From the NCBI GenBank assembly GCA_949741915.1, contig CATJOM010000048.1:186001-250000 (forward strand): a DNA stretch of 64,000 nt, read 5' to 3'. A program made the translations under genes and the position numbers. The number at the start of each line of letters is the position of its first letter. Within the stretch, counting starts at the first letter, position 1. Shown in pieces: positions 1 through 64,000 of the stretch. This DNA is from an uncultured Candidatus Melainabacteria bacterium (GTDB lineage Bacteria > Cyanobacteriota > Vampirovibrionia > Gastranaerophilales > Gastranaerophilaceae). A model generated the notes under the pieces. It was not told where the DNA came from. It saw only the letters and a program-made list of their open reading frames with translations, and searched no databases.

Positions 1-230
1 GCTGCATATAATGCTCATGTTTTAAAAATTTTTTTCTCCAAAAAGCTTTAAAATTAAGGGTAAACAGATATATACAGTATAAAATGAGGTATAAAAATAA
101 TAAAAATAATATAAAGTTTGTAATTATAATATGCATTGCATTATTTTAAATAAAAATCCAATAAAAATCTAGCTTTTTTTACGATATTTTGCGATAATTA
201 TAACAAGTTTTTATTTGAATCAGGAAAAAC
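1..230. other. AT-rich 5' flank of mlaE-like gene
   Basis: This stretch is very AT-rich and holds no convincing gene. A short open frame from base 1 to a TAA at 49-51 could be the tail of a gene that begins outside the window, but it is too short to assign. The likely promoter and leader of the permease gene lie at the right end, with an AGGAAAAAC ribosome site just before the ATG at 231. Confidence 0.4.
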
Positions 231-974
231 ATGATTTCACTTTTAGGACAATGCGTACAAAATTTTACTGAAGCTCTTAAATACACATTTAAAGGGAATG
301 TTACCTTTAAAAGCGTGATATCTCAAGCTGCAAAAATTGGTTTTGATTCTCTTGGCATATCTTTGATGATAGTATTAATAGCATCTTCGGTCATTGCCCT
401 ACAGGTTTCAAAACAATTTTTATTGAGCGGAGCCGAAGATTACATCGGAGGATTTCTTGGCGTTGCTCTTATTAGGGAAATCGCGCCAGGCTTTGCCGCA
501 CTTGCTATTGGTGCCAGGGCAGGCACTGCAATTACAGCCCAAATTGCAAACATGAAAGTATCTTCCCAGGTAGATGCTATGAGAGTTTTGGGAGTTAATC
601 CAATTGGATATTATTTCGCCCCAAGAATTATAGCAGGTGCCTTCGGGGTTATGTTTGTGGTGATTTTAGCTGAGTTTATAGGTGTTATTGGTGGTATGGC
701 TGTTTCGTATTTCTCCATAAGCTTGCACCCCAATAGATATTTTAACTCTGTATGGCTTATGTTTAATACTAAAGATATTTATATAAGTGTGCTTAAAGGA
801 TTTATTTTTGGCGCCATAATTTCCACCGTTTGCGCAACCGTGGGCTATAATACAGTGGGTGGAGCCAAAAATGTTGGCGATTCAACAACAAAATCTGCAA
901 TCTTGTGCACAATTTATCTCTTATTGGCTGATTTATTAATGGGATTTTTATTCTATACAAGCAATTATCAGTAA
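231..974 (+). CDS. mlaE: MlaE-family ABC transporter permease
   Basis: Inner-membrane permease of the MlaE/TGD1 (DUF140) family, which with an MlaF-type ATPase and an MCE substrate-binding protein moves phospholipid between inner and outer membranes. The 247-residue length is normal. The family signature region is visible around residues 80-115 (ALIREIAPGFAALAIGARAG, then an AQIANMKVSSQVDAMRVLGV-like stretch). Five or so hydrophobic segments follow the usual order. An AGGAAAAAC site lies just upstream of the ATG. No ATPase or MCE gene is adjacent here; cyanobacterial homologues (Ycf63) are also often unlinked. A hairpin at 985-1015 closes the unit, so it looks monocistronic. The family is clear; the exact lipid substrate is inference. 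Confidence 0.9.
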   Translation: MISLLGQCVQNFTEALKYTFKGNVTFKSVISQAAKIGFDSLGISLMIVLIASSVIALQVSKQFLLSGAEDYIGGFLGVALIREIAPGFAALAIGARAGTAITAQIANMKVSSQVDAMRVLGVNPIGYYFAPRIIAGAFGVMFVVILAEFIGVIGGMAVSYFSISLHPNRYFNSVWLMFNTKDIYISVLKGFIFGAIISTVCATVGYNTVGGAKNVGDSTTKSAILCTIYLLLADLLMGFLFYTSNYQ

Positions 975-984
975 TCTATTTTAT

Positions 985-1015
985 AAAAGCTCAACAGTTA
1001 TGCTATTGCTTTTTT
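985..1015 (+). terminator. Rho-independent terminator after mlaE
   Basis: AAAAGC pairs with GCTTTT around an imperfect inner stem (AACAG/CTATT) and is followed by a run of six T. It lies 11 bases after the mlaE stop. Confidence 0.6.
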
Positions 1016-1101
1016 ATGCATTTTCACCTTTATAATTTCAAAACTACCCGTTAGGGTAATATATTATATTCTATTTTTGCTTCACACTATATTCAAAAGT
1101 T

Positions 1102-1123
1102 GTTTAATAAACGTTTAATAAAC
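1102..1123. promoter_or_regulatory. Tandem 11-bp palindromes, putative operator
   Basis: GTTTAATAAAC occurs twice head to tail (1102-1112 and 1113-1123). Each copy is a palindrome about a central base (GTTTA-n-TAAAC). They lie about 40 bases upstream of the histidine kinase start, where a dimeric regulator could control its promoter. The repeat is seen directly; the regulatory role is inference. Confidence 0.5.
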
Positions 1124-1163
1124 AGAACAATGGTTAGTCTAATACAATAAAGGTTTTTTGAGT

Positions 1164-2432
1164 ATGAATGAAGCTAAGGTAAAAATCGGGAATTTAGAAA
1201 AAGAAGAGTGCAATTCAATCATTGAATTTCTTTTCAAAGAAAAAAAGAAAGGCAAAAAGGAAGTTGAAGATTTTATTGAAGAATATCTTGAAGAACAGGA
1301 AAACTGGTGCAGTTTATTTAAAAATATCCAAAAACTTAATGAAAACTCAGGATTAGAAAATTTTATTTATAAATTCATAACTACAGTAAGGGAGAATCTT
1401 GAGAAATTAAATCTCGCTGTTGTAATATATGACGACAATAAAAACAAAATATTTATTAATCAAAAGAATGATAAACTGGAATATATTCTTGATTCAATCT
1501 TCCCTTCTCTTAATATGTATAAGGCACATATTGAAATTGCTAAATATTTTTCAAGCATGAACTATAATATACACTACAAACTGTTGCCCTTAGAGGCTAA
1601 CAATAGTGTATTTGGTTACATCTATTTTGAATCAGAAGCACCATTTAACGAAAATGACTATAGATACCTAGAAAACTTGTGCAGATATATGGCAGCAGGC
1701 GTCAATGCAATAAAGCTGAATACTGAAAATAAAAAGAAAGATAGAGAAGAATTAGAATTCAGAACAAGTTTTTCACATGAAATCAAGACTCCCTTAAATG
1801 GCATAATAGCTTATTCGGAACTTTTGAAAAAAAATTCTTCAGCACTTTCGGATGAGCTCAAAAAATACGTTGAAAATATATGCATAAGCTCAAAGCAACT
1901 AAAAGGGCTTTTGATGGATGTTATTGAAAATGCAAAATTAAAATGCGGACAAATAATAATTAGAAAACAAAGTTTTGAAACAAAACGTGCAATCGAAGAT
2001 GTGCTCAAGATATTTTCTTCATCAATTCTTGAAAAAAATATTGATATAAAGTCTGTATTAATGCAGGTAAATATTGTCTCAGACTATACTAAATTTAACC
2101 AAATTCTCTATAATTTGATAAGCAATGCAGTTAAGTTCTCTGATACAAAAGGCCAAATAAATATAACTTCCTGGGTAGAAAACTCAAAATATTGCTTTGA
2201 AATCAAAAATAAAGGCGAATATATAAACAAAAAACAGGCCAAAAGAATTTTTGAATTTTTACACAAAACGAATGAAAATGCTGATAAAAATCCCGAAGGG
2301 TCAGGCATTGGTCTGTACGTTTCAAAGCAGCTAATTGAAGCTCTTGGCGGCGAATTAGAATTTCACAGCACAAAAAAAGAGACATCCTTTAAATTTTATA
2401 TCTCTTTAAACGAAAGACAAAACGATAAATAA
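1164..2432 (+). CDS. Orphan GAF-domain sensor histidine kinase
   Basis: Soluble sensor histidine kinase with no predicted membrane segment. Residues ~1-60 are charged and helical, ~75-185 look like a GAF sensor domain, and ~190-420 form the kinase core. The phospho-acceptor H box is SFSHEIKTPLNG with His205. The N box is QILYNLISNAVKFSD and the G box is EGSGIGLYVSK. An alternative TTG start lies at 1158; ATG 1164 is preferred because AAAGG at 1150-1154 is then about 9 bases away. No response regulator is adjacent, so its partner is unknown. The RpaB-like regulator at 53967 lies 50 kb away, and cyanobacterial RpaB normally pairs with the membrane kinase Hik33/NblS, which this protein does not resemble. 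Tandem palindromes lie upstream and a terminator follows. Confidence 0.85.
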   Translation: MNEAKVKIGNLEKEECNSIIEFLFKEKKKGKKEVEDFIEEYLEEQENWCSLFKNIQKLNENSGLENFIYKFITTVRENLEKLNLAVVIYDDNKNKIFINQKNDKLEYILDSIFPSLNMYKAHIEIAKYFSSMNYNIHYKLLPLEANNSVFGYIYFESEAPFNENDYRYLENLCRYMAAGVNAIKLNTENKKKDREELEFRTSFSHEIKTPLNGIIAYSELLKKNSSALSDELKKYVENICISSKQLKGLLMDVIENAKLKCGQIIIRKQSFETKRAIEDVLKIFSSSILEKNIDIKSVLMQVNIVSDYTKFNQILYNLISNAVKFSDTKGQINITSWVENSKYCFEIKNKGEYINKKQAKRIFEFLHKTNENADKNPEGSGIGLYVSKQLIEALGGELEFHSTKKETSFKFYISLNERQNDK

Positions 2433-2470
2433 AATAGCAAAATCCTTTCTATAACGTAATTCCAACTCTT

Positions 2471-2497
2471 CTTGTCATTTTTATGGCAAGTTTTTTT
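2471..2497 (+). terminator. Terminator after histidine kinase
   Basis: CTTGTCAT pairs with ATGGCAAG (one G-T pair) across a short T/A loop and is followed directly by seven T. Confidence 0.75.
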
Positions 2498-2835
2498 AAT
2501 CTAAATTCCCTTGTTCTAAATAAAATTCTGGCAAAATAAAAACGCCTTGTTGTTTGTTATTAAGGCGTTCATTAATTGCGTTTGTGTTAAATAGCAATTA
2601 TTGCTTTTCGTTTGGTGTTGTGCTTCGTTTCAATATACATAGCATGCGCTTGGGTTGCGTTGTTGTTAATGCTCTATTATTTTTATTAATTTCGTGTAAC
2701 TATTACACCTTATTAAAACACATGAATTTGAAAATTTGCTATTATTTCATGTTTTTTATAATTTTTGTTACATTTTTTAACAAAAATCTCCGAAAATATT
2801 CCTGCTAGTGATTAATAAAGCCAATAAATCTCTAA
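2498..2835. other. Long gene-free interval, 3' UTR of the MsbA-like gene
   Basis: No convincing protein gene is present. Read on the minus strand it is unusually rich in A and C (repeated CAAC/ACAACG) with small stems such as AGCAATAATTGCT, and it ends in the minus-strand terminator at 2536-2569. It is therefore probably the long 3' untranslated region of the exporter gene, or a small RNA released from it. An 84-codon plus-strand frame here has no ribosome site and is rejected. Confidence 0.4.
2536..2569 (-). terminator. Terminator for the leftward MsbA-like gene
   Basis: AACGCCTT and AAGGCGTT form an 8-bp perfect stem around a 13-base loop. On the minus strand the stem is followed by TTTTATTTT. 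It lies about 265 bases past the exporter stop codon. Confidence 0.75.
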
Positions 2836-4641
2836 TTATACACAGGCAGTCTTAAACTGCATTTCATAAAGATATTTATATTGCCCATTTTCAATATTTA
2901 ATAATTCTTCATGAGAGCCTGCTTCTACAAGCTGCCCATCGTTTACAACAAGAATAATATCAGCATTTTTAATCGTTGAAAGTCTATGTGCTATAACAAA
3001 AACCGTCTTATCCTTCATCAAATTTTCAAGTGCTTTTTGCACAATTGCCTCTGACTTATTGTCCAATGCACTAGTTGCTTCATCTAATATTATTATTGGC
3101 GCATTCTTAATCATAGCTCTTGCTATTGCAACCCTTTGTCTTTGGCCGCCTGAAAGACTTGTACCTCTTTCTCCTATTATTGTATCGGCACCATTTTCAA
3201 GCGTATGCAGGAATTCATTAAGGTGAGCACCCTGAATTGCTTCTTCAACCTCTTCGTTGGTTGCATCAAATTTTCCCATTAGAATATTATCTCTAATAGT
3301 ACCGGAGAATAAAAAATTGTCCTGAAAAACTTCTGAAATATGTGACCTTAATGATGAAAGACTATAATCCTTTATATCAATCCCATCTATCTTTATGCTG
3401 CCCGTTTTAACATCATAAAACCTTGGCAAAAGATTCACTATTGTTGATTTTCCACCGCCTGAATTTCCAACAAGTGCAATAGTCTGCCCTCTTTTCGCAC
3501 TAAAGCTTATATTTTTTAGAACAGGAATATTCTCTTCATACTCAAAACATACATTTTCAAATGTAATATCTGAATTTACGCCTGTTAATGTTTTTACACT
3601 TTCCTTATCTTTAATTTCTGGCACAAGATCAAATAATTCAAACACCCTGCTCATTGCAACAAAAACCCCTTGCAAACCTGTAAGCGTACGTCCAAGGTCC
3701 TTAACAGGCTTATAGAGAAGCAAGAGCGAAGTGATAAAACTTGCAAAACTTCCTGTTGTCATTTCGCCTGATATAATTAAATGATTTCCAAAAAGCATTA
3801 CTATTGCAACACCAATGCTTGCAATCAAATACATAATGGGTGACATCCACCCTACGCGCTTAGTTAAAGACATTGCAAGATTAAACGATTTTCTGATTTG
3901 CTCTTGAAATTTTTCATTTAAATTATTTTGGAGTGAATATCCTGTCATAATCTTATTGCCATGATAAGTTTCATTAAAATTAGTATTTATACCACCGCCA
4001 AGAACCATGGAGGCATTTGACACTTCCTTAATCTTCTTTCTAATCATAGCAACAGGCAAAAATGCAAGAACAAGAACCGCAACACCAACAAGCGCAAGCT
4101 TCCAGCTGTTATACAAAAGTACCGCAATAAGGCCCATAGCACCCGTTGCACAGGTGATAAGGGTTTTAATTGAATCAATAACGCTTCTGGAAGCTGTATC
4201 AGGATCATTTAAAAACCTTGAAAGCACAAGCCCGGAAGAATTTTCATCAAAAAACTTGGAATCAAGTGATGTTAATTTTTTAAATAAATCAATCTTTATA
4301 GAATTCGATATTGTATTACTGAGCCAGTCTGTCAAATATGCATTAATATATTTTAAAAGCCCCTGCACCACAGCAAAACCTACAATTAACCAGGGAATAA
4401 GCGCCGCCAGTACATCTCTTGTAAGTTCACACCCCCTTACTATCATTGGGTTCCCATTTACAACAACATCGATGTAGGGTTTTAGGGCATATGCTGTCGC
4501 ACCATCTAAAAGTCCTAAGGGAATTGCAAGTATAAAAGCAATTAAAGTCCTTGGAATCAAAGGCCTTATATACGGAAAAATTCTCTTTGATAAAAAAGCA
4601 TAATTAAAAGCATTGTCTGTTTTTGTATTTGCGAGTTTCAT
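2836..4641 (-). CDS. msbA: MsbA-like ABC exporter, fused TMD-NBD
   Basis: Type IV/B-family ABC exporter half-transporter that acts as a homodimer and most likely flips lipid A-core or another lipid across the inner membrane. Residues ~25-330 hold six membrane segments. The ATPase domain (~360-600) shows Walker A GNSGGGKST, the signature LSGGQRQRVAIARA, Walker B IIILDEATSALD and the H loop in VIAHRLSTIKNAD. The 601-residue length fits MsbA (~580). It is transcribed alone and leftward, with a distant terminator. Drug or peptide exporters of the same fold cannot be excluded from sequence alone. Confidence 0.8.
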   Translation of the reverse strand: MKLANTKTDNAFNYAFLSKRIFPYIRPLIPRTLIAFILAIPLGLLDGATAYALKPYIDVVVNGNPMIVRGCELTRDVLAALIPWLIVGFAVVQGLLKYINAYLTDWLSNTISNSIKIDLFKKLTSLDSKFFDENSSGLVLSRFLNDPDTASRSVIDSIKTLITCATGAMGLIAVLLYNSWKLALVGVAVLVLAFLPVAMIRKKIKEVSNASMVLGGGINTNFNETYHGNKIMTGYSLQNNLNEKFQEQIRKSFNLAMSLTKRVGWMSPIMYLIASIGVAIVMLFGNHLIISGEMTTGSFASFITSLLLLYKPVKDLGRTLTGLQGVFVAMSRVFELFDLVPEIKDKESVKTLTGVNSDITFENVCFEYEENIPVLKNISFSAKRGQTIALVGNSGGGKSTIVNLLPRFYDVKTGSIKIDGIDIKDYSLSSLRSHISEVFQDNFLFSGTIRDNILMGKFDATNEEVEEAIQGAHLNEFLHTLENGADTIIGERGTSLSGGQRQRVAIARAMIKNAPIIILDEATSALDNKSEAIVQKALENLMKDKTVFVIAHRLSTIKNADIILVVNDGQLVEAGSHEELLNIENGQYKYLYEMQFKTACV

Positions 4642-4722
4642 CTATATTCCTAAAAAATAAACTAATTCCTAAATATATTCTAAAACCCATTATTCCATAA
4701 ACAAATTTTCTTTGCGTCCTTA

Positions 4723-5280
4723 TTATAAGTTCTGTAACAAAAACAAACCTGCCAAAGTCTGTGCGCTTATAAAAAAGCCGTTATTCTGCATATCATTTAC
4801 AAATTCAAAAACTTTATCAATTTTAACCTCAACCCTATCAACAATCACCCCTCCATCATTAACAGGCTCCGCCTTTTTATTTAGATTACAAATATCTGCA
4901 ACAGCAAGTATTGATTTTTCAGAGGTTAAACCACCAGATGAAACAAGATTTTCCACAAGTATTGTTATGTTGCTAGTATCATAACCGGTTTCTTCGAGTA
5001 ACTCCTTTCTTATTGCATCAACTATTGTTTCATCCTTGTTCTCATCTCCAACAAGGCCTGCAGGAAGCTCTATACAAAATTTTTCACCGTATTCTTCAAC
5101 TATAGGCGGCCGTTTTGTAGTCAAAAACAATGTGTAATCACCATCTTCTCTGTGTAAAATCGGCAGAATTACAACAACATTTGAAGCATTGGGTCTCTTA
5201 ACATAAACCCAGTCAGGCTTATTCATCCTCTTTGATGCTATTAAATTTAAATATTTTGTCTCAAATAATATTTCTTTCAT
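4723..5280 (-). CDS. Nudix hydrolase (ADP-ribose pyrophosphatase-like)
   Basis: Hydrolyses a nucleoside diphosphate linked to another moiety; the closest general type is ADP-sugar pyrophosphatase (NudF/YqkG-like). The Nudix box is visible as GDENKDE followed by KELLEETGY. Its usual Arg before the first Glu is Lys here, a conservative change. A longer frame reaches 5325, but ATG 5280 has GGAGG four bases upstream and begins MKEILFETKYL, as family members do, giving 185 residues. It is divergent from purS, whose start lies 85 bases away. Substrate is inferred only from overall resemblance. Confidence 0.8.
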   Translation of the reverse strand: MKEILFETKYLNLIASKRMNKPDWVYVKRPNASNVVVILPILHREDGDYTLFLTTKRPPIVEEYGEKFCIELPAGLVGDENKDETIVDAIRKELLEETGYDTSNITILVENLVSSGGLTSEKSILAVADICNLNKKAEPVNDGGVIVDRVEVKIDKVFEFVNDMQNNGFFISAQTLAGLFLLQNL

Positions 5281-5365
5281 TATGCCTCCAATTGTTTTGC
5301 AGACTTCAATAATAAAAATAACCAAAGTGCTTTCAACAGTTTTTCTTTCATTATAAAATAATTAT

Positions 5366-5623
5366 ATGAAATTTAGTGCAACCATAAATATAAAACTGAA
5401 AAAACAAATTAAGGATGCAAAAGGCGAGGCAGTGAGCGCTGTTTTGAGCCGTATTGGGCTTGAGGATAAAGCTAAAGTACGCATTGGCAAGATTTTTGAG
5501 CTTGAAGTAAATGCCGAAAATGAAGATGCAGCAAAAACAAAGCTCAACAAAATTATTTTTGATGTACTGATGAATCCAATTGTTGAAACCTACGAAATAA
5601 CAACTTTTGAGGTAATTAATTAA
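5366..5623 (+). CDS. purS: FGAM synthase subunit PurS
   Basis: Small subunit of phosphoribosylformylglycinamidine synthase (PurSQL, step 4 of purine synthesis), which bridges the glutaminase PurQ and the synthase PurL. The 85-residue length and the opening MKFSATINIKLKKQIKDAKG with the following AVLSRIGLEDKAKVRIGK-like stretch fit the family. It heads a tight operon: its TAA overlaps the ATG of purQ by one base. No Shine-Dalgarno sequence precedes the ATG. A TATAAA at about 5352-5357 sits only 8 bases before it, so transcription may start at or next to the start codon. Confidence 0.92.
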   Translation: MKFSATINIKLKKQIKDAKGEAVSAVLSRIGLEDKAKVRIGKIFELEVNAENEDAAKTKLNKIIFDVLMNPIVETYEITTFEVIN

Positions 5624-6336
5624 TGAATCTCGCCAGCATATCATATCCACAAACTGGCTTAAAGGCTGCAATTGCAGTCTTTTTGGGCACAAACTGCGAA
5701 AAAGAAACCCGAATGGCGCTTGAGATGGCAGGTTTTAATGTAGAATATATATTTCATACAGAAACAAATCTTGAAAAATTTGATTTAGTAGTGCTTCCTG
5801 GAGGTTTTTCATTTGGCGACTATATCAAAGCAGGCCGCCTTGCAAAGCTTTCACCTGTTATAGAGTCTCTCAGAGAATATGTAAAACTAAATAAAGGATT
5901 TGTGCTTGGCATATGCAACGGTTTTCAAATCCTTTGCGAAACAAGGCTCTTGCCTGGCGTCTTGATTGAAAATACAAAAACGAAATTTATATCAGAGGAT
6001 TGCGCATTATTTTTTAACAACAAAGAAATAACTATCCCAATTGCCCACAAAGAAGGCTGTTTTTGGGCAGATGAAGATACTATAAAACAAATAGAAAAAA
6101 ATGATATGGTGATTTTAAGGTATAAAAATAACCCAAACGGCTCAATTAACAATATAGCTGGGCTTTATGATTCAAAACATCATGTTATTGGCATGATGCC
6201 CCACCCTGAAAGGGCAGTATTAAGCCAATGCGGATTAGCTGATGGCAAGAAGATTTTTGAATTTTTAAAAACCGAATTATTAAATTTTAAAAAATCATGC
6301 CCAACTAAAAATTTATCAAAGAAGAGGGTGGAATGA
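5623..6336 (+). CDS. purQ: FGAM synthase glutaminase subunit PurQ
   Basis: Class I glutamine amidotransferase that supplies ammonia to PurL. The nucleophile Cys is in LGICNGFQIL, and the His/Glu of the triad are in MMPHPERA. The oxyanion region VVLPGGFSFGDYIKAGRLAK is typical. At 237 residues it is slightly longer than average because of about 13 extra N-terminal residues before AAIAVFLGTNCE. It overlaps purS (TAATG) and purL (ATGA), implying translational coupling and equal amounts of the complex. Confidence 0.95.
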   Translation: MNLASISYPQTGLKAAIAVFLGTNCEKETRMALEMAGFNVEYIFHTETNLEKFDLVVLPGGFSFGDYIKAGRLAKLSPVIESLREYVKLNKGFVLGICNGFQILCETRLLPGVLIENTKTKFISEDCALFFNNKEITIPIAHKEGCFWADEDTIKQIEKNDMVILRYKNNPNGSINNIAGLYDSKHHVIGMMPHPERAVLSQCGLADGKKIFEFLKTELLNFKKSCPTKNLSKKRVE

Positions 6337-8642
6337 TAAAATTTGAAACCATAAAAAAGCTTGAAAAACTGGGGCTTTCTCAGTATGAATATGAAGAAAT
6401 AGTCAAAAAACTTAACCGTAAACCTAATGAGCTTGAATTATACCTATTTTCTGCAATGTGGTCAGAACACTGCGGCTATAAGCATTCTAAGAAATATCTT
6501 GACATGCTGCCAAGGACAAAAAGTTTGTTCAGTAGTGAAAATGCAGGCGGCATAAAGATTGGTAATCACGTAATATTTTTTAAAACAGAATCACACAATC
6601 ATCCAAGTGCTGTTGAGCCCTATCAAGGTGCTGCCACAGGTATTGGCGGTATTCTAAGAGATATCCTTGCGATGAATGCAAGGCCAATAGCCCTTTTGAA
6701 TTCATTAAAATTCGGCCCGATTGAAAGAATGAAACTGCCCGATGATATAAACAATGCTGTTTCTATCATAAATAACGACACACATTGTGATATGGAATCT
6801 TTCAGTAGGAATAAATACCTTTTAAACGGAGTTGCAGAAGGTATTTCAGACTATGGAAATTCTACTGGTGTTCCGACAATAGGTGGAGAGGTTAGCTTTA
6901 ATGAGTGCTATAACCTCTCACCCCTTGTAAACGTTATGGCTGCCGGCATTTGCCATAAAAACAATGTTAAAACCGCTGCTGCAAAAGAGAATCTTTATGT
7001 CACTCTAATAGGCTCAGCCACAGGGCGTGACGGACTTTTCGGTGCAGCCTTTGCATCAAAAGAACTTGAGGGCGACTCATCTGATAGATTGTCAGTACAA
7101 ATCGGAGATGCATACACTAAAAAGAAGCTTATTGAGGCAACTTTAGAGATTTTGCAATCAAAAAACGTATTTTGCTCTCAGGACCTTGGCGCTGCAGGAC
7201 TTTTAAGTTCAACCTCCGAAATGGCTGCAAAGGGTGATGTTTCAATGGATTTATACCTTGATAAAGTCCCCCTCAGGGAAGAAAATATGCAGCCCTATGA
7301 AGTCATGTTATCTGAATCCCAAGAAAGAATGGTATTTGGAGCAAACAAAGCTGGTGTAGATGAAATTGTGAAAATATGCAAAAAATACGAACTAAATGCA
7401 GCCATTATAGGAAAAACGGGCAAAGGAAATACGTACAACCTATATCATAATGACATTCTATTGGCATCTGTCCCTGTTAAAGCTTTGTGTAAACCCGTTT
7501 TATATGATTTGAATCCCAAAAAACCTGAATATATTGATGTTTTAAAGAAAAAAAAGTTATTTTTGGACACAAAAATAAACACGCCACAGAATATTAAATA
7601 TCTTATATTCAAAATTACTGCTGCGCCTGCATTTGCAAGTAAAAAATATATATACAGCCAGTATGATTCAACAGTTTGCGCAAGGACATTGAAAAACCCT
7701 CATTTTATAGGGGTTTCTCCCCTATATATACGTGAAGAAGATACAACCATAGGCTTTTCAATGGATTCAAACGAGGATTTATGCCTTCTAAACCCTTACA
7801 CTGGCGCTTTTAACATTATCTTCGAAAGCTATAGAAATGCTGTCTCCTCAGGGTTTGAGCCTCTTGGAATCACAAACTGCTTGAATTTTGCAAACCCTGA
7901 AAAACCAGATGTCGCATACCAGTTCACAGAAACCATTAAAGGCATAAAAGATGCGCTTTGCACGCTTAACCTACCTGTTGTTTCAGGAAATGTTTCATTC
8001 TATAATGAAGGAGTAAAAAAGACTGACATTCACACTGATGACGTAAAAATAAAAATCAATCCCACACCTGTCATTGGCATGCTAAGTATCCTAAAAACCA
8101 AAAACCCAATATATACAAGAAGTTTGTCTGATGAAACAATTTTTGTTATTGGAAAACAAATTAATAAAAATTCATGCACAGGTGCGTCTTTATATCAAAG
8201 ATTATTCTTTAACTTCCTAGGCGGAAAGCCCGATATTATAGATTTTGAGCTTGAGATGAAATTAAAATCCGCAATCTTTGATTTAAATATCAAGGGTGAA
8301 ATTTCAGGCGCCATTGATGTTTCAAAGGGCGGAATCATTGGGGCGCTTTTAATCATGCTTTTTAATTCCTTTAATTTTAATGACAACAAAAATTCTGAAC
8401 AATTAGGATTTTCCTGCTGCCTTCCTTGTGATATTGATATACTTTTTGGTGAAATCACAGGCAGATATCTGATTTCAGCTAAAAATGCTGATAAGGTAGA
8501 GCAATATCTCATAGGTAGCCAAATTCCATATGAAAAACTTGGAAAGACCAATAATACGGGTAACCTAAACCTCGGTTTTGTAAAAATTAATCTTGCAGAA
8601 TTAAGAGAAATTTATGAAAATTCTCTTGAAAGAAAAGCCTAA
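6333..8642 (+). CDS. purL: FGAM synthase large subunit PurL (small type)
   Basis: ATP-dependent synthase subunit converting FGAR to FGAM with ammonia from PurQ. The 769-residue length is that of the PurSQL-type enzyme, not the ~1300-residue fused form. Signatures include MWSEHCGYKHSKKYL near residue 45, TESHNHPSAVEPYQGAATG near 90 and SQERMVFG near 330. It starts inside the purQ stop and is followed by a 63-base gap to purM that holds a weak stem (TGTGTTA/TAACACA) without a T run. Confidence 0.96.
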   Translation: MIKFETIKKLEKLGLSQYEYEEIVKKLNRKPNELELYLFSAMWSEHCGYKHSKKYLDMLPRTKSLFSSENAGGIKIGNHVIFFKTESHNHPSAVEPYQGAATGIGGILRDILAMNARPIALLNSLKFGPIERMKLPDDINNAVSIINNDTHCDMESFSRNKYLLNGVAEGISDYGNSTGVPTIGGEVSFNECYNLSPLVNVMAAGICHKNNVKTAAAKENLYVTLIGSATGRDGLFGAAFASKELEGDSSDRLSVQIGDAYTKKKLIEATLEILQSKNVFCSQDLGAAGLLSSTSEMAAKGDVSMDLYLDKVPLREENMQPYEVMLSESQERMVFGANKAGVDEIVKICKKYELNAAIIGKTGKGNTYNLYHNDILLASVPVKALCKPVLYDLNPKKPEYIDVLKKKKLFLDTKINTPQNIKYLIFKITAAPAFASKKYIYSQYDSTVCARTLKNPHFIGVSPLYIREEDTTIGFSMDSNEDLCLLNPYTGAFNIIFESYRNAVSSGFEPLGITNCLNFANPEKPDVAYQFTETIKGIKDALCTLNLPVVSGNVSFYNEGVKKTDIHTDDVKIKINPTPVIGMLSILKTKNPIYTRSLSDETIFVIGKQINKNSCTGASLYQRLFFNFLGGKPDIIDFELEMKLKSAIFDLNIKGEISGAIDVSKGGIIGALLIMLFNSFNFNDNKNSEQLGFSCCLPCDIDILFGEITGRYLISAKNADKVEQYLIGSQIPYEKLGKTNNTGNLNLGFVKINLAELREIYENSLERKA

Positions 8643-8705
8643 TGTTGTGTTAAAATAAGCATAACACAGTAAAAATTTGCCACTAAACAAGGAATTTTCG
8701 GGGCA

Positions 8706-9686
8706 ATGGAAAAATACACCTATAAAAAATCAGGCGTGAACTTAGAAAATGCCGGTTTATTATCTAAAATACTTACAAGTAGGCTTAATTCGTCCAACTT
8801 TACAAATTTTGCTGGAGTTTTTGAACACTCAGCACTGCCTGAATATCTTCTTGCCGCAACAACTGACGGCATAGGCACAAAGCTCATCCCATTACTTGAA
8901 AAAAAGATGTACAAAACCATGGCAATTGATTTAGCGGCAATGAATTTAAATGATTTAGCATGTGCTTGTGCAAAACCGCTATTTTTTCTTGATTACATAG
9001 CAGCCAATACTCTAAACCCTGATGAGATCTCAAATTTTATAATTGAGCTTGACAGGGTTCTAAAGGACCATAATTGTTTACTCATAGGGGGTGAAACGTC
9101 TGAGCTTGGTGATTTTATTAAAGAGGGGTTGTTTGATATAGCAGGCTTTGCCGTAGGGCTGGCATCTAAGAATACAATAATAAAAAAAGAATTGCTTGAA
9201 GAAGGCGATATTATAATAGGCTTAAAATCAAGCGGAGTGCACTCAAACGGTTTTTCATTGGTTAGAAAGCTATATAATGATGGTAAATTATCTGAAACTA
9301 ATCTTTTAAAAACGCTTGAGCCTACAGCAATTTATATAAATGAAATTTTAAGTTTATGTCAAAAAAAACTCACTCTTGGGCTTTGCAACATTACAGGCGG
9401 TGGAATTTTATCAAACCTTAAAAGATGCATCCCAAAAGGCTATAGGGCTATTTTAGATAAAAAAGCTTTGCCTAAAATAGAAATTTTTGAAACGCTGAAA
9501 AGCTTTGTAAGCGAGGAAGAGATGTTTCATACATTCAATATGGGCGCTGGTTTTTGCATTATTGCAAAAGAAAAAGATGCTAGAGAAATTTTTGATATTA
9601 CAAAAATCTTTTCACCGTTTGTATTTGGCAGAATAGAGAAGCTAAAAGAAGGCAACAACATTGCAACAGCAGAATTTGAAAGCTAA
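8706..9686 (+). CDS. purM: AIR synthetase PurM
   Basis: Phosphoribosylformylglycinamidine cyclo-ligase, step 5 of purine synthesis. Visible family motifs are ATTDGIGTKL near residue 55, AMNLNDLAC near 80, GGETSEL near 130 (usually GGETAEMP) and SSGVHSNGFSLVRK near 185. The C-terminal half has NITGGGILSNLKR. At 326 residues it is slightly short of the usual ~345. It lies after purL and its 3' end overlaps the purN-purD fusion by 26 bases. Confidence 0.94.
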   Translation: MEKYTYKKSGVNLENAGLLSKILTSRLNSSNFTNFAGVFEHSALPEYLLAATTDGIGTKLIPLLEKKMYKTMAIDLAAMNLNDLACACAKPLFFLDYIAANTLNPDEISNFIIELDRVLKDHNCLLIGGETSELGDFIKEGLFDIAGFAVGLASKNTIIKKELLEEGDIIIGLKSSGVHSNGFSLVRKLYNDGKLSETNLLKTLEPTAIYINEILSLCQKKLTLGLCNITGGGILSNLKRCIPKGYRAILDKKALPKIEIFETLKSFVSEEEMFHTFNMGAGFCIIAKEKDAREIFDITKIFSPFVFGRIEKLKEGNNIATAEFES

Positions 9687-11730
9687 AAATGTCCTCATAA
9701 TGGCATCAGGCAATGGCTCCAACTTTGAAGCCATTGTAAAATACTTTCAATCAAAAGGATTCCTTAGTTTACTTCTGGATAAAACCTGCGCAAACATAAC
9801 CAATAACCCTCAATCTTTAACAAAGCCAGACACAACAAGAATTTCAAATAAAACCGGTCTACAAAAAAATACACAAAAAAGACAAAATCTTTGCGTAAAT
9901 TTTACACTTATTGTTGACAACAAAGATGCGCATGCCCTAAAAAGGGCTGAAAAGCTTGGTATTCCGGCCCATTATGTTAATTTTGACAAGCTATATGAAT
10001 TTTTATCAAGTATAGAACAACAGGATTTATATGTACTTGCAGGCTATATGCGCATTTTGCCTGAAAAAATACTAAAGCTTGGTACTTTTATTAATATTCA
10101 CCCTTCGCTTTTACCTAAATTTAAAGGCAAAAACGCTATCCGCCGTGCATTTGAAGCCAAAGTTAAAAAAACCGGTGTCACGGTACATTTTGTAAATAAA
10201 AAAGTTGACTCGGGCAAAATCATTGAACAAAGAGCAATTCAAACTGATGAACTCAGCTTTGAAGCACTAGAGAGCGCTATACACAAGCTTGAGCACAATA
10301 TGTACCCAAAAATTATTGAAAACCTCCTTTTTAAAAAAAATGTCCTACTCTTTGGCGGCGGCGCACGGGAGCATGCCATAGCACAAAGGCTTGCCACCTC
10401 GCCTTATTTAAATCATCTTTACCTTGCAAAGCCCAATGATGGATTCAAAAATTTAGGCGAAAACATTGAATTTACCAATTATTTTGACCTTTTAAACATG
10501 GCTATTGACAGGAATATCGATTTACTTGTAATTGGCCCCGAAAATCCTTTGTGCGAAGGAATTGTAGATATTTTTAGTGCCAAGGGAATAAAATGCATTG
10601 GTGCAAATAAAAATTGGGCAAAGCTCGAAGGATCAAAAATTTTTGCAAAAAAATTTATGACAAAATATGGCATAAAAACTGCAGATTACAAGGCTGTGCA
10701 TAGCAAAGATGCAATAAAATCGGCATTATTGTATTTTAAAAACAAAAAAAGCTTTGCAAAGAAGAATTATCAATTTTCTGAAACTTTAAAAGCACCAGTA
10801 ATAAAGGCCGATGGACTAGCGCTCGGCAAGGGTGTTTATCTTCCCAAAAATTTTGATGATGCCAGAAAAGCAGCAAAAGAATTTATTGACGGCAAATTTG
10901 GAGATGCTTCGCATCGAATTTTAATTGAGGAGAGGCTTTTTGGAAAAGAGATTTCTGTAATGTCCCTATGGGACGGGCAAACATTAACTTCCTTTCCACC
11001 AGCTTGCGATTATAAGCGCCTTTTAAATGATAACAAGGGTGAAAATACCGGAGGAATGGGTTCTTTCGCACCAAGTAAAATTACATCAAAAGAAAAAATG
11101 TTATTGGCAGACTACTTAAAACAACTTGAAAACGCCCTCAAAGCAGAACATGCCGATTTTTGCGGAGTGATTTATTCAGGGTTAATGCTTGCAAATAATG
11201 ATATTTATGTACTTGAATACAATATAAGGTTTGGCGATCCTGAAATTCAGTCGCTGCTTGAATTATTGGACAATGATTTGTTGGACATTTTTATAAAAAT
11301 GTCAGAAAAAAGGCTTAACGAGGCACAATTAACATTCGGGCGTAAAACTGCTTATTGTGTAGTTTTAGCATCAGAAGGATATCCGATTAATCCAAAAAAG
11401 GGTGCTCTTATTTCTGGATTGGATACAGCCATAAAAAATAACTGCAAGCTTTATTTTGCTGGGGTAAAAAATACCACCTCAAAGAATGACTATAATTTAC
11501 CAGAATGCGAGGGTCATAATAAGAAAAATTCTGATACAGACTTAACTATTAAAAAAAGGCTGCAAAATAACATTCAGACCGGATATAAATTTGACGGGAA
11601 ACTTGTTTCAAACGGAGGAAGGGTGCTAAGCATTGTAAAATCAGGCAAAAACGCCCTAAATGACATATACAAAACAGCCCAGGAAATAAAATTTGCTGGG
11701 AAGATTTACAGAAGAGACATTGGTCAATGA
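9661..11730 (+). CDS. purN-purD: Fused GAR transformylase-GAR synthetase (PurN-PurD)
   Basis: One 689-codon frame encodes two purine enzymes. Residues ~1-220 are PurN (GAR formyltransferase): MASGNGSNFEA, AGYMRILP, NIHPSLLPKFKG with catalytic Asn and His, and the VDSG Asp. Residues ~223-689 are PurD (GAR synthetase): LLFGGGAREHAIAQRL, VIGPENPLCEGIVD, KADGLALGKGVYLP, GENTGGMGSFAPS, YNIRFGDPEIQ. PurN has about 40 extra Lys/Asn/Thr-rich residues (~38-75) before its LIVDNKDAHALKRA segment. The start is a TTG with AGAAGG eight bases upstream, inside the purM end. The two enzymes catalyse consecutive steps (PurD makes GAR, PurN formylates it), so channelling is plausible. Eukaryotic GART has the order PurD-PurM-PurN instead. 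No stop or frame break was seen at the junction. Confidence 0.93.
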   Translation: MQQQNLKAKNVLIMASGNGSNFEAIVKYFQSKGFLSLLLDKTCANITNNPQSLTKPDTTRISNKTGLQKNTQKRQNLCVNFTLIVDNKDAHALKRAEKLGIPAHYVNFDKLYEFLSSIEQQDLYVLAGYMRILPEKILKLGTFINIHPSLLPKFKGKNAIRRAFEAKVKKTGVTVHFVNKKVDSGKIIEQRAIQTDELSFEALESAIHKLEHNMYPKIIENLLFKKNVLLFGGGAREHAIAQRLATSPYLNHLYLAKPNDGFKNLGENIEFTNYFDLLNMAIDRNIDLLVIGPENPLCEGIVDIFSAKGIKCIGANKNWAKLEGSKIFAKKFMTKYGIKTADYKAVHSKDAIKSALLYFKNKKSFAKKNYQFSETLKAPVIKADGLALGKGVYLPKNFDDARKAAKEFIDGKFGDASHRILIEERLFGKEISVMSLWDGQTLTSFPPACDYKRLLNDNKGENTGGMGSFAPSKITSKEKMLLADYLKQLENALKAEHADFCGVIYSGLMLANNDIYVLEYNIRFGDPEIQSLLELLDNDLLDIFIKMSEKRLNEAQLTFGRKTAYCVVLASEGYPINPKKGALISGLDTAIKNNCKLYFAGVKNTTSKNDYNLPECEGHNKKNSDTDLTIKKRLQNNIQTGYKFDGKLVSNGGRVLSIVKSGKNALNDIYKTAQEIKFAGKIYRRDIGQ

Positions 11731-11885
11731 TTTTTTTACAAAATTAATATTTTGTTGGTAATTATATACAATTTTAATCTATTAGTTGAATGTTTCAGGC
11801 TTTGTTTATACCTTAGAGGCGGATTTTATTTTACCTAATAAAAAATTTATACTCAAAGCTTGACTAAAATGGAAATCTGCATTCC

Positions 11886-11914
11886 TTTACTAAATTCTGC
11901 TATTGCATTATAAT
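11886..11914 (+). promoter_or_regulatory. Sigma70-type promoter
   Basis: TTTACT (11886-11891), a 17-base spacer and TATAAT (11909-11914). It would start transcription about 50 bases upstream of the small gene at 11973. Confidence 0.6.
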
Positions 11915-11972
11915 TATTTTAAATATTTTGTCTACACTATTGCTTTAGTAAGAATTTAGAATAGGAAAAGTT

Positions 11973-12257
11973 ATGACAAAAATCTGTTGTTCTTATAAAG
12001 CCCGCGCTTGCGCTTTTAAGCCCCATGCTGGCGGTGTATCAAAAGGTTTTAAAACAACATCTAATATAGGCTCAAAGCGCCATGATGGTTCATTAAAAAA
12101 TTCTGCTTCAGTAAATAATTCGGGTTTTGGCGGGTTTTTAGCTAAATCCCAAAAATATAATAAGCCTGCAAAGACGGAAATTTTACTTGCCGCAATAAGG
12201 CCCAAGATAGATAAAATAAAACAGCGCCTGGCCGGTTTTATTAAAGATATAATTTAA
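11973..12257 (+). CDS. Small basic hypothetical protein
   Basis: A 94-residue Lys/Arg/Ser-rich protein of unknown function. The first ~60 residues are low-complexity and basic (KARACAFKPHAGGVSKGFKT), and the last ~30 look like an amphipathic helix (LLAAIRPKIDKIKQRLAGFI). It has no signal peptide or known motif. Support for a real gene is a good promoter at 11886-11914 and an AGGA site nine bases before the ATG. A 70-codon frame on the other strand is less convincing. Confidence 0.45.
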   Translation: MTKICCSYKARACAFKPHAGGVSKGFKTTSNIGSKRHDGSLKNSASVNNSGFGGFLAKSQKYNKPAKTEILLAAIRPKIDKIKQRLAGFIKDII

Positions 12258-12676
12258 TTTTAGTTGCATTATTAATATTGTCGGCAGCTTTTTAACTGTT
12301 AGACTTATGTTTTTAGCCCGATATTTTAGTCGACAACATTAAAAGAATCGCCATTTTCTAGAGTTTTAATATTTAAAGACTTTGGCTTTGGGTGGATTTA
12401 AAATTTGACAGATGGCCTCTTTTAAAATTTTTGAATAATCTATAAGGCTCTCATTTTGCAATAACAGTAGCTTGTATTTAATTTAAATTTTTCGCACTGA
12501 CTTAGTCACTTTGCAAAATCAACCTACAAATATTCTTAGAATGTTTTAAATATAGCTTATGCGTACAAAAACCCTGATTTAATAATAATCAGGGTTTTTA
12601 ATAAATTTGTTGCCAAATTTTGTTTACTACATCTAATTGTTAAATATTGTTAAGCAAAGCATGACTAGCTTAGCTT
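12258..12676. other. Gene-free interval with shared terminator
   Basis: No protein gene is seen. A loose symmetry (TTGTCG near 12280 and CGACAA near 12333) flanks about 45 bases. The only firm element is the bidirectional terminator at 12567-12600. Confidence 0.5.
12567..12600. terminator. Bidirectional terminator between small gene and rpsR
   Basis: AACCCTGATT and AATCAGGGTT form a perfect 10-bp stem with a 7-base loop, flanked by A on the left and T on the right. It therefore serves leftward rpsF-ssb-rpsR and any rightward transcript. Confidence 0.85.
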
Positions 12677-12913
12677 TTAGTTTTCAAAAACATAACCTAT
12701 AATAGCAGCTTCTCTGCTTCTTTTAACTGCATTTGAGAGCATTCTTTGATGATAAGCACAGTTTCCGGTTATTCTTCTTGGAAGAATTTTACCTGCTTCA
12801 GACAAAAATCTTCTTAATTTTGAAGCATCTTTATAATCAAGCGTAGTAACTTTATCTGCACAAAAACTGCAGTTTTTCTTTTTTTTGTTATCTTTTAAAG
12901 ATTCTCTTGCCAT
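12677..12913 (-). CDS. rpsR: Ribosomal protein bS18, zinc-type
   Basis: Small-subunit protein bS18, which binds 16S rRNA next to bS6. It has 78 residues and the family core [20 protein letters not shown] followed by [24 protein letters not shown] near the N-terminus plus the Cys and His of NCAYH make a likely zinc site (the C+ form of S18). It is the last gene of the classic rpsF-ssb-rpsR operon and lies 67 bases after ssb. Confidence 0.95.
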
Positions 12914-12980
12914 ATATTTTTCCTTTTCTATTATTTATTTCTATTTATTTGTTTGACAAAACACCTTATTCTGTCAGGGT

Positions 12981-13421
12981 TTAGAATGGTATTTCATCCT
13001 CATCTATCAAATCTTCTGAAATTTCATCTACCGCAAACTGAACTATATCACTGCTTTTCGGCGCAGCAGTGGTTTGAGCAGGCTGACTTTGCACTGCACT
13101 ATAACCGCCCACTGAGGCCGAATAATCAAAAGTAATTTTTTCCACTGCGGCAGCATTTATTTCGATAATTTTTCTATCTTTACCATTGGTACCTTTAACG
13201 CTTGTTGTCTGCATCCTGCCATCAACAAGAACAGTATCGCCCATTTTTATAGTATCAGCAGTTCTATCAGCCAAATTTCCCATAGCAAAAACTCTTACCA
13301 GAGTTTCATCTTGCGGATTTACATCAATAACAAAACTTGTAATAGCAAGGTTGTTTTGTGTAAATCTTTTTTCGGGATTTTTAGTTATTTTGCCTGATAC
13401 AGTTATTTTTGCAAGCGTCAT
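12981..13421 (-). CDS. ssb: Single-stranded DNA-binding protein
   Basis: OB-fold protein that coats single-stranded DNA in replication and repair. Residues ~1-100 are the OB fold (ITVSGKITKNPEKRFTQNN, GDTVLVDGRMQTTS). A Gln/Ala/Ser linker follows, and the acidic tip is DEDEIPF, the docking tail for partner proteins. The 146-residue length is normal. It starts three bases after rpsF stops. Confidence 0.95.
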   Translation of the reverse strand: MTLAKITVSGKITKNPEKRFTQNNLAITSFVIDVNPQDETLVRVFAMGNLADRTADTIKMGDTVLVDGRMQTTSVKGTNGKDRKIIEINAAAVEKITFDYSASVGGYSAVQSQPAQTTAAPKSSDIVQFAVDEISEDLIDEDEIPF

Positions 13422-13423
13422 TT

Positions 13424-13714
13424 TTATGCCTTTTTCAATTCTGTAAACATTGTTCTGATAACGTTTTCATTCAGTTTTAGGTTGCGTTTAAATTCAACAA
13501 TTTTATCAGCAGGGATATTCATTTTTTGAACTATCATAAAACCATCTCTAAAGCCCTGAACATCATATGCAAGTTTTTTTCTGCCTAATTTTTCGGTTTC
13601 TAAAACGCTGCCGCCAAGACTTGAAACATTTTCTTCAATCTTTGCTGCTATTTTATCTGCTTCATCATTATCCAGATTAGGTTTGATGGTTGCAAGCAGT
13701 TCATATTTTTTCAT
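13424..13714 (-). CDS. rpsF: Ribosomal protein bS6
   Basis: Small-subunit protein bS6, partner of bS18. It opens MKKYELLATIKPNLDNDEAD and has LGRKKLAYDVQGFRDGFMIV in the middle. The 96-residue length is normal. An AAGGAG site lies about nine bases before the ATG. First gene of rpsF-ssb-rpsR, driven by the promoter at 13753-13781. Confidence 0.95.
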   Translation of the reverse strand: MKKYELLATIKPNLDNDEADKIAAKIEENVSSLGGSVLETEKLGRKKLAYDVQGFRDGFMIVQKMNIPADKIVEFKRNLKLNENVIRTMFTELKKA

Positions 13715-13752
13715 TTACAATTCTCCTTAGATTAAAAGTGTATTTGTAAAAA

Positions 13753-13781
13753 ATAGTAACACAAACCGTTTTATGATACAA
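13753..13781 (-). promoter_or_regulatory. Promoter of rpsF-ssb-rpsR
   Basis: On the minus strand: TTGTAT (13781-13776), 17-base spacer, TACTAT (13758-13753), with a TG one base before the -10 box (extended -10). Confidence 0.6.
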
Positions 13782-13915
13782 GAAAAACGTTAAGTTATTT
13801 ATAGCAGCGTTTTTTATAAAGTATCTCAAAACCTCTTTTTGTAGCTCATTTCGGGATAATACGCTTAAAAATGCAACAATATCAGGTGTTTGCATTTTTG
13901 TGCTTATCTAAAAGT

Positions 13916-14294
13916 TTATTCTTCTTTACAAAAACCACCATACCAAAATTCTGCTCTTGAATCCGGTAAAATTTCTTCCCATGAGCGTGAAATGTCATCT
14001 CCTGTAATGTGTTGTTTCTGTAACCCATATACATGGGTAGATAGATTTCTTATTTTTCTATTGGTGCAGTCGATTTCTTGTTTAGCCAGAATATACCATA
14101 TTTTTTGCTTTTTTTATTTCGTGAAATTCCCCGTTGTTTAATATTTTTAGCCAAAATATCACATTGCCATTGTCTTTTATTTCAAAGGTATCCTTGTCAG
14201 CATAAATTTTTTGGCCAATTTGAACCCAGTTTGCTGCAAATACGCTAGAATTCAGTAATATCAAACAAAATAGCGTGCATATAAATTTTTTCAC
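13916..14294 (-). pseudogene. Frameshifted exported protein, surface-adhesin-E-like
   Basis: The first frame (14294-14082) encodes a 70-residue protein with a clear signal peptide (MKKFICTLFCLILLNSSVFA) and a mature part NWVQIGQKIYADKDTFEIKD, then NVIFWLKILNN. It stops at TAA 14084-14082. In the next frame the protein continues without a break for another ~55 codons (AKQEIDCTNRKIRNLSTHVY, then SWEEILPDSRAEFW and a final Cys) to TAA at 13918-13916. Together they make one ~125-residue secreted protein with two cysteines, in the style of the surface-adhesin-protein-E family (trp, Asp-Ser strand, Cys...Cys). One extra base near 14082-14100 explains the break. It could be a true mutation, programmed or an assembly error. 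Confidence 0.7.
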
Positions 14295-14347
14295 AAATTT
14301 TTTCTTTCTATATCAAGTTGAAGGCCTTTAGCCATAAGGTTTTTGGT

Positions 14348-15160
14348 TTATTGATACCAAACGCCTGAAAATACTCTTTTGGCATCTCCTGTCATAAATA
14401 CGTGAGAGCCCTCTGTATACTGAATTTTCAGCTCTCCACCAGGCAAAATGACATCAACTTCTTCATCAAGAAGGCCTTTTATTACACCGACAGCAACACT
14501 TGCACATGCGCCTGTACCGCAAGCGAGAGTAATGCCACAGCCTCTTTCAAAGACATCTACTTTTATTTTTTTTCTTGAAATAATCTCAACAAATTCTACA
14601 TTTGTTTTTTCGGGAAATAACGGTGAAATCTCAATTTTAGGGCCACATTCCATGGCAAGTTTTTTAGCTTCTTTGTCTGTAAATATTACGCAGTGCGGAT
14701 TTCCCATGCTTGCAGCTGCGGCTTTAAATCCTTCAACCTCAAAGTCAAAGCTATCAGGCACTTTCACAGGTATCTTATGTGCTTCAAAGATAGGAAGCCC
14801 CATATCAACCATCACCTTTCCGTTTTCCAAAATCTCTGGAATCACCACTCCTGCAAGGGTTTGAACCGAAAATTTGTCTTTAGAAATTATGCCCTTGTTT
14901 CTAACATATTTTGCAAAGCATCTTATACCATTGCCGCACATTTGTGCAACCGAACCGTCTGAATTATAAAATTTCCAAGCTATATCTGCATTTTCAGGAG
15001 TTTGATGTCTATCAAATTTTACTGCAGAAAAAAGTCCGTCAGCTCCAATTCCAAAATTTCTGTCACACATTTTTTTAGCTAAATCGCTTGTCGCATCAGC
15101 ATTTTCGAGGATTATAAAGTCATTACCTAAACCTTGCCATTTTTCAAATTTTATGTCCAT
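14348..15160 (-). CDS. dapF: Diaminopimelate epimerase
   Basis: Interconverts LL- and meso-diaminopimelate, the last step before DAP is used for peptidoglycan and lysine. The two catalytic cysteines are in MCGNGIRCFAKY and ACGTGACAS. It starts KFEKWQGLGNDFIILEN, as the family does. An upstream TTG at 15172 is possible, but ATG 15160 has CAGGAAACA right before it, giving 270 residues, the usual length. It follows the DUF4127 gene by 66 bases on the same strand. It supports DAP-type peptidoglycan. Confidence 0.96.
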   Translation of the reverse strand: MDIKFEKWQGLGNDFIILENADATSDLAKKMCDRNFGIGADGLFSAVKFDRHQTPENADIAWKFYNSDGSVAQMCGNGIRCFAKYVRNKGIISKDKFSVQTLAGVVIPEILENGKVMVDMGLPIFEAHKIPVKVPDSFDFEVEGFKAAAASMGNPHCVIFTDKEAKKLAMECGPKIEISPLFPEKTNVEFVEIISRKKIKVDVFERGCGITLACGTGACASVAVGVIKGLLDEEVDVILPGGELKIQYTEGSHVFMTGDAKRVFSGVWYQ

Positions 15161-15226
15161 TGTTTCCTGCAAATAAGCTATTCATGCCTATTTTACGATA
15201 TTTATAGTGAAAAATCAACAAAAAAA

Positions 15227-16630
15227 TTATAAAATTATTTCAATTTCAAAGCTTCTTTTCCAAGGCAAGAAATATTTTGGCCTTAAATACAGTCCCAGAA
15301 AGGATGACAGTACATTCTCAAAGCGTGGGAAGCTTTCCAGATGCATATTTAACGCCTCTTCAAAATCCAAACCACTCTCCCTAACTGCTTTTCTGACGTT
15401 AGCCTGATATGCCCAATCATCCAAAAATCTAACCGCCATCAAGTGCTTAAAAGCCGCCTGATTAAAACAGCCATTTTTCAGTGCCAGAAAGGAATTAAGG
15501 GCTATACACAAGCTGCTTCCTATTGTATTTGCACTAGTATTGTACGCGCTATAGCCAAGCATAGTGCCTATTTGCAATTTTTTATTCATCAACTGCCGCA
15601 CTAATTCATTATCTGACCCGTTTGCGTTGTTGATATCAGCTATAAAATAAGGTGTTTCTGGAAATTCAATTTTTCCATTCAGCGAATTTATGACATCACC
15701 CAACACTAAATCCCCCTGTTCATAGGCAAAATTATTAATAAACATAATAATTTCCGGATTTACTGACGTGTCAAACTCAACTCCTGCAAGGGAAAGCTGA
15801 GATTTAACACAATTTTCCACCGAAATATCCTCGTACTTTGAAATTCGAGACTTTGAATCCTCAAAAAAGAATACAGGCTTGATTTTCACGCATTCATCAT
15901 CCGCTATTGCCCTTGCAAGAAGGGTTAAAGGAATTTCATCAGCGCCCGTCTTAATTATTGCATTTAAATTTCTGGCTTGCGCTTCTCTTTCAAGGGTTTT
16001 AGCCTCTTCCACGTTAAGTCCGTATTCTCCTGTGTCATCCTTTGAAAAAACAAGCGTATCAAATACACCTTCCTGAAGCCAATCTAGGTATAATTTATTT
16101 ATCTCAAAATTTCGTTTTCTCGTATTCAGATAATCTTCTAAAATGTCAGCAGGCACAGTATTTATAACACAGTTTGCCTGATTTAAAACTCTTGATTTAT
16201 GTTGATGATAAGAATATTGATAAATTCTTGTGCCCCAAGGGTTCCAGTATTCCTTTTCTTCTTCATTTATATTATTATTGGAAATTCGCATAACGCTTGA
16301 AAAAGCAAAAACCTTTGCATTTAGTGGTTTTAGAATTTCTTTAAACTTCAAAAGTCTTGACTTGATAGCATCTGTGCTGTCAGATATTCGTCTAGATGCC
16401 ACAAGACCGCCATATGCAATAGTATCAAGCGAAATTATGACATAATCAACCGCAGGGATTGACTTTAACCAATTCAATATACCTGAAATATCCGCCATAT
16501 CGTATAATCCACCCAATAATTTTCTATCCGGGAGGTGAACTTGTAATTTTTCATTAACAGCCGAAATCTGCTCTATCAGGCTGTAACAGATGGGTCTATT
16601 GTCAATTGGAATTATTGCAATTTTTTTCAT
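15227..16630 (-). CDS. DUF4127 family protein
   Basis: The 467-residue protein matches the DUF4127 pattern: N-terminal IIPIDNRPICYSL, PDRKLLGG near residue 35, and VIISLDTIAYGGLVASR near 65, then SSVMRISNNN. It has no signal peptide or membrane segment. The biochemical role of the family is not established to my knowledge. The conserved Asp/Arg motifs at strand ends suggest an enzyme, possibly acting on sugars or cell-wall material. It may be cotranscribed with dapF. It is divergent from murF, 110 bases away. Confidence 0.75.
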   Translation of the reverse strand: MKKIAIIPIDNRPICYSLIEQISAVNEKLQVHLPDRKLLGGLYDMADISGILNWLKSIPAVDYVIISLDTIAYGGLVASRRISDSTDAIKSRLLKFKEILKPLNAKVFAFSSVMRISNNNINEEEKEYWNPWGTRIYQYSYHQHKSRVLNQANCVINTVPADILEDYLNTRKRNFEINKLYLDWLQEGVFDTLVFSKDDTGEYGLNVEEAKTLEREAQARNLNAIIKTGADEIPLTLLARAIADDECVKIKPVFFFEDSKSRISKYEDISVENCVKSQLSLAGVEFDTSVNPEIIMFINNFAYEQGDLVLGDVINSLNGKIEFPETPYFIADINNANGSDNELVRQLMNKKLQIGTMLGYSAYNTSANTIGSSLCIALNSFLALKNGCFNQAAFKHLMAVRFLDDWAYQANVRKAVRESGLDFEEALNMHLESFPRFENVLSSFLGLYLRPKYFLPWKRSFEIEIIL

Positions 16631-16740
16631 AAAAATTATTTTACATCAAATTCTGTTTAGTTTACAATGAGAAAAAATCAGGATTAAATCTGGGAGTTTA
16701 AGCGGTTCGCTGCGCTAATTTTCTAATTCAGGAGTACGTT

Positions 16741-18069
16741 TTGAAATTTAATATAGATGAAATTATAAAAGTAACAAAAGCCGAGTTATTACATAAAAGC
16801 AATACTGACGGGACTTTCGACATTTCGACTGATACAAGAACACTACAGAATCTGGATGGCAGCTGTATTTATCTTCCCTTGAGGGGCGAAAACTATGACG
16901 GACATAATTTTATTGAAAAAGCCATTGAAAACGGCGCCAGGGGATACTTTACCGAACAAAAATACAAAATAAATAAAGATGCTGATTTTGTTTTATATGT
17001 CAAAAATACACTCACTGCATACCTTGAGCTTGCAAGGTATATAAGGCAAAAAATAAACCCGAAAGTTATTGCCATAACAGGAAGTTCTGGAAAAACAACA
17101 ACAAAAGAAATGTTGGCAAGCGTACTTATGACAACATTCAAAACCCACAAATCAAAACTAAATCACAATAACGAAATTGGCTTTTGCGAGACAATGTTTT
17201 CCATGCCCCTGGATACAGAAATGCTAGTTGTGGAGATGGGAATGCGCAATCTTGGTGAAATCCAGCTTTTAACGGGATATTCCCTTCCTGATGCAGGCCT
17301 AATAACAAATTTAGGCTCAGCACATGTTGAAAGACTTGGCAATCTTAAAAATATTGCAGTAGCAAAATGCGAAATAGCTTCAAATCTCAACCCTGACGGA
17401 ATTTTCATAGGCAGCGACTCAAAACTTTTAGAAGAAACTCTTAAGTATCCAGGCAAAAAGGTGTTAACCAAAATTACAAACTGTAAAAATATTTCAATGG
17501 AAATCGGCAATACAGAATTTAACTATGACGGAACAGCTTATAAAATCACTGTTGAAGGTGAATACAATATTGAAAATGCACTCCTTGTTATTGAAGCTGC
17601 AAAGTGGGCCGGAGTTTCGACAGATAACATCAAAAAAGGTCTGTTAAATTATAGACCGATTGAAAAACGTTGGGAAATAAGCAAAATCGATAATTTAACT
17701 ATTATTAACGACAGCTATAATGCAAATCCCGAATCAATGACAGCAGTTTTAAAAACATTCCTGTCCGTTTACAAGGCCCCATTGGCGGTACTCTTGGGGG
17801 ATATGGGTGAGCTTGGCAAAAATGAAATTGCATATCATAAAAAAATCGGAGAATTTTTGTCGTCTTATCCTGGCGTAACTCTCCTCACAGTAGGAGAATT
17901 AGCTAAGTTTATTTCGCGCGGTTCTTCCTTAAATTCAATGCATTTTGATTCAAAGGAAGAGTGTGCAAATTATATTAAAAATAACCTTGAACCTGGTACA
18001 ACAATACTATTAAAGGCATCCAGAGTAATGAAGTTTGAAGAAATTATTGAAATGGTGAAAAAATTATGA
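16741..18069 (+). CDS. murF: UDP-MurNAc-tripeptide D-Ala-D-Ala ligase
   Basis: Adds D-Ala-D-Ala to UDP-MurNAc-tripeptide in the cytoplasm. The Mur-ligase P-loop is GSSGKTTTKEML (~residue 117), and INDSYNANPESM near 325 is the MurF signature. The 442-residue length is normal. The start is TTG with AGGAG about eight bases upstream; no better ATG exists. It heads the run murF-mraY-murD-ftsW-murG-folC and overlaps mraY by ATGA. Genes normally before it (mraW, ftsL, ftsI, murE) are absent, because the divergent DUF4127 gene lies upstream. Confidence 0.95.
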   Translation: MKFNIDEIIKVTKAELLHKSNTDGTFDISTDTRTLQNLDGSCIYLPLRGENYDGHNFIEKAIENGARGYFTEQKYKINKDADFVLYVKNTLTAYLELARYIRQKINPKVIAITGSSGKTTTKEMLASVLMTTFKTHKSKLNHNNEIGFCETMFSMPLDTEMLVVEMGMRNLGEIQLLTGYSLPDAGLITNLGSAHVERLGNLKNIAVAKCEIASNLNPDGIFIGSDSKLLEETLKYPGKKVLTKITNCKNISMEIGNTEFNYDGTAYKITVEGEYNIENALLVIEAAKWAGVSTDNIKKGLLNYRPIEKRWEISKIDNLTIINDSYNANPESMTAVLKTFLSVYKAPLAVLLGDMGELGKNEIAYHKKIGEFLSSYPGVTLLTVGELAKFISRGSSLNSMHFDSKEECANYIKNNLEPGTTILLKASRVMKFEEIIEMVKKL

Positions 18070-19049
18070 CTATGATTAGTGTTGCAGCACTGATAACACT
18101 TGTTTTAACGCTGCTTTTTGGTGTTCCATACCTTGAATTTATGAAGAAAAAAATGTATGGACAATACATAAGAGAAGAGGTACAGATACTCCATGCTAAA
18201 AAGAATAAAACGCCTACCACTGGCGGAGTTTTTTTAGTCGCAGGCTTAATTACGGGCTCTTTAATTGTACTGTTTATGGCACAAGCCCTTTCAACAAGAG
18301 CCATAATTGTACTTATGACACTTATTTTTTATACCTTTACTGGTTTTGAAGATGATATAAAAAAAATAAAAGGGTGTCACAACGAGGGTTTAAGTCCTAA
18401 GGCTAAACTTGCACTGCAAATAGCAGTTTCAATGCTTCCTGCTGTATACCTTGTATATCAGGGGCAGACAACTGTTTCATTTTTCAATTTTCATATAAAT
18501 TTATTTTATTTTTATCCATTTTTTGCAGTGTTTATGATTGTAGGTTCATCAAACGCCCTAAACTTAACAGACGGGCTTGACGGGCTTGCATCAGGCTGTT
18601 CATTCTTCGCATTTTTAGCTTGTGCTGTAATATGCTTTATTAATGGCAATATGGACCTTGCCATCATATCTATGGCTGCATCCAGTGCTTGTCTTGGATT
18701 TTTGTATTTCAATAAGAATCCTGCTAAAATATTCATGGGGGATACAGGAAGCCTAGCCCTGGGCGGGCTTTTAGCCACCATAGCCATCACAGGTAAATTT
18801 GAGCTCTGGCTTATTCCAATCGGTATAATTTTTATTGCAGAAACACTTTCTGTAATGCTGCAGGTGGCAAGTTTCAAGCTGACAGGCAAAAGAATATTCA
18901 AAATGAGTCCTATTCATCATCATTTTGAGCTTTCTGGATGGAATGAAAAAAAGATTGTTCTTGTTTTTTCAATAATTTCAGCCCTTGGTGGACTTATTGC
19001 TGTCTGGGGTGTCTGTGTACAGAGAATTTTAACTGTGTCATCATTATAG
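18066..19049 (+). CDS. mraY: Phospho-MurNAc-pentapeptide transferase
   Basis: Integral membrane enzyme making lipid I from UDP-MurNAc-pentapeptide and undecaprenyl phosphate. About ten hydrophobic segments. Catalytic motifs: FEDDIKKIKG (Asp pair), NLTDGLDGLASG, FMGDTGSLALGG and the HHH motif in SPIHHHFELSGW. 327 residues, normal for the short form. Its ATG overlaps the murF stop. Confidence 0.96.
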   Translation: MTMISVAALITLVLTLLFGVPYLEFMKKKMYGQYIREEVQILHAKKNKTPTTGGVFLVAGLITGSLIVLFMAQALSTRAIIVLMTLIFYTFTGFEDDIKKIKGCHNEGLSPKAKLALQIAVSMLPAVYLVYQGQTTVSFFNFHINLFYFYPFFAVFMIVGSSNALNLTDGLDGLASGCSFFAFLACAVICFINGNMDLAIISMAASSACLGFLYFNKNPAKIFMGDTGSLALGGLLATIAITGKFELWLIPIGIIFIAETLSVMLQVASFKLTGKRIFKMSPIHHHFELSGWNEKKIVLVFSIISALGGLIAVWGVCVQRILTVSSL

Positions 19050-19059
19050 GCGGACAAAA

Positions 19060-20475
19060 ATGCAATTTTCCAATTTAAAAAATAAAAAAGTTTTAGTCTT
19101 AGGTCTTTCTGTAACAGGATTTGCAGCCGCAAAATTTTTGTGCCGTGCAGGCGCAAAGTGCTATTTAAGTGATTCAAATAAATTGGCAGATGAAAACAAA
19201 GATAAGGCCAAAATACTTGAAGAATACGGTGTTCAACTTGAATTTGACGGACATACAGAAGAATTCATAAAGGAATCTGATTTTTGTATATTAAGCCCGT
19301 CCATACCACCAAACAGTGATATTTTAAAAGAACTTGACAGGCTAAAAATTCCTTATTTTTCAGATATCGAACTTGCGTACAAAATAAAGCCTGAACGGAC
19401 AAAAATCATTGCAATAACAGGAACAAACGGTAAAACAACAACCACAATACTTATTACGCACATATTAAACAGAAAGTTTAATGCCTGTCAGGCTGGTAAT
19501 GTGGGAGTTTCGCCTCTTGATTATTTATTTCCTTTGACTGATTCATCTTTAGAAGCAGACTCAAAGAGCAAAATTAATGCACTTCATACCAAAGAACCTG
19601 ATTTCCTTGTGATTGAAGCCAGTTCATATCAATTGCATTATACTAAAGATTTTGCACCTGATATGGCTGTATTTTGTAATTTAACCCCTGATCATATCAA
19701 TTGGCATGGAAATATTGAAAATTATTTTTATGACAAGGCAAAGATGTTTAAGAATATGGGCGAAAATACCCACGCCATCTTAAATTTTGATGATGAACAC
19801 ACAAGGGGATTATCTTCAAAGGCAAAGAAGCATTTTTTCAGGCTGAATTCTCTTGGCAATAAGCTTGATGCGTATATTAAGAATGGCAAGATATATTATG
19901 GTGATGAATTTATAATAAACATTGATGATGTGCCTATTGTTGGAGCACACAATCTGCAAAATGTTATGTGCGGCGCGATTGTAGGAAAAATTGCAGGTCT
20001 TCCAAATGATGAAATAAAAAGCGGCATAGTCTCTTTTAAGGCACCAAAACATAGATGCGAGTTTGTTATCAAAAAAGACGGAATATCTTATTACAATGAT
20101 TCGAAAGCAACAAACCCCGAGGCTAGTAACGTTGCTATCACTGCTTTTGACGGAAAGAATGTTGTATTAATTGCAGGCGGCAGAGATAAAAACACATCCC
20201 TTGATGAATTTTGCAGGCTTGTAAAGGAGAGAATTAATAAAGTTGTTTTAATAGGCGAGGCAGCTGAAAGATTCAGTGAAGCCTTAAATAATGTAAATTA
20301 TAAAAATATAGAATTTGCAGACAGTCTTGAAGATGCAATCTTAAAAGCCGAAAACGCTGTTTCTGGCAAAAAACCCGAAGTAGTTTTGTTTTCACCTGCC
20401 TGCGCAAGTTTTGATATGTTTAAAAATTATGAAGCCAGAGGAGATGCGTTTATAGACTATGTATCACGGGCCTAA
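19060..20475 (+). CDS. murD: UDP-MurNAc-L-Ala:D-Glu ligase
   Basis: Cytoplasmic ligase adding D-Glu to UDP-MurNAc-L-Ala. P-loop GTNGKTTTTILI near residue 128, NLTPDHINWHG near 210 and YNDSKATNPEASN near 347 are typical. An insert of ~15 residues (SLEADSKSKINALHTKE) sits after the P-loop domain start. 471 residues, slightly longer than usual. Its end overlaps the ftsW frame by 17 bases. Confidence 0.95.
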   Translation: MQFSNLKNKKVLVLGLSVTGFAAAKFLCRAGAKCYLSDSNKLADENKDKAKILEEYGVQLEFDGHTEEFIKESDFCILSPSIPPNSDILKELDRLKIPYFSDIELAYKIKPERTKIIAITGTNGKTTTTILITHILNRKFNACQAGNVGVSPLDYLFPLTDSSLEADSKSKINALHTKEPDFLVIEASSYQLHYTKDFAPDMAVFCNLTPDHINWHGNIENYFYDKAKMFKNMGENTHAILNFDDEHTRGLSSKAKKHFFRLNSLGNKLDAYIKNGKIYYGDEFIINIDDVPIVGAHNLQNVMCGAIVGKIAGLPNDEIKSGIVSFKAPKHRCEFVIKKDGISYYNDSKATNPEASNVAITAFDGKNVVLIAGGRDKNTSLDEFCRLVKERINKVVLIGEAAERFSEALNNVNYKNIEFADSLEDAILKAENAVSGKKPEVVLFSPACASFDMFKNYEARGDAFIDYVSRA

Positions 20476-21772
20476 TGACAACAACCACTCTTCCGGAAGA
20501 TTTTCTAACAGACCCCCTGGCGGCCATAACGACGGGCATGGGGGATATAATAGCAGATATAACAAAAGCTATAGGAACAACATTAACAGTGCAAACACTG
20601 GAAATGATAAGCCTGACAATAGTTCAGGAGGAGGCAGTGGACGTAGTTTACAAAATTATATAATTTCTCCGCCCGATAAAACGCTGGTATGGATAGTTGG
20701 GGCCTTAATTGTTATCGGCATTATGGCGATATTCTCAGCAGGCTCTCCAAGGGCGGTTGCCGAAGGTGTCAATCCTGTATTTTTTACAGTGAGACAGCTT
20801 GCATGGCTTGTTGCCGGTATTTTTGGAGCCATGGTTTTTGCAAACTATGACTATAGAAAACTTCGGGCATTTACATATCAATTACCAGTTGCGGTGCTTG
20901 TTTTGCTTCTTTTGGTACAGTTTACGCCATTGGGACTTACGGTTAATGAAGCAAAGAGATGGCTTGTAATTGGCCCCATCCAGTTTCAGCCATCAGAGCT
21001 AGCTAAACCTGCTGTGATATTAATGTTCGCATCGCTTTTTGCGCAAAATTCACAGCTTGTGGATGACAAAAAGCTGCCAGCCTATATTATCTTCGGGGCA
21101 AGCCTTTTACTAATATACAAACAGCCAAACCTTTCTATGATAATGCTTTTAATTTTTACATTTGCTGTTTTGTATTATATGGCGGGCGGTTCACTTAAAA
21201 AGCTTGTTATATCAGGGCTTAGCGCAGCGGCGGTTATTGCTTTTACAATAAGGGATTATCAGAAGCAAAGATTTTTAGTTTGGCTTGACCCTAACAAAGA
21301 CCCGCTAAATGCTGGCTATAACATTATTCAATCACTTGTAGCGTTTGTTGAGGGGGGATTTTTCGGGGTTGGTTTTGGAAACTCAAAGCAGAAGCTATCT
21401 TGGCTTCCTGAGGGGCATACAGACTTTATATTTGCCGTAATAGCAGAAGAATTCGGTTTTTTAGGTTGCTTTTTTATAATCATGCTTTTTGCAATGTTTT
21501 TACATAGAAGTTTTATAATAGCATCCAGAAGCCCGGATATGTTTGGCAAACTTCTGGCCACAGGAATTGCTTTTTCCGTCGGCTTTCAGGCATTTATGAA
21601 CATGTCCGTTGCAAGCTCATTTATTCCTGCAACTGGCATTCCACTTCCTTTTATAAGCTATGGTGGCAGTTCGCTTTTTGTGTCATTATGTATGTTTGGG
21701 GTATTGTTAAATATTTCTAAAAAAAGAGTTCAGAGGATAAGACCATATGCAAAAAAAGCCGCATACCAATAA
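20459..21772 (+). CDS. ftsW: SEDS glycosyltransferase FtsW
   Basis: SEDS-family peptidoglycan polymerase of the divisome. Residues ~75-435 contain about ten membrane segments with FQPSELAKPA and the C-terminal PLPFISYGGSS. Residues 1-~68 are an unusual hydrophilic N-terminal tail rich in Asn, Gly, Ser and Arg (NRPPGGHNDGHGGYNSRYNK), probably disordered and cytoplasmic. FtsW rather than RodA is chosen because it sits between murD and murG. The start overlaps murD by 17 bases; a later start could remove the tail, but no in-frame ATG precedes the first helix well. Confidence 0.9.
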   Translation: MYHGPNDNNHSSGRFSNRPPGGHNDGHGGYNSRYNKSYRNNINSANTGNDKPDNSSGGGSGRSLQNYIISPPDKTLVWIVGALIVIGIMAIFSAGSPRAVAEGVNPVFFTVRQLAWLVAGIFGAMVFANYDYRKLRAFTYQLPVAVLVLLLLVQFTPLGLTVNEAKRWLVIGPIQFQPSELAKPAVILMFASLFAQNSQLVDDKKLPAYIIFGASLLLIYKQPNLSMIMLLIFTFAVLYYMAGGSLKKLVISGLSAAAVIAFTIRDYQKQRFLVWLDPNKDPLNAGYNIIQSLVAFVEGGFFGVGFGNSKQKLSWLPEGHTDFIFAVIAEEFGFLGCFFIIMLFAMFLHRSFIIASRSPDMFGKLLATGIAFSVGFQAFMNMSVASSFIPATGIPLPFISYGGSSLFVSLCMFGVLLNISKKRVQRIRPYAKKAAYQ

Positions 21773-23000
21773 AACATTTTTCTTGACAGGCGGAGGCACA
21801 GGAGGGCACATCTATCCGTGCGTTTCAATACTTAATGAGCTTAAAAATAAGGGCTGTGAGAGTATTTATTACATTGGTAATTCTAAAAATCAGGAGTATG
21901 ATGTAATTTCAGGGCTAAATATTCCATTTTTGGATGTGCCAGTTTTTGGTATGCCAAGAAAATTCAGCCTCAAAATGTTTAGATGGATTTTCCTTCTAAT
22001 AATTTCCATCATTAAATGTATTGGCTATGCACTTAAATACAAGCCTGATGCTGTTTTTGCAACAGGAGGATATGTAAGCGCTCCTATGGTTATTGTTTCG
22101 AATATCTTAAATATTCCATATGTAATGCATGATTCTGATGCGCATCCAGGAATTGTAACAATGGCTTTTTCAAAAAACGCAAAGGCACTAAACCTTGCAT
22201 TTAATGAGGGCAAAAAATACGTAAAATCAAAAAATATAACTAATTATCAAAACCCTGTTAGAAATGAATTTTTTATAATCTCAAAAGAAGATGCGCGCGC
22301 TTCGCTTGGAATTAAGAATGAATTTTGTATTTTAATTATGGGAGGCTCTCAGGGGGCAAAAAGCATTAATAATGCTGCAATATCTGTGATTAAGCATTTC
22401 AAAGATGATAAGAATGTAAAGATAATTTTTCAGACAGGCAGAAAAAATTATCAAGATACAAAAAAACAACTTCTTACTTTACTTTATGATGAAGCAGAGA
22501 ATAATGACTTGATGCCTGAAAACCTCATCATGGAGCCTTATTTTGAAAAATTATACATCCCGATTTTGGCAGCGGATATTATTGTCTCAAGGGCAGGCAG
22601 CCTCAGTATTTCAGAGATTTTAGCGGCCAAAAAACCATCTATACTTGTTCCTTATCCTTATGCCGCACATGATCATCAAAGAAGGAATGCAAGAGAAATA
22701 GAAAAACTTGGCGCCGCTATTTATGTTGAAGATGCTAACCTAAAAGAAAATGATGAAAAGGTAAAATCTGAAAAATCACAAACAAATGAGCTTGTCACCA
22801 TTCTGAAAAATCTAATGCAAGATAGGGAAAAATTTGAAAAATTGAGAAAAAATGCATCAATTCAAATTTTAAAGAATCCGACATATGATATTTTAAATTT
22901 AATTTTAGATGCCGCTGGAGTTTCTTTGGCTGATACAACCAGCCAAACAGCCGATACTGCTTGCATTCAAGCTGTGCCTGAATCTTGGAATATTTATTAG
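21747..23000 (+). CDS. murG: MurG, lipid II-forming GlcNAc transferase
   Basis: Peripheral membrane enzyme converting lipid I to lipid II. GT-B fold motifs: GGGTGGHIYP at the N-terminus, ATGGYVSAPMVI near 110, MGGSQGAKSINNA near 200 and SRAGSLSISEILA near 280 followed by PYPYAAHDHQ. 417 residues, ~50 longer than E. coli MurG because of a charged loop (~325-350) and a C-terminal tail. Overlaps ftsW by 26 bases. murC, which often follows, is not here. Confidence 0.95.
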   Translation: MQKKPHTNKTFFLTGGGTGGHIYPCVSILNELKNKGCESIYYIGNSKNQEYDVISGLNIPFLDVPVFGMPRKFSLKMFRWIFLLIISIIKCIGYALKYKPDAVFATGGYVSAPMVIVSNILNIPYVMHDSDAHPGIVTMAFSKNAKALNLAFNEGKKYVKSKNITNYQNPVRNEFFIISKEDARASLGIKNEFCILIMGGSQGAKSINNAAISVIKHFKDDKNVKIIFQTGRKNYQDTKKQLLTLLYDEAENNDLMPENLIMEPYFEKLYIPILAADIIVSRAGSLSISEILAAKKPSILVPYPYAAHDHQRRNAREIEKLGAAIYVEDANLKENDEKVKSEKSQTNELVTILKNLMQDREKFEKLRKNASIQILKNPTYDILNLILDAAGVSLADTTSQTADTACIQAVPESWNIY

Positions 23001-23008
23001 GAGAAAAA

Positions 23009-24466
23009 ATGCAGACCGATAAAATCTTGAAATCTGCTGATAAATTTCATATAGAGCTCGGGCTTCATCGAATATCAAGGGTTTTAGAGATTTTGGGAAA
23101 TCCCGAGAAAGATTTAAAATTTGTGCACATAGCGGGTTCAAACGGAAAAGGTTCTGTCTGTGCGATTTTAGAGGAAATATTTGTAACAGCAGGTATTAAG
23201 ACTGGAAAATTTACAAGCCCGCACCTTTTTTCATATACCGAGAGGTTTTGTATAGACAAGGAGCCAATCAGCGAAGAAGAGCTGGATAAAATTATAAAAA
23301 GGATTCTTGAGGTTGAAAAGGCACACAATATAAGTCTTACAGAGTTTGAAATTTTAACGGTTGCTGCATTTTTATATTTTAAGGAGCAGGGGTGTGATAT
23401 TGTGATTTTAGAGGCAGGCCTTGGTGGAAGGCTTGATTCGACAAATGTCATCAAGAAGCCTCTTATAAGTGTTATTACCTCAATCAGCCTTGAACATACG
23501 GAGATTTTAGGCAACACCATTGAAGAAATCGCAAAGGAAAAGGCTGGAATAATTAAACCTGGTGCACCTGTTGTATTTTTAGAATCAAATAAAGGCTCTA
23601 AAACCTTGTTTGACGAAGCTAAGAGCAAGGATGCTTTAGTGCATACGGCGCAGGCATTCGAGATTGAAGAAATTAACGAGATTTCTTATGCAGCCATTAA
23701 TTTTGAAAACAACAAAGAGGCCATGGTATTTGGCTTAAGAGGCAACCATCAGGGTGAAAACCTTGGCCTTGCCTTAAAGGTAGTTGAAATTTTGAATGCA
23801 TCGGGTGCACTTAATAAAAAGATAGATTTTGGCTGCATAAAAAAAGCATTGAGTCAGGTCAGATGGAAATTTAGGCTCGATTTAAGGAGCATTAACGGTG
23901 CAAAGGTTCTTATTGATTCTTGTCACAATCCTGATGGAGCAAGGGTTTTAAGAAAATATTTGGATACAAATTTTAAGGATAAGAAAATACGGTTTGTATT
24001 CGGATGCCTTAAAAATAAGGATTACAGGAATGTTTTTCGGTATTTAATGGCAGATAATGCGGCAGCGCGTGTTTTGAATAGCAGCAGCCCATATGGACCA
24101 TTAAAACCTGCTTACCATAATGATATGCAGTGCACTTTGCAAAATGACCATGGTTGTTTGAATGATGGAGACAGTGGTTTAGAGAATCAGAATCTGCAAA
24201 ACGTGGCATTAGATAAAAATTTTGAACAGTTTAAACTTTCAGGGCAAAAGGAATTATTTTTTTATGAATTCAACTACCCAAATGCATTAAAATATGAAGA
24301 ATTTTTAGATGGCATTCTACCCATGATTGGCTCATCAGATAGCTCGTTGCACAATGAATTTCTGCATTCTACCAATAATCCTCTTGATGAAATTTCAAAT
24401 AATGTTGATTTAAATGTCATCACAGGCTCAATTTATATGCTTGGAGAGATTTTTAAGGAGTTTTAA
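23009..24466 (+). CDS. folC: Folylpolyglutamate/dihydrofolate synthase
   Basis: Mur-ligase-fold enzyme adding glutamate to dihydropteroate and folates. P-loop GSNGKGSVCAILEE near residue 47, then KFTSPHLFSYTERF, LEAGLGGRLDSTNV and SISLEHTEILG. ATG 23009 is chosen: AGGAG is six bases upstream; a TTG 24 bases earlier lies inside the murG end. The C-terminal domain carries an extra Asn/Gln-rich insert of about 55 residues (~350-405) compared with typical 430-residue FolC, giving 485. It is the last gene of the mur run. Confidence 0.93.
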   Translation: MQTDKILKSADKFHIELGLHRISRVLEILGNPEKDLKFVHIAGSNGKGSVCAILEEIFVTAGIKTGKFTSPHLFSYTERFCIDKEPISEEELDKIIKRILEVEKAHNISLTEFEILTVAAFLYFKEQGCDIVILEAGLGGRLDSTNVIKKPLISVITSISLEHTEILGNTIEEIAKEKAGIIKPGAPVVFLESNKGSKTLFDEAKSKDALVHTAQAFEIEEINEISYAAINFENNKEAMVFGLRGNHQGENLGLALKVVEILNASGALNKKIDFGCIKKALSQVRWKFRLDLRSINGAKVLIDSCHNPDGARVLRKYLDTNFKDKKIRFVFGCLKNKDYRNVFRYLMADNAAARVLNSSSPYGPLKPAYHNDMQCTLQNDHGCLNDGDSGLENQNLQNVALDKNFEQFKLSGQKELFFYEFNYPNALKYEEFLDGILPMIGSSDSSLHNEFLHSTNNPLDEISNNVDLNVITGSIYMLGEIFKEF

Positions 24467-24595
24467 GACTTCACTATCAGGATGAATTTTATTTATGCAG
24501 TTTTCAAATTCATTTATTAATGTTTTAAAATATGCGCATTCTGCCTGCAGATTTTGGATTAAGTCTATTAGACGCCTGTAATCATTCTTGTTCAT
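24428..24595 (-). CDS. Possible small helical protein, divergent from XRE pair
   Basis: A 55-codon minus-strand frame starting MNKNDYRRLIDLIQNLQAEC and ending KLLKNLSKHIN looks helical and protein-like. Its end overlaps the folC 3' end by 39 bases. No Shine-Dalgarno site precedes the ATG. It shares an intergenic palindrome with the divergent XRE regulators, which is the best argument for it. Function unknown. Confidence 0.35.
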   Translation of the reverse strand: MNKNDYRRLIDLIQNLQAECAYFKTLINEFENCINKIHPDSEVLKLLKNLSKHIN

Positions 24596-24601
24596 TTTAT
24601 T

Positions 24602-24649
24602 TACTATATAATATTACTAATATATAAGTAGTATTATATAGTATTATAT
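24602..24649. promoter_or_regulatory. 42-bp near-perfect palindrome, putative operator
   Basis: Arms of 17 bases at 24602-24618 and 24627-24643 match in 16 positions around an 8-base AT centre. The 10-base unit AGTATTATAT is also repeated directly (24630-24639, 24640-24649). It lies between the small leftward frame and the first XRE gene (24681), the expected place for an autoregulatory operator. It lacks the GC stem of a terminator. Confidence 0.55.
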
Positions 24650-24680
24650 TTTATTGTCAATAATATATCATTAATTTATT

Positions 24681-24926
24681 ATGATGTATGAAGATTTTTT
24701 AAAACAAACTGGGCAAAAAATTAAAAAATTGAGGATAGATAAAGGTTTAAATCAACTGCAGCTTGCAATAAGGATGGAGGATGGCTCAGGCCCTAATTCC
24801 ATAAGTGATATTGAATGCGGCAGAAGAAATCCGACGTTAAAGACGCTTTTTAAGGTAGCAGAGGCTCTTGGAGTGGAATTCAAGGACTTGTTTGATTTTA
24901 ATGATAATGAGGGTGTTAAAAAATAG
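24681..24926 (+). CDS. XRE-family HTH regulator (first of tandem pair)
   Basis: An 81-residue, stand-alone helix-turn-helix protein of the XRE/Cro type. The HTH covers residues ~12-65 (IKKLRIDKGLNQLQLAIRME, then SISDIECGRRNPTLKTL). The turn between helices 2 and 3 carries extra residues (DGSGP). No effector domain is present. It has no Shine-Dalgarno site and is followed after two bases by a paralogue. It probably binds the palindrome upstream. Confidence 0.85.
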   Translation: MMYEDFLKQTGQKIKKLRIDKGLNQLQLAIRMEDGSGPNSISDIECGRRNPTLKTLFKVAEALGVEFKDLFDFNDNEGVKK

Positions 24927-24928
24927 GA

Positions 24929-25147
24929 ATGGACGAAGAAAATTTTTTTAAAATGTTTGGCAGACAGGTTAAGCAATTCAGAAAACAAAAGGGTTGGAGC
25001 CAGCTTGAAATGGCGCTTGAGCTTCAAATACACCCGAATGAACTCAGCAACATTGAATGCGGCAGAAGAAATCCGACTTTGCGCAGTGTATATCGTATAG
25101 CAAACACTCTCAAAATCAAGGTCAATCAGCTGTTTGAGTTTGAATGA
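24929..25147 (+). CDS. XRE-family HTH regulator (second of tandem pair)
   Basis: A 72-residue HTH protein, paralogous to its neighbour: both share IECGRRNPTL in the recognition-helix region. HTH at residues ~12-62 (VKQFRKQKGWSQLEMALELQ). It likely arose by tandem duplication with later divergence. With a two-base gap, translation is probably coupled. The pair could form hetero-dimers. Confidence 0.85.
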   Translation: MDEENFFKMFGRQVKQFRKQKGWSQLEMALELQIHPNELSNIECGRRNPTLRSVYRIANTLKIKVNQLFEFE

Positions 25148-25305
25148 TAACAAACGCAGGCATTTTTGAACATACGCCTGGATGATATTAAAATAAGAAT
25201 AATCCACCCAAGCAACCCAAGCATTATGTCGGTAAAAGTTTATGGCTTTGCTTATCTAAGAAAAGCAAAACTCAACCATTGACATAGAATGAACCAGAGT
25301 CTGGA

Positions 25306-25746
25306 TTACACTCCTGTGGAGCCAAATCCGCCTTCGCCACGCTTTGTTTCAGATAATCCTGATAGGGTTATCTCCGCCCTAACTACAGGTGCTACAAGCA
25401 TTTGTGCTATTCTATCGCCTCTGTTTACGGTAAAAGTTTCGTTTGAAATATTAATCAAGCCAATACAAACCTCACCCCTGTAATCTTCATCAATTGTGCC
25501 GACGCAGTTTGAAAGGGTGATGCCATTTTTTATAGCAAGTCCGCTTCGCGGCCTGATTTGAGCTTCGTAGCCTTTTGGCAGTTCAATCTTAATGCCAGAT
25601 GGAATGAGCGCTCTTTCAAGCGGTTTCAAGACAACAGGCTCAAGGTTTGACGCTACAAGGTCCATTGCAGCAGCACCTTCCGTCTTGTATTCAGGTAAAC
25701 CTGCACAGTGGGGCAGTTTTTCAACTTTTAATATTATCTTTTCCAT
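25306..25746 (-). CDS. dut: dUTP diphosphatase
   Basis: Trimeric dUTPase, hydrolysing dUTP to dUMP and pyrophosphate. All five motifs are visible: AAAMDLVA, IRPRSGLA, GTIDEDYRGEV, GDRIAQMLV and the C-terminal RGEGGFGSTG. 146 residues, normal. Its ATG overlaps the coaX stop by one base (TAATG), so it is translated after coaX. Confidence 0.97.
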   Translation of the reverse strand: MEKIILKVEKLPHCAGLPEYKTEGAAAMDLVASNLEPVVLKPLERALIPSGIKIELPKGYEAQIRPRSGLAIKNGITLSNCVGTIDEDYRGEVCIGLINISNETFTVNRGDRIAQMLVAPVVRAEITLSGLSETKRGEGGFGSTGV

Positions 25747-26519
25747 TATTTATTTTCCTTATTTAAATCATACAAATGTTTTAGCCCCAAAAGGGTCAGG
25801 TCTTTATTTATGTAATCAAATTTTCTTTCCATATCAGGAAAGAGAACACTTGAAAAGCCGCCTGTTGCAATTATATTAGCTTTTTTGCCAAGTTCCTGCT
25901 CACAAAGTTTAATCATACCATCAATCATACAGGCATGGCCTCTTACAATCCCAGAAAGCATTGCAGAAATCGTATCTTTGCCTATTGCCTGCTTTGGCGC
26001 TTCTATTTTTACCTTAGGCAGTTTTGATGTAAAGCTACTCAGGGAATTTGCCTGAATTTTTAATCCAGGTGTGATTATACCGCCTACAAAATTCTTGTGT
26101 TCATCGACGATATCAAAGCTTGTGGCTGTTCCGAAATCTATTACAATTGCAGGCAGGGTATATAATTTTACAGCAGCTGCCGCGTTTGCAATCCTATCTG
26201 CACCAAGCTCTTTTGGCTCATTGAGGCTAATTTTGAAGGGCAGTTTTGATTTATGAGAAATTAAGATTGCATCAATATTTAGATATTTTTTAAGTGCAGC
26301 CCTAAATGTTTCCCCTAATTGTGGCACGACAGTTGAAATTATTGAAGCTTCTGGCAGAAATTTAGTTTGAGCTGAATTCAGCAGACTTAAGAATAAGATT
26401 CCGTATTCGTCTGCGGTTTTTTTTGTGTCAGAAGCCACATTCCAGTTTATAAGGAGCTTTTCACCATCAAAAACGCCTATATTTGTATTAGTATTTCCAA
26501 TATCTATCACAAAAAGCAT
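25746..26519 (-). CDS. coaX: Type III pantothenate kinase
   Basis: Phosphorylates pantothenate, the first step of coenzyme A synthesis, in the ASKHA fold. Motifs: DIGNTNTNIGVFDG (phosphate loop), GADRIANAAAA and VIDFGTATSFDIV. 257 residues, normal. No ribosome site precedes the ATG. TTGCAA, a 16-base spacer and TAATAA lie so close (7 bases between the -10 and ATG) that a leaderless transcript is plausible. Forms an operon with dut. Confidence 0.96.
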   Translation of the reverse strand: MLFVIDIGNTNTNIGVFDGEKLLINWNVASDTKKTADEYGILFLSLLNSAQTKFLPEASIISTVVPQLGETFRAALKKYLNIDAILISHKSKLPFKISLNEPKELGADRIANAAAAVKLYTLPAIVIDFGTATSFDIVDEHKNFVGGIITPGLKIQANSLSSFTSKLPKVKIEAPKQAIGKDTISAMLSGIVRGHACMIDGMIKLCEQELGKKANIIATGGFSSVLFPDMERKFDYINKDLTLLGLKHLYDLNKENK

Positions 26520-26638
26520 GGTGCAATTATTACATAAAAACTAAGGACTTGCAAAGAATTCTTTAAATACTAAACACCTGCAGAGCTGGGATTACAGAAG
26601 AGCAAAGAAAACGACAGATGGGTTTTAAAAAGCTCTAC

Positions 26639-26676
26639 CAAAAAAAAGAGCTTTCGCATTTTGAAAGCTCTTTTGT
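26639..26676 (-). terminator. Terminator after the 200-residue hypothetical gene
   Basis: AAGAGCTTTC and GAAAGCTCTT form a strong stem. On the minus strand it is followed by eight T. It can also act rightward. Confidence 0.85.
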
Positions 26677-26702
26677 AAGTCATTATTATTTATAGTTAAA
26701 AA

Positions 26703-27305
26703 TTATTCAGCAACTTCCTCTTCAAGGATATCTGCAACGACTTCCATGGTAGCTGCCACTGTTTCAGCATCAATATCTTCCGCAGCAATAGATTCTTCTT
26801 TATCTTCTTCAACCCTTGCGCCAGTATATTCAATATTTATTGTTGCAGTTGTATCAGAGTTTGTTTTTGCCAATTCATTTGCAAGGATTCTGGCATTATC
26901 TGCTTTTTCACCTTTGTAAATTGCATATATCATACGACCAATACCAACTGCTACAGCTGTCAATAGACCGCCAATTGCACCAGCTTTTGCAATTGATTTA
27001 AGGTTCAGTTTGCCGTTTTTGATAAAGTTTTGGGCATTTTCAAGCGTTTTGTCAAGATTTTTTGATACACGGTCAACCATTTTTTGCGTGCCAAGTTTTT
27101 CTGTTGTGCAGTTCTTTTTTCTAAGAGCTACGGCACTCTCAATATTTGTCATAAATTCATCAGGACGAGATAGAACTACCTTCTGACTTATTGCTTCTGC
27201 CGCACTATTAACAGCTGCACCAATTGCAAAAGCTGCTGCCCCAGTCTTAACCGCTGTTTTGCATTGTTCATGTCTGTTTTGATTATTGATTGAGATTCCT
27301 ACCAT
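26703..27305 (-). CDS. Hypothetical protein with Gly/Ala-rich membrane segments
   Basis: 200 residues, unrecognised. A short Gly/Ala-rich stretch (~18-40, TGAAAFAIGAAVNSAAEAIS) and a better one (~108-128, AGAIGGLLTAVAVGIGRMIY) may associate with membrane. A charged Lys/Asn-rich middle lies between, and the C-terminal ~45 residues are strongly acidic. The architecture (polar N-terminus, two Gly/Ala segments, charged tail) resembles the 190-residue protein at 33818-34390, though sequence identity is not evident. Own terminator. Likely lineage-specific. Confidence 0.7.
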   Translation of the reverse strand: MVGISINNQNRHEQCKTAVKTGAAAFAIGAAVNSAAEAISQKVVLSRPDEFMTNIESAVALRKKNCTTEKLGTQKMVDRVSKNLDKTLENAQNFIKNGKLNLKSIAKAGAIGGLLTAVAVGIGRMIYAIYKGEKADNARILANELAKTNSDTTATINIEYTGARVEEDKEESIAAEDIDAETVAATMEVVADILEEEVAE

Positions 27306-27573
27306 AGTTTTTTCTCCATTTTTTTACTTTATTGTATCATTACAAAACCCAAGAAGAAATAAAGTTGTTACTGTAAACAGTTTTTTCAATAAAAAATTTA
27401 CAATTATTTACAATTTCACTACAAATAATTTCATCCTTTAGCATATAAATTTCCATCAAACACCTTTGCAGATGGGTTTCAAGATTCTAGTTTATAAAAC
27501 CATTAATAATACTAAACATCTTTCTTCTATTACAAAATGATTAAAACACTTAAAGGCGCAGCAATCTTTCCCC
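27306..27573. other. Upstream region of the hypothetical gene
   Basis: AT-rich leader and promoter region for the leftward gene at 26703-27305. No gene is seen. Confidence 0.4.
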
Positions 27574-27608
27574 AAAAAAAAAAAATAAAAGTGCGGCAAA
27601 TACCGCAC
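27574..27608 (-). terminator. Orphan minus-strand terminator
   Basis: GTGCGG pairs with CCGCAC around six bases, followed on the minus strand by TTTTATTTTTTTTTTTT. No minus-strand protein gene lies upstream of it. Confidence 0.8.
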
Positions 27609-27907
27609 ATGTCATAAAATAAGCATAATTTACAACTGAAAGAAAATTTGTTTTAAAATAAGATAGTCAAAAATAAGAATTATCCTAAGTTAAATTTAAC
27701 CTTGCAATACCATAACTTGTATACAGCAAAGCTTGTGTCTATTGTCTGCAGTGCTATTATATTTCAATATCACATTTTACAGATTTTAATTGAAGAGCTA
27801 TATTTTTAGATAAAGTCATCTTGCTGGATGAAAGACTTTATTTATCACTCCATTGAGTGAGCTTCTAATACTGTTTCCCTTCGGGATTATATTGTTACTT
27901 AATAGCT
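27575..27907 (-). ncRNA. Candidate orphan structured RNA (~330 nt)
   Basis: A sigma70-like promoter (TTGACT 27941-27936, 16-base spacer, TAATAT 27919-27914) and the strong terminator at 27574-27608 bracket about 330 bases with no open frame. Inside are a nested stem (ATAAAGT..CATC-loop-GATG..ACTTTAT, ~27811-27842), a CACTC/GAGTG-type hairpin (~27846-27860) and TCCC-GAA-GGGA near 27880. None of the hallmarks of tmRNA, RNase P, SRP or 6S RNA was found. Strand follows from the terminator. Family unknown. Confidence 0.4.
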
Positions 27908-27913
27908 TCTTTC

Positions 27914-27941
27914 ATATTAATAAAGTTTTTTTCAAAGTCAA
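27914..27941 (-). promoter_or_regulatory. Promoter candidate of the orphan RNA
   Basis: Minus strand TTGACT, 16 bases, TAATAT. It is the best promoter match in a 1.1-kb interval without a firm gene. Confidence 0.45.
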
Positions 27942-28356
27942 AATTTCAAAAATTTTAAAAATATTAACAAAACTTTACACAAAAATATTAAAAAAATCAC
28001 AGTAGAATATTTTGAAAAAATATAATTAATAGCAGTAATGGCAAATTTGCCACTAGCCCAAGTGTTACAGCATAATATTATAACATTTTCATCTAAAAGC
28101 AAAGAATCCAATGGAATCCAGCTTTTGCTATATTTTTACTGGTTATTGCAACCATACCTCATCAGGCTAGGTATTTTTGAATTTTCTTTATTAATGCTTC
28201 AACAAATACTGCAAACCGCAAGATATTTAGACATTAAAATATTAAGCCCGAGTTTATTTAGTTATTATTTACAAACCATCAGCAAGAGAGTTTTTGCTTA
28301 TTGCAATAAAAACTTAGTACAAAAATTCTCTTATAGCAATTTTTAAAGTATAAAAA

Positions 28357-28382
28357 TTAGGTAATCATATATGATTACCTAA
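28357..28382. repeat. 26-bp perfect palindrome
   Basis: 13-base arms (TTAGGTAATCATA and its exact complement) meet without a loop. It lies about 70-90 bases upstream of the membrane protein gene at 28450. On the minus strand it is followed by TTTTT, so a terminator role there is possible, but no minus-strand gene leads into it; an operator is the alternative. Confidence 0.7.
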
Positions 28383-28408
28383 AATAATCATTACTGGTAA
28401 AATAAGAC

Positions 28409-28423
28409 CGAAAACTGTTTTCG
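28409..28423. promoter_or_regulatory. 15-bp perfect palindrome
   Basis: CGAAAACTGTTTTCG, symmetrical around a central T, 27 bases before the start of the membrane protein gene. Possible regulator site or 5' leader hairpin. Confidence 0.4.
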
Positions 28424-28449
28424 AGAATAAAAATGGAGATAATGCAAAT

Positions 28450-28944
28450 TTGCAAATTTTAATACAAACAGCAAAGATTATTGGAATATGGTTTTTATTT
28501 TGGACTACCATAACTCTTTTCTATCTTGTGGCATTATCTGGCGAAATAATAATCGCCCCGTTATTTCCACTGTTTCTTATTACCTCATTGTTTATTTATT
28601 ATCTTCCTGCACTTATAGTGATTATAGCTGCATTTTGGAAGATAAAAAATAAAAATAATCAGGCTGTTTTTATTACAGTATTTATACCTTTTTATACACT
28701 AATCAATTATTTTATTTTCACCATTACAAGTGATTTGTCTAATTTTATATTATTTGTTTTTATGTATTACACCCCAGCTTTCGGCCTTATTGCATTTATA
28801 CCGTCAATGCTTTTAGTTATATCTTTTATTCCTAAAAAAATCATTCCTTTAAAATGGGAAATCTTTAGAATATTGATGTTTATTTTTATCTTTGGAATAT
28901 CAACAATGGGCTTAATTGTACTATATTCTAAAATACGTACATAA
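28450..28944 (+). CDS. Small polytopic membrane protein, unknown
   Basis: 164 residues, almost wholly hydrophobic with about five predicted membrane helices (~7-30, 35-62, 73-92, 97-125, 138-160) separated by short Lys/Asn loops (WKIKNKNNQA, PKKIIPLKWE). No catalytic motif seen. The start is a TTG with GGAG about 12 bases upstream, so the exact start is uncertain. Preceded by two strong palindromes. Confidence 0.55.
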   Translation: MQILIQTAKIIGIWFLFWTTITLFYLVALSGEIIIAPLFPLFLITSLFIYYLPALIVIIAAFWKIKNKNNQAVFITVFIPFYTLINYFIFTITSDLSNFILFVFMYYTPAFGLIAFIPSMLLVISFIPKKIIPLKWEIFRILMFIFIFGISTMGLIVLYSKIRT

Positions 28945-29049
28945 TTACCAATCAATTAGATTAAAAGTTCATGCTAAAACTTTATATATATCTTGCGAAG
29001 ATGTATTCAATTTGATATAATTACTTTGATTTATTTTAAGCTGGAAAGA

Positions 29050-30300
29050 ATGGTTAATATGAAAGGAAATTATCCTTACGATTATTTCAAAAACCCCATT
29101 ATTTATAAGCCTATAAATGAAATTTATGCCGATATAGATGCTTTTAGTATGGAAGTTTTTCCAGATGAGATCACTAAAAAATCGCGCGTGGATATGATGA
29201 TTGTCCTTCCGCCGCTGAATTATGAGGGCATTGTAACCAAAGGAATTTTTTTAAGCCAGGGTACAGATTATATTTATGAATGCTACCCTGATATAGGGCA
29301 AATTTTTCACTCCTGCGCTTTTTCAATGTGGTCATCATACCCCTGGTCAAAAAAAGCAGATGCATATTGCGTATGCTATGATAATCCCCAAAGAGAGGAA
29401 TGGTTCAAAAAAACTAATCCAGATAGAGCAGACAAAATACTTTTGCCTGTTCAGGATGCTGATTTTACAAATGAATATTTTATGGCGCCAACCTTTAATA
29501 CTCCAAAGGAAATCGATGTATTTTGCATTGGAAGATTATCAGAACTTAAAAATTTAAACATATTTGCTCGTGCATTAAAAATTTATCATAAAAAATACGG
29601 CAGAAAACTAACGGCAACTCTGGTAACAGGGGGTGAGCCAAATACTTCGCTTGAAAAAAAGGAAATGCAATTAATTGAAGAAGAGCTTGGTACGGTTGAT
29701 GATTATCTTAAAATAATACCTCATGTTCCCCATAAAGATTTACCCAAACATTATACAGGCTCAAAACTTTGCGTCTTTCCTTCCTTGTTTGAGGGCAAGA
29801 ACAGAGTAATTCAAGAGGCTGCAAGCTGCAATACAGGTATTGTTGCATTTAGAGATTTTAATAAATATTCAAGAGGCGAGCACCCTATATTTTGGGGGAA
29901 TGAAGAAGGCGGTTTTCTTGTTCCTGATTTTACTGCAGAATCCTTATGTGATACCATTTATTGGGGATTAATGAATTATGAATATTTAAAACCAAGAAAA
30001 CATTATTTGATGAATACAGGCAGAAAGAATCTTATTAACAAGATTGTAGATATGATTCCTTATTACAAAGAAAATCTACCTGGCTATGTTCCAAACAAAA
30101 TTCAAGAAAATTTATGGGTTGATTTAGCAATGCAGGATAATTACCAGATTAGTTTTATGGACTTTTTATATGGTAAAAACTGTGCTATACAGCATATTAC
30201 GCTCTTAGAAAACAATAACAGCCTTATGCATTTCTTCTATTCAAGGTTTGGAATAGAAAAAAGCAAACCATTTGTCGAATTTGATAAATTACCAGAATAA
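29050..30300 (+). CDS. GT4-type glycosyltransferase
   Basis: GT-B glycosyltransferase (group 1). The donor-binding half shows CIGRLSELKN near residue 155, then VTGGEP, IIPHVPHKDLPKHY and FPSLFEGKNRVIQEAASC with the E-x7-E motif. No signal or membrane segment. An extended frame begins at TTG 28993, but ATG 29050 is preceded by GGAAAGA; ATG 29059 is an alternative. Length 416 from 29050. The 27-base gap to the next gene suggests cotranscription. Acceptor unknown; a surface glycan or glycoprotein role is inferred from the GT41 enzyme nearby. Confidence 0.8.
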   Translation: MVNMKGNYPYDYFKNPIIYKPINEIYADIDAFSMEVFPDEITKKSRVDMMIVLPPLNYEGIVTKGIFLSQGTDYIYECYPDIGQIFHSCAFSMWSSYPWSKKADAYCVCYDNPQREEWFKKTNPDRADKILLPVQDADFTNEYFMAPTFNTPKEIDVFCIGRLSELKNLNIFARALKIYHKKYGRKLTATLVTGGEPNTSLEKKEMQLIEEELGTVDDYLKIIPHVPHKDLPKHYTGSKLCVFPSLFEGKNRVIQEAASCNTGIVAFRDFNKYSRGEHPIFWGNEEGGFLVPDFTAESLCDTIYWGLMNYEYLKPRKHYLMNTGRKNLINKIVDMIPYYKENLPGYVPNKIQENLWVDLAMQDNYQISFMDFLYGKNCAIQHITLLENNNSLMHFFYSRFGIEKSKPFVEFDKLPE

Positions 30301-30318
30301 AACAAAAAAAGGAGTCTT

Positions 30319-31356
30319 ATGATGAATAATAAAATAAAAATCTTGATAATTTTAACAGCAATATTTTTAATCGTACTGAGCGGATTAAATCTAATGACAA
30401 CCGCCAGGGATAAAGCAAAAAACATTCCCCTGAATGATAGCTATTACGGCCAGGATATGTATACACCGGCTCTGCCTCTTTTGTTTGAAGATTTAAAGAA
30501 TGAAGTTGTTAAGGGGCCAATCAAGCTTCAAGGATATGATTCGCATATAATTGATACAATAAATTCTATTGACCCGCCAACAAACAGGCTGGATGAAAAA
30601 TATTACTATAAAATAGTTGCAAAAAGGCTGCCTGAATATAAGAAAATTATAGAAGATGCCATTTGGGAAAAATTCAAAGAAAAAAGTAAACTCATTGATA
30701 AAATTGAATGGACACCGGGCAATGCATATCACATTGTTTTATATGCCATGGTAAAAAAAGATGTTGAATTCATGAATGAATTTGAGATTTTAGATACGTC
30801 AGCATTTGATAATTCTAAAGATAAATTTAAATATTTTGGCATAAAGGATAAAAACGACAAGCTTAAAAATAATGTAAAACCGCTTTTTTATAAGGATAAA
30901 GACAACTATGCCATTTTACTGCATACAAAAACTAATGATGAAATAATTTTATATAGAGGAGATATAAACAAACCGGTTAATGATATCTGGAAAGATGTAA
31001 AAAAACGAATAAACCAAGACGAAGAACGTTTTAGTGAAATTGATAAGCTTATGGTACCATTTATTAATTTAGATAATATGTTTGAATACAAAGAGCTTGC
31101 AGATAAGCAAATTCAGAATACCAATCTTATTATAAAAAAAGTTCTTGAAAGCGTAGAATTCAAGCTTGATAATAAAGGTGCAAAGCTAAAAAATGAAGCT
31201 TTAATGCTGATAGAGCGCAATGCTGTAGCCATTGATTTCATAAAACCAAGATTTTTCTATTTTGATAAGCCTTTTGTGTTATTTATGAAAGAAGCCGATA
31301 AGAAAAATCCTTATTTTATGCTAAAAATTAAAGATACTGAATATCTTGTAAAATAA
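30319..31356 (+). CDS. Membrane-anchored hypothetical protein
   Basis: 345 residues. The N-terminus (KIKILIILTAIFLIVLSGLN) is a signal anchor or uncleaved signal; the rest is hydrophilic, Lys/Asp-rich and probably periplasmic. No motif recognised. GGAG lies before the twin ATG (30319/30322). It follows the GT4 gene by 18 bases and is closed by a good terminator, so the two may work together on an envelope glycan. That is inference from position only. Confidence 0.7.
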   Translation: MMNNKIKILIILTAIFLIVLSGLNLMTTARDKAKNIPLNDSYYGQDMYTPALPLLFEDLKNEVVKGPIKLQGYDSHIIDTINSIDPPTNRLDEKYYYKIVAKRLPEYKKIIEDAIWEKFKEKSKLIDKIEWTPGNAYHIVLYAMVKKDVEFMNEFEILDTSAFDNSKDKFKYFGIKDKNDKLKNNVKPLFYKDKDNYAILLHTKTNDEIILYRGDINKPVNDIWKDVKKRINQDEERFSEIDKLMVPFINLDNMFEYKELADKQIQNTNLIIKKVLESVEFKLDNKGAKLKNEALMLIERNAVAIDFIKPRFFYFDKPFVLFMKEADKKNPYFMLKIKDTEYLVK

Positions 31357-31375
31357 CAGAATAAATTTATCAACA

Positions 31376-31420
31376 AAATCTCTGCCAAAACAAGACAAAA
31401 TATTGGCAGGGATTTTATAT
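31376..31420 (+). terminator. Terminator after GT4 operon
   Basis: A 13-base stem (AAATCTCTGCCAA with TTGGCAGGGATTT, one G-T pair), a 14-base loop and TTTTATAT. Confidence 0.75.
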
Positions 31421-31496
31421 ATACTTTTACTCTGCAGGCTTGTGTATCTATTTAGACAATTATACACAAAAATATTGATTTCTTTCTTGCAATAGA

Positions 31497-31578
31497 AGTC
31501 CCTATGTATAAAAAAGAACGTTCTAAATAAGTTTCCTGAAAGTGAAACTCATCCCGTTCTTTTTTATACATAGGGACT
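31497..31578. repeat. Inverted repeat, two perfect 24-bp arms
   Basis: Arms 31497-31520 and 31555-31578 are exact complements around a 34-base centre, which has its own AGTTTC/GAAACT stem. The left arm begins AGTCCCTATG. It lies between the convergent GT4 operon and the GT41 gene. It could terminate the leftward gene, be a small mobile inverted repeat, or encode a hairpin RNA. A promoter-like block (TTGATT...TTGCAATA) precedes the left arm. Confidence 0.85.
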
Positions 31579-31628
31579 GGAATAAAAAGAAGCATTTAAT
31601 AAACAAGCATAAATGTATATAACTGCCT

Positions 31629-33623
31629 TTATTTATTACAATAATCCATCCAGATTTTTCTGTATGTATTTTCAAGCGAAAGGGTAAAACCCTTGTAATC
31701 TGTCAATTTTGAATTAAATAATTTTTCTCTTAAACTTTTTCTGTATTCTGAAATTAAATCAGGATTATTAATTAAATCAAGCGCATTCTGGATATATCCG
31801 TCAAAATCAGGTGTAATAAGCTTTATTTCGCCAATAGCCTTTAATATTCTTGAAGTAGGTCTGGATGTTGCGTTGTATCCTTCTAAACACACAACAGGAA
31901 GTCCCATCATAATACAATCCATTGTAGTGCCTGTGCCGGAATATGGATAAACATCAAGTGCAAAATCAGCACAAGCTATAGCATTATAATGAGATCCCTT
32001 GGCTTTCTCCATAAAAATAATTCTGTTTTCTTCAATGTCATGCTTTACAAATTCTTTTAATATTCGCTTTTGATTATTTTTAGTGTAATAGTTTATATAC
32101 TGAAATAAAATTTTAGTATTTTTTGCCTTTTTTAATATCTTGGCCCAAACCTCTAACATCTCATTTGTTATCTTTGCAACGGCATTAAAAACACCCATTG
32201 TAACGTATTTATTTCTTATATAAGGTGCCTCGGTTATATCAGATAGTCCATTAGCACTTTTTTCAATAACTTCGTATCCAGCCTCAATCCAAGCTGGTTT
32301 TTCTGTATAAAGCCCCTCTTCGCCGGGTTTTATAGTATCCTTATCCGTTAAAATATAGTCAATAGTATCAAGACCAGATGTATTTGGATAACCAAGATAT
32401 ACACACTGAACAGGCGCCGGCTTCTTGGCTAAAGTCATTACTCTAGTGTCACCCGTGTGAATATTCAAATCAACAAGAATATCAATTTCATCTTCATAAA
32501 TTTTCTGTGCAAGCTCATCAATAGGCATTTGATTGCATTGTATTAATTTTTCTGAAAGTTTTTGATAAGTCTCTGTAACATCATCGAAATTTTTTGATGT
32601 CATATACATATAAATTTCAAAATTTTCTTTATTATGATTTTCAATTATCGGCATTAAAAACCTTGAAACAACATGATGATATAAATCAGATGATAAATAC
32701 CCTATCCTTATTCTTTTGTTTGGATTTTTATTTCTATCATTAAAATTGAACGCACATTTTTTAATACCCAAAGTATTTATATAATTCTCTACAAGCCTTT
32801 CTGTTGTTTCTTTTATTTTCTTTTGACTGTATGGCGCCATCTTAAGGTAATTCAGCATATATGTTGCAATTGGAAGATAATAAGCAGAATCAATTTTAAA
32901 AACCTTTTCGCAAGCCTTTGCACACTTTTTGTGTAATCCTAAGTTGTAATACTGGCTTGCAAGACTAAGCCAGCTAAATTTGTCACTTTCTGCCTTTTTT
33001 AAATATTCTTCATAATAATATATGCTTTTATCAAAATCCGATAAATCTTTGGTACAGTAAAGCCCGGCAAGAATTTTCTTTCCTTCCTCATAATTCTTAT
33101 CAAGAGAAAGAACTTTCTCGTACGAATCTGCTGCCTCTTTTTTGGCATTTAATGCATCAAGAATTTTTGCAAGGGTAAAATTCACAAATATATCATCTGG
33201 ATTATAAAGATAAGCAGATTTTGCAAACTTGAGCGCTTTTATAAAATCCCGGGCTGTATATGCTTCATTTGCCCACTCTTTGTATATCGCAGCAAGAAAA
33301 GTGTAAACTTGCCTTATTAACTTTAAATCTTTATATTTTTTATTTGAAAATTTTTCGACCTTTTTGGCATCTCTAAATTTGCTTTTAGCAATAGTTAAAT
33401 CCTGCTTATTTAATACTCTTTCGTATTCAAATTGGCTTATAATATCTTCATATATGTTGTTTATAGCACCGAATAGGTTTATGCAATCGTCGTACTTTTT
33501 ATCATAAAAAAGTTTCTCTATGACATTGGCATATGATTTAAATATTTTAAACCACTCATCCATATTGTAAGCATTGATTTTTTCATTACCCAACGCACAG
33601 GCAGATAGATTATTATTTTCCAT
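31629..33623 (-). CDS. TPR-GT41 glycosyltransferase (OGT/SPINDLY-like)
   Basis: Residues ~100-260 hold TPR-like repeats (e.g. AYLYNPDDIFVNFTLAKILD), and ~300-660 the GT41 catalytic domain of O-GlcNAc-transferase type. Visible: KRIRIGYLSSDLYHHVVSRF with the conserved HH, KPAPVQCVYLGYPNTSGLDT, DYILTDKDTIKPG, FNAVAKITNEML, and SGTGTTMDCIMMGLPVV with the donor-binding Gly/Thr run, then SRILKAIGEI. Bacterial members modify proteins such as adhesins or flagellin; the substrate here is unknown. 664 residues, single gene, no signal peptide, so it acts in the cytoplasm. Confidence 0.88.
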   Translation of the reverse strand: MENNNLSACALGNEKINAYNMDEWFKIFKSYANVIEKLFYDKKYDDCINLFGAINNIYEDIISQFEYERVLNKQDLTIAKSKFRDAKKVEKFSNKKYKDLKLIRQVYTFLAAIYKEWANEAYTARDFIKALKFAKSAYLYNPDDIFVNFTLAKILDALNAKKEAADSYEKVLSLDKNYEEGKKILAGLYCTKDLSDFDKSIYYYEEYLKKAESDKFSWLSLASQYYNLGLHKKCAKACEKVFKIDSAYYLPIATYMLNYLKMAPYSQKKIKETTERLVENYINTLGIKKCAFNFNDRNKNPNKRIRIGYLSSDLYHHVVSRFLMPIIENHNKENFEIYMYMTSKNFDDVTETYQKLSEKLIQCNQMPIDELAQKIYEDEIDILVDLNIHTGDTRVMTLAKKPAPVQCVYLGYPNTSGLDTIDYILTDKDTIKPGEEGLYTEKPAWIEAGYEVIEKSANGLSDITEAPYIRNKYVTMGVFNAVAKITNEMLEVWAKILKKAKNTKILFQYINYYTKNNQKRILKEFVKHDIEENRIIFMEKAKGSHYNAIACADFALDVYPYSGTGTTMDCIMMGLPVVCLEGYNATSRPTSRILKAIGEIKLITPDFDGYIQNALDLINNPDLISEYRKSLREKLFNSKLTDYKGFTLSLENTYRKIWMDYCNK

Positions 33624-33741
33624 AGCGTTTGAATAATATCATATTTGAAGCCTTTTGGGCAAGCCTCTGGATAAAATAATTTCAACACCAGCCCAACAAA
33701 AAGGCCAGACTATATGTTTACCATTTACAACAATAAAAAAC

Positions 33742-33777
33742 TATAATGCCTCCTTGAACTAACAAAGAGGCATTATA
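33742..33777 (-). terminator. Terminator after 190-residue hypothetical gene
   Basis: Perfect 11-bp stem (TATAATGCCTC / GAGGCATTATA) around 14 bases; on the minus strand it is followed by GTTTTTTATTG. Confidence 0.8.
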
Positions 33778-33817
33778 TTTAAATCCAAAATTACTGGTAT
33801 TTTATTAAATCTACGGT

Positions 33818-34390
33818 TTAATTTTTCTCAACTTCTAATTTTGAAGAGTCTTTTGTCTTATGATAAGCGTAACCACCAAGCCTTGGGCCCCATCCAAGTA
33901 TATTTACAGCTGCCAGGGTTGATATATTAGCTTTACCTTTTCTCGTTGCAGATGCCGCCACAATATTACCCAAAACCGTACCTATAACCGATGGCAGCGT
34001 TGCCTTTACCTGTTCTTTCTTAATTTGTTTGATGAAATTTTTATCCTTTTCAACATCTAAATCAAACCTTTTTGCTACAGTTTTATCTCTTCTTAAGCCG
34101 TAGTAGGCAGTATCGAATATCCCAAACAAAACAGCCCAGCCAGCCGCTTTAGCTGTTGCTTTCTTTAAAATTTCCTGTTTTTCTTCTTTTGATAATTCAG
34201 ACTTATCTTCACCCATTTCATCTGCTTTTTGTTTATTTAAAACCGCTACATCACTCTCTGGTGTTTCGGCTTTTAATTTTGCATCAAAATCTTCTATTTC
34301 TTTAGACTGTTCTGTTTTCTGCTGGGGGAGAGCGGTTTCTGTTTGATTTGCGCCAAAAGTATAAGCGCTGTTTTGAACTTTCATCTCCAT
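33818..34390 (-). CDS. Hypothetical protein with membrane-like Gly/Ala segments
   Basis: 190 residues of unknown function. The first ~85 are highly polar and Glu/Lys/Gln-rich (QTETALPQQKTEQSKEIEDF), probably disordered or coiled. Two moderately hydrophobic segments follow (~88-105 AGWAVLFGIFDTAYYG; ~130-160 LPSVIGTVLGNIVAAS and STLAAVNILGWGPRLGGYAY). Starts with twin Met. Has its own terminator. General layout is like the protein at 26703-27305. Confidence 0.65.
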   Translation of the reverse strand: MEMKVQNSAYTFGANQTETALPQQKTEQSKEIEDFDAKLKAETPESDVAVLNKQKADEMGEDKSELSKEEKQEILKKATAKAAGWAVLFGIFDTAYYGLRRDKTVAKRFDLDVEKDKNFIKQIKKEQVKATLPSVIGTVLGNIVAASATRKGKANISTLAAVNILGWGPRLGGYAYHKTKDSSKLEVEKN

Positions 34391-34612
34391 TATAATTTTT
34401 TCCTTTTAAAGTTACCGTTATATATAAGAAAACCCGTAAATAATATTTTTTGCCAGTAAAATTAGTATTTTGTTACAAAAATTAAGATATTTATCTTTAT
34501 TTTATAGGTGCAATTAAAAACAACAACCAGGCTGCGACAATATTAAAAACCTTCAAAATGAACATATTTAATCCCTGCCTGCAGTCAAAACTTTCACACG
34601 CAAAACAGGTAA

Positions 34613-35803
34613 TCATTTCTTTGTAAAAAATTTAATGATTTTTTCAATAAGCCCTTCATCCTCTTCATCAGCCTCTGAATAATTCTTTTCAGCACCATTG
34701 GCCTCAGGGTTGTCGCTCTTTGTTTTACCATATTTTGCAGCCATCTTATAATCGCCCTCGGCAAAATAAAACTCGCCAAGCACCTCTTTGGCATCACTAT
34801 CGCCGTCTAATTCATATATAGCATTCCAAAAATCCATTGCCGTATATTTTTCGCCAAGCACCATATACAAATTTGCAAGCTCTACCAGTACATTTTTATC
34901 TTGCTTATTGAGGCTGTGTGCATGATTAAATTCAACAATAGCCTCATCATTTTTGCCCTGGGCCTTTTTCATATACCCAAAGTTAACACTTGCATTGAAA
35001 TCGTCACCCTTGCCTTCATAGCAAAGTGCCTTCATTTGGAATGATACAGCATTTGGCCCCATAATATTTACAAAATCATTTACTGTATTAAGGGCATTGT
35101 CATATTCGGCTTTGTTATAAAAATATTCAGCTAGTAATAGATAATATGTTCCTTTTTGCTCCTTATCATCAGGCAAAGAGCCTTTAATTTCATCTAAAAT
35201 TTGCTTAGCTTCATCATTTTTGCCATCAGATAATAAAATTTTTACCTTAAGATTCTTATCACAAACCACATTCAGCGCTAAATCATAACAGCCTGTGTCA
35301 AAATACAATTTTGCAAGAATATCTTTTAATTCTACATCATTATTGAATTCATCAACAGCCTTTTTTGCAATGCCAACTGCACTCTCTTTGGCATCTTCAA
35401 GCGTATAAAGGCTTATAAGTTCAAGATATGCATCCCTTAATTTTGGCTCTAATTCAATAACTTTATTAAATTCATCAATAGCTTTAAGATTTTTATTACA
35501 CACACGATACAATCTTGCCAGTTTTACCCTTGCCTCAATTGAATCAGCATTAACATTCAATGCCTTCTTTGTATCATTTATAGCATGCTCAAATTTCTGA
35601 TTAACAGCATTATAATTTGCGCGCATAATATAATATTTGAATTTATCATTGTCAAAATATAAATCCATTAATTGCCCATGGGCAATTTCATCAGTTGGCG
35701 CCTGTTTTAGTATTTCATTATATAACTCAATTGCTAATTCTCTGTCCCCGTCAGCCATTGCTTCGGATGCTTTTGTATGAAGGGTTTGTAATTCTTCTGA
35801 CAT
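34613..35803 (-). CDS. TPR-repeat protein
   Basis: 396 residues, almost entirely tetratricopeptide-like helical repeats (GDRELAIELYNEILKQAPTD, NKNLKAIDEFNKVIELEPKL, GKNDEAIVEFNHAHSLNKQD and others; roughly nine or ten units). It ends in an acidic linker (EADEEDEG) and a basic helix LIEKIIKFFTKK that may touch membrane or nucleic acid. No signal peptide. It follows the phosphodiesterase by 3 bases, so the two are one operon. Probably a scaffold; partner unknown. Confidence 0.8.
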   Translation of the reverse strand: MSEELQTLHTKASEAMADGDRELAIELYNEILKQAPTDEIAHGQLMDLYFDNDKFKYYIMRANYNAVNQKFEHAINDTKKALNVNADSIEARVKLARLYRVCNKNLKAIDEFNKVIELEPKLRDAYLELISLYTLEDAKESAVGIAKKAVDEFNNDVELKDILAKLYFDTGCYDLALNVVCDKNLKVKILLSDGKNDEAKQILDEIKGSLPDDKEQKGTYYLLLAEYFYNKAEYDNALNTVNDFVNIMGPNAVSFQMKALCYEGKGDDFNASVNFGYMKKAQGKNDEAIVEFNHAHSLNKQDKNVLVELANLYMVLGEKYTAMDFWNAIYELDGDSDAKEVLGEFYFAEGDYKMAAKYGKTKSDNPEANGAEKNYSEADEEDEGLIEKIIKFFTKK

Positions 35804-35806
35804 TAA

Positions 35807-36559
35807 TTATTCCTCTTTTAAAAACATTTTTGCAAGCTTTTCTACTTCTTTAAAGCCCCTCTGTGCTATTAGCCTGCTAACTTTTTTATTATCATAATTT
35901 AAAAATTTATGCTCAATCTCAAATGTACCGTTTTCATTGATTTTCAATATCACATAAACAGGCATTCTGTTAGGAATCATTGACCTTCCAACGCTTCCGA
36001 CATTCACAACATGTTTTCCAGAACTCAAAACATATCCGCAAGGCAAGTGAGTATGTCCGCAAAATATAATGTCAGCATAAGAACGTCCTGTTATTTCTTC
36101 AACTTCTTCTTCCGTCAGGCTTGGATAAATATTTTCATCCTGGCGCCTTGGAGAACCATGCACTAATTGTATTCTTAAGGTTTTTGACTTATATTCCAAA
36201 GGCACCATCTTATTTTCAGGCAACCGTCTTAGATATTCAACATTCTCCTTCTTTATAAAGAGCATATCATCCCGAAGCGCGTATGCCATAGGGGAAGCCT
36301 TTGAAACAAGCTTTGAAAAACAGGAGTCAGAGTAATTTGCTATGAGTTTGTCTGTATTACCCTGTATTATTTCAAAGTTTCTCCCCATTGAGGTTTGAAG
36401 TTCCATACATTTTTCAATGGCGTAATTTGGATCATATCCTGCCATGGCAATATCGCCAAGACAAAATATTTTATCGCATTCATTTTTGTTAATGTCATCT
36501 AAAACTGTATCAAAAGCCAGTTTATTTCCGTGTATATCTGATATTACTGCAATTTTCAT
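35807..36559 (-). CDS. Metallophosphoesterase (YfcE/MJ0936-like)
   Basis: 250-residue calcineurin-type phosphoesterase with the full metal-site set: ISDIHGNKLAF (Asp, His), FCLGDIAMAGYDP (Gly-Asp), IQGNTDKL (Asn), VHGSPR (His) and FCGHTHLPCG (GHTH). Cytoplasmic phosphodiesterase; natural substrate unknown. First gene of an operon with the TPR protein. It is divergent from ispG with under 50 bases between starts, so their promoters overlap. Confidence 0.88.
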   Translation of the reverse strand: MKIAVISDIHGNKLAFDTVLDDINKNECDKIFCLGDIAMAGYDPNYAIEKCMELQTSMGRNFEIIQGNTDKLIANYSDSCFSKLVSKASPMAYALRDDMLFIKKENVEYLRRLPENKMVPLEYKSKTLRIQLVHGSPRRQDENIYPSLTEEEVEEITGRSYADIIFCGHTHLPCGYVLSSGKHVVNVGSVGRSMIPNRMPVYVILKINENGTFEIEHKFLNYDNKKVSRLIAQRGFKEVEKLAKMFLKEE

Positions 36560-36604
36560 GCTATGATTTTAGCATAAAAAATAATAATTGTGGAAAGAAA
36601 TTTT

Positions 36605-37663
36605 ATGGAAAAGATTCAAATAAAAATAGGCGATGTAAAAATCGGCGCAGGGGCACCCGTTTCAGTACAGTCTATGACAAACACAAAAACCGATGATGTC
36701 AAAAAAACCATTACACAAATAAAAGAACTGGCAGATGCTGGCTGTGATATTGTTCGCCTTGCCGTATTAAACAAAGATTGTGCCGCTGCACTAAAAGAAA
36801 TTAAACAAAAAACCGCTGTGCCGCTTGTTGCTGATATTCATTTTGATTACAGATTGGCTCTCTCTGCAATGGAAGCAGGAATTGATGCTCTCAGGCTAAA
36901 TCCTGGCAACATAGGCGGAGAAGACCACGTTAAAAAAGTTGTCGACATGGCAAAAAAAACTAATACTCCGATAAGAATAGGCGTTAACGGAGGCTCATTG
37001 GAAAAATATTTAATGACAGATGATTCTCTAACCCTTGCTCAAAAGATGGTAAAAAGTGCCATGAATCATATAAAAATCCTTGAAGAGAATGATTTTCGCC
37101 TTATCAAAGTATCCCTAAAATCCTCAGATGTTAAGACTACAATTGATGCATACAGAATGATATATAATGAAATCCCATACCCTTTACACCTTGGCGTAAC
37201 AGAGGCAGGAACAATGAGAGGCGGTATAATAAAATCAGCTATCGGGCTTGGCGCCTTATTGTGCGATGGCATTGGCGATACAATAAGGGTGTCTTTAACA
37301 GAAAATCCAATTGAAGAAGTAAGGGCAGGAATTGATATATTAAATGCCCTCAAACTAAGAAAAAACAGTGTAAATTTCGTCTCTTGCCCCACTTGCGGCA
37401 GATGTCAAATAGATTTAATCTCTCTTGCCCACCGTGTAGAGGAAAGATTTAAAAATAAGTTTAATAATTTGCAACAATCTGTTACAATTGCAACAATGGG
37501 CTGCCCTGTTAATGGACCAAATGAAGCAAAAGATGCAGATTACGGCATAGCAGGGGCTATCGGCGAAGGTTATATATTCAAAAAAGGAGTCCTCATAAAA
37601 AAAGTTAAGGAAGAAAACCTGCTTGACGAATTTGAAAATATAATAAATCAAGATTTTAATTAA
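36605..37663 (+). CDS. ispG: 4-Hydroxy-3-methylbut-2-enyl-diphosphate synthase
   Basis: IspG/GcpE of the MEP isoprenoid pathway, an Fe-S enzyme turning MEcPP into HMBPP. The TIM-barrel half shows VPLVADIHFDYRLAL and LRLNPGNIGG. The [4Fe-4S] ligands are in SCPTCGRCQID and MGCPVNGPNEA. ATG 36605 is preferred (GGAAAG about eight bases upstream) over a GTG at 36590; 352 residues, normal. Presence implies the MEP rather than mevalonate route. Confidence 0.95.
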   Translation: MEKIQIKIGDVKIGAGAPVSVQSMTNTKTDDVKKTITQIKELADAGCDIVRLAVLNKDCAAALKEIKQKTAVPLVADIHFDYRLALSAMEAGIDALRLNPGNIGGEDHVKKVVDMAKKTNTPIRIGVNGGSLEKYLMTDDSLTLAQKMVKSAMNHIKILEENDFRLIKVSLKSSDVKTTIDAYRMIYNEIPYPLHLGVTEAGTMRGGIIKSAIGLGALLCDGIGDTIRVSLTENPIEEVRAGIDILNALKLRKNSVNFVSCPTCGRCQIDLISLAHRVEERFKNKFNNLQQSVTIATMGCPVNGPNEAKDADYGIAGAIGEGYIFKKGVLIKKVKEENLLDEFENIINQDFN

Positions 37664-37753
37664 AAAAATTACACTAAACAGTTGGTTAAAAATGAATAAT
37701 AATATATAATAATATTAGTAAAATAAAAGTACGTAATTTGAGGATTTTACACT

Positions 37754-38215
37754 ATGAAAAAATTGGCAATAACCCTTTGTGTTTTAGGTGCATTTGGAAT
37801 CGCATCAGGCGCATTTGCAGCAATTCAGTCTGAAGACATTTCAACTGTTCCCCACTTGAAATCAGAAGGATTCAGCACTGGTATGACACAGGTTACTGAT
37901 ACTGTGAGATATCTACATTCAAATAAAACAATTGAACCATACTATAAGAAAGACCCTCTTGCTAATGCAACAGATGAAAAATCAAAATGGTATACTGTTG
38001 TTAAAAGATGGTTTGACCCAGCGCAAGATGATGAGCTGTTCGGCAGACATGATATAACATTTACAAACAGCTGGTTTGAAATGGATTCACCATTCCAGGC
38101 ACAAAAAGATGAGAATATGGCTGAAACCGCAAGAAAGAAACAAACCCACGCAGAAATTGATGACACCGTAAATATGCAGGATGCTTCACCAATTAATGAT
38201 GTTGATAGTCTGTAA
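37754..38215 (+). CDS. Exported hypothetical protein
   Basis: 153 residues with a good cleavable signal peptide (MKKLAITLCVLGAFGIASG, then AFA-AIQ). The mature part is polar, with WYTVVKRWFDPAQDDELFGR in the middle and an acidic end. No family recognised and no cysteines in the mature part. Likely periplasmic. Followed by a strong terminator, so it is monocistronic and possibly well expressed. Confidence 0.75.
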   Translation: MKKLAITLCVLGAFGIASGAFAAIQSEDISTVPHLKSEGFSTGMTQVTDTVRYLHSNKTIEPYYKKDPLANATDEKSKWYTVVKRWFDPAQDDELFGRHDITFTNSWFEMDSPFQAQKDENMAETARKKQTHAEIDDTVNMQDASPINDVDSL

Positions 38216-38237
38216 ATAAACTATTAATAATATACAT

Positions 38238-38270
38238 AAAAAAGCACCTCTGTTTGTAGAGGTGCTTTTT
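38238..38270 (+). terminator. Terminator after exported protein
   Basis: AAAGCACCTCT and AGAGGTGCTTT form a perfect stem over six loop bases, with A before and T after, so it works in both directions. Confidence 0.88.
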
Positions 38271-38536
38271 GCCTGCAAAAATCACATGTTATAACAAACT
38301 ATAATTTAAGCATTCTTTAACATATATAATAAATACATGATTTCAAAACTGTAAAATATAAAGTTAGCTTCTAAGCTCTAAAATACATTCAGATAGCTCA
38401 TATAAACCCTTTTATTTGGTCTTTCTGTTTATTTGTTAATTTTTGTAAAGAAAATAATACAAAAATTTTCATTCTCTAAAGTTTTAATATAAGGATGCCG
38501 TTATACGACTTATAGCATAGTGAAAGGAACTAACAT
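38271..38536. other. AT-rich leader of the repeat protein gene
   Basis: No gene seen. A possible -10 (TATAAG, ~38489) and AAAGGAAC just before the ATG at 38537 serve the following gene. Confidence 0.4.
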
Positions 38537-39604
38537 ATGGTTAACGGTGTGGATTCATTTAACTCAGCAAATGCTGTAAACTCTGTAAAAACCGCTCCAA
38601 TTGAAAACAAAAAAAAGCCGCAGCAAACGGAAGAATTGGGTGCAAAATCTAATGCAGCCAAGGAGGAGTGCGAACTTGTAGACACCAATTTATTAGAGGA
38701 TGATATAACAGAAATTAAAAATCCTCAAAAGACGTATGGCAAAAACTGCACAGCCGCAACAAGGAACGGTAATGTTTTGACAATAGAATACAAAAATGGC
38801 AAAACCGTGGTGCAGACATTTAATGATAAAAACCAGCTTGAATCAGAAGTAAAAACAATTGCAAAAAACGGCTTTGAACGGGTTGTCACAAAAAATTACA
38901 CGAAAGGAAAACTTAATTCTAAAAGCATCGTAAAAACAGGCTCTAATGGAAATGTTACAAAAACAGAAGTAAACTACAATCCTGAAACTGGAAATAAAAC
39001 TCATAAGAAAATCTCAGGCAGCATAAAGGGAGTGCCTACCGAAATAGAAAAAGAATATGATAATGAAACAGGAAAAGTAACGAAAAAAACCTTAAACAAG
39101 GGCGGCACTATAAAAACAACAGCCTATGAATACAATGGCGTCAATCGCTATTTATCGCAAAAAGTCATAACAGATAACAACGGCAATGAACTTACAAAAG
39201 TATCATATGAATATCAACAGGTAAAACCGGATGGCAGAGTAGCAAGGTTTGCAATCATTGAAGAGCCAGGCAAGGAAGCTGTTGTAAAATATGAAAAACT
39301 TGATGCAAAAGGCAACGTTACCCATACAAGCACAAATGACGGCAAAGGGAACAGATACATAGTAGACTATGAACATTCTGAGAATGGAAAGCTGGCGGTG
39401 ACAACAGCAAGAAGCTTTGTGGATGACAATGTTGGTGTATCTAAAGATTCCAAGATTAATTACGAAGAAACAGCAGATGGTATTGTATATGATGCCAAGG
39501 TAAGCCAAGATGGCGACCCATTCTATAAGGTTGGCAGCGGAATAATATATTTTGACGGCACCAGAGATGAAGTGCTCGAGCGAAACCCGGATGCAGGTGC
39601 CTAA
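38537..39604 (+). CDS. Repeat protein with RHS/YD- or MORN-like strands
   Basis: 355 residues; the first ~60 are polar and Asn/Lys/Glu-rich, the rest (~70-320) is a chain of beta-strand repeats of ~20 residues of the type N-G-[NK]-x-T-x-x-x-Y-x-Y (GNVTKTEVNYNPETGNKTHK, TIKTTAYEYNGVNRYLSQKV). This pattern resembles YD/RHS or MORN-type repeats. No signal peptide is visible. Ends with FDGTRDEVLERNPDAGA. Function unknown; a shell or surface fold is plausible by analogy only. Confidence 0.7.
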   Translation: MVNGVDSFNSANAVNSVKTAPIENKKKPQQTEELGAKSNAAKEECELVDTNLLEDDITEIKNPQKTYGKNCTAATRNGNVLTIEYKNGKTVVQTFNDKNQLESEVKTIAKNGFERVVTKNYTKGKLNSKSIVKTGSNGNVTKTEVNYNPETGNKTHKKISGSIKGVPTEIEKEYDNETGKVTKKTLNKGGTIKTTAYEYNGVNRYLSQKVITDNNGNELTKVSYEYQQVKPDGRVARFAIIEEPGKEAVVKYEKLDAKGNVTHTSTNDGKGNRYIVDYEHSENGKLAVTTARSFVDDNVGVSKDSKINYEETADGIVYDAKVSQDGDPFYKVGSGIIYFDGTRDEVLERNPDAGA

Positions 39605-39625
39605 AATCTTTATACAATAAACCAA

Positions 39626-39665
39626 TTACAGCCTTTATCAAAGAAATGATAAAGGCTGTAATTAT
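39626..39665. terminator. Hairpin between convergent repeat-protein and nuoN
   Basis: 16-bp perfect stem (AATTACAGCCTTTATC and its complement) with an 8-base loop between two converging genes. T runs are weak on both sides, so it is a likely but not ideal bidirectional terminator. Confidence 0.65.
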
Positions 39666-39698
39666 ATGTAATTATTCTATAATTCATACTGCAGATAT

Positions 39699-41279
39699 TT
39701 ATACAATCTTATTAAGCGTCTCGAGTACAAACACACCAATAAAAAATAATACAATTAACGACACAGCTGTTATGGATAAAATAAATGTATATACATTAAG
39801 CCTATTAAAAAGAAGCTCTTTTTTATAAATTCTAAGATTTTCAGGCTTTGAAAACATGTAAGAAATTAATTTAAAATAACAATAAACCGCAATAATAGCC
39901 GAAATTGCAGCAAATAGCAGAGGATAAACAGCCCAAATGCCACTCCTTAGAATTTCAGAAAAAAGATAAAATTTCGAAGCAAACCCTGCAGTCAAAGGAA
40001 TTCCCGCAAGAGACAATAAACATACTGTGGTAAGAAAAGCAAAAGACGGACTAATATATGCAATCCCTTTAATTGATGCAAGATTTTCTTCCATCCTTAT
40101 TATTCTACCATAGCGTGATTTTACAGGCTCTTTCCTTATATTTCTAACAAAGAGCATAAAAGCCGACCACAGGGCAAAATTTGAAATCATATAAACAATT
40201 AAACAATATAACGCCGCTGTAATTGAATTTTTGGTCAAAAAAGAGATTCCAAGAAAAATACTACCCATATTTAATATAGTAGATGCTGCAAGAAAATCTT
40301 TTATATACCCCTCTTTTTTTACTATTCTAAATGCAAGAAACGACCCAACAAAAAGCGTTATTACTGCAGATAATATTAGTGCAAAACTCAATATACTGCC
40401 AAAATATCCAATCACAAACGCTGTTTTAATAAGTATAGCTACAGCCGCAATCTGTGCTGTTGTTGCAATAAATAGCCCAACAGCATAATTTGATGCCTTA
40501 AATGTATCCATAACCCATAGGTAAAAGGGATATGCCCCTATCTTAATTGCCAGAGAGAGAAATATTAATATTTCTGAAATATTCAAAAGAGGATTAGATG
40601 GCAAAATTTTATTCAGAGCCATAGTGTTGATATCTGAAAAATTAATTGTGCCAAGATTTAAATATATATAACTCATCCCAAGAAGAAAAAATACACCTGC
40701 AGTCTCATTTAATATTAAATATTTTATACTGCCTTCAAGTGCAGTTTTGTTTTTCTTCTCATCAAATATTGCAATAAGAAAAAAAATAGCAACAGATACA
40801 ATTTCAATGGATATGAATAATGACAAAAAATCATTTGTCATAGCTGCCATGTTACAGCCAAAAACAGCAATTAAAGACAAAAGCGTAAAACTTGAAATCT
40901 TTTGATTTAACCTTTTTACAAAAGGATAAGACAAAATAGCACACACCAGGGCTGATGATGTTATCAAAAATTTAAACATGACAACAAGCGGCTTTATATG
41001 TACAGAATCATTCAAAAAGCTTACGCTGTAATTTTCAAATGGTGTAAAGCTCAAATGCCCGGCAAAAATATTCACTAAGCCGCTCAGTTTTAAAAAATCA
41101 CTAAAGAATGGTAAAAAACCTAACAATGCAGCAAAAATAACAGCGTTGAGAATCGCCATATGCCATTTTGGCAAAATTTTTGCACCTGCATGAAGATTTA
41201 AAAAAACTAATAAAATAATTCCAAAAATCAATATAAAATCAGGAATAAAATATATTAAATTTTCAAAAACATTTTCCAT
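39699..41279 (-). CDS. nuoN: Complex I antiporter-like subunit NuoN
   Basis: Membrane-arm proton channel subunit, 526 residues, about 14 helices. Unlike NuoM here, it keeps the helix-5 Glu (FISIEIVSVAIFFLI), the helix-7 Lys (LAIKIGAYPFYLWVMD) and the later Lys (GFASKFYLF). The helix-8 position usually Lys (SKIA in E. coli) reads TTAQIAA. Last gene of the nuoABCDHIJKLMN operon. Confidence 0.92.
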   Translation of the reverse strand: MENVFENLIYFIPDFILIFGIILLVFLNLHAGAKILPKWHMAILNAVIFAALLGFLPFFSDFLKLSGLVNIFAGHLSFTPFENYSVSFLNDSVHIKPLVVMFKFLITSSALVCAILSYPFVKRLNQKISSFTLLSLIAVFGCNMAAMTNDFLSLFISIEIVSVAIFFLIAIFDEKKNKTALEGSIKYLILNETAGVFFLLGMSYIYLNLGTINFSDINTMALNKILPSNPLLNISEILIFLSLAIKIGAYPFYLWVMDTFKASNYAVGLFIATTAQIAAVAILIKTAFVIGYFGSILSFALILSAVITLFVGSFLAFRIVKKEGYIKDFLAASTILNMGSIFLGISFLTKNSITAALYCLIVYMISNFALWSAFMLFVRNIRKEPVKSRYGRIIRMEENLASIKGIAYISPSFAFLTTVCLLSLAGIPLTAGFASKFYLFSEILRSGIWAVYPLLFAAISAIIAVYCYFKLISYMFSKPENLRIYKKELLFNRLNVYTFILSITAVSLIVLFFIGVFVLETLNKIV

Positions 41280-41291
41280 TGCTGCTCCTTT

Positions 41292-42827
41292 TTAAAAAAT
41301 GGCTGTCAATATGTTAGAAATATTTGTTTGTGCAAAAGCGCTGATTTTATCAATAATGCCCATAGGATAAATTCCAAAAATCAAAATACCAGCTGAAAAT
41401 ATTGCAAGAACGGCAAATTGATGGTTGGCAAGTTTTATTTCCCCAAAATCAAACTCTGAAAGTCCAAAGAAAGTTTTATGTAGAAACCTCAGAACATATA
41501 CGCCAGATAAGGCCGTTCCAACAGTCGCAAAAATAGAAGCAAATTGCATTAAATCAGATGCAAAAAAAGCTTTTTCAATTAATGGCGAATTAAAACCGCC
41601 AGCAAGCGACATAAATGCGCCGCTAAAGCCCGCCGTCAAAGGTAAAAAAGCTGCTGACAGGCCAATTATTAACATTACGCCGGCAAACCCAAGTACATAC
41701 TTTGCTATTCCAGACAAAAGTTCTAGTTTATCAGTTTTAAACTTTGCATTAATTATTCCCACACCAATAAATAATCCCGAAATTATCAAACTATGTGCGA
41801 CCATATGAAAAATAGCTCCAGTAAGTCCAAATTCGGTAAATGACGCTATTCCAATTAAAATTATCCCCATATTAACAAGTGATATACAGGATACCAGTTT
41901 TTTTATATTGTTCTGCGCTATAGCAGCACAAGATGCCCACACCACACCAATTGCAGCAAAAAGAATAAGCACAGGTGCAAACAGTTGAAAAACATCATAA
42001 TACATTTGAAGATTAATTCTAATAAATCCGTATGCAGCTGTATTTAATAAAATTCCAGCAAGGACAGCACTTACAGGCGCAGGCACCTCGCTATGCACCT
42101 CTACAAGCCAGGAATGCAGTGGAAAAACAGGAAGCCTCAATGCAAAAGCAATACTAAAACCTGCGCATATCATCATTTGCATAACAACAGGAAAATCCTC
42201 GCTTTTTTTAATTAAAGTGCCAAAATCAGACAAAATATTTAAATCAGCACAATAAGCATAAACAAGAGCGGTTGAAATCATTATCAATATTGAGCTTGCA
42301 AACGAAAAAAGCACAAATTTTACAGCATTTTTTCTGGTATTATTGCCGCCTGGTATCGAAATAAGAAAATAAGCAGGGGGAAGTAAAAGCATCCAAAATG
42401 TTAAAAATGTAAATAAATTATTTGCAGCAAAAATACCAAAAACCGCACCAAGTAAGAATAACATCAGACTGTAAAAAGATTTTTGGCGTGAATTTATCAA
42501 GCTTTTAGATGCAATTAAGGCAAGCAACATAACAAAAGAACTTAATACACAAAGCAAAGCTGAAACATTATCAAGCCCAAAAACTATTGAAACATTAAGG
42601 TTTGGCATAATATTTAGTGGAAATTGTTCAACAAAAGCAAACCCTGAAACATCGCAGGGAATAAACAGCATAAAAAGAATAGAATAAAATAAATTAAAAG
42701 CGCAAAAAGCTTTTGCAAAGCGCCTAATTTTTATTGCGTTGTTCGGAAAAAATGGTGAAATTATTAATAAACCTGCAATAATTGGCAACAAAACCAGTAT
42801 AAACGTTGATAAAAAATTAACCGCCAT
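41292..42827 (-). CDS. nuoM: Complex I antiporter-like subunit NuoM, divergent
   Basis: 511-residue membrane subunit placed between nuoL and nuoN. The fold motifs are recognisable: FPLHSWLVEVHSEVPAPVSA, LAGILLNTAAYGFIR, IAQNNIKKLVSCISLVNMG, HMVAHSLIISGLF. Aligned by eye with E. coli NuoM, the essential Glu144 (FFWEMMLVP) is Met (FWMLLLPP), Lys234 (VKMAVVPLH) is Arg (LRLPVFPLH) and Lys265 (LLKTAAYG) is Asn (LLNTAAYG). The proton path may therefore be altered. Overlaps nuoL by 11 bases. Confidence 0.88.
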   Translation of the reverse strand: MAVNFLSTFILVLLPIIAGLLIISPFFPNNAIKIRRFAKAFCAFNLFYSILFMLFIPCDVSGFAFVEQFPLNIMPNLNVSIVFGLDNVSALLCVLSSFVMLLALIASKSLINSRQKSFYSLMLFLLGAVFGIFAANNLFTFLTFWMLLLPPAYFLISIPGGNNTRKNAVKFVLFSFASSILIMISTALVYAYCADLNILSDFGTLIKKSEDFPVVMQMMICAGFSIAFALRLPVFPLHSWLVEVHSEVPAPVSAVLAGILLNTAAYGFIRINLQMYYDVFQLFAPVLILFAAIGVVWASCAAIAQNNIKKLVSCISLVNMGIILIGIASFTEFGLTGAIFHMVAHSLIISGLFIGVGIINAKFKTDKLELLSGIAKYVLGFAGVMLIIGLSAAFLPLTAGFSGAFMSLAGGFNSPLIEKAFFASDLMQFASIFATVGTALSGVYVLRFLHKTFFGLSEFDFGEIKLANHQFAVLAIFSAGILIFGIYPMGIIDKISAFAQTNISNILTAIF

Positions 42828-44742
42828 ATTGTGAAAGCCCCTTAAAATACACCATTACAGCACACAGCAGTATAGCTGTAATAAAAACAAATGAATAAAA
42901 AATATAAGAATTCAAATTCCCATTTTGCAGCCTTAGGGACATATAACCTCCAAGCCTTATAAACTGGGAAAGCAGAATATATATTCCGCCAATAATATAC
43001 TTATCAAGAAAATTTATTAATCTAGAAACACCTTTTATTAGAATGTTGTAGACAAATTCAAATAATTTATTTATATAAAATTGAAGCACCACAAACCTGT
43101 AAATCATGCGTATTCTTTTAATTTTAAACTTTCGTACGCCATAAATCTGCCACATAAGATATATTGTTAAAAAAGCAGCAATAAATAATGATATTTCAAG
43201 TTCAGGATGTCTCACTAAATAAAATTTTTGCTTGATTATATAGATGTATTTTTGAAAATCTGCCGCAATAAAACCGCCTGAAAATGCAGTCAATGTTGCC
43301 AAAATACCAAGGGCTGAAAGCATAAATTTATCTATACCATCATATTTTTTATCTTCATCTTGTGAAAAATCATAAGAACCTTTATAGTGACCTTCAAATA
43401 TAATAAAATAACTTCTAAACAAATATACCACATTTAAGAGCACAGCAAAAATGCATAAGCCAAGAAATACAAACTGCCGTGATTCATACATATGATTTAA
43501 AATCATTTCCTTGGAATAAAAACCACTAAAAAACACGCCGGACAAAGAAAGTACCCCTATAAGCCATCCTGCAGCAAGGATTGGCGTATACTCCCTTAAT
43601 CCACCCAAAAATTTTACATTTCTGTTTAATGTCTTATGAAGAATAACACCTGCGACTAAAAACATAAGTGTTTTTGCAAGAGCATGTGTGCCAAGCTGAA
43701 AAACTGCACCGCTGTATGCCCCACATCCAAGTGCAGTAAATATAAGCCCAAGCTGAGATGCAGTTGAAAAAGCAAGTATTTTTTTAATATCATTTTGCGC
43801 TATTGCAATAACAGCACAGGTTATAGCCGTTATAATTCCAATTAAAGCAATTATTTTCAATACTACAGGAGAAAGCATTAAAGCAGGATAAAGACGAATA
43901 ATCAAATAAGCACCTGCGCTGGTCAGTATAGCGCCATGGATTAAGCTGTTAGCCGGAGTTGGTGCCTCCATTGCATCTACAAGCCAAACCTGAAAAGGAA
44001 ACTGAGAAGCTCTAATAACCGCTGCAGCCACTATAAACAGACAAATCGCTGTATATACAAAAGACCCAACCTGTACATAGGCCATCAAACCCCAAGTGCT
44101 GACATCATTCAAAGTCAATAGTGGATAAAAAATGGCATCAGTATCCTGAATTAAAAAATACGAAAAATTTAAAACTGCAGCAAGTAGTGCGAAATCCCCA
44201 ATTTTATTAATTAAAAATGTTTTCCGTGCCGCTTTCTCTGATGCCGGCCTTTTATAATAAAAACCTATCAAAAGATAACTGAATACGCCTGTAAGTTCCC
44301 AAAAAATATAAAATTGAATTAAATTTGCACTTAAAATAAGCCCGGTCATTGAAAAAATAAAAAGATTTAAAAGTACAAAAAATCTACTAAAATCTTCCTT
44401 ATTCTGCATATATTTATATGAAAAAATTCCACATGTAAGCGCTATGATATTAAATATCAAAAGAACAAATACGGAAATTTTGTCCATAAATGCGCCGATA
44501 TGAATTTTAAATGCGCCTGAATTTAAAAACACAAAGTTTGTTTCAAGTGTTTCATTCGGATGGTGCAACAAATAACCAGCATAAATCAAGCTTATGATAA
44601 GAGAAACACTTGACGATATTATTGTTAAACCAAGAGTAATGCGTCTTTTAGGTAAAGCAATATATGCACTTGGAATTATTGTAAAAAGAACCGCAAATAA
44701 CGGCAAAATTAACAGCATCCAAAGGTTTTGCGCTATATCCAT
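42817..44742 (-). CDS. nuoL: Complex I antiporter-like subunit NuoL
   Basis: 641 residues: ~13-14 helices of the antiporter fold plus the C-terminal lateral helix and last helix (ends ~560-640). Retained: helix-5 Glu (FYIFWELTGVFSYLLIGFYY), Asp in NKIGDFALL, His in NSLIHGAILTSAGAY, His/Lys in GTHALAKTLMFL and Lys in GFYSKEMIL. The helix-7 Lys of E. coli NuoL (GKSAQLPLQTWL) is Arg here (IRASQFPFQVWL). Three bases after nuoK. Confidence 0.93.
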   Translation of the reverse strand: MDIAQNLWMLLILPLFAVLFTIIPSAYIALPKRRITLGLTIISSSVSLIISLIYAGYLLHHPNETLETNFVFLNSGAFKIHIGAFMDKISVFVLLIFNIIALTCGIFSYKYMQNKEDFSRFFVLLNLFIFSMTGLILSANLIQFYIFWELTGVFSYLLIGFYYKRPASEKAARKTFLINKIGDFALLAAVLNFSYFLIQDTDAIFYPLLTLNDVSTWGLMAYVQVGSFVYTAICLFIVAAAVIRASQFPFQVWLVDAMEAPTPANSLIHGAILTSAGAYLIIRLYPALMLSPVVLKIIALIGIITAITCAVIAIAQNDIKKILAFSTASQLGLIFTALGCGAYSGAVFQLGTHALAKTLMFLVAGVILHKTLNRNVKFLGGLREYTPILAAGWLIGVLSLSGVFFSGFYSKEMILNHMYESRQFVFLGLCIFAVLLNVVYLFRSYFIIFEGHYKGSYDFSQDEDKKYDGIDKFMLSALGILATLTAFSGGFIAADFQKYIYIIKQKFYLVRHPELEISLFIAAFLTIYLMWQIYGVRKFKIKRIRMIYRFVVLQFYINKLFEFVYNILIKGVSRLINFLDKYIIGGIYILLSQFIRLGGYMSLRLQNGNLNSYIFYSFVFITAILLCAVMVYFKGLSQYGG

Positions 44743-44745
44743 ATC

Positions 44746-45240
44746 TTATACCCCATCACTACATTCTTCTAATTCAGGACAATCGTTTGATTTTAGACCG
44801 TCAAGAATTCTGGTGTCCACCTTTTTATTTTTATAATAAATCGCACAAATTAGCCCAAAACACGCAGCAATATTAATTACTCCGATTACCGTTACAATAA
44901 AAGCTGCCACTTGACCTTCGGGATTTAAAAAAGTAAAATTCATTACGCCTAAAGATGCTGCCTGGGAAAGCGAACTGTTTGCAGATACTATTGTATTTTC
45001 CTGATTTATAGCTGAATTAGCCGAATTAATAAAAGAATTAGCTGCGATAAAGTTTATACATATAGCATTCAGCATAAACTCAAGACCAATTACAATTTTA
45101 ATTAAATTTCCACCGGCAACCATAATCATAATGCCTATAACAAAAATAATAAGGGCTAAAATTAAATAGTGACAAAGCCCTGGCACAGCAAGGGCAGCCC
45201 AATCTATAGAATTCAATGAAGATATTATTTCATTCGGCAT
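44746..45240 (-). CDS. nuoK: Complex I subunit NuoK, elongated
   Basis: 164 residues against a usual ~100. Three helices are recognisable (HYLILALIIFVIGIMIMVAG; NLIKIVIGLEFMLNAICINF; VAAFIVTVIGVINIAACFGL). The helix-2 Glu (GLEFM) is kept. The helix-3 Glu of the family (AEA/EAA) is absent: that helix has no acidic residue. Extra residues are ~17 at the N-terminus, a ~35-residue Ser/Asn/Ala-rich loop between helices 2 and 3, and ~20 acidic C-terminal residues. AGGA lies eight bases before the ATG; overlaps nuoJ by 16 bases. Confidence 0.88.
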   Translation of the reverse strand: MPNEIISSLNSIDWAALAVPGLCHYLILALIIFVIGIMIMVAGGNLIKIVIGLEFMLNAICINFIAANSFINSANSAINQENTIVSANSSLSQAASLGVMNFTFLNPEGQVAAFIVTVIGVINIAACFGLICAIYYKNKKVDTRILDGLKSNDCPELEECSDGV

Positions 45241-45734
45241 TTCATAATCCTTTTGGCAGTTAAAATTGTAATGATTCCAATCAGCACGCAGAAAACAAGA
45301 ACACCTGCTAATTCAAAACTAAATGCATTATTTTTATATAAAAGTGTTGAAAAATCACCAGCGGAATAACTTTGTAAATTTACAAGGCCGCTAAACTGAT
45401 ATAAAATAAACGGCAAAATCAAAAATATAAAAATTCCGCCGATTAAAGGCACAGAAAGAGTTTTAAGATTAAATAAAAACCCGTCCTTATCGTCTTTATT
45501 GGTCATTATGATTGAAAACATCATTATGATTGTAATTCCAACACCCCACAGAAGCATCTGAATGCCCGCAAGAAACGAAGCACCTAATAAAAAATACAAA
45601 CCTGAAACCGCCCAAAGTAAAAGAGATGCGCTAATTACAGCATTAAAAGTGCATTTATGAAACAGACAAAAAAGCCCTGAAATAAGACAGATTGCACTTA
45701 AAATATAAAAAATAACGGCATTTAATGTATCCAT
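45225..45734 (-). CDS. nuoJ: Complex I subunit NuoJ
   Basis: Five-helix membrane subunit, 169 residues. Family region: FLLGASFLAGIQMLLWGVGI then TIIMMFSIIMTN (usually YxGAIxVLxxFVxM). Start ATG 45734 is chosen over 45746 because GAGGA is six bases upstream and it lies one base past the nuoI stop. It sits between nuoI and nuoK as in most operons. Confidence 0.85.
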   Translation of the reverse strand: MDTLNAVIFYILSAICLISGLFCLFHKCTFNAVISASLLLWAVSGLYFLLGASFLAGIQMLLWGVGITIIMMFSIIMTNKDDKDGFLFNLKTLSVPLIGGIFIFLILPFILYQFSGLVNLQSYSAGDFSTLLYKNNAFSFELAGVLVFCVLIGIITILTAKRIMKCRMK

Positions 45735-45735
45735 T

Positions 45736-46227
45736 TTATTCCTCATTTGGCAAAATTTGCTGCATTTCAGTTTCTATCTTTGGCTGAATATCTTGTTCTG
45801 CAGACGTTTGTGTGTCATTCGATATGTTTTTTTCATTAGGATATTCTAATAATAAAACTTTTTTGTCACCCGTTGCAAGTTTGTATTGTTTTGTCATATT
45901 TAATGCTTCATTTGGACAAATTTCAGCGCAATTAGCACAAAAAGAGCACCTTGAAACATCAATCGAGACAAGTTTTTTTTCTTCATTATTTATTTTTAAC
46001 ATACCACTTGAAGGGCAAACTTCAACACACAGACCGCATCCGGTGCATTTTCCATAGTCAAGCTCAGGTTTTCCTCTGTAATTTTCAGATAGCTCCAATG
46101 TTTTTTCAGCATTTTTTGCGCCCACATGGCCAAATAATTTTATAAATATTCCAAAAACATCTTTTATTACAACAACAAAAGACTTTATAGAACCAAAAAT
46201 CGAATTTATAGCATTATTTTGCATCAT
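45736..46227 (-). CDS. nuoI: Complex I ferredoxin-type subunit NuoI
   Basis: Carries the two [4Fe-4S] clusters N6a/N6b on the path to NuoB. Both ligand sets are intact: CTGCGLCVEVCP and CSFCANCAEICP. Residues 1-~35 are an amphipathic membrane-contact region; the last ~35 form an acidic Gln/Glu-rich tail not usual in the family. 163 residues. Overlaps nuoH by ATGA. Without NuoEFG here it would accept electrons from another donor such as ferredoxin. Confidence 0.93.
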   Translation of the reverse strand: MMQNNAINSIFGSIKSFVVVIKDVFGIFIKLFGHVGAKNAEKTLELSENYRGKPELDYGKCTGCGLCVEVCPSSGMLKINNEEKKLVSIDVSRCSFCANCAEICPNEALNMTKQYKLATGDKKVLLLEYPNEKNISNDTQTSAEQDIQPKIETEMQQILPNEE

Positions 46228-47330
46228 CTTACACCTGAAAAATATTGAATTAAAATTGAAATATTAAGATTTATTAAGGAAAGTGGAATTAATATTCTAT
46301 ATGAAATTTCTAAAAGCCTTGCACTGCTTAACTTTGGAGTTGCAATTCTGATTGCAATTATTATTAAAAACACAAGAAAAGTTTTAATTAAAAGCCAGAA
46401 TATCTGTTCTAAAAATATAAGAAACTCAGGCAGAATATAAGCGCCAAACGGGCTAAGATACCCCCCAAAAAACAGGCATACAAAAAATAATGAAATTACA
46501 AACAACATTAAATATTCACAAAATTCAAATATCGCAAGCTTGACACCTGAATATTCAGATTTATATCCAAAAACCGTATCAACAGGAGCATTTAAATTGT
46601 ACAGTTGCGTTTTATCGAAAAATATCAAAACGCACACAAAAAATATTCCCGCGGCAATTAGCTCGGTTACAAAAAACCATCCAAAAATCCCATAAGAAGC
46701 AGCTTGCGCAAGTATTATATCATTAATATTTAAACTTCCCGCCATAATTGAAACCCCCAAAAGGCACAATAACATTGGAATTGACAAGGCTATGTTTTCT
46801 TGAATTTCCTGCATTAAGATAATAAAAGAAAACTTGCCGCCCCCCGCATAAGCTGCCAAAAACCTTATGGCCAAAGCCATTAAAAAAAACACCATAAAAA
46901 ATAATCCGCTAAAATTTTGATTTAAAAAAATCACAGACGAACCAAAAGGTATCAGGCAAAAAGCACATAGAATCAGGCTAAACATAATTATTGGCGACAC
47001 AAAAAATAATGCGTTTTGACAATTTTGAGGCCGAAATCCTTCTTTTAAAAATAACTTTATAAAATGGGCAAGAGGCATCAGGATTTTATGTTTTTTTGAC
47101 TCATCCTCATCTACAGCATTATAGGGCGCAAATACATTAGTAATGCATCTTTCGGTGTATGCTAAAACATACACAATTATAATAGCCAAAATTACAGCAA
47201 GCCCAAAATATAATCCCAAAAAAATTGTTATAGTAAGCCATTCAGGGATATTATAACCAGATATCCAGCTTTGTATTGTATCCCCAAGGCTTGAAAAAGT
47301 TTGAAATCCAGTGCTAGCAGCATTTGTCAT
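46224..47330 (-). CDS. nuoH: Complex I subunit NuoH, highly divergent
   Basis: 368-residue membrane subunit that forms the quinone tunnel and links the peripheral arm to the proton channels. Recognisable: AYTERC (GERR), AHFIKLFLKEG and YKSEYSGVKLAIFEFCEYLM. The conserved PFDQPEAEQELADGYH segment of E. coli aligns without gaps to QLYNLNAPVDTVFGYK, so Asp213, Glu216, Glu218 and Glu220 become Tyr, Asn, Pro and Asp. SYE (Glu157) becomes ALS and the GPNRVGPFG loop is lost. Overlaps nuoD by ATGA. Identity is secured by position and the retained motifs. Confidence 0.85.
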   Translation of the reverse strand: MTNAASTGFQTFSSLGDTIQSWISGYNIPEWLTITIFLGLYFGLAVILAIIIVYVLAYTERCITNVFAPYNAVDEDESKKHKILMPLAHFIKLFLKEGFRPQNCQNALFFVSPIIMFSLILCAFCLIPFGSSVIFLNQNFSGLFFMVFFLMALAIRFLAAYAGGGKFSFIILMQEIQENIALSIPMLLCLLGVSIMAGSLNINDIILAQAASYGIFGWFFVTELIAAGIFFVCVLIFFDKTQLYNLNAPVDTVFGYKSEYSGVKLAIFEFCEYLMLFVISLFFVCLFFGGYLSPFGAYILPEFLIFLEQIFWLLIKTFLVFLIIIAIRIATPKLSSARLLEISYRILIPLSLINLNISILIQYFSGVR

Positions 47331-48442
47331 CTATCTGCCTCCGAAGAATTTATATCAAGACTATCAAAAATTACAGCAAAATCAGCTAGATTAAGCCCTA
47401 TAAGTGCTTTTTCAAGAATTTGAATACTGTAAAATGAAGGAGTGCGCCATTTTACACGTTTTAGTTTCTTGCCTCCATCAGAAACCACATGGCACATAAT
47501 AAGACCACGCGGACCCTCGGTAAAACTAACAGCAGCACCGGCTTTCGGGCAAATATCTGATAATTTGATTTCAAGATTGCATTTTTCTTCACAATTAGAC
47601 AAAAGCCAATCCAGGCACTGTTTTACAAGTTCTACGGATATTTTTATTTCATCAAGCCTGAGGGCAAATCTTGAGTAGCAATCACCTTCAAACACAGTAG
47701 GGGCGTGAAATTCAAGCTTATCATATAAAAGATAAGGTTTTTCTTTTCTAAAATCCAAATTCAAGCCGCTAGCTCTTAAATTTACCCCTGTAATTGAGTA
47801 TTCAAGGGCGTTTTGCGTATCAATTATGCCTTTATTCCTTGTCCTGTCTAAAAAAACAGGATTTTCTTTCGTAAAACCTTGCAAAATTTTAAATTTTTCT
47901 TTAAATTTTGATGTAAAATTCAAAATTTCAGTCAAAATTTCACGGCAAATATTATTCTTAACTCCACCAAAAACATAGTAATTACAGGAAATACGGCCAC
48001 CAGAAATTTTTTCGAAAATATTTAAAATTTCATTTTGCATATTAAAAAAATGAAAAGCAGCACTCCGACAATTTAAAACATCCATAAAACGTCCCAAATT
48101 AGATAGATGAGAGGTTATTCGGTTAAGCTCCATAGTTAAAACCCTTACGTACTGGGCATATAAAGGCAATTCTATCTCTGAAAGCCTCTCTAATGCTGAC
48201 AAAAAGGCATGGGAATAAAAAAATGGCGCAAAATAATCAATTTTTTCTATCGCAGGCAAATACTGGCCAATATACCTATCCTGCCCAGCTTTCTCGATTC
48301 CTTTATGGCTAAAACCCAAGTTGGAATTGATTTTTGAGATTTTTTCACCATCCAAAATAACATCAAAGCCAATCATATCACGCGTTATAGGATGATTTGG
48401 TTCAATTTTTACTGCAATTTTATCTTTGGTTACTTCACGCAT
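47327..48442 (-). CDS. nuoD: Complex I 49-kDa-type subunit NuoD
   Basis: 371-residue hydrogenase-large-subunit-fold protein forming the quinone site with NuoB and NuoH. Retained: GFSHKGIEKAGQDRYIGQYL with the site His, and EKIDYFAPF with the Tyr of the quinone headgroup site. No CxxC motifs of Ni-Fe hydrogenases are present, so this is not Ech/Mbh. The C-terminus ends SLDINSSEADR (usually SIDxxxGEVDR). Starts nine bases after nuoC. Confidence 0.92.
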   Translation of the reverse strand: MREVTKDKIAVKIEPNHPITRDMIGFDVILDGEKISKINSNLGFSHKGIEKAGQDRYIGQYLPAIEKIDYFAPFFYSHAFLSALERLSEIELPLYAQYVRVLTMELNRITSHLSNLGRFMDVLNCRSAAFHFFNMQNEILNIFEKISGGRISCNYYVFGGVKNNICREILTEILNFTSKFKEKFKILQGFTKENPVFLDRTRNKGIIDTQNALEYSITGVNLRASGLNLDFRKEKPYLLYDKLEFHAPTVFEGDCYSRFALRLDEIKISVELVKQCLDWLLSNCEEKCNLEIKLSDICPKAGAAVSFTEGPRGLIMCHVVSDGGKKLKRVKWRTPSFYSIQILEKALIGLNLADFAVIFDSLDINSSEADR

Positions 48443-48451
48443 ATTATTGCT

Positions 48452-48841
48452 TCAATACCCTTTCTTAGTCTGAGTTTCAGGCATTTTATAATTATTTCTC
48501 AAAGGATGTCCGACAAAATTTTTGTCAAGAAAAATTCTGTCTAATTTCGGGTGATTTTTAAATTTTATGCCAAAAAGGTCGTAAATTTCCATTTCATCAT
48601 ATTTGGCGCTTTTAAAAAGCGTGCTAACACTCCGCATTTCAGCATTTACAATGGTTTGAATTTCCTTAAATTCCTTTAAAACGGGATTATAAAGCGTGTA
48701 GGTTAGTCTAAAATTTTCTCCTCCACTAATATCTGTCTCAATAGGGCTTAAATCCTCTGCCATTAAGGATAAAAGGGTTATGAAGCCCTTGTTTTTAAGA
48801 TTATTTAACATCTTAAATGCTTGTATTGCTTCTAATTCCAT
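48452..48841 (-). CDS. nuoC: Complex I 30-kDa-type subunit NuoC
   Basis: Peripheral-arm subunit. Motif DEMEIYDLFGIKFKNHPKLD and then FVGHPLRNNYKMPE (family: ERExYDxFGIxFxGHPDLRR, GHPLRKD). The longer frame from 48892 overlaps nuoB; ATG 48841, two bases after the nuoB stop and eight after GGGGTGA, gives 129 residues, short but complete. nuoC and nuoD are separate genes, unlike in E. coli. Confidence 0.92.
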   Translation of the reverse strand: MELEAIQAFKMLNNLKNKGFITLLSLMAEDLSPIETDISGGENFRLTYTLYNPVLKEFKEIQTIVNAEMRSVSTLFKSAKYDEMEIYDLFGIKFKNHPKLDRIFLDKNFVGHPLRNNYKMPETQTKKGY

Positions 48842-48843
48842 AA

Positions 48844-49383
48844 TTATTTCACCCCAGAATGCTCTATATTCAAGTCTTTTACGCCTGCACATAAGGTTAA
48901 CGCTGTGCTATCACAGGTTTTTGAATCATTTTTCGACATACCAGCCTCAAGTTTTATGCGTTTTTTTAAACTCTTAACAGCATCTAAAATGGCTTCAGGC
49001 CTTGGAGGACAACCAGGAAGATATATGTCTACTGGCAAAATACTATCTATACCCTTGATTGAGGCATATGAATCAGAAAACATTCCTCCTGAACATGCGC
49101 ACGCGCCGACAGCGATGATATACCTGGGTTCTGGCATTTGATTATAAGTATCAATCAAATAAGAAGCGGATTTCACGTTCACAGGTCCCGCACAAATCAA
49201 TAAATCGGCATGCTTTGGGGAATTTTTAAAATCACTCACATTAATTCCGGCGGTATAATTTTGGCTAAAAGGTATGTGAGACAACTCAATCGCACAGCAT
49301 GAATTCCCAAAAAGCAATGCAGTTAAGCTGTTTGCTGTGCTAAAATTTAGTATGTAATCAATTGAGCTTATAATAACTTTCAA
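48844..49383 (-). CDS. nuoB: Complex I subunit NuoB, N2 cluster
   Basis: Carries the terminal [4Fe-4S] cluster N2. All four ligands are present: tandem Cys in FGNSCCAIEL, Cys in GACACSGG and Cys in LPGCPPRPEA. 179 residues, with a Lys/Ser-rich C-terminal tail of ~25. The short N-terminus lacks the usual extended arm. Starts 15 bases after nuoA. Confidence 0.94.
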   Translation of the reverse strand: MKVIISSIDYILNFSTANSLTALLFGNSCCAIELSHIPFSQNYTAGINVSDFKNSPKHADLLICAGPVNVKSASYLIDTYNQMPEPRYIIAVGACACSGGMFSDSYASIKGIDSILPVDIYLPGCPPRPEAILDAVKSLKKRIKLEAGMSKNDSKTCDSTALTLCAGVKDLNIEHSGVK

Positions 49384-49398
49384 AATTATCCTCTTAAC

Positions 49399-49773
49399 CT
49401 ATCTTAATAAATCTGATTTCGTTATAAACAAAGTTGAAAAAATCATAATTAAGATAAAAATCATAATTTCAAGTACAGAAAAAATGTCTAAAACCTTTGC
49501 CACGCAAGCAAAAGGGAGCAATAGGACACATTGTGCTTCAAATAACAAAAAGCAAAGAACATAAACAAAAAACTGCGGTTGGCAGGAAGTTTTTATGTTG
49601 TCAAACAGGCTTAATGCGCATCCAGAGTGGTTTTTAGGTTTTTGTTCTTTTGTTTTATACCTTAAAGCAAAGCTCAGAAAATACATTAAAAGAGCAGCTA
49701 TTATTGAAAAAAATGTAAACCCGAATATTGCTATAAAGTCCATATTGGTTGTATGTGCCGTATCCACAGGCAT
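49399..49773 (-). CDS. nuoA: Complex I subunit NuoA, divergent
   Basis: Three-helix membrane subunit with the quinone-side loop. From ATG 49773 it has 124 residues. A GTG at 49806 lies at or before the predicted transcription start, so it is not preferred; ATG 49743 is another option. The helix-2 motif FDxE of the family reads FEAQ (LLFEAQCVLLLPFACVA), and the YECG loop reads HSGC. First gene of the operon. Confidence 0.8.
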   Translation of the reverse strand: MPVDTAHTTNMDFIAIFGFTFFSIIAALLMYFLSFALRYKTKEQKPKNHSGCALSLFDNIKTSCQPQFFVYVLCFLLFEAQCVLLLPFACVAKVLDIFSVLEIMIFILIMIFSTLFITKSDLLR

Positions 49774-49809
49774 TTTTTGCCATCTAATCCCCAAGAATCT
49801 ATGCACGTA

Positions 49810-49838
49810 ATTATAACATTTGTTTTGAATTTTGTAAA
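49810..49838 (-). promoter_or_regulatory. Promoter of the nuo operon
   Basis: Minus strand TTTACA (49838-49833), 17-base spacer, TATAAT (49815-49810) preceded by TGT, an extended -10. It predicts a start near 49803. Confidence 0.7.
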
Positions 49839-49858
49839 ATAAAAATTAGTGCTATAAT
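49832..49858 (+). promoter_or_regulatory. Promoter of proS
   Basis: TGC-TATAAT (49853-49858) is a perfect extended -10; TTGTAA (49832-49837) is a possible -35 at 15 bases. It interlocks with the nuo promoter on the other strand. Confidence 0.6.
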
Positions 49859-49898
49859 TATTGCTGTAACTTGTAAGAATAGGATTTTTAAGGAATTT

Positions 49899-51653
49899 AT
49901 GAAAGCTTCCAAACTTTTTGTCCAGACACTGAGGGATTTTCCAAATGATGCAGAGGCTATAAGCCACAAACTGCTTGTAAGAGCAGGATATATAAAAAAA
50001 TTAACAAATGGCGGATACAGTTATCTTCCTTTAATGCAGCGCGTTTTGACCAAGGTATCAAACATAATCAGACAGGAAATGAACGCTGCAGGCGCCCAGG
50101 AGCTCTTAATGCCCTTTGTGCAGCCAGCTGAATTATGGCAAAAATCAGGCAGATGGCAGGTTTACGGTAAAGAGCTTATGCGCATGAAAGACCGCCATGA
50201 CAATGAAATGTGCCTCGCACCAACGCATGAAGAAGTTATAACATCAGTTGTAGATGGCATTTTCACCTCTTATAAACAGCTGCCTGTAAATTTATATCAT
50301 ATTCAGCTGAAATTCAGGGATGAAATCCGCCCCAGATTTGGCCTTTTAAGAAGTAGAGAATTTATAATGAAGGATGCATATAGCTTTCACACAAACGAAG
50401 AGAGTCTTCATGCTGAATACAAAAATATGGCAGACGCCTATACAAAAATTTTCAAAAGATGCGGTCTTGAAACAAAAATGGTGCAGTCTGATTCAGGCGC
50501 CATAGGCGGCTCTGTAAGCCACGAATTTATGGTATTGGCAGACACATGTGCTGGCGAAAATGATGTATTTTATTGCGAAAAATGCAACTATAGTGCCAAT
50601 TCAAACCATGCTGTTTCAAAACTAAACGAAGAGCACACTGATGGCGGCTTCTCTAAGCTTGAAACGGTTGATACGCCTAATGTTAGAACAATTAACGAAT
50701 TAAGCAAATTTTTCAACATCAAAGAAAATTGCATATTAAAAGCTGTTTTATATATTGCCTCATTCGCGGATGAAGATAAGGCCGATATGCCCGTCCTTGT
50801 TATGATTAGAGGGGACAAGGAAGTAGAAGAAACAAAGCTTATGAATGCCGTAAATGCCCTTGAAATCAGGATTGCAGCTGACGATGAAGTACTAAAACAT
50901 CTAAATACAGAAAAAGGCTTTATAAGTTTCTTAGGCGCAGCAGATAAAAATGTAATGGTGCTATTTGATGATTCAGCAAAGGGTATGAAAAATTTTGTAA
51001 TAGGCGCAAACAAGCCCCATAAGCACATAACAGGTTATAATTTCTCGGATATTACTGAAAATGACCTAAAAAATAAGCCTGAATTTGCTGATGTTTCACT
51101 TGTTAAGAAGGGTGAAAACTGTACAGAGTGCGGAGCTTCACTTAATGTAACCCGCGGAATCGAAGTAGGAAATATATTTCAACTTGGAACAAAATATTCA
51201 AAGCCAATGAATGCCGTATATACTGATGAAAACGGTAAAACGCACCCATATATTATGGGCTGTTATGGAATTGGCGTGACAAGAACAGCGGCAGCAGCAG
51301 TTGAAAAATACCATGACGAGAATGGAATTATCTGGCCGCTTGAAATTGCACCATATCATGCAGTTGTAATACCTGTAAATTCTAATGATGAGGCGCAGAT
51401 GGCACTTGCTGAAGACATTTATAAAAAACTCATAAACGGAGGCGTTGAAGCTGTTCTAGATGACAGGGCAGACAGGGCAGGCGTTAAATTTAAAGATGCC
51501 GACTTGATTGGCTATCCATTTAGAATAACAGTTGGAAAAACAATCACAGAAGGGCTTGTGGAATTCAAAGAAAGAAAACAGATGGAGCTTTTAAAGGTTT
51601 CTCCTGATGAGGCTGTAAATACTGTAATAGAAAAAGTTAGTATGCTAAAATAA
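49899..51653 (+). CDS. proS: Prolyl-tRNA synthetase, bacterial type
   Basis: Class II synthetase of the bacterial form with a YbaK-like editing insert (~220-400). Motif 2 is RDEIRPRFGLLRSREFIMKD, motif 3 GCYGIGVTRTAAAAVE. The C-terminal anticodon domain follows (IAPYHAVVIPVNSNDEAQ). 584 residues, normal. AAGGA lies six bases before the ATG. Divergent from nuoA. Confidence 0.96.
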   Translation: MKASKLFVQTLRDFPNDAEAISHKLLVRAGYIKKLTNGGYSYLPLMQRVLTKVSNIIRQEMNAAGAQELLMPFVQPAELWQKSGRWQVYGKELMRMKDRHDNEMCLAPTHEEVITSVVDGIFTSYKQLPVNLYHIQLKFRDEIRPRFGLLRSREFIMKDAYSFHTNEESLHAEYKNMADAYTKIFKRCGLETKMVQSDSGAIGGSVSHEFMVLADTCAGENDVFYCEKCNYSANSNHAVSKLNEEHTDGGFSKLETVDTPNVRTINELSKFFNIKENCILKAVLYIASFADEDKADMPVLVMIRGDKEVEETKLMNAVNALEIRIAADDEVLKHLNTEKGFISFLGAADKNVMVLFDDSAKGMKNFVIGANKPHKHITGYNFSDITENDLKNKPEFADVSLVKKGENCTECGASLNVTRGIEVGNIFQLGTKYSKPMNAVYTDENGKTHPYIMGCYGIGVTRTAAAAVEKYHDENGIIWPLEIAPYHAVVIPVNSNDEAQMALAEDIYKKLINGGVEAVLDDRADRAGVKFKDADLIGYPFRITVGKTITEGLVEFKERKQMELLKVSPDEAVNTVIEKVSMLK

Positions 51654-51732
51654 ATAAAAACACGCATTATGGCGAAAGCGCCTGACAATTGCACTATGCA
51701 GCTAAAATTATCTTAGAACAGGACAAACCAAA

Positions 51733-52506
51733 GTGATTATACGAGCGAGAAATAATAAATTAACTGGAACATCGGAGCTAAAAATTTCAATATGCCATTT
51801 GTACCCTGATTTATTAAACATTTATGGCGATATGGGCAACATTTTAGCCATCAAAAACAGGCTGAAATGGCGCGATATTGAGGTTGAAATTTCCGAAGTG
51901 AAAACCGGCGACAGAATTAATTATAAAAAGCATGACATTTATTTTATAGGCGGCGGGCAAGACCAGCAACAAATTATGGCTTCCTTGGAATTGCAAAGAA
52001 ATAAAGAAGCAATTTATAAAGCCGCAATTGATAATGACGCAGTGTTTTTAGCAATATGCGGCGGGTATCAGCTTTTAGGACATTATTATCAGCCGCTTGA
52101 TGGAGACAAACTAATAGGTGTTGGGCTTTTGGATGCTTATACCGTAGCAGGAGAGACAAGATTTATTGGAAATGTTACTGCGAGGGCAAAATTTTTAAGG
52201 CGTAAAACTATTGTAGGATTCGAAAATCACTCTGGCTTAACATATCTTAATAAAGGGGTAAAGCCCTTTGTGAAAGTTTCAGTTGGGCGCGGAAACAACG
52301 GCAAAGACAAAACCGAAGGTGCACGATATAAAAATGTCTTTGGAACTTACCTCCATGGGCCTATACTGCCTAAAAATCCTGAATTTTGCGATTATTTAAT
52401 ATCTCTTGCCCTAAAGAAAAAATATGCTTGCGAAATTCCGCTTTTAAAATTAAATGACGATATTGAAATCTTTGCACACAAAGACAGAGTTAATGCAAAA
52501 TACTAA
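51733..52506 (+). CDS. gatD: GatD-like lipid II glutamine amidotransferase
   Basis: CobB/CobQ-type class I glutaminase of the GatD family, which with MurT amidates D-Glu of lipid II. Opens HLYPDLLNIYGDMGNILAIK, the usual GatD signature. The nucleophile is in LAICGGYQLLGHYY and the catalytic His in GTYLHGPILPKNP. 257 residues. The start is GTG with AGGAC about eight bases upstream. murT is not next to it, unlike in most genomes; it may lie elsewhere. A cobyric-acid-type role is less likely. Confidence 0.85.
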   Translation: MIIRARNNKLTGTSELKISICHLYPDLLNIYGDMGNILAIKNRLKWRDIEVEISEVKTGDRINYKKHDIYFIGGGQDQQQIMASLELQRNKEAIYKAAIDNDAVFLAICGGYQLLGHYYQPLDGDKLIGVGLLDAYTVAGETRFIGNVTARAKFLRRKTIVGFENHSGLTYLNKGVKPFVKVSVGRGNNGKDKTEGARYKNVFGTYLHGPILPKNPEFCDYLISLALKKKYACEIPLLKLNDDIEIFAHKDRVNAKY

Positions 52507-52920
52507 TAAGACAGATTGCATTCACCAATAACACCGTAGACAAAAAAACCAGCAAAATGTGTGTCTAATCATTCGGGATATTTTTCTATGCAGTAAAAAT
52601 TTTAGATTTGTAATGATCTTTGTAATAAATAAAAGCTCAAAATTCCTATTTTCAAGGCACAGAAAAGCTTGTAATAAAAAATCAAAGTATTGAAAAAGAC
52701 CACCCAAGAAACCTTGAAACCCATGGCATACATGGCTTTTGACATGTTAAGAAATGTAAACAATAAATTTTTAAAAGAGCAATTTTTAGAATGAAAAATA
52801 CTTTATTATAATGTAAGGTTAGTTTAAATTTAAATTTCAGGTTAGTAAAACAAATAAAATTTGCTTGTAATTTAAAGTTTAAGCAAAAATGAAGGAAGAT
52901 ATACAGGTTAGGAGGCAAGA
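52507..52920. other. Gene-free interval before coiled-coil protein gene
   Basis: No convincing gene. A TATAAT (~52806) with a TTTAGA about 17 bases upstream is a likely promoter for the gene at 52921, giving a leader of ~105 bases. An RBS GGAGG sits directly before its ATG. Confidence 0.5.
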
Positions 52921-53472
52921 ATGTCCTGGGTAATGTTGTCATTAAGACAAGCTGCGCTCAAACAAAGGATTAGCAACCTTGAGATGAAAGCAGTACAAAT
53001 TTCACAGCGGATTGAAGATCTTGCAAGCTTTGGAAACAACATAGCAGACGGTGTTGTAACATATAGCGAGGCAGCAACATGTCCATCATCTTTATTTGGA
53101 ACTCAGATGGATTTTATGGCAAATTCATCAGGTGTTGCTTATCAATCAGCGCAAATAAAAACAGATGCTTATCTACAGCAGATGCAGGCATTGCAGAATG
53201 CAACAAACGGGCAGTATAATTACGCCTCAACCTCAACAAATGCACAATTTGCAAACCCTGAACAGGCTTATTTATTATTTAATGAGATTTATAAGCAGGA
53301 ATTAAAAGAATATACACAAGAAATTACTGCACAGATGAACGAAGAAGAAAAGCAGCTGCAGAGTGAAAAAACAAGAATAGAAACACAGCTTAAGGCCGCA
53401 GAGAGCGAATTAGAAAACGTTCAGCAGCAGGTTGATACAAATATTAAAAACGATGCCATTAAGCTGGCATAA
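52921..53472 (+). CDS. Coiled-coil hypothetical protein
   Basis: 183 residues, unrecognised. Residues ~5-40 form a helix that may be coiled (LKQRISNLEMKAVQISQRIE), the middle is Asn/Gln/Ala/Ser-rich (YLQQMQALQNATNGQYNYAS) and ~125-180 a strong coiled coil (MNEEEKQLQSEKTRIETQLK). No signal peptide. GGAGG four to seven bases before ATG and a good promoter suggest strong expression. The Asn/Gln-rich middle with flanking coils recalls flagellar/pilus-export chaperone-like proteins, but that is only an impression. Confidence 0.7.
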   Translation: MSWVMLSLRQAALKQRISNLEMKAVQISQRIEDLASFGNNIADGVVTYSEAATCPSSLFGTQMDFMANSSGVAYQSAQIKTDAYLQQMQALQNATNGQYNYASTSTNAQFANPEQAYLLFNEIYKQELKEYTQEITAQMNEEEKQLQSEKTRIETQLKAAESELENVQQQVDTNIKNDAIKLA

Positions 53473-53554
53473 CATATAGTATAAAAGCCTCCAAATAGTA
53501 AAATTATGAGCATTAACCAAAATTCCAATTGTATTATAACTATTCTAACCTTAT

Positions 53555-53585
53555 TGCCAATCTGTAAAGATTGGCTTCTTTTTTA
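53555..53585 (+). terminator. Terminator after coiled-coil gene
   Basis: GCCAATCT and AGATTGGC around five bases, then TTCTTTTTT. Confidence 0.85.
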
Positions 53586-53845
53586 TCCTTATAAAATCTG
53601 CGATGTTTTCAATTTCGAAACAGTGTTTGAATAAAATTACACTCGTGTATTGCATTGCCCATTAATTACATTTTTCAATGACAACAAAAGCTAAATACAT
53701 ATTGACTTTTATAGGCACCAATGTGCATATATTAAAAACAACTGCATATCGGGCATTCTATGGCATTTCCAGTTGAAATATCCATATTATGAGATGATAT
53801 TTCAAACTTCCTATTGATTTTGACTTAATTTTCTTTTAAGATTTA

Positions 53846-53865
53846 TTTACATTAACATTAAAAAA
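53846..53865 (+). promoter_or_regulatory. HLR1-like candidate site
   Basis: Consensus HLR1 is two (G/T)TTACA(T/A)(T/A) units four bases apart. The first unit matches fully (TTTACATT, 53846-53853), the second in six of eight (53858-53865). It would allow autoregulation by RpaB. AT-rich chance match is possible. Confidence 0.3.
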
Positions 53866-53966
53866 TGTTTTCAAAAAAACTTAATGTATGTTAATATATG
53901 TTTATAAAAATCAATATTTTGTAATAGATTTTAGAATAATTAAGGAAGATAGGATTTTTTAAAAGA

Positions 53967-54716
53967 ATGACTGATGATTTGCAGAATGAAGCGGGTGAAG
54001 TTAAACAAAAAATATTAGTTGTAGACGATGAAGCCAGCATTAGAAGGATTTTAGAGACACGTCTTAAAATGGTTGGCTATGATGTTGTTACAGCTGAAGA
54101 TGGCGAAGAGGCGGTTGATGTTTATAATAAAACTATGCCAGATTTGGTAATCCTGGATGTAATGATGCCAAAAATGGATGGATATGGCGTAACAAGAGAA
54201 ATCAGAAGAACATCTGATGTTCCAATAATCATCTTGACGGCGCTTGGCGATGTTTCTGAAAGAATTACAGGGCTTGAACTAGGAGCAGATGATTATGTTA
54301 TCAAACCATTCAGCCCAAAAGAACTAGAAGCTAGGGTTAAAGCTGTTTTAAGACGCACAACTACAAAAGAGATGAGCGGCATTCCATCAGGCAAAACTGC
54401 TAAAAATGTTATTACAACAGGTAGTATCAAAATTGATACAGCTAGGCGACAGGTTTACAGAAAGAACGAAAGAATAAGATTAACCGGCATGGAATTCAGT
54501 CTTTTAGAATTACTTGTTAACAATTCTGGTCAAGCTTATTCAAGAAATGAAATTCTGCAGCATGTATGGGCTTATCCGCCAGATCACAGGATTGACACAA
54601 GAGTAGTAGATGTTCATATTTCAAGATTAAGATCAAAGCTTGAAGCTGATCCCGCTAACCCTGAATTAATCCTGACAGCAAGGGGTATTGGCTATATGTT
54701 TCAGAGGATAAACTAG
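53967..54716 (+). CDS. rpaB: OmpR-family regulator RpaB-like
   Basis: 249-residue response regulator. Receiver domain ~15-130: acidic pair Asp20/Asp21, phospho-acceptor Asp64 (LVILDVMMPKMDGYG), Thr91 and Lys113 (VIKPFSPKELEARVKAVLRR). The DNA-binding winged helix follows (~150-245): RIRLTGMEFSLLELLVNNSG, TRVVDVHISRLRSKLE, ELILTARGIGYMFQRIN. The match to cyanobacterial and plastid RpaB/Ycf27 in linker and C-terminal segment is striking and is the best lineage marker in the window. No kinase is adjacent. A clear Shine-Dalgarno is lacking. Confidence 0.92.
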   Translation: MTDDLQNEAGEVKQKILVVDDEASIRRILETRLKMVGYDVVTAEDGEEAVDVYNKTMPDLVILDVMMPKMDGYGVTREIRRTSDVPIIILTALGDVSERITGLELGADDYVIKPFSPKELEARVKAVLRRTTTKEMSGIPSGKTAKNVITTGSIKIDTARRQVYRKNERIRLTGMEFSLLELLVNNSGQAYSRNEILQHVWAYPPDHRIDTRVVDVHISRLRSKLEADPANPELILTARGIGYMFQRIN

Positions 54717-54843
54717 CCCAAATCATGCTAACCATAGGCTGCAATACTGTTTTAATAAAAGCTTGTCAAAATATTTGTATACAATTAAATAAAACACAAA
54801 ACAGTTAGAATATCAGACAAGATTAAACCGTAAGGTTATCAAA

Positions 54844-55548
54844 ATGCAAATAAATTTAATAAAAAGAATAAACTCCAATAATAAAAATGCCAAAAACATT
54901 CTTATTATTGGAGTTTTTCATGGAGACGAAGAGGCTGGAGAGTATCTTATAAAAAGATACCTTAATGAAACCACCCATGCTTATGGGCCTAGAAATGGTA
55001 AAACACATCAAAACAATAATGCATACTACATCCCAAGACTAAACACTGCCAAAACCCGTGTAAATAAAAATGGTGTAGATTTAAATAGAAATTTTCCAAC
55101 AAGCAATTGGGGAGAATTCAACCAGAATTCCAATGATAATAAGAATTCTTCAAAAAAAAGCATAATATTACCTGTTGACAACAATAACCCTGATAACTAT
55201 TATGAAGGGCCATCTCCTGCAAGCGAGAAAGAAACGAAATTTATCGTAAACCTAATGGATAAAATAAATTTTGATGCCATAATAACACTTCATTCGCCCT
55301 ATAAGGTTGTAAATTACGACGGAGACAATGGCGGAAAAGCCCTGAAGCTTGCCGAAACAATATCAACTATTACAGACTATCCTGTGCAAAAAGATATAGG
55401 TTACCCTACCCCTGGAAGTTTTGGCACATACGCAGGAGTTGAAAGAGATATCCCAACAATTACTATTGAAATGGCCGATGATATTGCACCCAGCAAATTA
55501 TATCCAAAATTCAAACACTTATTTGAATATTTAGAATATGAGTACTAG
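54844..55548 (+). CDS. M14-family peptidase, MpaA-like
   Basis: Zinc carboxypeptidase of the M14/MpaA type, which cleaves DAP-containing peptide tails in murein recycling. Zinc ligands: HGDEEAG (His, Glu) and the later His in IITLHSPYKVV; NGVDLNRNFPTSNWG carries the family Arg, and TITIEMADD the catalytic Glu. 234 residues, close to MpaA (~240), no signal peptide, so cytoplasmic. AAGGTTATC lies before the ATG. Substrate inferred. Confidence 0.85.
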   Translation: MQINLIKRINSNNKNAKNILIIGVFHGDEEAGEYLIKRYLNETTHAYGPRNGKTHQNNNAYYIPRLNTAKTRVNKNGVDLNRNFPTSNWGEFNQNSNDNKNSSKKSIILPVDNNNPDNYYEGPSPASEKETKFIVNLMDKINFDAIITLHSPYKVVNYDGDNGGKALKLAETISTITDYPVQKDIGYPTPGSFGTYAGVERDIPTITIEMADDIAPSKLYPKFKHLFEYLEYEY

Positions 55549-55963
55549 GCATTACTTGCGTGCTATAATTTGGCATTTATATACAATTTTACACAAAAAG
55601 TTAATTTGACTTTTTTCTTGCAATAAAATGTCTTGTACAAAAAACTTTGGGGATGGTAAAAGCCTATTAAAACATTCTATTTTGCATATATTACACAGAA
55701 TATGGAAAAAATTCTTTTGGCAAACTAGTATAAATTACATATGAGTGCCTTAATTTATCGTTAGCATAATACTTCGCCAAGCAATAAAGCATATGCCATC
55801 AAAAACCGAAATAATATCTACCTGCATTGAAATATGGCTTTAAAAACAAAGAAGAAATAGTTTATTTTACTTTTGTTTGTTTTGAAGTACTAGTTAAAAT
55901 AATAGCAAAACCCAGGCAATATTTCATCCCTGGGTTTTATAAACTTATTCTTTACTGATTTAA
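55549..55963. other. Gene-free interval
   Basis: No gene. A block at 55584-55628 resembles the block before the inverted repeat at 31457. A TGCTATAAT (~55560) and TTGACT (~55606) look like promoter parts but lead to no frame. The terminator at 55907-55938 lies at the right end. Confidence 0.4.
55907..55938 (-). terminator. Terminator after pseudopilin gene
   Basis: AAAACCCAGG and CCTGGGTTTT, 12-base loop, A and T flanks on both sides. Confidence 0.8.
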
Positions 55964-56599
55964 TTATCTGTCATCAGCTTGGAACATTGTTCTTTGAGCA
56001 ACAGTACCATATGGTATAGCAGCTGTATCTGTAATCATGATAGAGAATACATCATTGATTCTTGTGCCGGCAGGATCAGGCTTTGAATACGCAGCAGTTG
56101 AAGTTGGGCTTACAGGGTTGGGTCTTCTATCACCGTTAACGTCAACAACAACCATACAAGGTTGATTTGTTATGCCTTGATTATTTGGCTCACCTTTACC
56201 ACAAGTTATACGTTTATAAGCCATACCACCAATGCTACCAGCAGCAGGGAATTCAAATCTCATACCATCAGATGTATAGAATGCAGCATTCTTTCCACCA
56301 AAATCCAAAGCATCAGTGCTTTTGATTACATTTAATCTTGAAGCAAGATAGCCCATTAAGGTATTAGGATTGTGAACATTCTGAGTATCTACAGTTATAT
56401 CGGTAGGTGTAAGATTCTCTAAAGCCATATTCATAGTGATTGCCTGGTTTAATACAGAAACAGCTTTTTTAAGACCTGTTTTGTATTCTTGTTGGTTAGT
56501 GTTGATAATAACTGAAGGAATAGTCATAGCAGCAACTACACCAATAATAGCCAAAGTAATTAATACTTCAGCAAGAGTAAAACCTAAACTCTTTCTCAT
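55964..56599 (-). CDS. Type IV pilin/pseudopilin-like protein
   Basis: Prepilin with a short leader and class III cleavage/methylation site: MRKSLG-FTLAEVLITLAII, with Glu at mature position 5, then the hydrophobic stalk (IIGVVAAMTIPSVI). The rest is a soluble head with two cysteines (ITCGKGEPNN, NQPCMVVV) that may form the D-region disulphide. 211 residues. It is part of no visible pilus cluster. Such GFTLAE proteins are numerous in this lineage. Own terminator. Confidence 0.88.
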   Translation of the reverse strand: MRKSLGFTLAEVLITLAIIGVVAAMTIPSVIINTNQQEYKTGLKKAVSVLNQAITMNMALENLTPTDITVDTQNVHNPNTLMGYLASRLNVIKSTDALDFGGKNAAFYTSDGMRFEFPAAGSIGGMAYKRITCGKGEPNNQGITNQPCMVVVDVNGDRRPNPVSPTSTAAYSKPDPAGTRINDVFSIMITDTAAIPYGTVAQRTMFQADDR

Positions 56600-56821
56600 C
56601 GATTTTTACCTTTCATATTCATTTCTAATTTACTTTTCGCACTTGGCAAATTCTGTTATTTATTATATTACACTTTTTTCCAAAAATAAACTCCAAGCAC
56701 ATAAAATACTTCGTACGGTTTAAAAAAAACTTTAGTATTTAAAGGATATATACTTTACAAAACTTAATAAATACACATTATAATTTCGCTGAAACACAGA
56801 CATATTCAGTTTTTTATAGAT

Positions 56822-57988
56822 TTACTCAAGCCGTCTTTTGAATGAAAAATTAGCAGTCAGCAGTGTAAAAATCGTAATAAAAATAATTGGAATTAAATTT
56901 AACATGACATCACAAAAGTTAATATTTTTTAATATTATACCTTTAGATATAACAAGAAAAAACCTCAAAGGATTGATTATTGTAAGGTTTTGAAGAAATT
57001 GCGGGGTAATATTTTCAACCGGCGCACTGTATCCAGATAAAATCATGGCGGGAAACATAAACACAAACACCCCAAGCATAGCTTGCTGCTGAGTTTTGCA
57101 AAGCGATGATATAAAAAGCCCAATGCCAACAACAGACATCAAAAATATAATAAGTGCAAAAAAGTAGAGAAAAATATTTCCTTCAAAAGGCATGGAAAAA
57201 GCATATTTTGCAGCAAGCAAAATTATTATACCGTCAATGACCCCAAAAAACAAAGGTATGACCAACTTTCCAAATAAAATTTCAGAAGGTTTTAATGGCG
57301 AAACCAATAATTCATCAAATGTTCCCGATTCCTTCTCCCTTGCTAGTGATAACGCTGAAAGCAAGACCACCATTGACATCGAAAGGATACCAACAAGAGA
57401 TGAAATTATAAACCAGTGATAATAAAGATTTGGATTATACCAATTCCTTGTCCTTATCTGAATATCGCCTCCCTTTAAAGGTTTTGCCAGGTTTGGATTT
57501 ACCGATGCAATGCCATTAGGGTTTTCTGCACTAAAGTTAAGAGCAATTTCGCTTAAATAATTTCCGATTATCTGGCTGCCGTTTGTATGTCTGCCATCAA
57601 GTATGACCTCAATTTCAGCACCTTTTTTCTTTTGATAATTCTTTGTAAAATCATTCTTGATATACAAAGCCCCGCGCACCTTCTCTCTGTCCAGATTATC
57701 TTTTAGCTCCTTTAAATTGTTTACATAAGTTATTTTTTTAAAATATTTTGAAGATGACACACAGTTTAAAAATTCTCTTGAAATTGGCGTAGAATCTTCA
57801 TTTAAAACAGCAATTTCTATGTTTTCAATATCAAGAGTTGCTGCATGGGAAAATAAAAAGAGCTGCATAATTGGTGGTAAAAAAAGCAGCGAACGGCTTT
57901 TTGGGTCTCTCCAAACTGAATAAAATTCTTTTATTATAAGGGCAAAAAGCCTTGCAAAACGTATTTTAATATTATTTAACATCATCAA
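56822..57988 (-). CDS. ABC-2 permease, YbhR-like (second)
   Basis: Last gene of the five-gene efflux operon. 388 residues: an N-terminal helix (~30-50), a large periplasmic loop (~55-185), then five helices; LSLAREKESGTFDELLVSPL (~225) is the ABC-2 coupling motif. Pairs with the permease just upstream, likely as a heterodimer. Gap of 51 bases to the previous gene. Confidence 0.88.
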   Translation of the reverse strand: MMMLNNIKIRFARLFALIIKEFYSVWRDPKSRSLLFLPPIMQLFLFSHAATLDIENIEIAVLNEDSTPISREFLNCVSSSKYFKKITYVNNLKELKDNLDREKVRGALYIKNDFTKNYQKKKGAEIEVILDGRHTNGSQIIGNYLSEIALNFSAENPNGIASVNPNLAKPLKGGDIQIRTRNWYNPNLYYHWFIISSLVGILSMSMVVLLSALSLAREKESGTFDELLVSPLKPSEILFGKLVIPLFFGVIDGIIILLAAKYAFSMPFEGNIFLYFFALIIFLMSVVGIGLFISSLCKTQQQAMLGVFVFMFPAMILSGYSAPVENITPQFLQNLTIINPLRFFLVISKGIILKNINFCDVMLNLIPIIFITIFTLLTANFSFKRRLE

Positions 57989-58039
57989 AAACCCTATTTT
58001 TATTTAATTGGCCACACAAACAGTCTCTGTGACTAATTT

Positions 58040-59248
58040 TTAGCAATCATCAAATCTTTGTGGTGTGATTTTATAAACCAAAACAAACATTAAAAGGGCA
58101 AAAAGCCCAAGCAATATTGAATCTCTGACTATTGTGTACATTATCGTACCTGACAAAAAAAGGCTCGAAATTGAAGATACATAATATCTTGCCGGAATAA
58201 ACAATGTTAAAAGCCTTAAAAATGCAGGCATTGAGTTTATTTCATAAATAAGCCCAGACAACATCATCGCAGGCATAAAGCCAACAACGCCTGCAATCTG
58301 GCTTGCTATAAACTGGTCCTTAGAAATTGTTGAAACTAAAAATCCAAAACCAAGCGCCCCCAGCATAAAAAAGGCTGAAACTATAATAAAAGCTGTAATT
58401 GAGCCCTGAAAAGGCACCCTAAATACAAAAATAATCACAAAAAGACAAAAAGCAATTGATGCCATCGCTAGAATAAAATAGGCAATATATTTTGCTGTCA
58501 AAAATTCGCCTTTTGTTACTTTGGTGGTTAAAAGCGCCTCCATTGTGCCTCTTTCCCATTCTCTTGCAATGACAAGTGCAGTTAAAACAGTGCCAATCAT
58601 CGTCATAATAATAGCAAGGGAGCCAGGTAATACAAAATACGTGCTTTTTAGGGCAGGATTATACCAGAACCTTTGAATGACAGAAATCCCAGGTGGCTTA
58701 GAATTATATTTCGGCGAATTTTCATTATTAATTGTTTTATAAGTTTGTACAGCCCCCTGAATGTAAGCAGCGACAAACTTTGCAGTATTTGGCTCTGAGC
58801 CGTCAGTTATAACCTGGATTTCAGGCAGCTTTACTGCCTGTGTATTTATATTTTGTATATGTTGTACGCTCGACACATTCATAGCCCCGTTAGCTTGCTG
58901 CGACTTTTTCTGCATAGCTTTCAAATTCTTTGTAAAATCATTCGGAATAACTGCAAAACCCCTTATTGCCCCCTTTTGCAGCGCTTTTGCAGCTTCTTTT
59001 CTTGATTCAAACATATAAACATTTAAAAAACGGCTAAATCTCATTGCATCAAGGATTTCAAGAGTTGTTGGCGTTTTATCTTCAATAATGACACCTATTT
59101 TTACGGTATTTGTATCAAAATTTATCCCAAAACCAAACAAAAAAAGAAGAATTACAGGAAGAATGAACGCTATTAAAATACTTGAAAAGTCTCTTATTAT
59201 CTGGTAAAGCTCCTTCTTTACCAGCGCAAAAACCACATCCTTATTCAT
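58040..59248 (-). CDS. ABC-2 permease, YbhS-like (first)
   Basis: 402 residues with the same layout: helix at ~20-40, long periplasmic loop (Gln/Asn-rich ~115-150), five C-terminal helices, and ALVIAREWERGTMEALLTTK motif. Overlaps the ATPase gene by eight bases, so it is translationally coupled. Confidence 0.9.
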   Translation of the reverse strand: MNKDVVFALVKKELYQIIRDFSSILIAFILPVILLFLFGFGINFDTNTVKIGVIIEDKTPTTLEILDAMRFSRFLNVYMFESRKEAAKALQKGAIRGFAVIPNDFTKNLKAMQKKSQQANGAMNVSSVQHIQNINTQAVKLPEIQVITDGSEPNTAKFVAAYIQGAVQTYKTINNENSPKYNSKPPGISVIQRFWYNPALKSTYFVLPGSLAIIMTMIGTVLTALVIAREWERGTMEALLTTKVTKGEFLTAKYIAYFILAMASIAFCLFVIIFVFRVPFQGSITAFIIVSAFFMLGALGFGFLVSTISKDQFIASQIAGVVGFMPAMMLSGLIYEINSMPAFLRLLTLFIPARYYVSSISSLFLSGTIMYTIVRDSILLGLFALLMFVLVYKITPQRFDDC

Positions 59249-61091
59249 CTTTTGACACCATTGTTTTATTATTTTCCCTTGAAATAAGTTCTATAAAAGC
59301 ATCTTCCATGGTAGGGTCCGGATTTTCTTCTGTTTTTACGCTGTTTTTTAATTCATCGGGCGCTGCAGTTATTAATGATTTACCCTTAAAAATAAGGCTT
59401 ATTCTGTCGCAATACTGTGCCTCATCCATAAAATGAGTGGTAATCAAAATTGTTGTGCCATTCTCTGATAATGAATTTATTTGAGACCAGAACTCACGCC
59501 TTGATATCAAATCCACCCCAGATGTAGGCTCATCAAGAAATAAAACTGGCGGTTTATGGACAATTGCACAGCTCAAAGCAAGCCGCTGTTTGTATCCTAA
59601 GGGCAGATCCTCAGCATTCGTATCTCGAAACTGTCCCAAATCAAAAAAATCTATTAGTAGCTTAATCCTTTTTGTTTTCTCAAATCCAAAAAGGCCGTAA
59701 ACCCCAGCAAAAAAATCTAAATTTTGAAGCACACTCAAATTTCCAAAAAGCGAGAATTTTTGCGCCATATAACCAAGAAAACTTCTGGCCAGGACAGGAT
59801 TTTCGTCCATTTTGACACCCATAATAGCGCATTCGCCCGATGTTGGACGAACAAGACCACATAACATTTTAAATGTGGTTGATTTTCCGGCACCATTAGG
59901 CCCAAGAAGCCCAAAAATCTCCCCTTTTTTAATTTCAAAGCTAATCTTATCTGCAGCCGTAAATTTTCCATAGACCTTGGTTAGCCCCTCTGCCCTTATG
60001 GTTATGTCATTTTCAGGCGCTCTAACGTCTGAAACATTGTTAAACAAAGTATTATCAGAAGAAAAATTGCCATCAAGCGCCTTGAGCCTTGACTTTAAGG
60101 TATATATTACAAAATCTTCAAACCTTGGATTGGCCTCAACTTTAGGAAGAAAAAATTCATCCGCAAAGTGCCTATTTTGAAAAACAAGACGAATATTATC
60201 ACCCTCTATAATCCCATCCACTAAAGGCTTTCCCTCTTTTTGCAAATCTTTTAAAATATTCCTTAAAAGTCCTCTTAAATTTTCACCCTCTTTCTTTGCT
60301 AAAAAAACAAGCCCCTTCATTGATTCTGCAGCACTTTTCGGGCTGCCATCATAGAGTTTTTCACCCTCTGAAAAAAAGAATACACGCTCAAAATTTTCTG
60401 CTTCATCAAGATAAGATGTCGACCAAATCACCGCTATATTATTTTCCTTAACAAGTTTTTCAACTATCTTCATAAGTTCCCGCCTTGAAAGCGGATCCAC
60501 CCCAACAGATGGTTCATCCAATAGTAAAAGCTGCGGCTTAAAAATCAAAGTACAACAAAGCCCGAGTTTTTGTTTCATTCCACCTGAAAGATTTCCAGCA
60601 AGCCTGTCCTTAAAATCAATAAGCCCTGCGAAATCAAGCAGTGTATCTATCTCTTTGGCATTATTTTTTTGATTATTTAATGCTGAATACAAATTCAGAT
60701 TTTCAATAACTGACAAATCTTCATAAAGACCGAATTTCTGAGGCATATAGCCGATTATATTCTTAACATCCTCTAAATCATTCGTTGGGCAAAAATTATC
60801 TATTAAAATCGTTTTGCAAAAATTCTCAGGTTTTACAATTTCTTTTGTCCCAAATATTTTCTTAATAAAACCGCCCTTATTGTTTTTTAGATAATTGCAA
60901 TCACTATCAGGCAAAAGAAGCCCCGCTAAAAGCCTGAGAAACGTCGTTTTGCCAGAGCCGTCAGGCCCGACAAGCGCTGCCATTTCACCCATGCCAAGTG
61001 TCAGACTGATATCCTTAAGGGCGGTCTTTAGCCCCTCCTTTGTTTCAAAAGTTTTTGTAAGATTATTTACCTGAATTAAAATATCACCCAT
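59241..61091 (-). CDS. ybhF: Double-NBD ABC ATPase, YbhF-like
   Basis: Two ATPase domains in one chain. NBD1 (~1-240): GPDGSGKTTFLRLL, LSGGMKQKLGLC, LLLLDEPSVGVDPLS. A linker follows (~240-320), then NBD2 (~330-600): GLLGPNGAGKSTTFKMLC, LPLGYKQRLALSCA, VLFLDEPTSGVDLIS. Signature in NBD2 is LPLGYKQ rather than LSGGxxQ. ATG 61091 (GAGGA upstream, overlapping the hlyD-type stop by eight bases) is chosen over 61139, giving 616 residues. It energises the two ABC-2 permeases. Confidence 0.9.
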   Translation of the reverse strand: MGDILIQVNNLTKTFETKEGLKTALKDISLTLGMGEMAALVGPDGSGKTTFLRLLAGLLLPDSDCNYLKNNKGGFIKKIFGTKEIVKPENFCKTILIDNFCPTNDLEDVKNIIGYMPQKFGLYEDLSVIENLNLYSALNNQKNNAKEIDTLLDFAGLIDFKDRLAGNLSGGMKQKLGLCCTLIFKPQLLLLDEPSVGVDPLSRRELMKIVEKLVKENNIAVIWSTSYLDEAENFERVFFFSEGEKLYDGSPKSAAESMKGLVFLAKKEGENLRGLLRNILKDLQKEGKPLVDGIIEGDNIRLVFQNRHFADEFFLPKVEANPRFEDFVIYTLKSRLKALDGNFSSDNTLFNNVSDVRAPENDITIRAEGLTKVYGKFTAADKISFEIKKGEIFGLLGPNGAGKSTTFKMLCGLVRPTSGECAIMGVKMDENPVLARSFLGYMAQKFSLFGNLSVLQNLDFFAGVYGLFGFEKTKRIKLLIDFFDLGQFRDTNAEDLPLGYKQRLALSCAIVHKPPVLFLDEPTSGVDLISRREFWSQINSLSENGTTILITTHFMDEAQYCDRISLIFKGKSLITAAPDELKNSVKTEENPDPTMEDAFIELISRENNKTMVSKDE

Positions 61092-61965
61092 CCTGCTTTT
61101 CCTCTGCAGTGGCCATCTCAAGCGGAATTCTAATATCAACAGGCATCCCTTGCCTTAAATAGAGGTTTAATTCATTATCATTATCATCAATAATTACCCT
61201 TAGCCTGTAAACAAGGTCCGTCCTCAACGAAACAGTTTCAACAGTTTTCGGAGTAAATTCTGCAACAGGAGAAATAAATCCTATATGTGCCTTAAATTCC
61301 TTATCAGGCATGGAATCGCTTGATACGTAAGCACTTTGGCCTAACTTTATTTTGCCTAAATCTTCTTCGGGTATATATGCCCTTGCCCAAAGAGGTCTGA
61401 ATAATGACATGCTACAAACAGGAACCCCAGCACTAAGAATTGTACCAGGCTCCATTATCCTTGTTAAAATTATACCGTCATTCGGAGCCTTCAATGTCGC
61501 ATCATTAAGGCTTATCCTGGCATTTTCAAGCTGCGCTTTGGAAAGCTCATACTCTGCATCTGCCCTTGTTTTGTTTGTTAAAAGATTTTCACACTCTTGC
61601 TTTGATAATGTAAAATCATTGCAAAGGGCAAGATTTCTTCTATATATACTGTTTGCATTTATCTTTGCAGCCTTTGTATCAGCCTCTCTTGCCATAAGTT
61701 CTTTTAAGTTTGTTTCAAACGTATCAAAGTCAAGCTTTGCAAGAGTTTGCCCCTTCTTAACATAATCTCCTTCTTCAAAATAAATTTGTTTCAAACGCCC
61801 TGAAACCCTGAAAGATAAATCTACCTGCCTTATTTCAATGTTGCCATAAAGTTTCAATTCAGTTGTTTTGGGCTTATTAAAGAAAAAATACGCAATGGCA
61901 ACCAAAATTGCTGCAATCATTACAACTGTGATTAAAATCCTCATGCCGGTCTTTGAAATCTTCAT
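61084..61965 (-). CDS. HlyD/YbhG-type membrane fusion protein
   Basis: Periplasmic adaptor, 293 residues. N-terminal anchor (~10-28, ITVVMIAAILVAIAYFFF), biotinyl-lipoyl half (VSGRLKQIYFEEGDYVKKGQ), helical hairpin (~75-150) and barrel (NDGIILTRIMEPGTILSAG). It links the inner-membrane permeases with the outer-membrane factor. Starts inside the OMF stop (ATGA). Confidence 0.92.
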   Translation of the reverse strand: MKISKTGMRILITVVMIAAILVAIAYFFFNKPKTTELKLYGNIEIRQVDLSFRVSGRLKQIYFEEGDYVKKGQTLAKLDFDTFETNLKELMAREADTKAAKINANSIYRRNLALCNDFTLSKQECENLLTNKTRADAEYELSKAQLENARISLNDATLKAPNDGIILTRIMEPGTILSAGVPVCSMSLFRPLWARAYIPEEDLGKIKLGQSAYVSSDSMPDKEFKAHIGFISPVAEFTPKTVETVSLRTDLVYRLRVIIDDNDNELNLYLRQGMPVDIRIPLEMATAEEKQDG

Positions 61966-63350
61966 AATCTGCCCCCGACAGCCTTATAGAGAGAAATTAT
62001 ATCGACAAATCTCTGCACCTTTGAATTTAGGACCTTTGATTTTTCCGATAAAAAATTATTCTGATTATCTAAAACATCAATCCAATTTGAAACACCCGAG
62101 CTGAAAGAATTTGACACTCTTATAAAATTATCTTCCTCAAAATGGAGATTTTTCAGGTTTGACTTATATGTCTTGTCATCAGATTTAAGGCTGTATAATG
62201 TATCATTTATTTCCTTTATGGCATTCAAATCAGTCTTCAAATATTCATTCAGTGCCTCTTTGTAAACAATCTTTTTTTGTTTTACATTAAATATCCTTCT
62301 GCCACCTGAAAAAATATTTTCAGTCGCCCCTGCAAGGAGGTTTGCAACAGCACCTGGCCAGCCAAAATTCGGCGTAAGGGTTGAAAACATCAAGACACCA
62401 AAAACATTAACATTGGGCAAAAATTCTTTCCTTGCAAGAGTTACATCTATTTTGGCTTTTTTTAATTCAGCCTCTTTTTTTAAAACATCTGGCCGATAAA
62501 TTGTTACATCAGAATTTATGCATTCAGGAATTTTGTCTCTATATTCAATTAGCCTTATATCAGAAAACGCAAAATCCTTAACCTCATTAGGATTTTCACC
62601 CATTAAATACGAAAGATTTAATAAAAAACTTTCCCTTTGTTTCTTATAGTCATTCAAAACAATTTTCTCATATTCCACTGTCTTTTGTGCATTGTTTAAA
62701 TCTATGGCATTCATAACGCCCGAATTATATGCTTTTTGCACCCTTCCTAGTTTTTCTTCTGAATTCTTAATCACCTCTTTTTGAATCTCTATTTGGGCAT
62801 TTAGGTTTGAAATATTAAAATAAATCCCTGCAACCTCACTGGCCAAAGATATCGCGGCACCACTTTCTTCATAGATGGCACCCCTTATATTTTCCCACGC
62901 CATATCTATTTTATTTTTACGTTTGCCAAACATATCAATTTCCCAATTAAGAATAAATGGCAGTGCAAATGAATTATCCCTAAAGCCCTGAAAAGGGATG
63001 GCTGTTCTTGGAATTTTAAGGCCAAAATAGTTTGCCCCAACGCTTACCGAGGGAAATTGCTTTGAAATTTCCAGATTTTTTGTCTGTCTAAGCTCGTTAA
63101 TCTTTAATCTTAAATTTTTTAAATCATAATTATTATTAACAGCGCAAACTATATATTTTATCAAAAGTTCATCATTAAATTTTTTCCAAAAATCAAGGTT
63201 TATATATTGAAGCCTTGATTCAGCCTCTTTTTTCAGCTTTTCGCCTGCAAAGGCTTTGTGGGCGGCATTATTTAATGTAACATTAAAGGCAGATAAAATA
63301 AAGCCTGTAAGAGCTATTGTCGTTATTCTTTTAATAGATAAACTTAACAA
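61962..63350 (-). CDS. TolC-type outer membrane factor
   Basis: 462 residues with a signal peptide (ITTIALTGFILSAFNVTLNN region) and the two repeated OMF helical parts (~55-250 and ~265-455); LPFILNWEIDMFGKRKNKID near 140 and AVANLLAGATENIFSGGRRI near 340 are typical. First gene of the operon. Start TTG 63350 with AAGGA about nine bases upstream. It forms the outer-membrane channel of the tripartite pump. An NodT-type lipoprotein Cys is not seen. Confidence 0.9.
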   Translation of the reverse strand: MLSLSIKRITTIALTGFILSAFNVTLNNAAHKAFAGEKLKKEAESRLQYINLDFWKKFNDELLIKYIVCAVNNNYDLKNLRLKINELRQTKNLEISKQFPSVSVGANYFGLKIPRTAIPFQGFRDNSFALPFILNWEIDMFGKRKNKIDMAWENIRGAIYEESGAAISLASEVAGIYFNISNLNAQIEIQKEVIKNSEEKLGRVQKAYNSGVMNAIDLNNAQKTVEYEKIVLNDYKKQRESFLLNLSYLMGENPNEVKDFAFSDIRLIEYRDKIPECINSDVTIYRPDVLKKEAELKKAKIDVTLARKEFLPNVNVFGVLMFSTLTPNFGWPGAVANLLAGATENIFSGGRRIFNVKQKKIVYKEALNEYLKTDLNAIKEINDTLYSLKSDDKTYKSNLKNLHFEEDNFIRVSNSFSSGVSNWIDVLDNQNNFLSEKSKVLNSKVQRFVDIISLYKAVGGRL

Positions 63351-63472
63351 TATATTCTTCCTTATAATCTACAAGAAAATAATATATGTTATTATTAAAA
63401 ATAGTTATTAGCAGAAAGAGCATTAATCATATAGGTAAATAACAGATTTTACAGCTTTTTAGGAGAAAACGG

Positions 63473-64000
63473 ATGAACAATTTTGAATTTATGGCCCCAA
63501 CAAAGTTAATCTTTGGAAAAGACACAATTAAAAGAGTTAAGGATGAAATACCTAAAGATAAAAAAATCCTTATGACCTATGGTGGCGGCTCTATTAGAAA
63601 AAATGGCGTATACAAACAAGTCATAGAAGCACTAAGTGAACATAATGTTATGGAATTTGGCGGAATTGAACCTAATCCTAAATATGAAACCCTTATGAAG
63701 GCTGTTGAAATTGTAAAAAATGAAAATATTGATTTTCTTCTTGCTGTTGGCGGCGGTTCAACACTTGACGGCACAAAATTTATAGCCGCAGCAAGTAAAT
63801 TTGAAGGCGACCCTTGGGATATCTTGATTAAAGGAACTGAAATCAAAGATGCTATCCCGCTTGCAGATATCATAACGCTTCCCGCTACAGGTTCTGAAAT
63901 GAACTGTGGTGCTGTGATTTCAAGACTCTCAACAAATGAAAAATTCCCGTTTATATCTCCTTTAGTTTATCCTAAATTTTCAATAATTGACCCAACAACA
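63473..64000 (+). CDS. Iron-containing alcohol dehydrogenase, partial
   Basis: The frame starts at ATG 63473 with AGGAG seven bases upstream and runs off the window's right edge (176 codons visible). It opens NFEFMAPTKLIFGKDTIKRV and shows LAVGGGSTLDGTKFIAAAS (nucleotide binding) and ITLPATGSEMN, typical of YqhD/BDH-type NAD(P)-dependent enzymes that reduce aldehydes. The metal-binding His residues would lie beyond the edge. Divergent from the efflux operon. Confidence 0.9.
   Translation, partial: MNNFEFMAPTKLIFGKDTIKRVKDEIPKDKKILMTYGGGSIRKNGVYKQVIEALSEHNVMEFGGIEPNPKYETLMKAVEIVKNENIDFLLAVGGGSTLDGTKFIAAASKFEGDPWDILIKGTEIKDAIPLADIITLPATGSEMNCGAVISRLSTNEKFPFISPLVYPKFSIIDPTT

Follow-up and report, generated by a model that had tools for sequence, protein, structure and literature searches.

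A perfect palindrome of exceptional length lies between two genes of an uncultured Candidatus Melainabacteria bacterium, in the 64,000-nucleotide stretch of DNA analysed here (the window), and it raises the question of whether such a structure is a hairpin RNA, a transcription terminator or part of a mobile element. Its two 24-bp arms are perfectly reverse-complementary and flank a centre of 34 bases:

31497..31520, plus strand: inner left arm of the perfect 24-bp inverted repeat (repeat search)
31521..31554, plus strand: 34-base centre with a nested stem (RNA folds); its orientation relative to the ends is reversed in four other copies
31555..31578, plus strand: inner right arm of the perfect 24-bp inverted repeat (repeat search)

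No longer perfect inverted repeat occurs in the window at gaps of up to 200 bases (the runner-up has 17 bp), and about 1.3e-7 such 24-bp repeats are expected by chance in the window with gaps of up to 60. The next-longest, at 39624-39663, has 17-bp arms and a 6-base loop. The predicted RNA fold of the hairpin reaches -43.2 kcal/mol on the plus strand (z -9.5), with a nested inner stem visible, and -48.2 on the minus strand (z -8.6). Outward of the arms the inverted repeat continues imperfectly (37 nt, 84%). The first-pass annotation of this DNA had described exact 24-base arms far above chance and a second stem within the 34-base centre, and both observations are borne out by the repeat statistics and the folds. 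It had also taken 31497-31578 as the extent of the feature; the arms are real, but they mark only the middle of a larger element, as homology between copies runs past both of them.

The same annotation had proposed a search for further copies, and in the window's own genome (G000, a 2.45 Mb draft assembly of 126 contigs, 97.95% complete) these proved to be many. A search of this genome gave 34 matches, and one with a full-length copy as query gave 65; merged, the two sets define 41 distinct places, with 22 copies of at least 120 bp and the others shorter or decayed. The homology beyond the arms was delineated by blastn with wider flanks and by an alignment of 26 stretches, 25 from this genome and a weak one from another (G009). 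The full unit measures about 180-193 bp in G000 (the longest copy about 193 bp) and is bounded by 23-bp outer terminal inverted repeats, GGYAATTATATACAATTTTACAC, which match at up to 23/23 positions at both ends; most long copies have the 23-bp ends on both sides. The subterminal sequence is of two kinds, CACAAAAATATTG... at the A end and CACTTGTTTATTAAATGTTTTC... at the B end. Within the window the family is represented as follows:

31453..31627, plus strand: 175-bp copy of the element running from A end to B end, worn on the left (full-length copy L017:92-281 matched to G000:C48:217453-217627; copy alignment)
31453..31467, plus strand: what remains of the outer terminal repeat on the left, its inner 15 bases with 2 mismatches, the outer 8 lost or changed
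31605..31627, minus strand: right outer terminal repeat (B end), worn, 16/23 consensus positions in an ungapped comparison
31447-31454: candidate left target duplication TCTATTTA, 7/8 against the right copy (by eye, tentative)
31628..31635, no strand assigned: possible right target duplication TTTATTTA (by eye, tentative), overlapping the minus-strand stop codon at 31629-31631
55572..55644, plus strand: second, decayed fragment of the family, A end only (L041; G000:C48:241572-241644)

No ORF of at least 80 aa is present inside the window copy. Thirteen copies with both ends placed, one of them short and one with its right end set by the alignment, were examined for flanking duplications: 82 of 104 positions of the paired 8-mers match, against a shuffled mean of 51.5, and none of 5000 shuffles was as good. 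The optimum is sharp at 8 bp, with nothing at lengths of 4-6 or 10-12. Four of the thirteen pairs are identical and two agree at 7/8, and one copy (L020), with 2/8, has no duplication. The left-flank 8-mers are 92% A+T. In one other genome (G001) the upstream gene order is kept and no copy of the element is present, but the downstream neighbour was not found in the stretch compared, and a clean empty site was not obtained. The family is thus gene-less and multi-copy, with terminal repeats and target duplications, which are the features of a MITE, and the element that contains the hairpin is a MITE. A miniature element had been among the options of the first-pass annotation, and the 41 places, terminal repeats and 8-bp duplications show that option to be right.

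The outer end provides a link to a transposase family. With up to 3 mismatches the 23-mer occurs in 66 of 288 genomes of the same family, the reversed control being near zero, and the exact 23-mer is found in 25 stretches of public genome contigs, including those of Chryseobacterium, Alistipes, Bacteroidaceae and a Candidatus Gastranaerophilales record. In several of these stretches and family members, pairs of ends about 140-300 bp apart delimit other MITEs with other interiors. Chryseobacterium jejuense (L063, L065, L069, L077, L080, L084) and Alistipes (L083, L104-L107) contain such miniature elements with exact or near-exact 23-bp ends. Related end types (GGGAATTATATACAAGTTTACAC, GGGACTTATATACAAGTTTACAC) were also observed in several same-family genomes (L089-L093, L099, L101), where many bound elements of 140-300 bp with exact 8-bp repeats.

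A large element in the same-family genome G245 (L086:533-6202; G245:C2:59432-65101) spans 5670 bp, has near-identical ends (21/23) and an exact 8-bp duplication, AAAAATTA, and encodes a 323-aa IS1595-family transposase (PF12762, E 4.5e-43). Its passenger is a 1072-aa type IIG restriction-modification protein (Eco57I methylase, TaqI_C). Searches with this transposase gave matches in 27 of the 288 genomes. A window-type end (at least 18/23) was found at 8 of the 30 transposase loci retrieved, in seven genomes (G245, G272, G103 with two overlapping loci, G304, G021, G128 and G300), and is absent at that threshold from the other 22. The window-type end accompanies most of the closest transposases and is missing from most of those at 44% identity or less, with G304 (41%) as an exception. 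In G316, G320 and G128/G318 the exact 23-mer has sequence of a PF12762 transposase beside it: in G128/G318 a transposase fragment lies about 270 bases away, and in G320, a Bacteroidaceae record, the 23-mer immediately precedes a transposase ORF of 304 aa, which has, in addition, a sub-threshold IS1595 zinc ribbon. Directly after this transposase is a 377-aa ORF (L139:2024-3157), RhuM-like by eye, which may be a passenger. Of 13 genomes with the exact end that were scanned for PF12762, 6 gave a match, over the cut-off in five; no PF12762 transposase was found in three Chryseobacterium genomes or in the Alistipes genome.

Two candidates for a parent or an intact relative were set aside. A 2146-bp Alistipes stretch between two terminal repeats was dropped, as its ORFs were read without encountering a transposase and PF12762 is unmatched in that genome. 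L146, with a transposase beside an exact end, is taken as a remnant because a second end is unrecognizable and the transposase ORF starts late. None of these loci proved to be a complete autonomous element that combines both ends with the subterminal sequences of the MITE, those of G316 and G128 being remnants and that of G320 having been read at one end.

Taken together, we are highly confident that the hairpin forms the central part of a MITE moved by an IS1595-family DDE transposase encoded elsewhere. An IS1595-type transposase would bind the 23-bp ends GGYAATTATATACAATTTTACAC and, acting in trans, insert the unit of about 180-193 bp into AT-rich targets, with the 8-bp duplications left by insertion. 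The case for IS1595-mediated movement in trans comes from comparison of sequences: the ends are shared with IS1595-family elements and the 8-bp duplication is AT-rich. In G000 neither PF12762 nor a tblastn search with the G245 transposase gave a match, and no autonomous parent was encountered by these searches or on reading round 20 places, most of them lone terminal repeats or copies at the edge of a contig. This absence is weak evidence, because IS copies are often missing from draft assemblies, and to our knowledge a relic MITE does not require a partner transposase in the same genome. As no source transposase is detectable in the window genome, the copies, including that in the window, are probably now immobile and decaying.

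Other origins of a repeated palindrome are far less probable. The extragenic, palindromic and multi-copy nature of the family would agree with a REP-like or BIME-type sequence spread by a RAYT (Y1) transposase; but the long outer terminal repeats with 8-bp target duplications are indicative of DDE transposition and not of Y1 activity, leaving this origin only the slightest probability. A structured small RNA standing alone, or an intrinsic terminator that serves the minus-strand gene and is present once, is in our view scarcely more probable, although the strong fold on both strands and the position just after a stop codon speak for these readings. Rfam at gathering thresholds gave 0 matches in the 64-kb window, which leaves the hairpin-RNA option of the first-pass annotation without support; near the hairpin there is no sigma-70-type promoter-like site above chance, and the sequence recurs at 41 places and shows outer terminal repeats and duplications. 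A stand-alone RNA gene is rejected on the missing Rfam match together with the transposon anatomy, and the repetition of the sequence led us to discard a single-copy terminator as its primary identity.

A different question is whether copies of the MITE have acquired a role at their present positions. The window copy sits between a 345-aa ORF (stop at 31356) and a minus-strand TPR/glycosyltransferase-41 gene whose stop codon, 31629-31631, is 1 base from the element. The 345-aa ORF (30319-31356) matches Serpin below threshold (E 1.1e-4; 22.1 bits, cut-off 27), and its homologues occur in 27 of 59 genomes, a count that includes the genome of the window. In the flanks of the 22 long copies, mechanical calls of ORFs of at least 240 nt found one in 35 of 44 flanks, the other 9 being omitted, and 26 of the 35 callable flanks point the 3' end at the element (binomial P about 0.003; hand count). 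Where both flanks were called (13 copies), seven are convergent, six tandem and none divergent.

The two inner arms, too, show a pattern out of the ordinary. Of 21 copies searched for arm pairs, 17 were used and four dropped because one arm could not be located. The mean difference between arms is 4.1 edits within a copy and 5.6 between copies, and none of 20000 shuffles matched this, though kinship among the 17 copies may inflate the test; the outer ends are without such coupling (3.5 against 3.7, P 0.33, 11 copies). Over the stretch compared the arms are identical in four copies, namely that of the window and those on contigs C46, C69 and C74. In C69 an unusual C run in one arm is answered by a G run in the other, and in C74 ATTTAT in one is matched by ATAAAT. 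The centre is reversed relative to the A end in C46 (L017), C69 (L025), C74 (L019) and C101 (L031), and forward in most other scorable copies. Many copies now have no inner arms.

These patterns allow the reading that the element arrived as a MITE and was kept as a terminator or 3'-end stabilizing hairpin for converging genes, here the glycosyltransferase gene. The predominance of 3'-facing flanks, the lack of divergent pairs among the 13 copies, and the likeness of the arms within a copy while the outer ends are uncoupled all speak in its favour; yet avoidance of promoters alone yields an equal bias in placement, palindrome correction during replication can match arms without selection, arms have been lost from many copies, and the upstream plus-strand gene seems to own a hairpin at about 31382-31415 (by eye). 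The first-pass annotation had noted T/A runs inside the arms as unlike a usual terminator. A-tract, stem and T-tract is the expected order in a bidirectional intrinsic terminator, and that argument is weak. A simple pattern scan, admitting loops of 3-8 bases only, finds no terminator at the hairpin and counts against a terminator role. We consider it doubtful that the element was kept for such a role. A more specific form of it, which we likewise regard as rather unlikely, would make the inner palindrome the working part: copies would persist at the 3' ends of genes because they terminate transcription in both directions or protect 3' ends as hairpins, while recurrent correction of one arm by the other, or flipping of the centre, would keep the arms alike independently of the outer ends. 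Arm correction or inversion at replication explains the likeness of the arms and the flipped centres without function, selection for the hairpin being the alternative; inversion between inverted repeats is described for whole insertion sequences (PMC3004938). The placement at 3' ends fits the purging of promoter insertions as well as it does a terminator role. The copies may have a role as 3'-end hairpins or terminators, and if they do act as terminators they would illustrate in simple form how the remains of transposons can reshape gene 3' ends.

The origin we favour, a MITE moved by an IS1595-family transposase, accounts for dozens of repeats in the genome of a poorly studied gut lineage (its GTDB family includes a Candidatus Gastranaerophilales record). 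It ties them to IS1595 transposons and to miniature elements of Chryseobacterium and gut Bacteroidales with letter-identical 23-bp ends. MITEs, and IS1595-derived MITEs among them, are already known; among the matches listed in the open-licence literature we found no earlier report of this family.

The nearest autonomous relative, the G245 transposon, resembles the MITE in its ends (21/23), its exact 8-bp duplication and a host of the same GTDB family, but is 5.67 kb long, with transposase and type IIG restriction-modification genes and an unrelated interior. The MITEs of Chryseobacterium, Alistipes and rumen/gut Bacteroidales (L063-L085, L104-L107) share the exact or near-exact 23-bp end and a spacing of about 140-270 bp between ends; they differ in their interiors and in belonging to another phylum, and no such inner arms occur in the stretches read. 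The ends of the Correia, ERIC and RUP/BOX/SPRITE elements are presumably different from those of the window family. Among published properties of the IS1595 family, 8-bp duplications are usual (PMC8101967) and ISEc69 duplicates AT-rich 8-mers (PMC7835479). In Haloquadratum walsbyi a MITE of the IS1595 family (165 bp, 7 copies, IR 25, DR 8; partner ISHwa6), listed in PMC3852290, is similar in size, terminal-repeat length, 8-bp duplication and IS1595 partner, this likeness being one of description and not of end sequences, and differs in its archaeal host and fewer copies; the listing mentions no nested inner palindrome. Likewise by description (PMC10969869), Correia, ERIC and RUP/BOX/SPRITE are short, multi-copy and intergenic like the window family, mostly palindromic with stable stem-loops; some alter transcripts, and for ERIC a position at the 3' ends of genes is reported.
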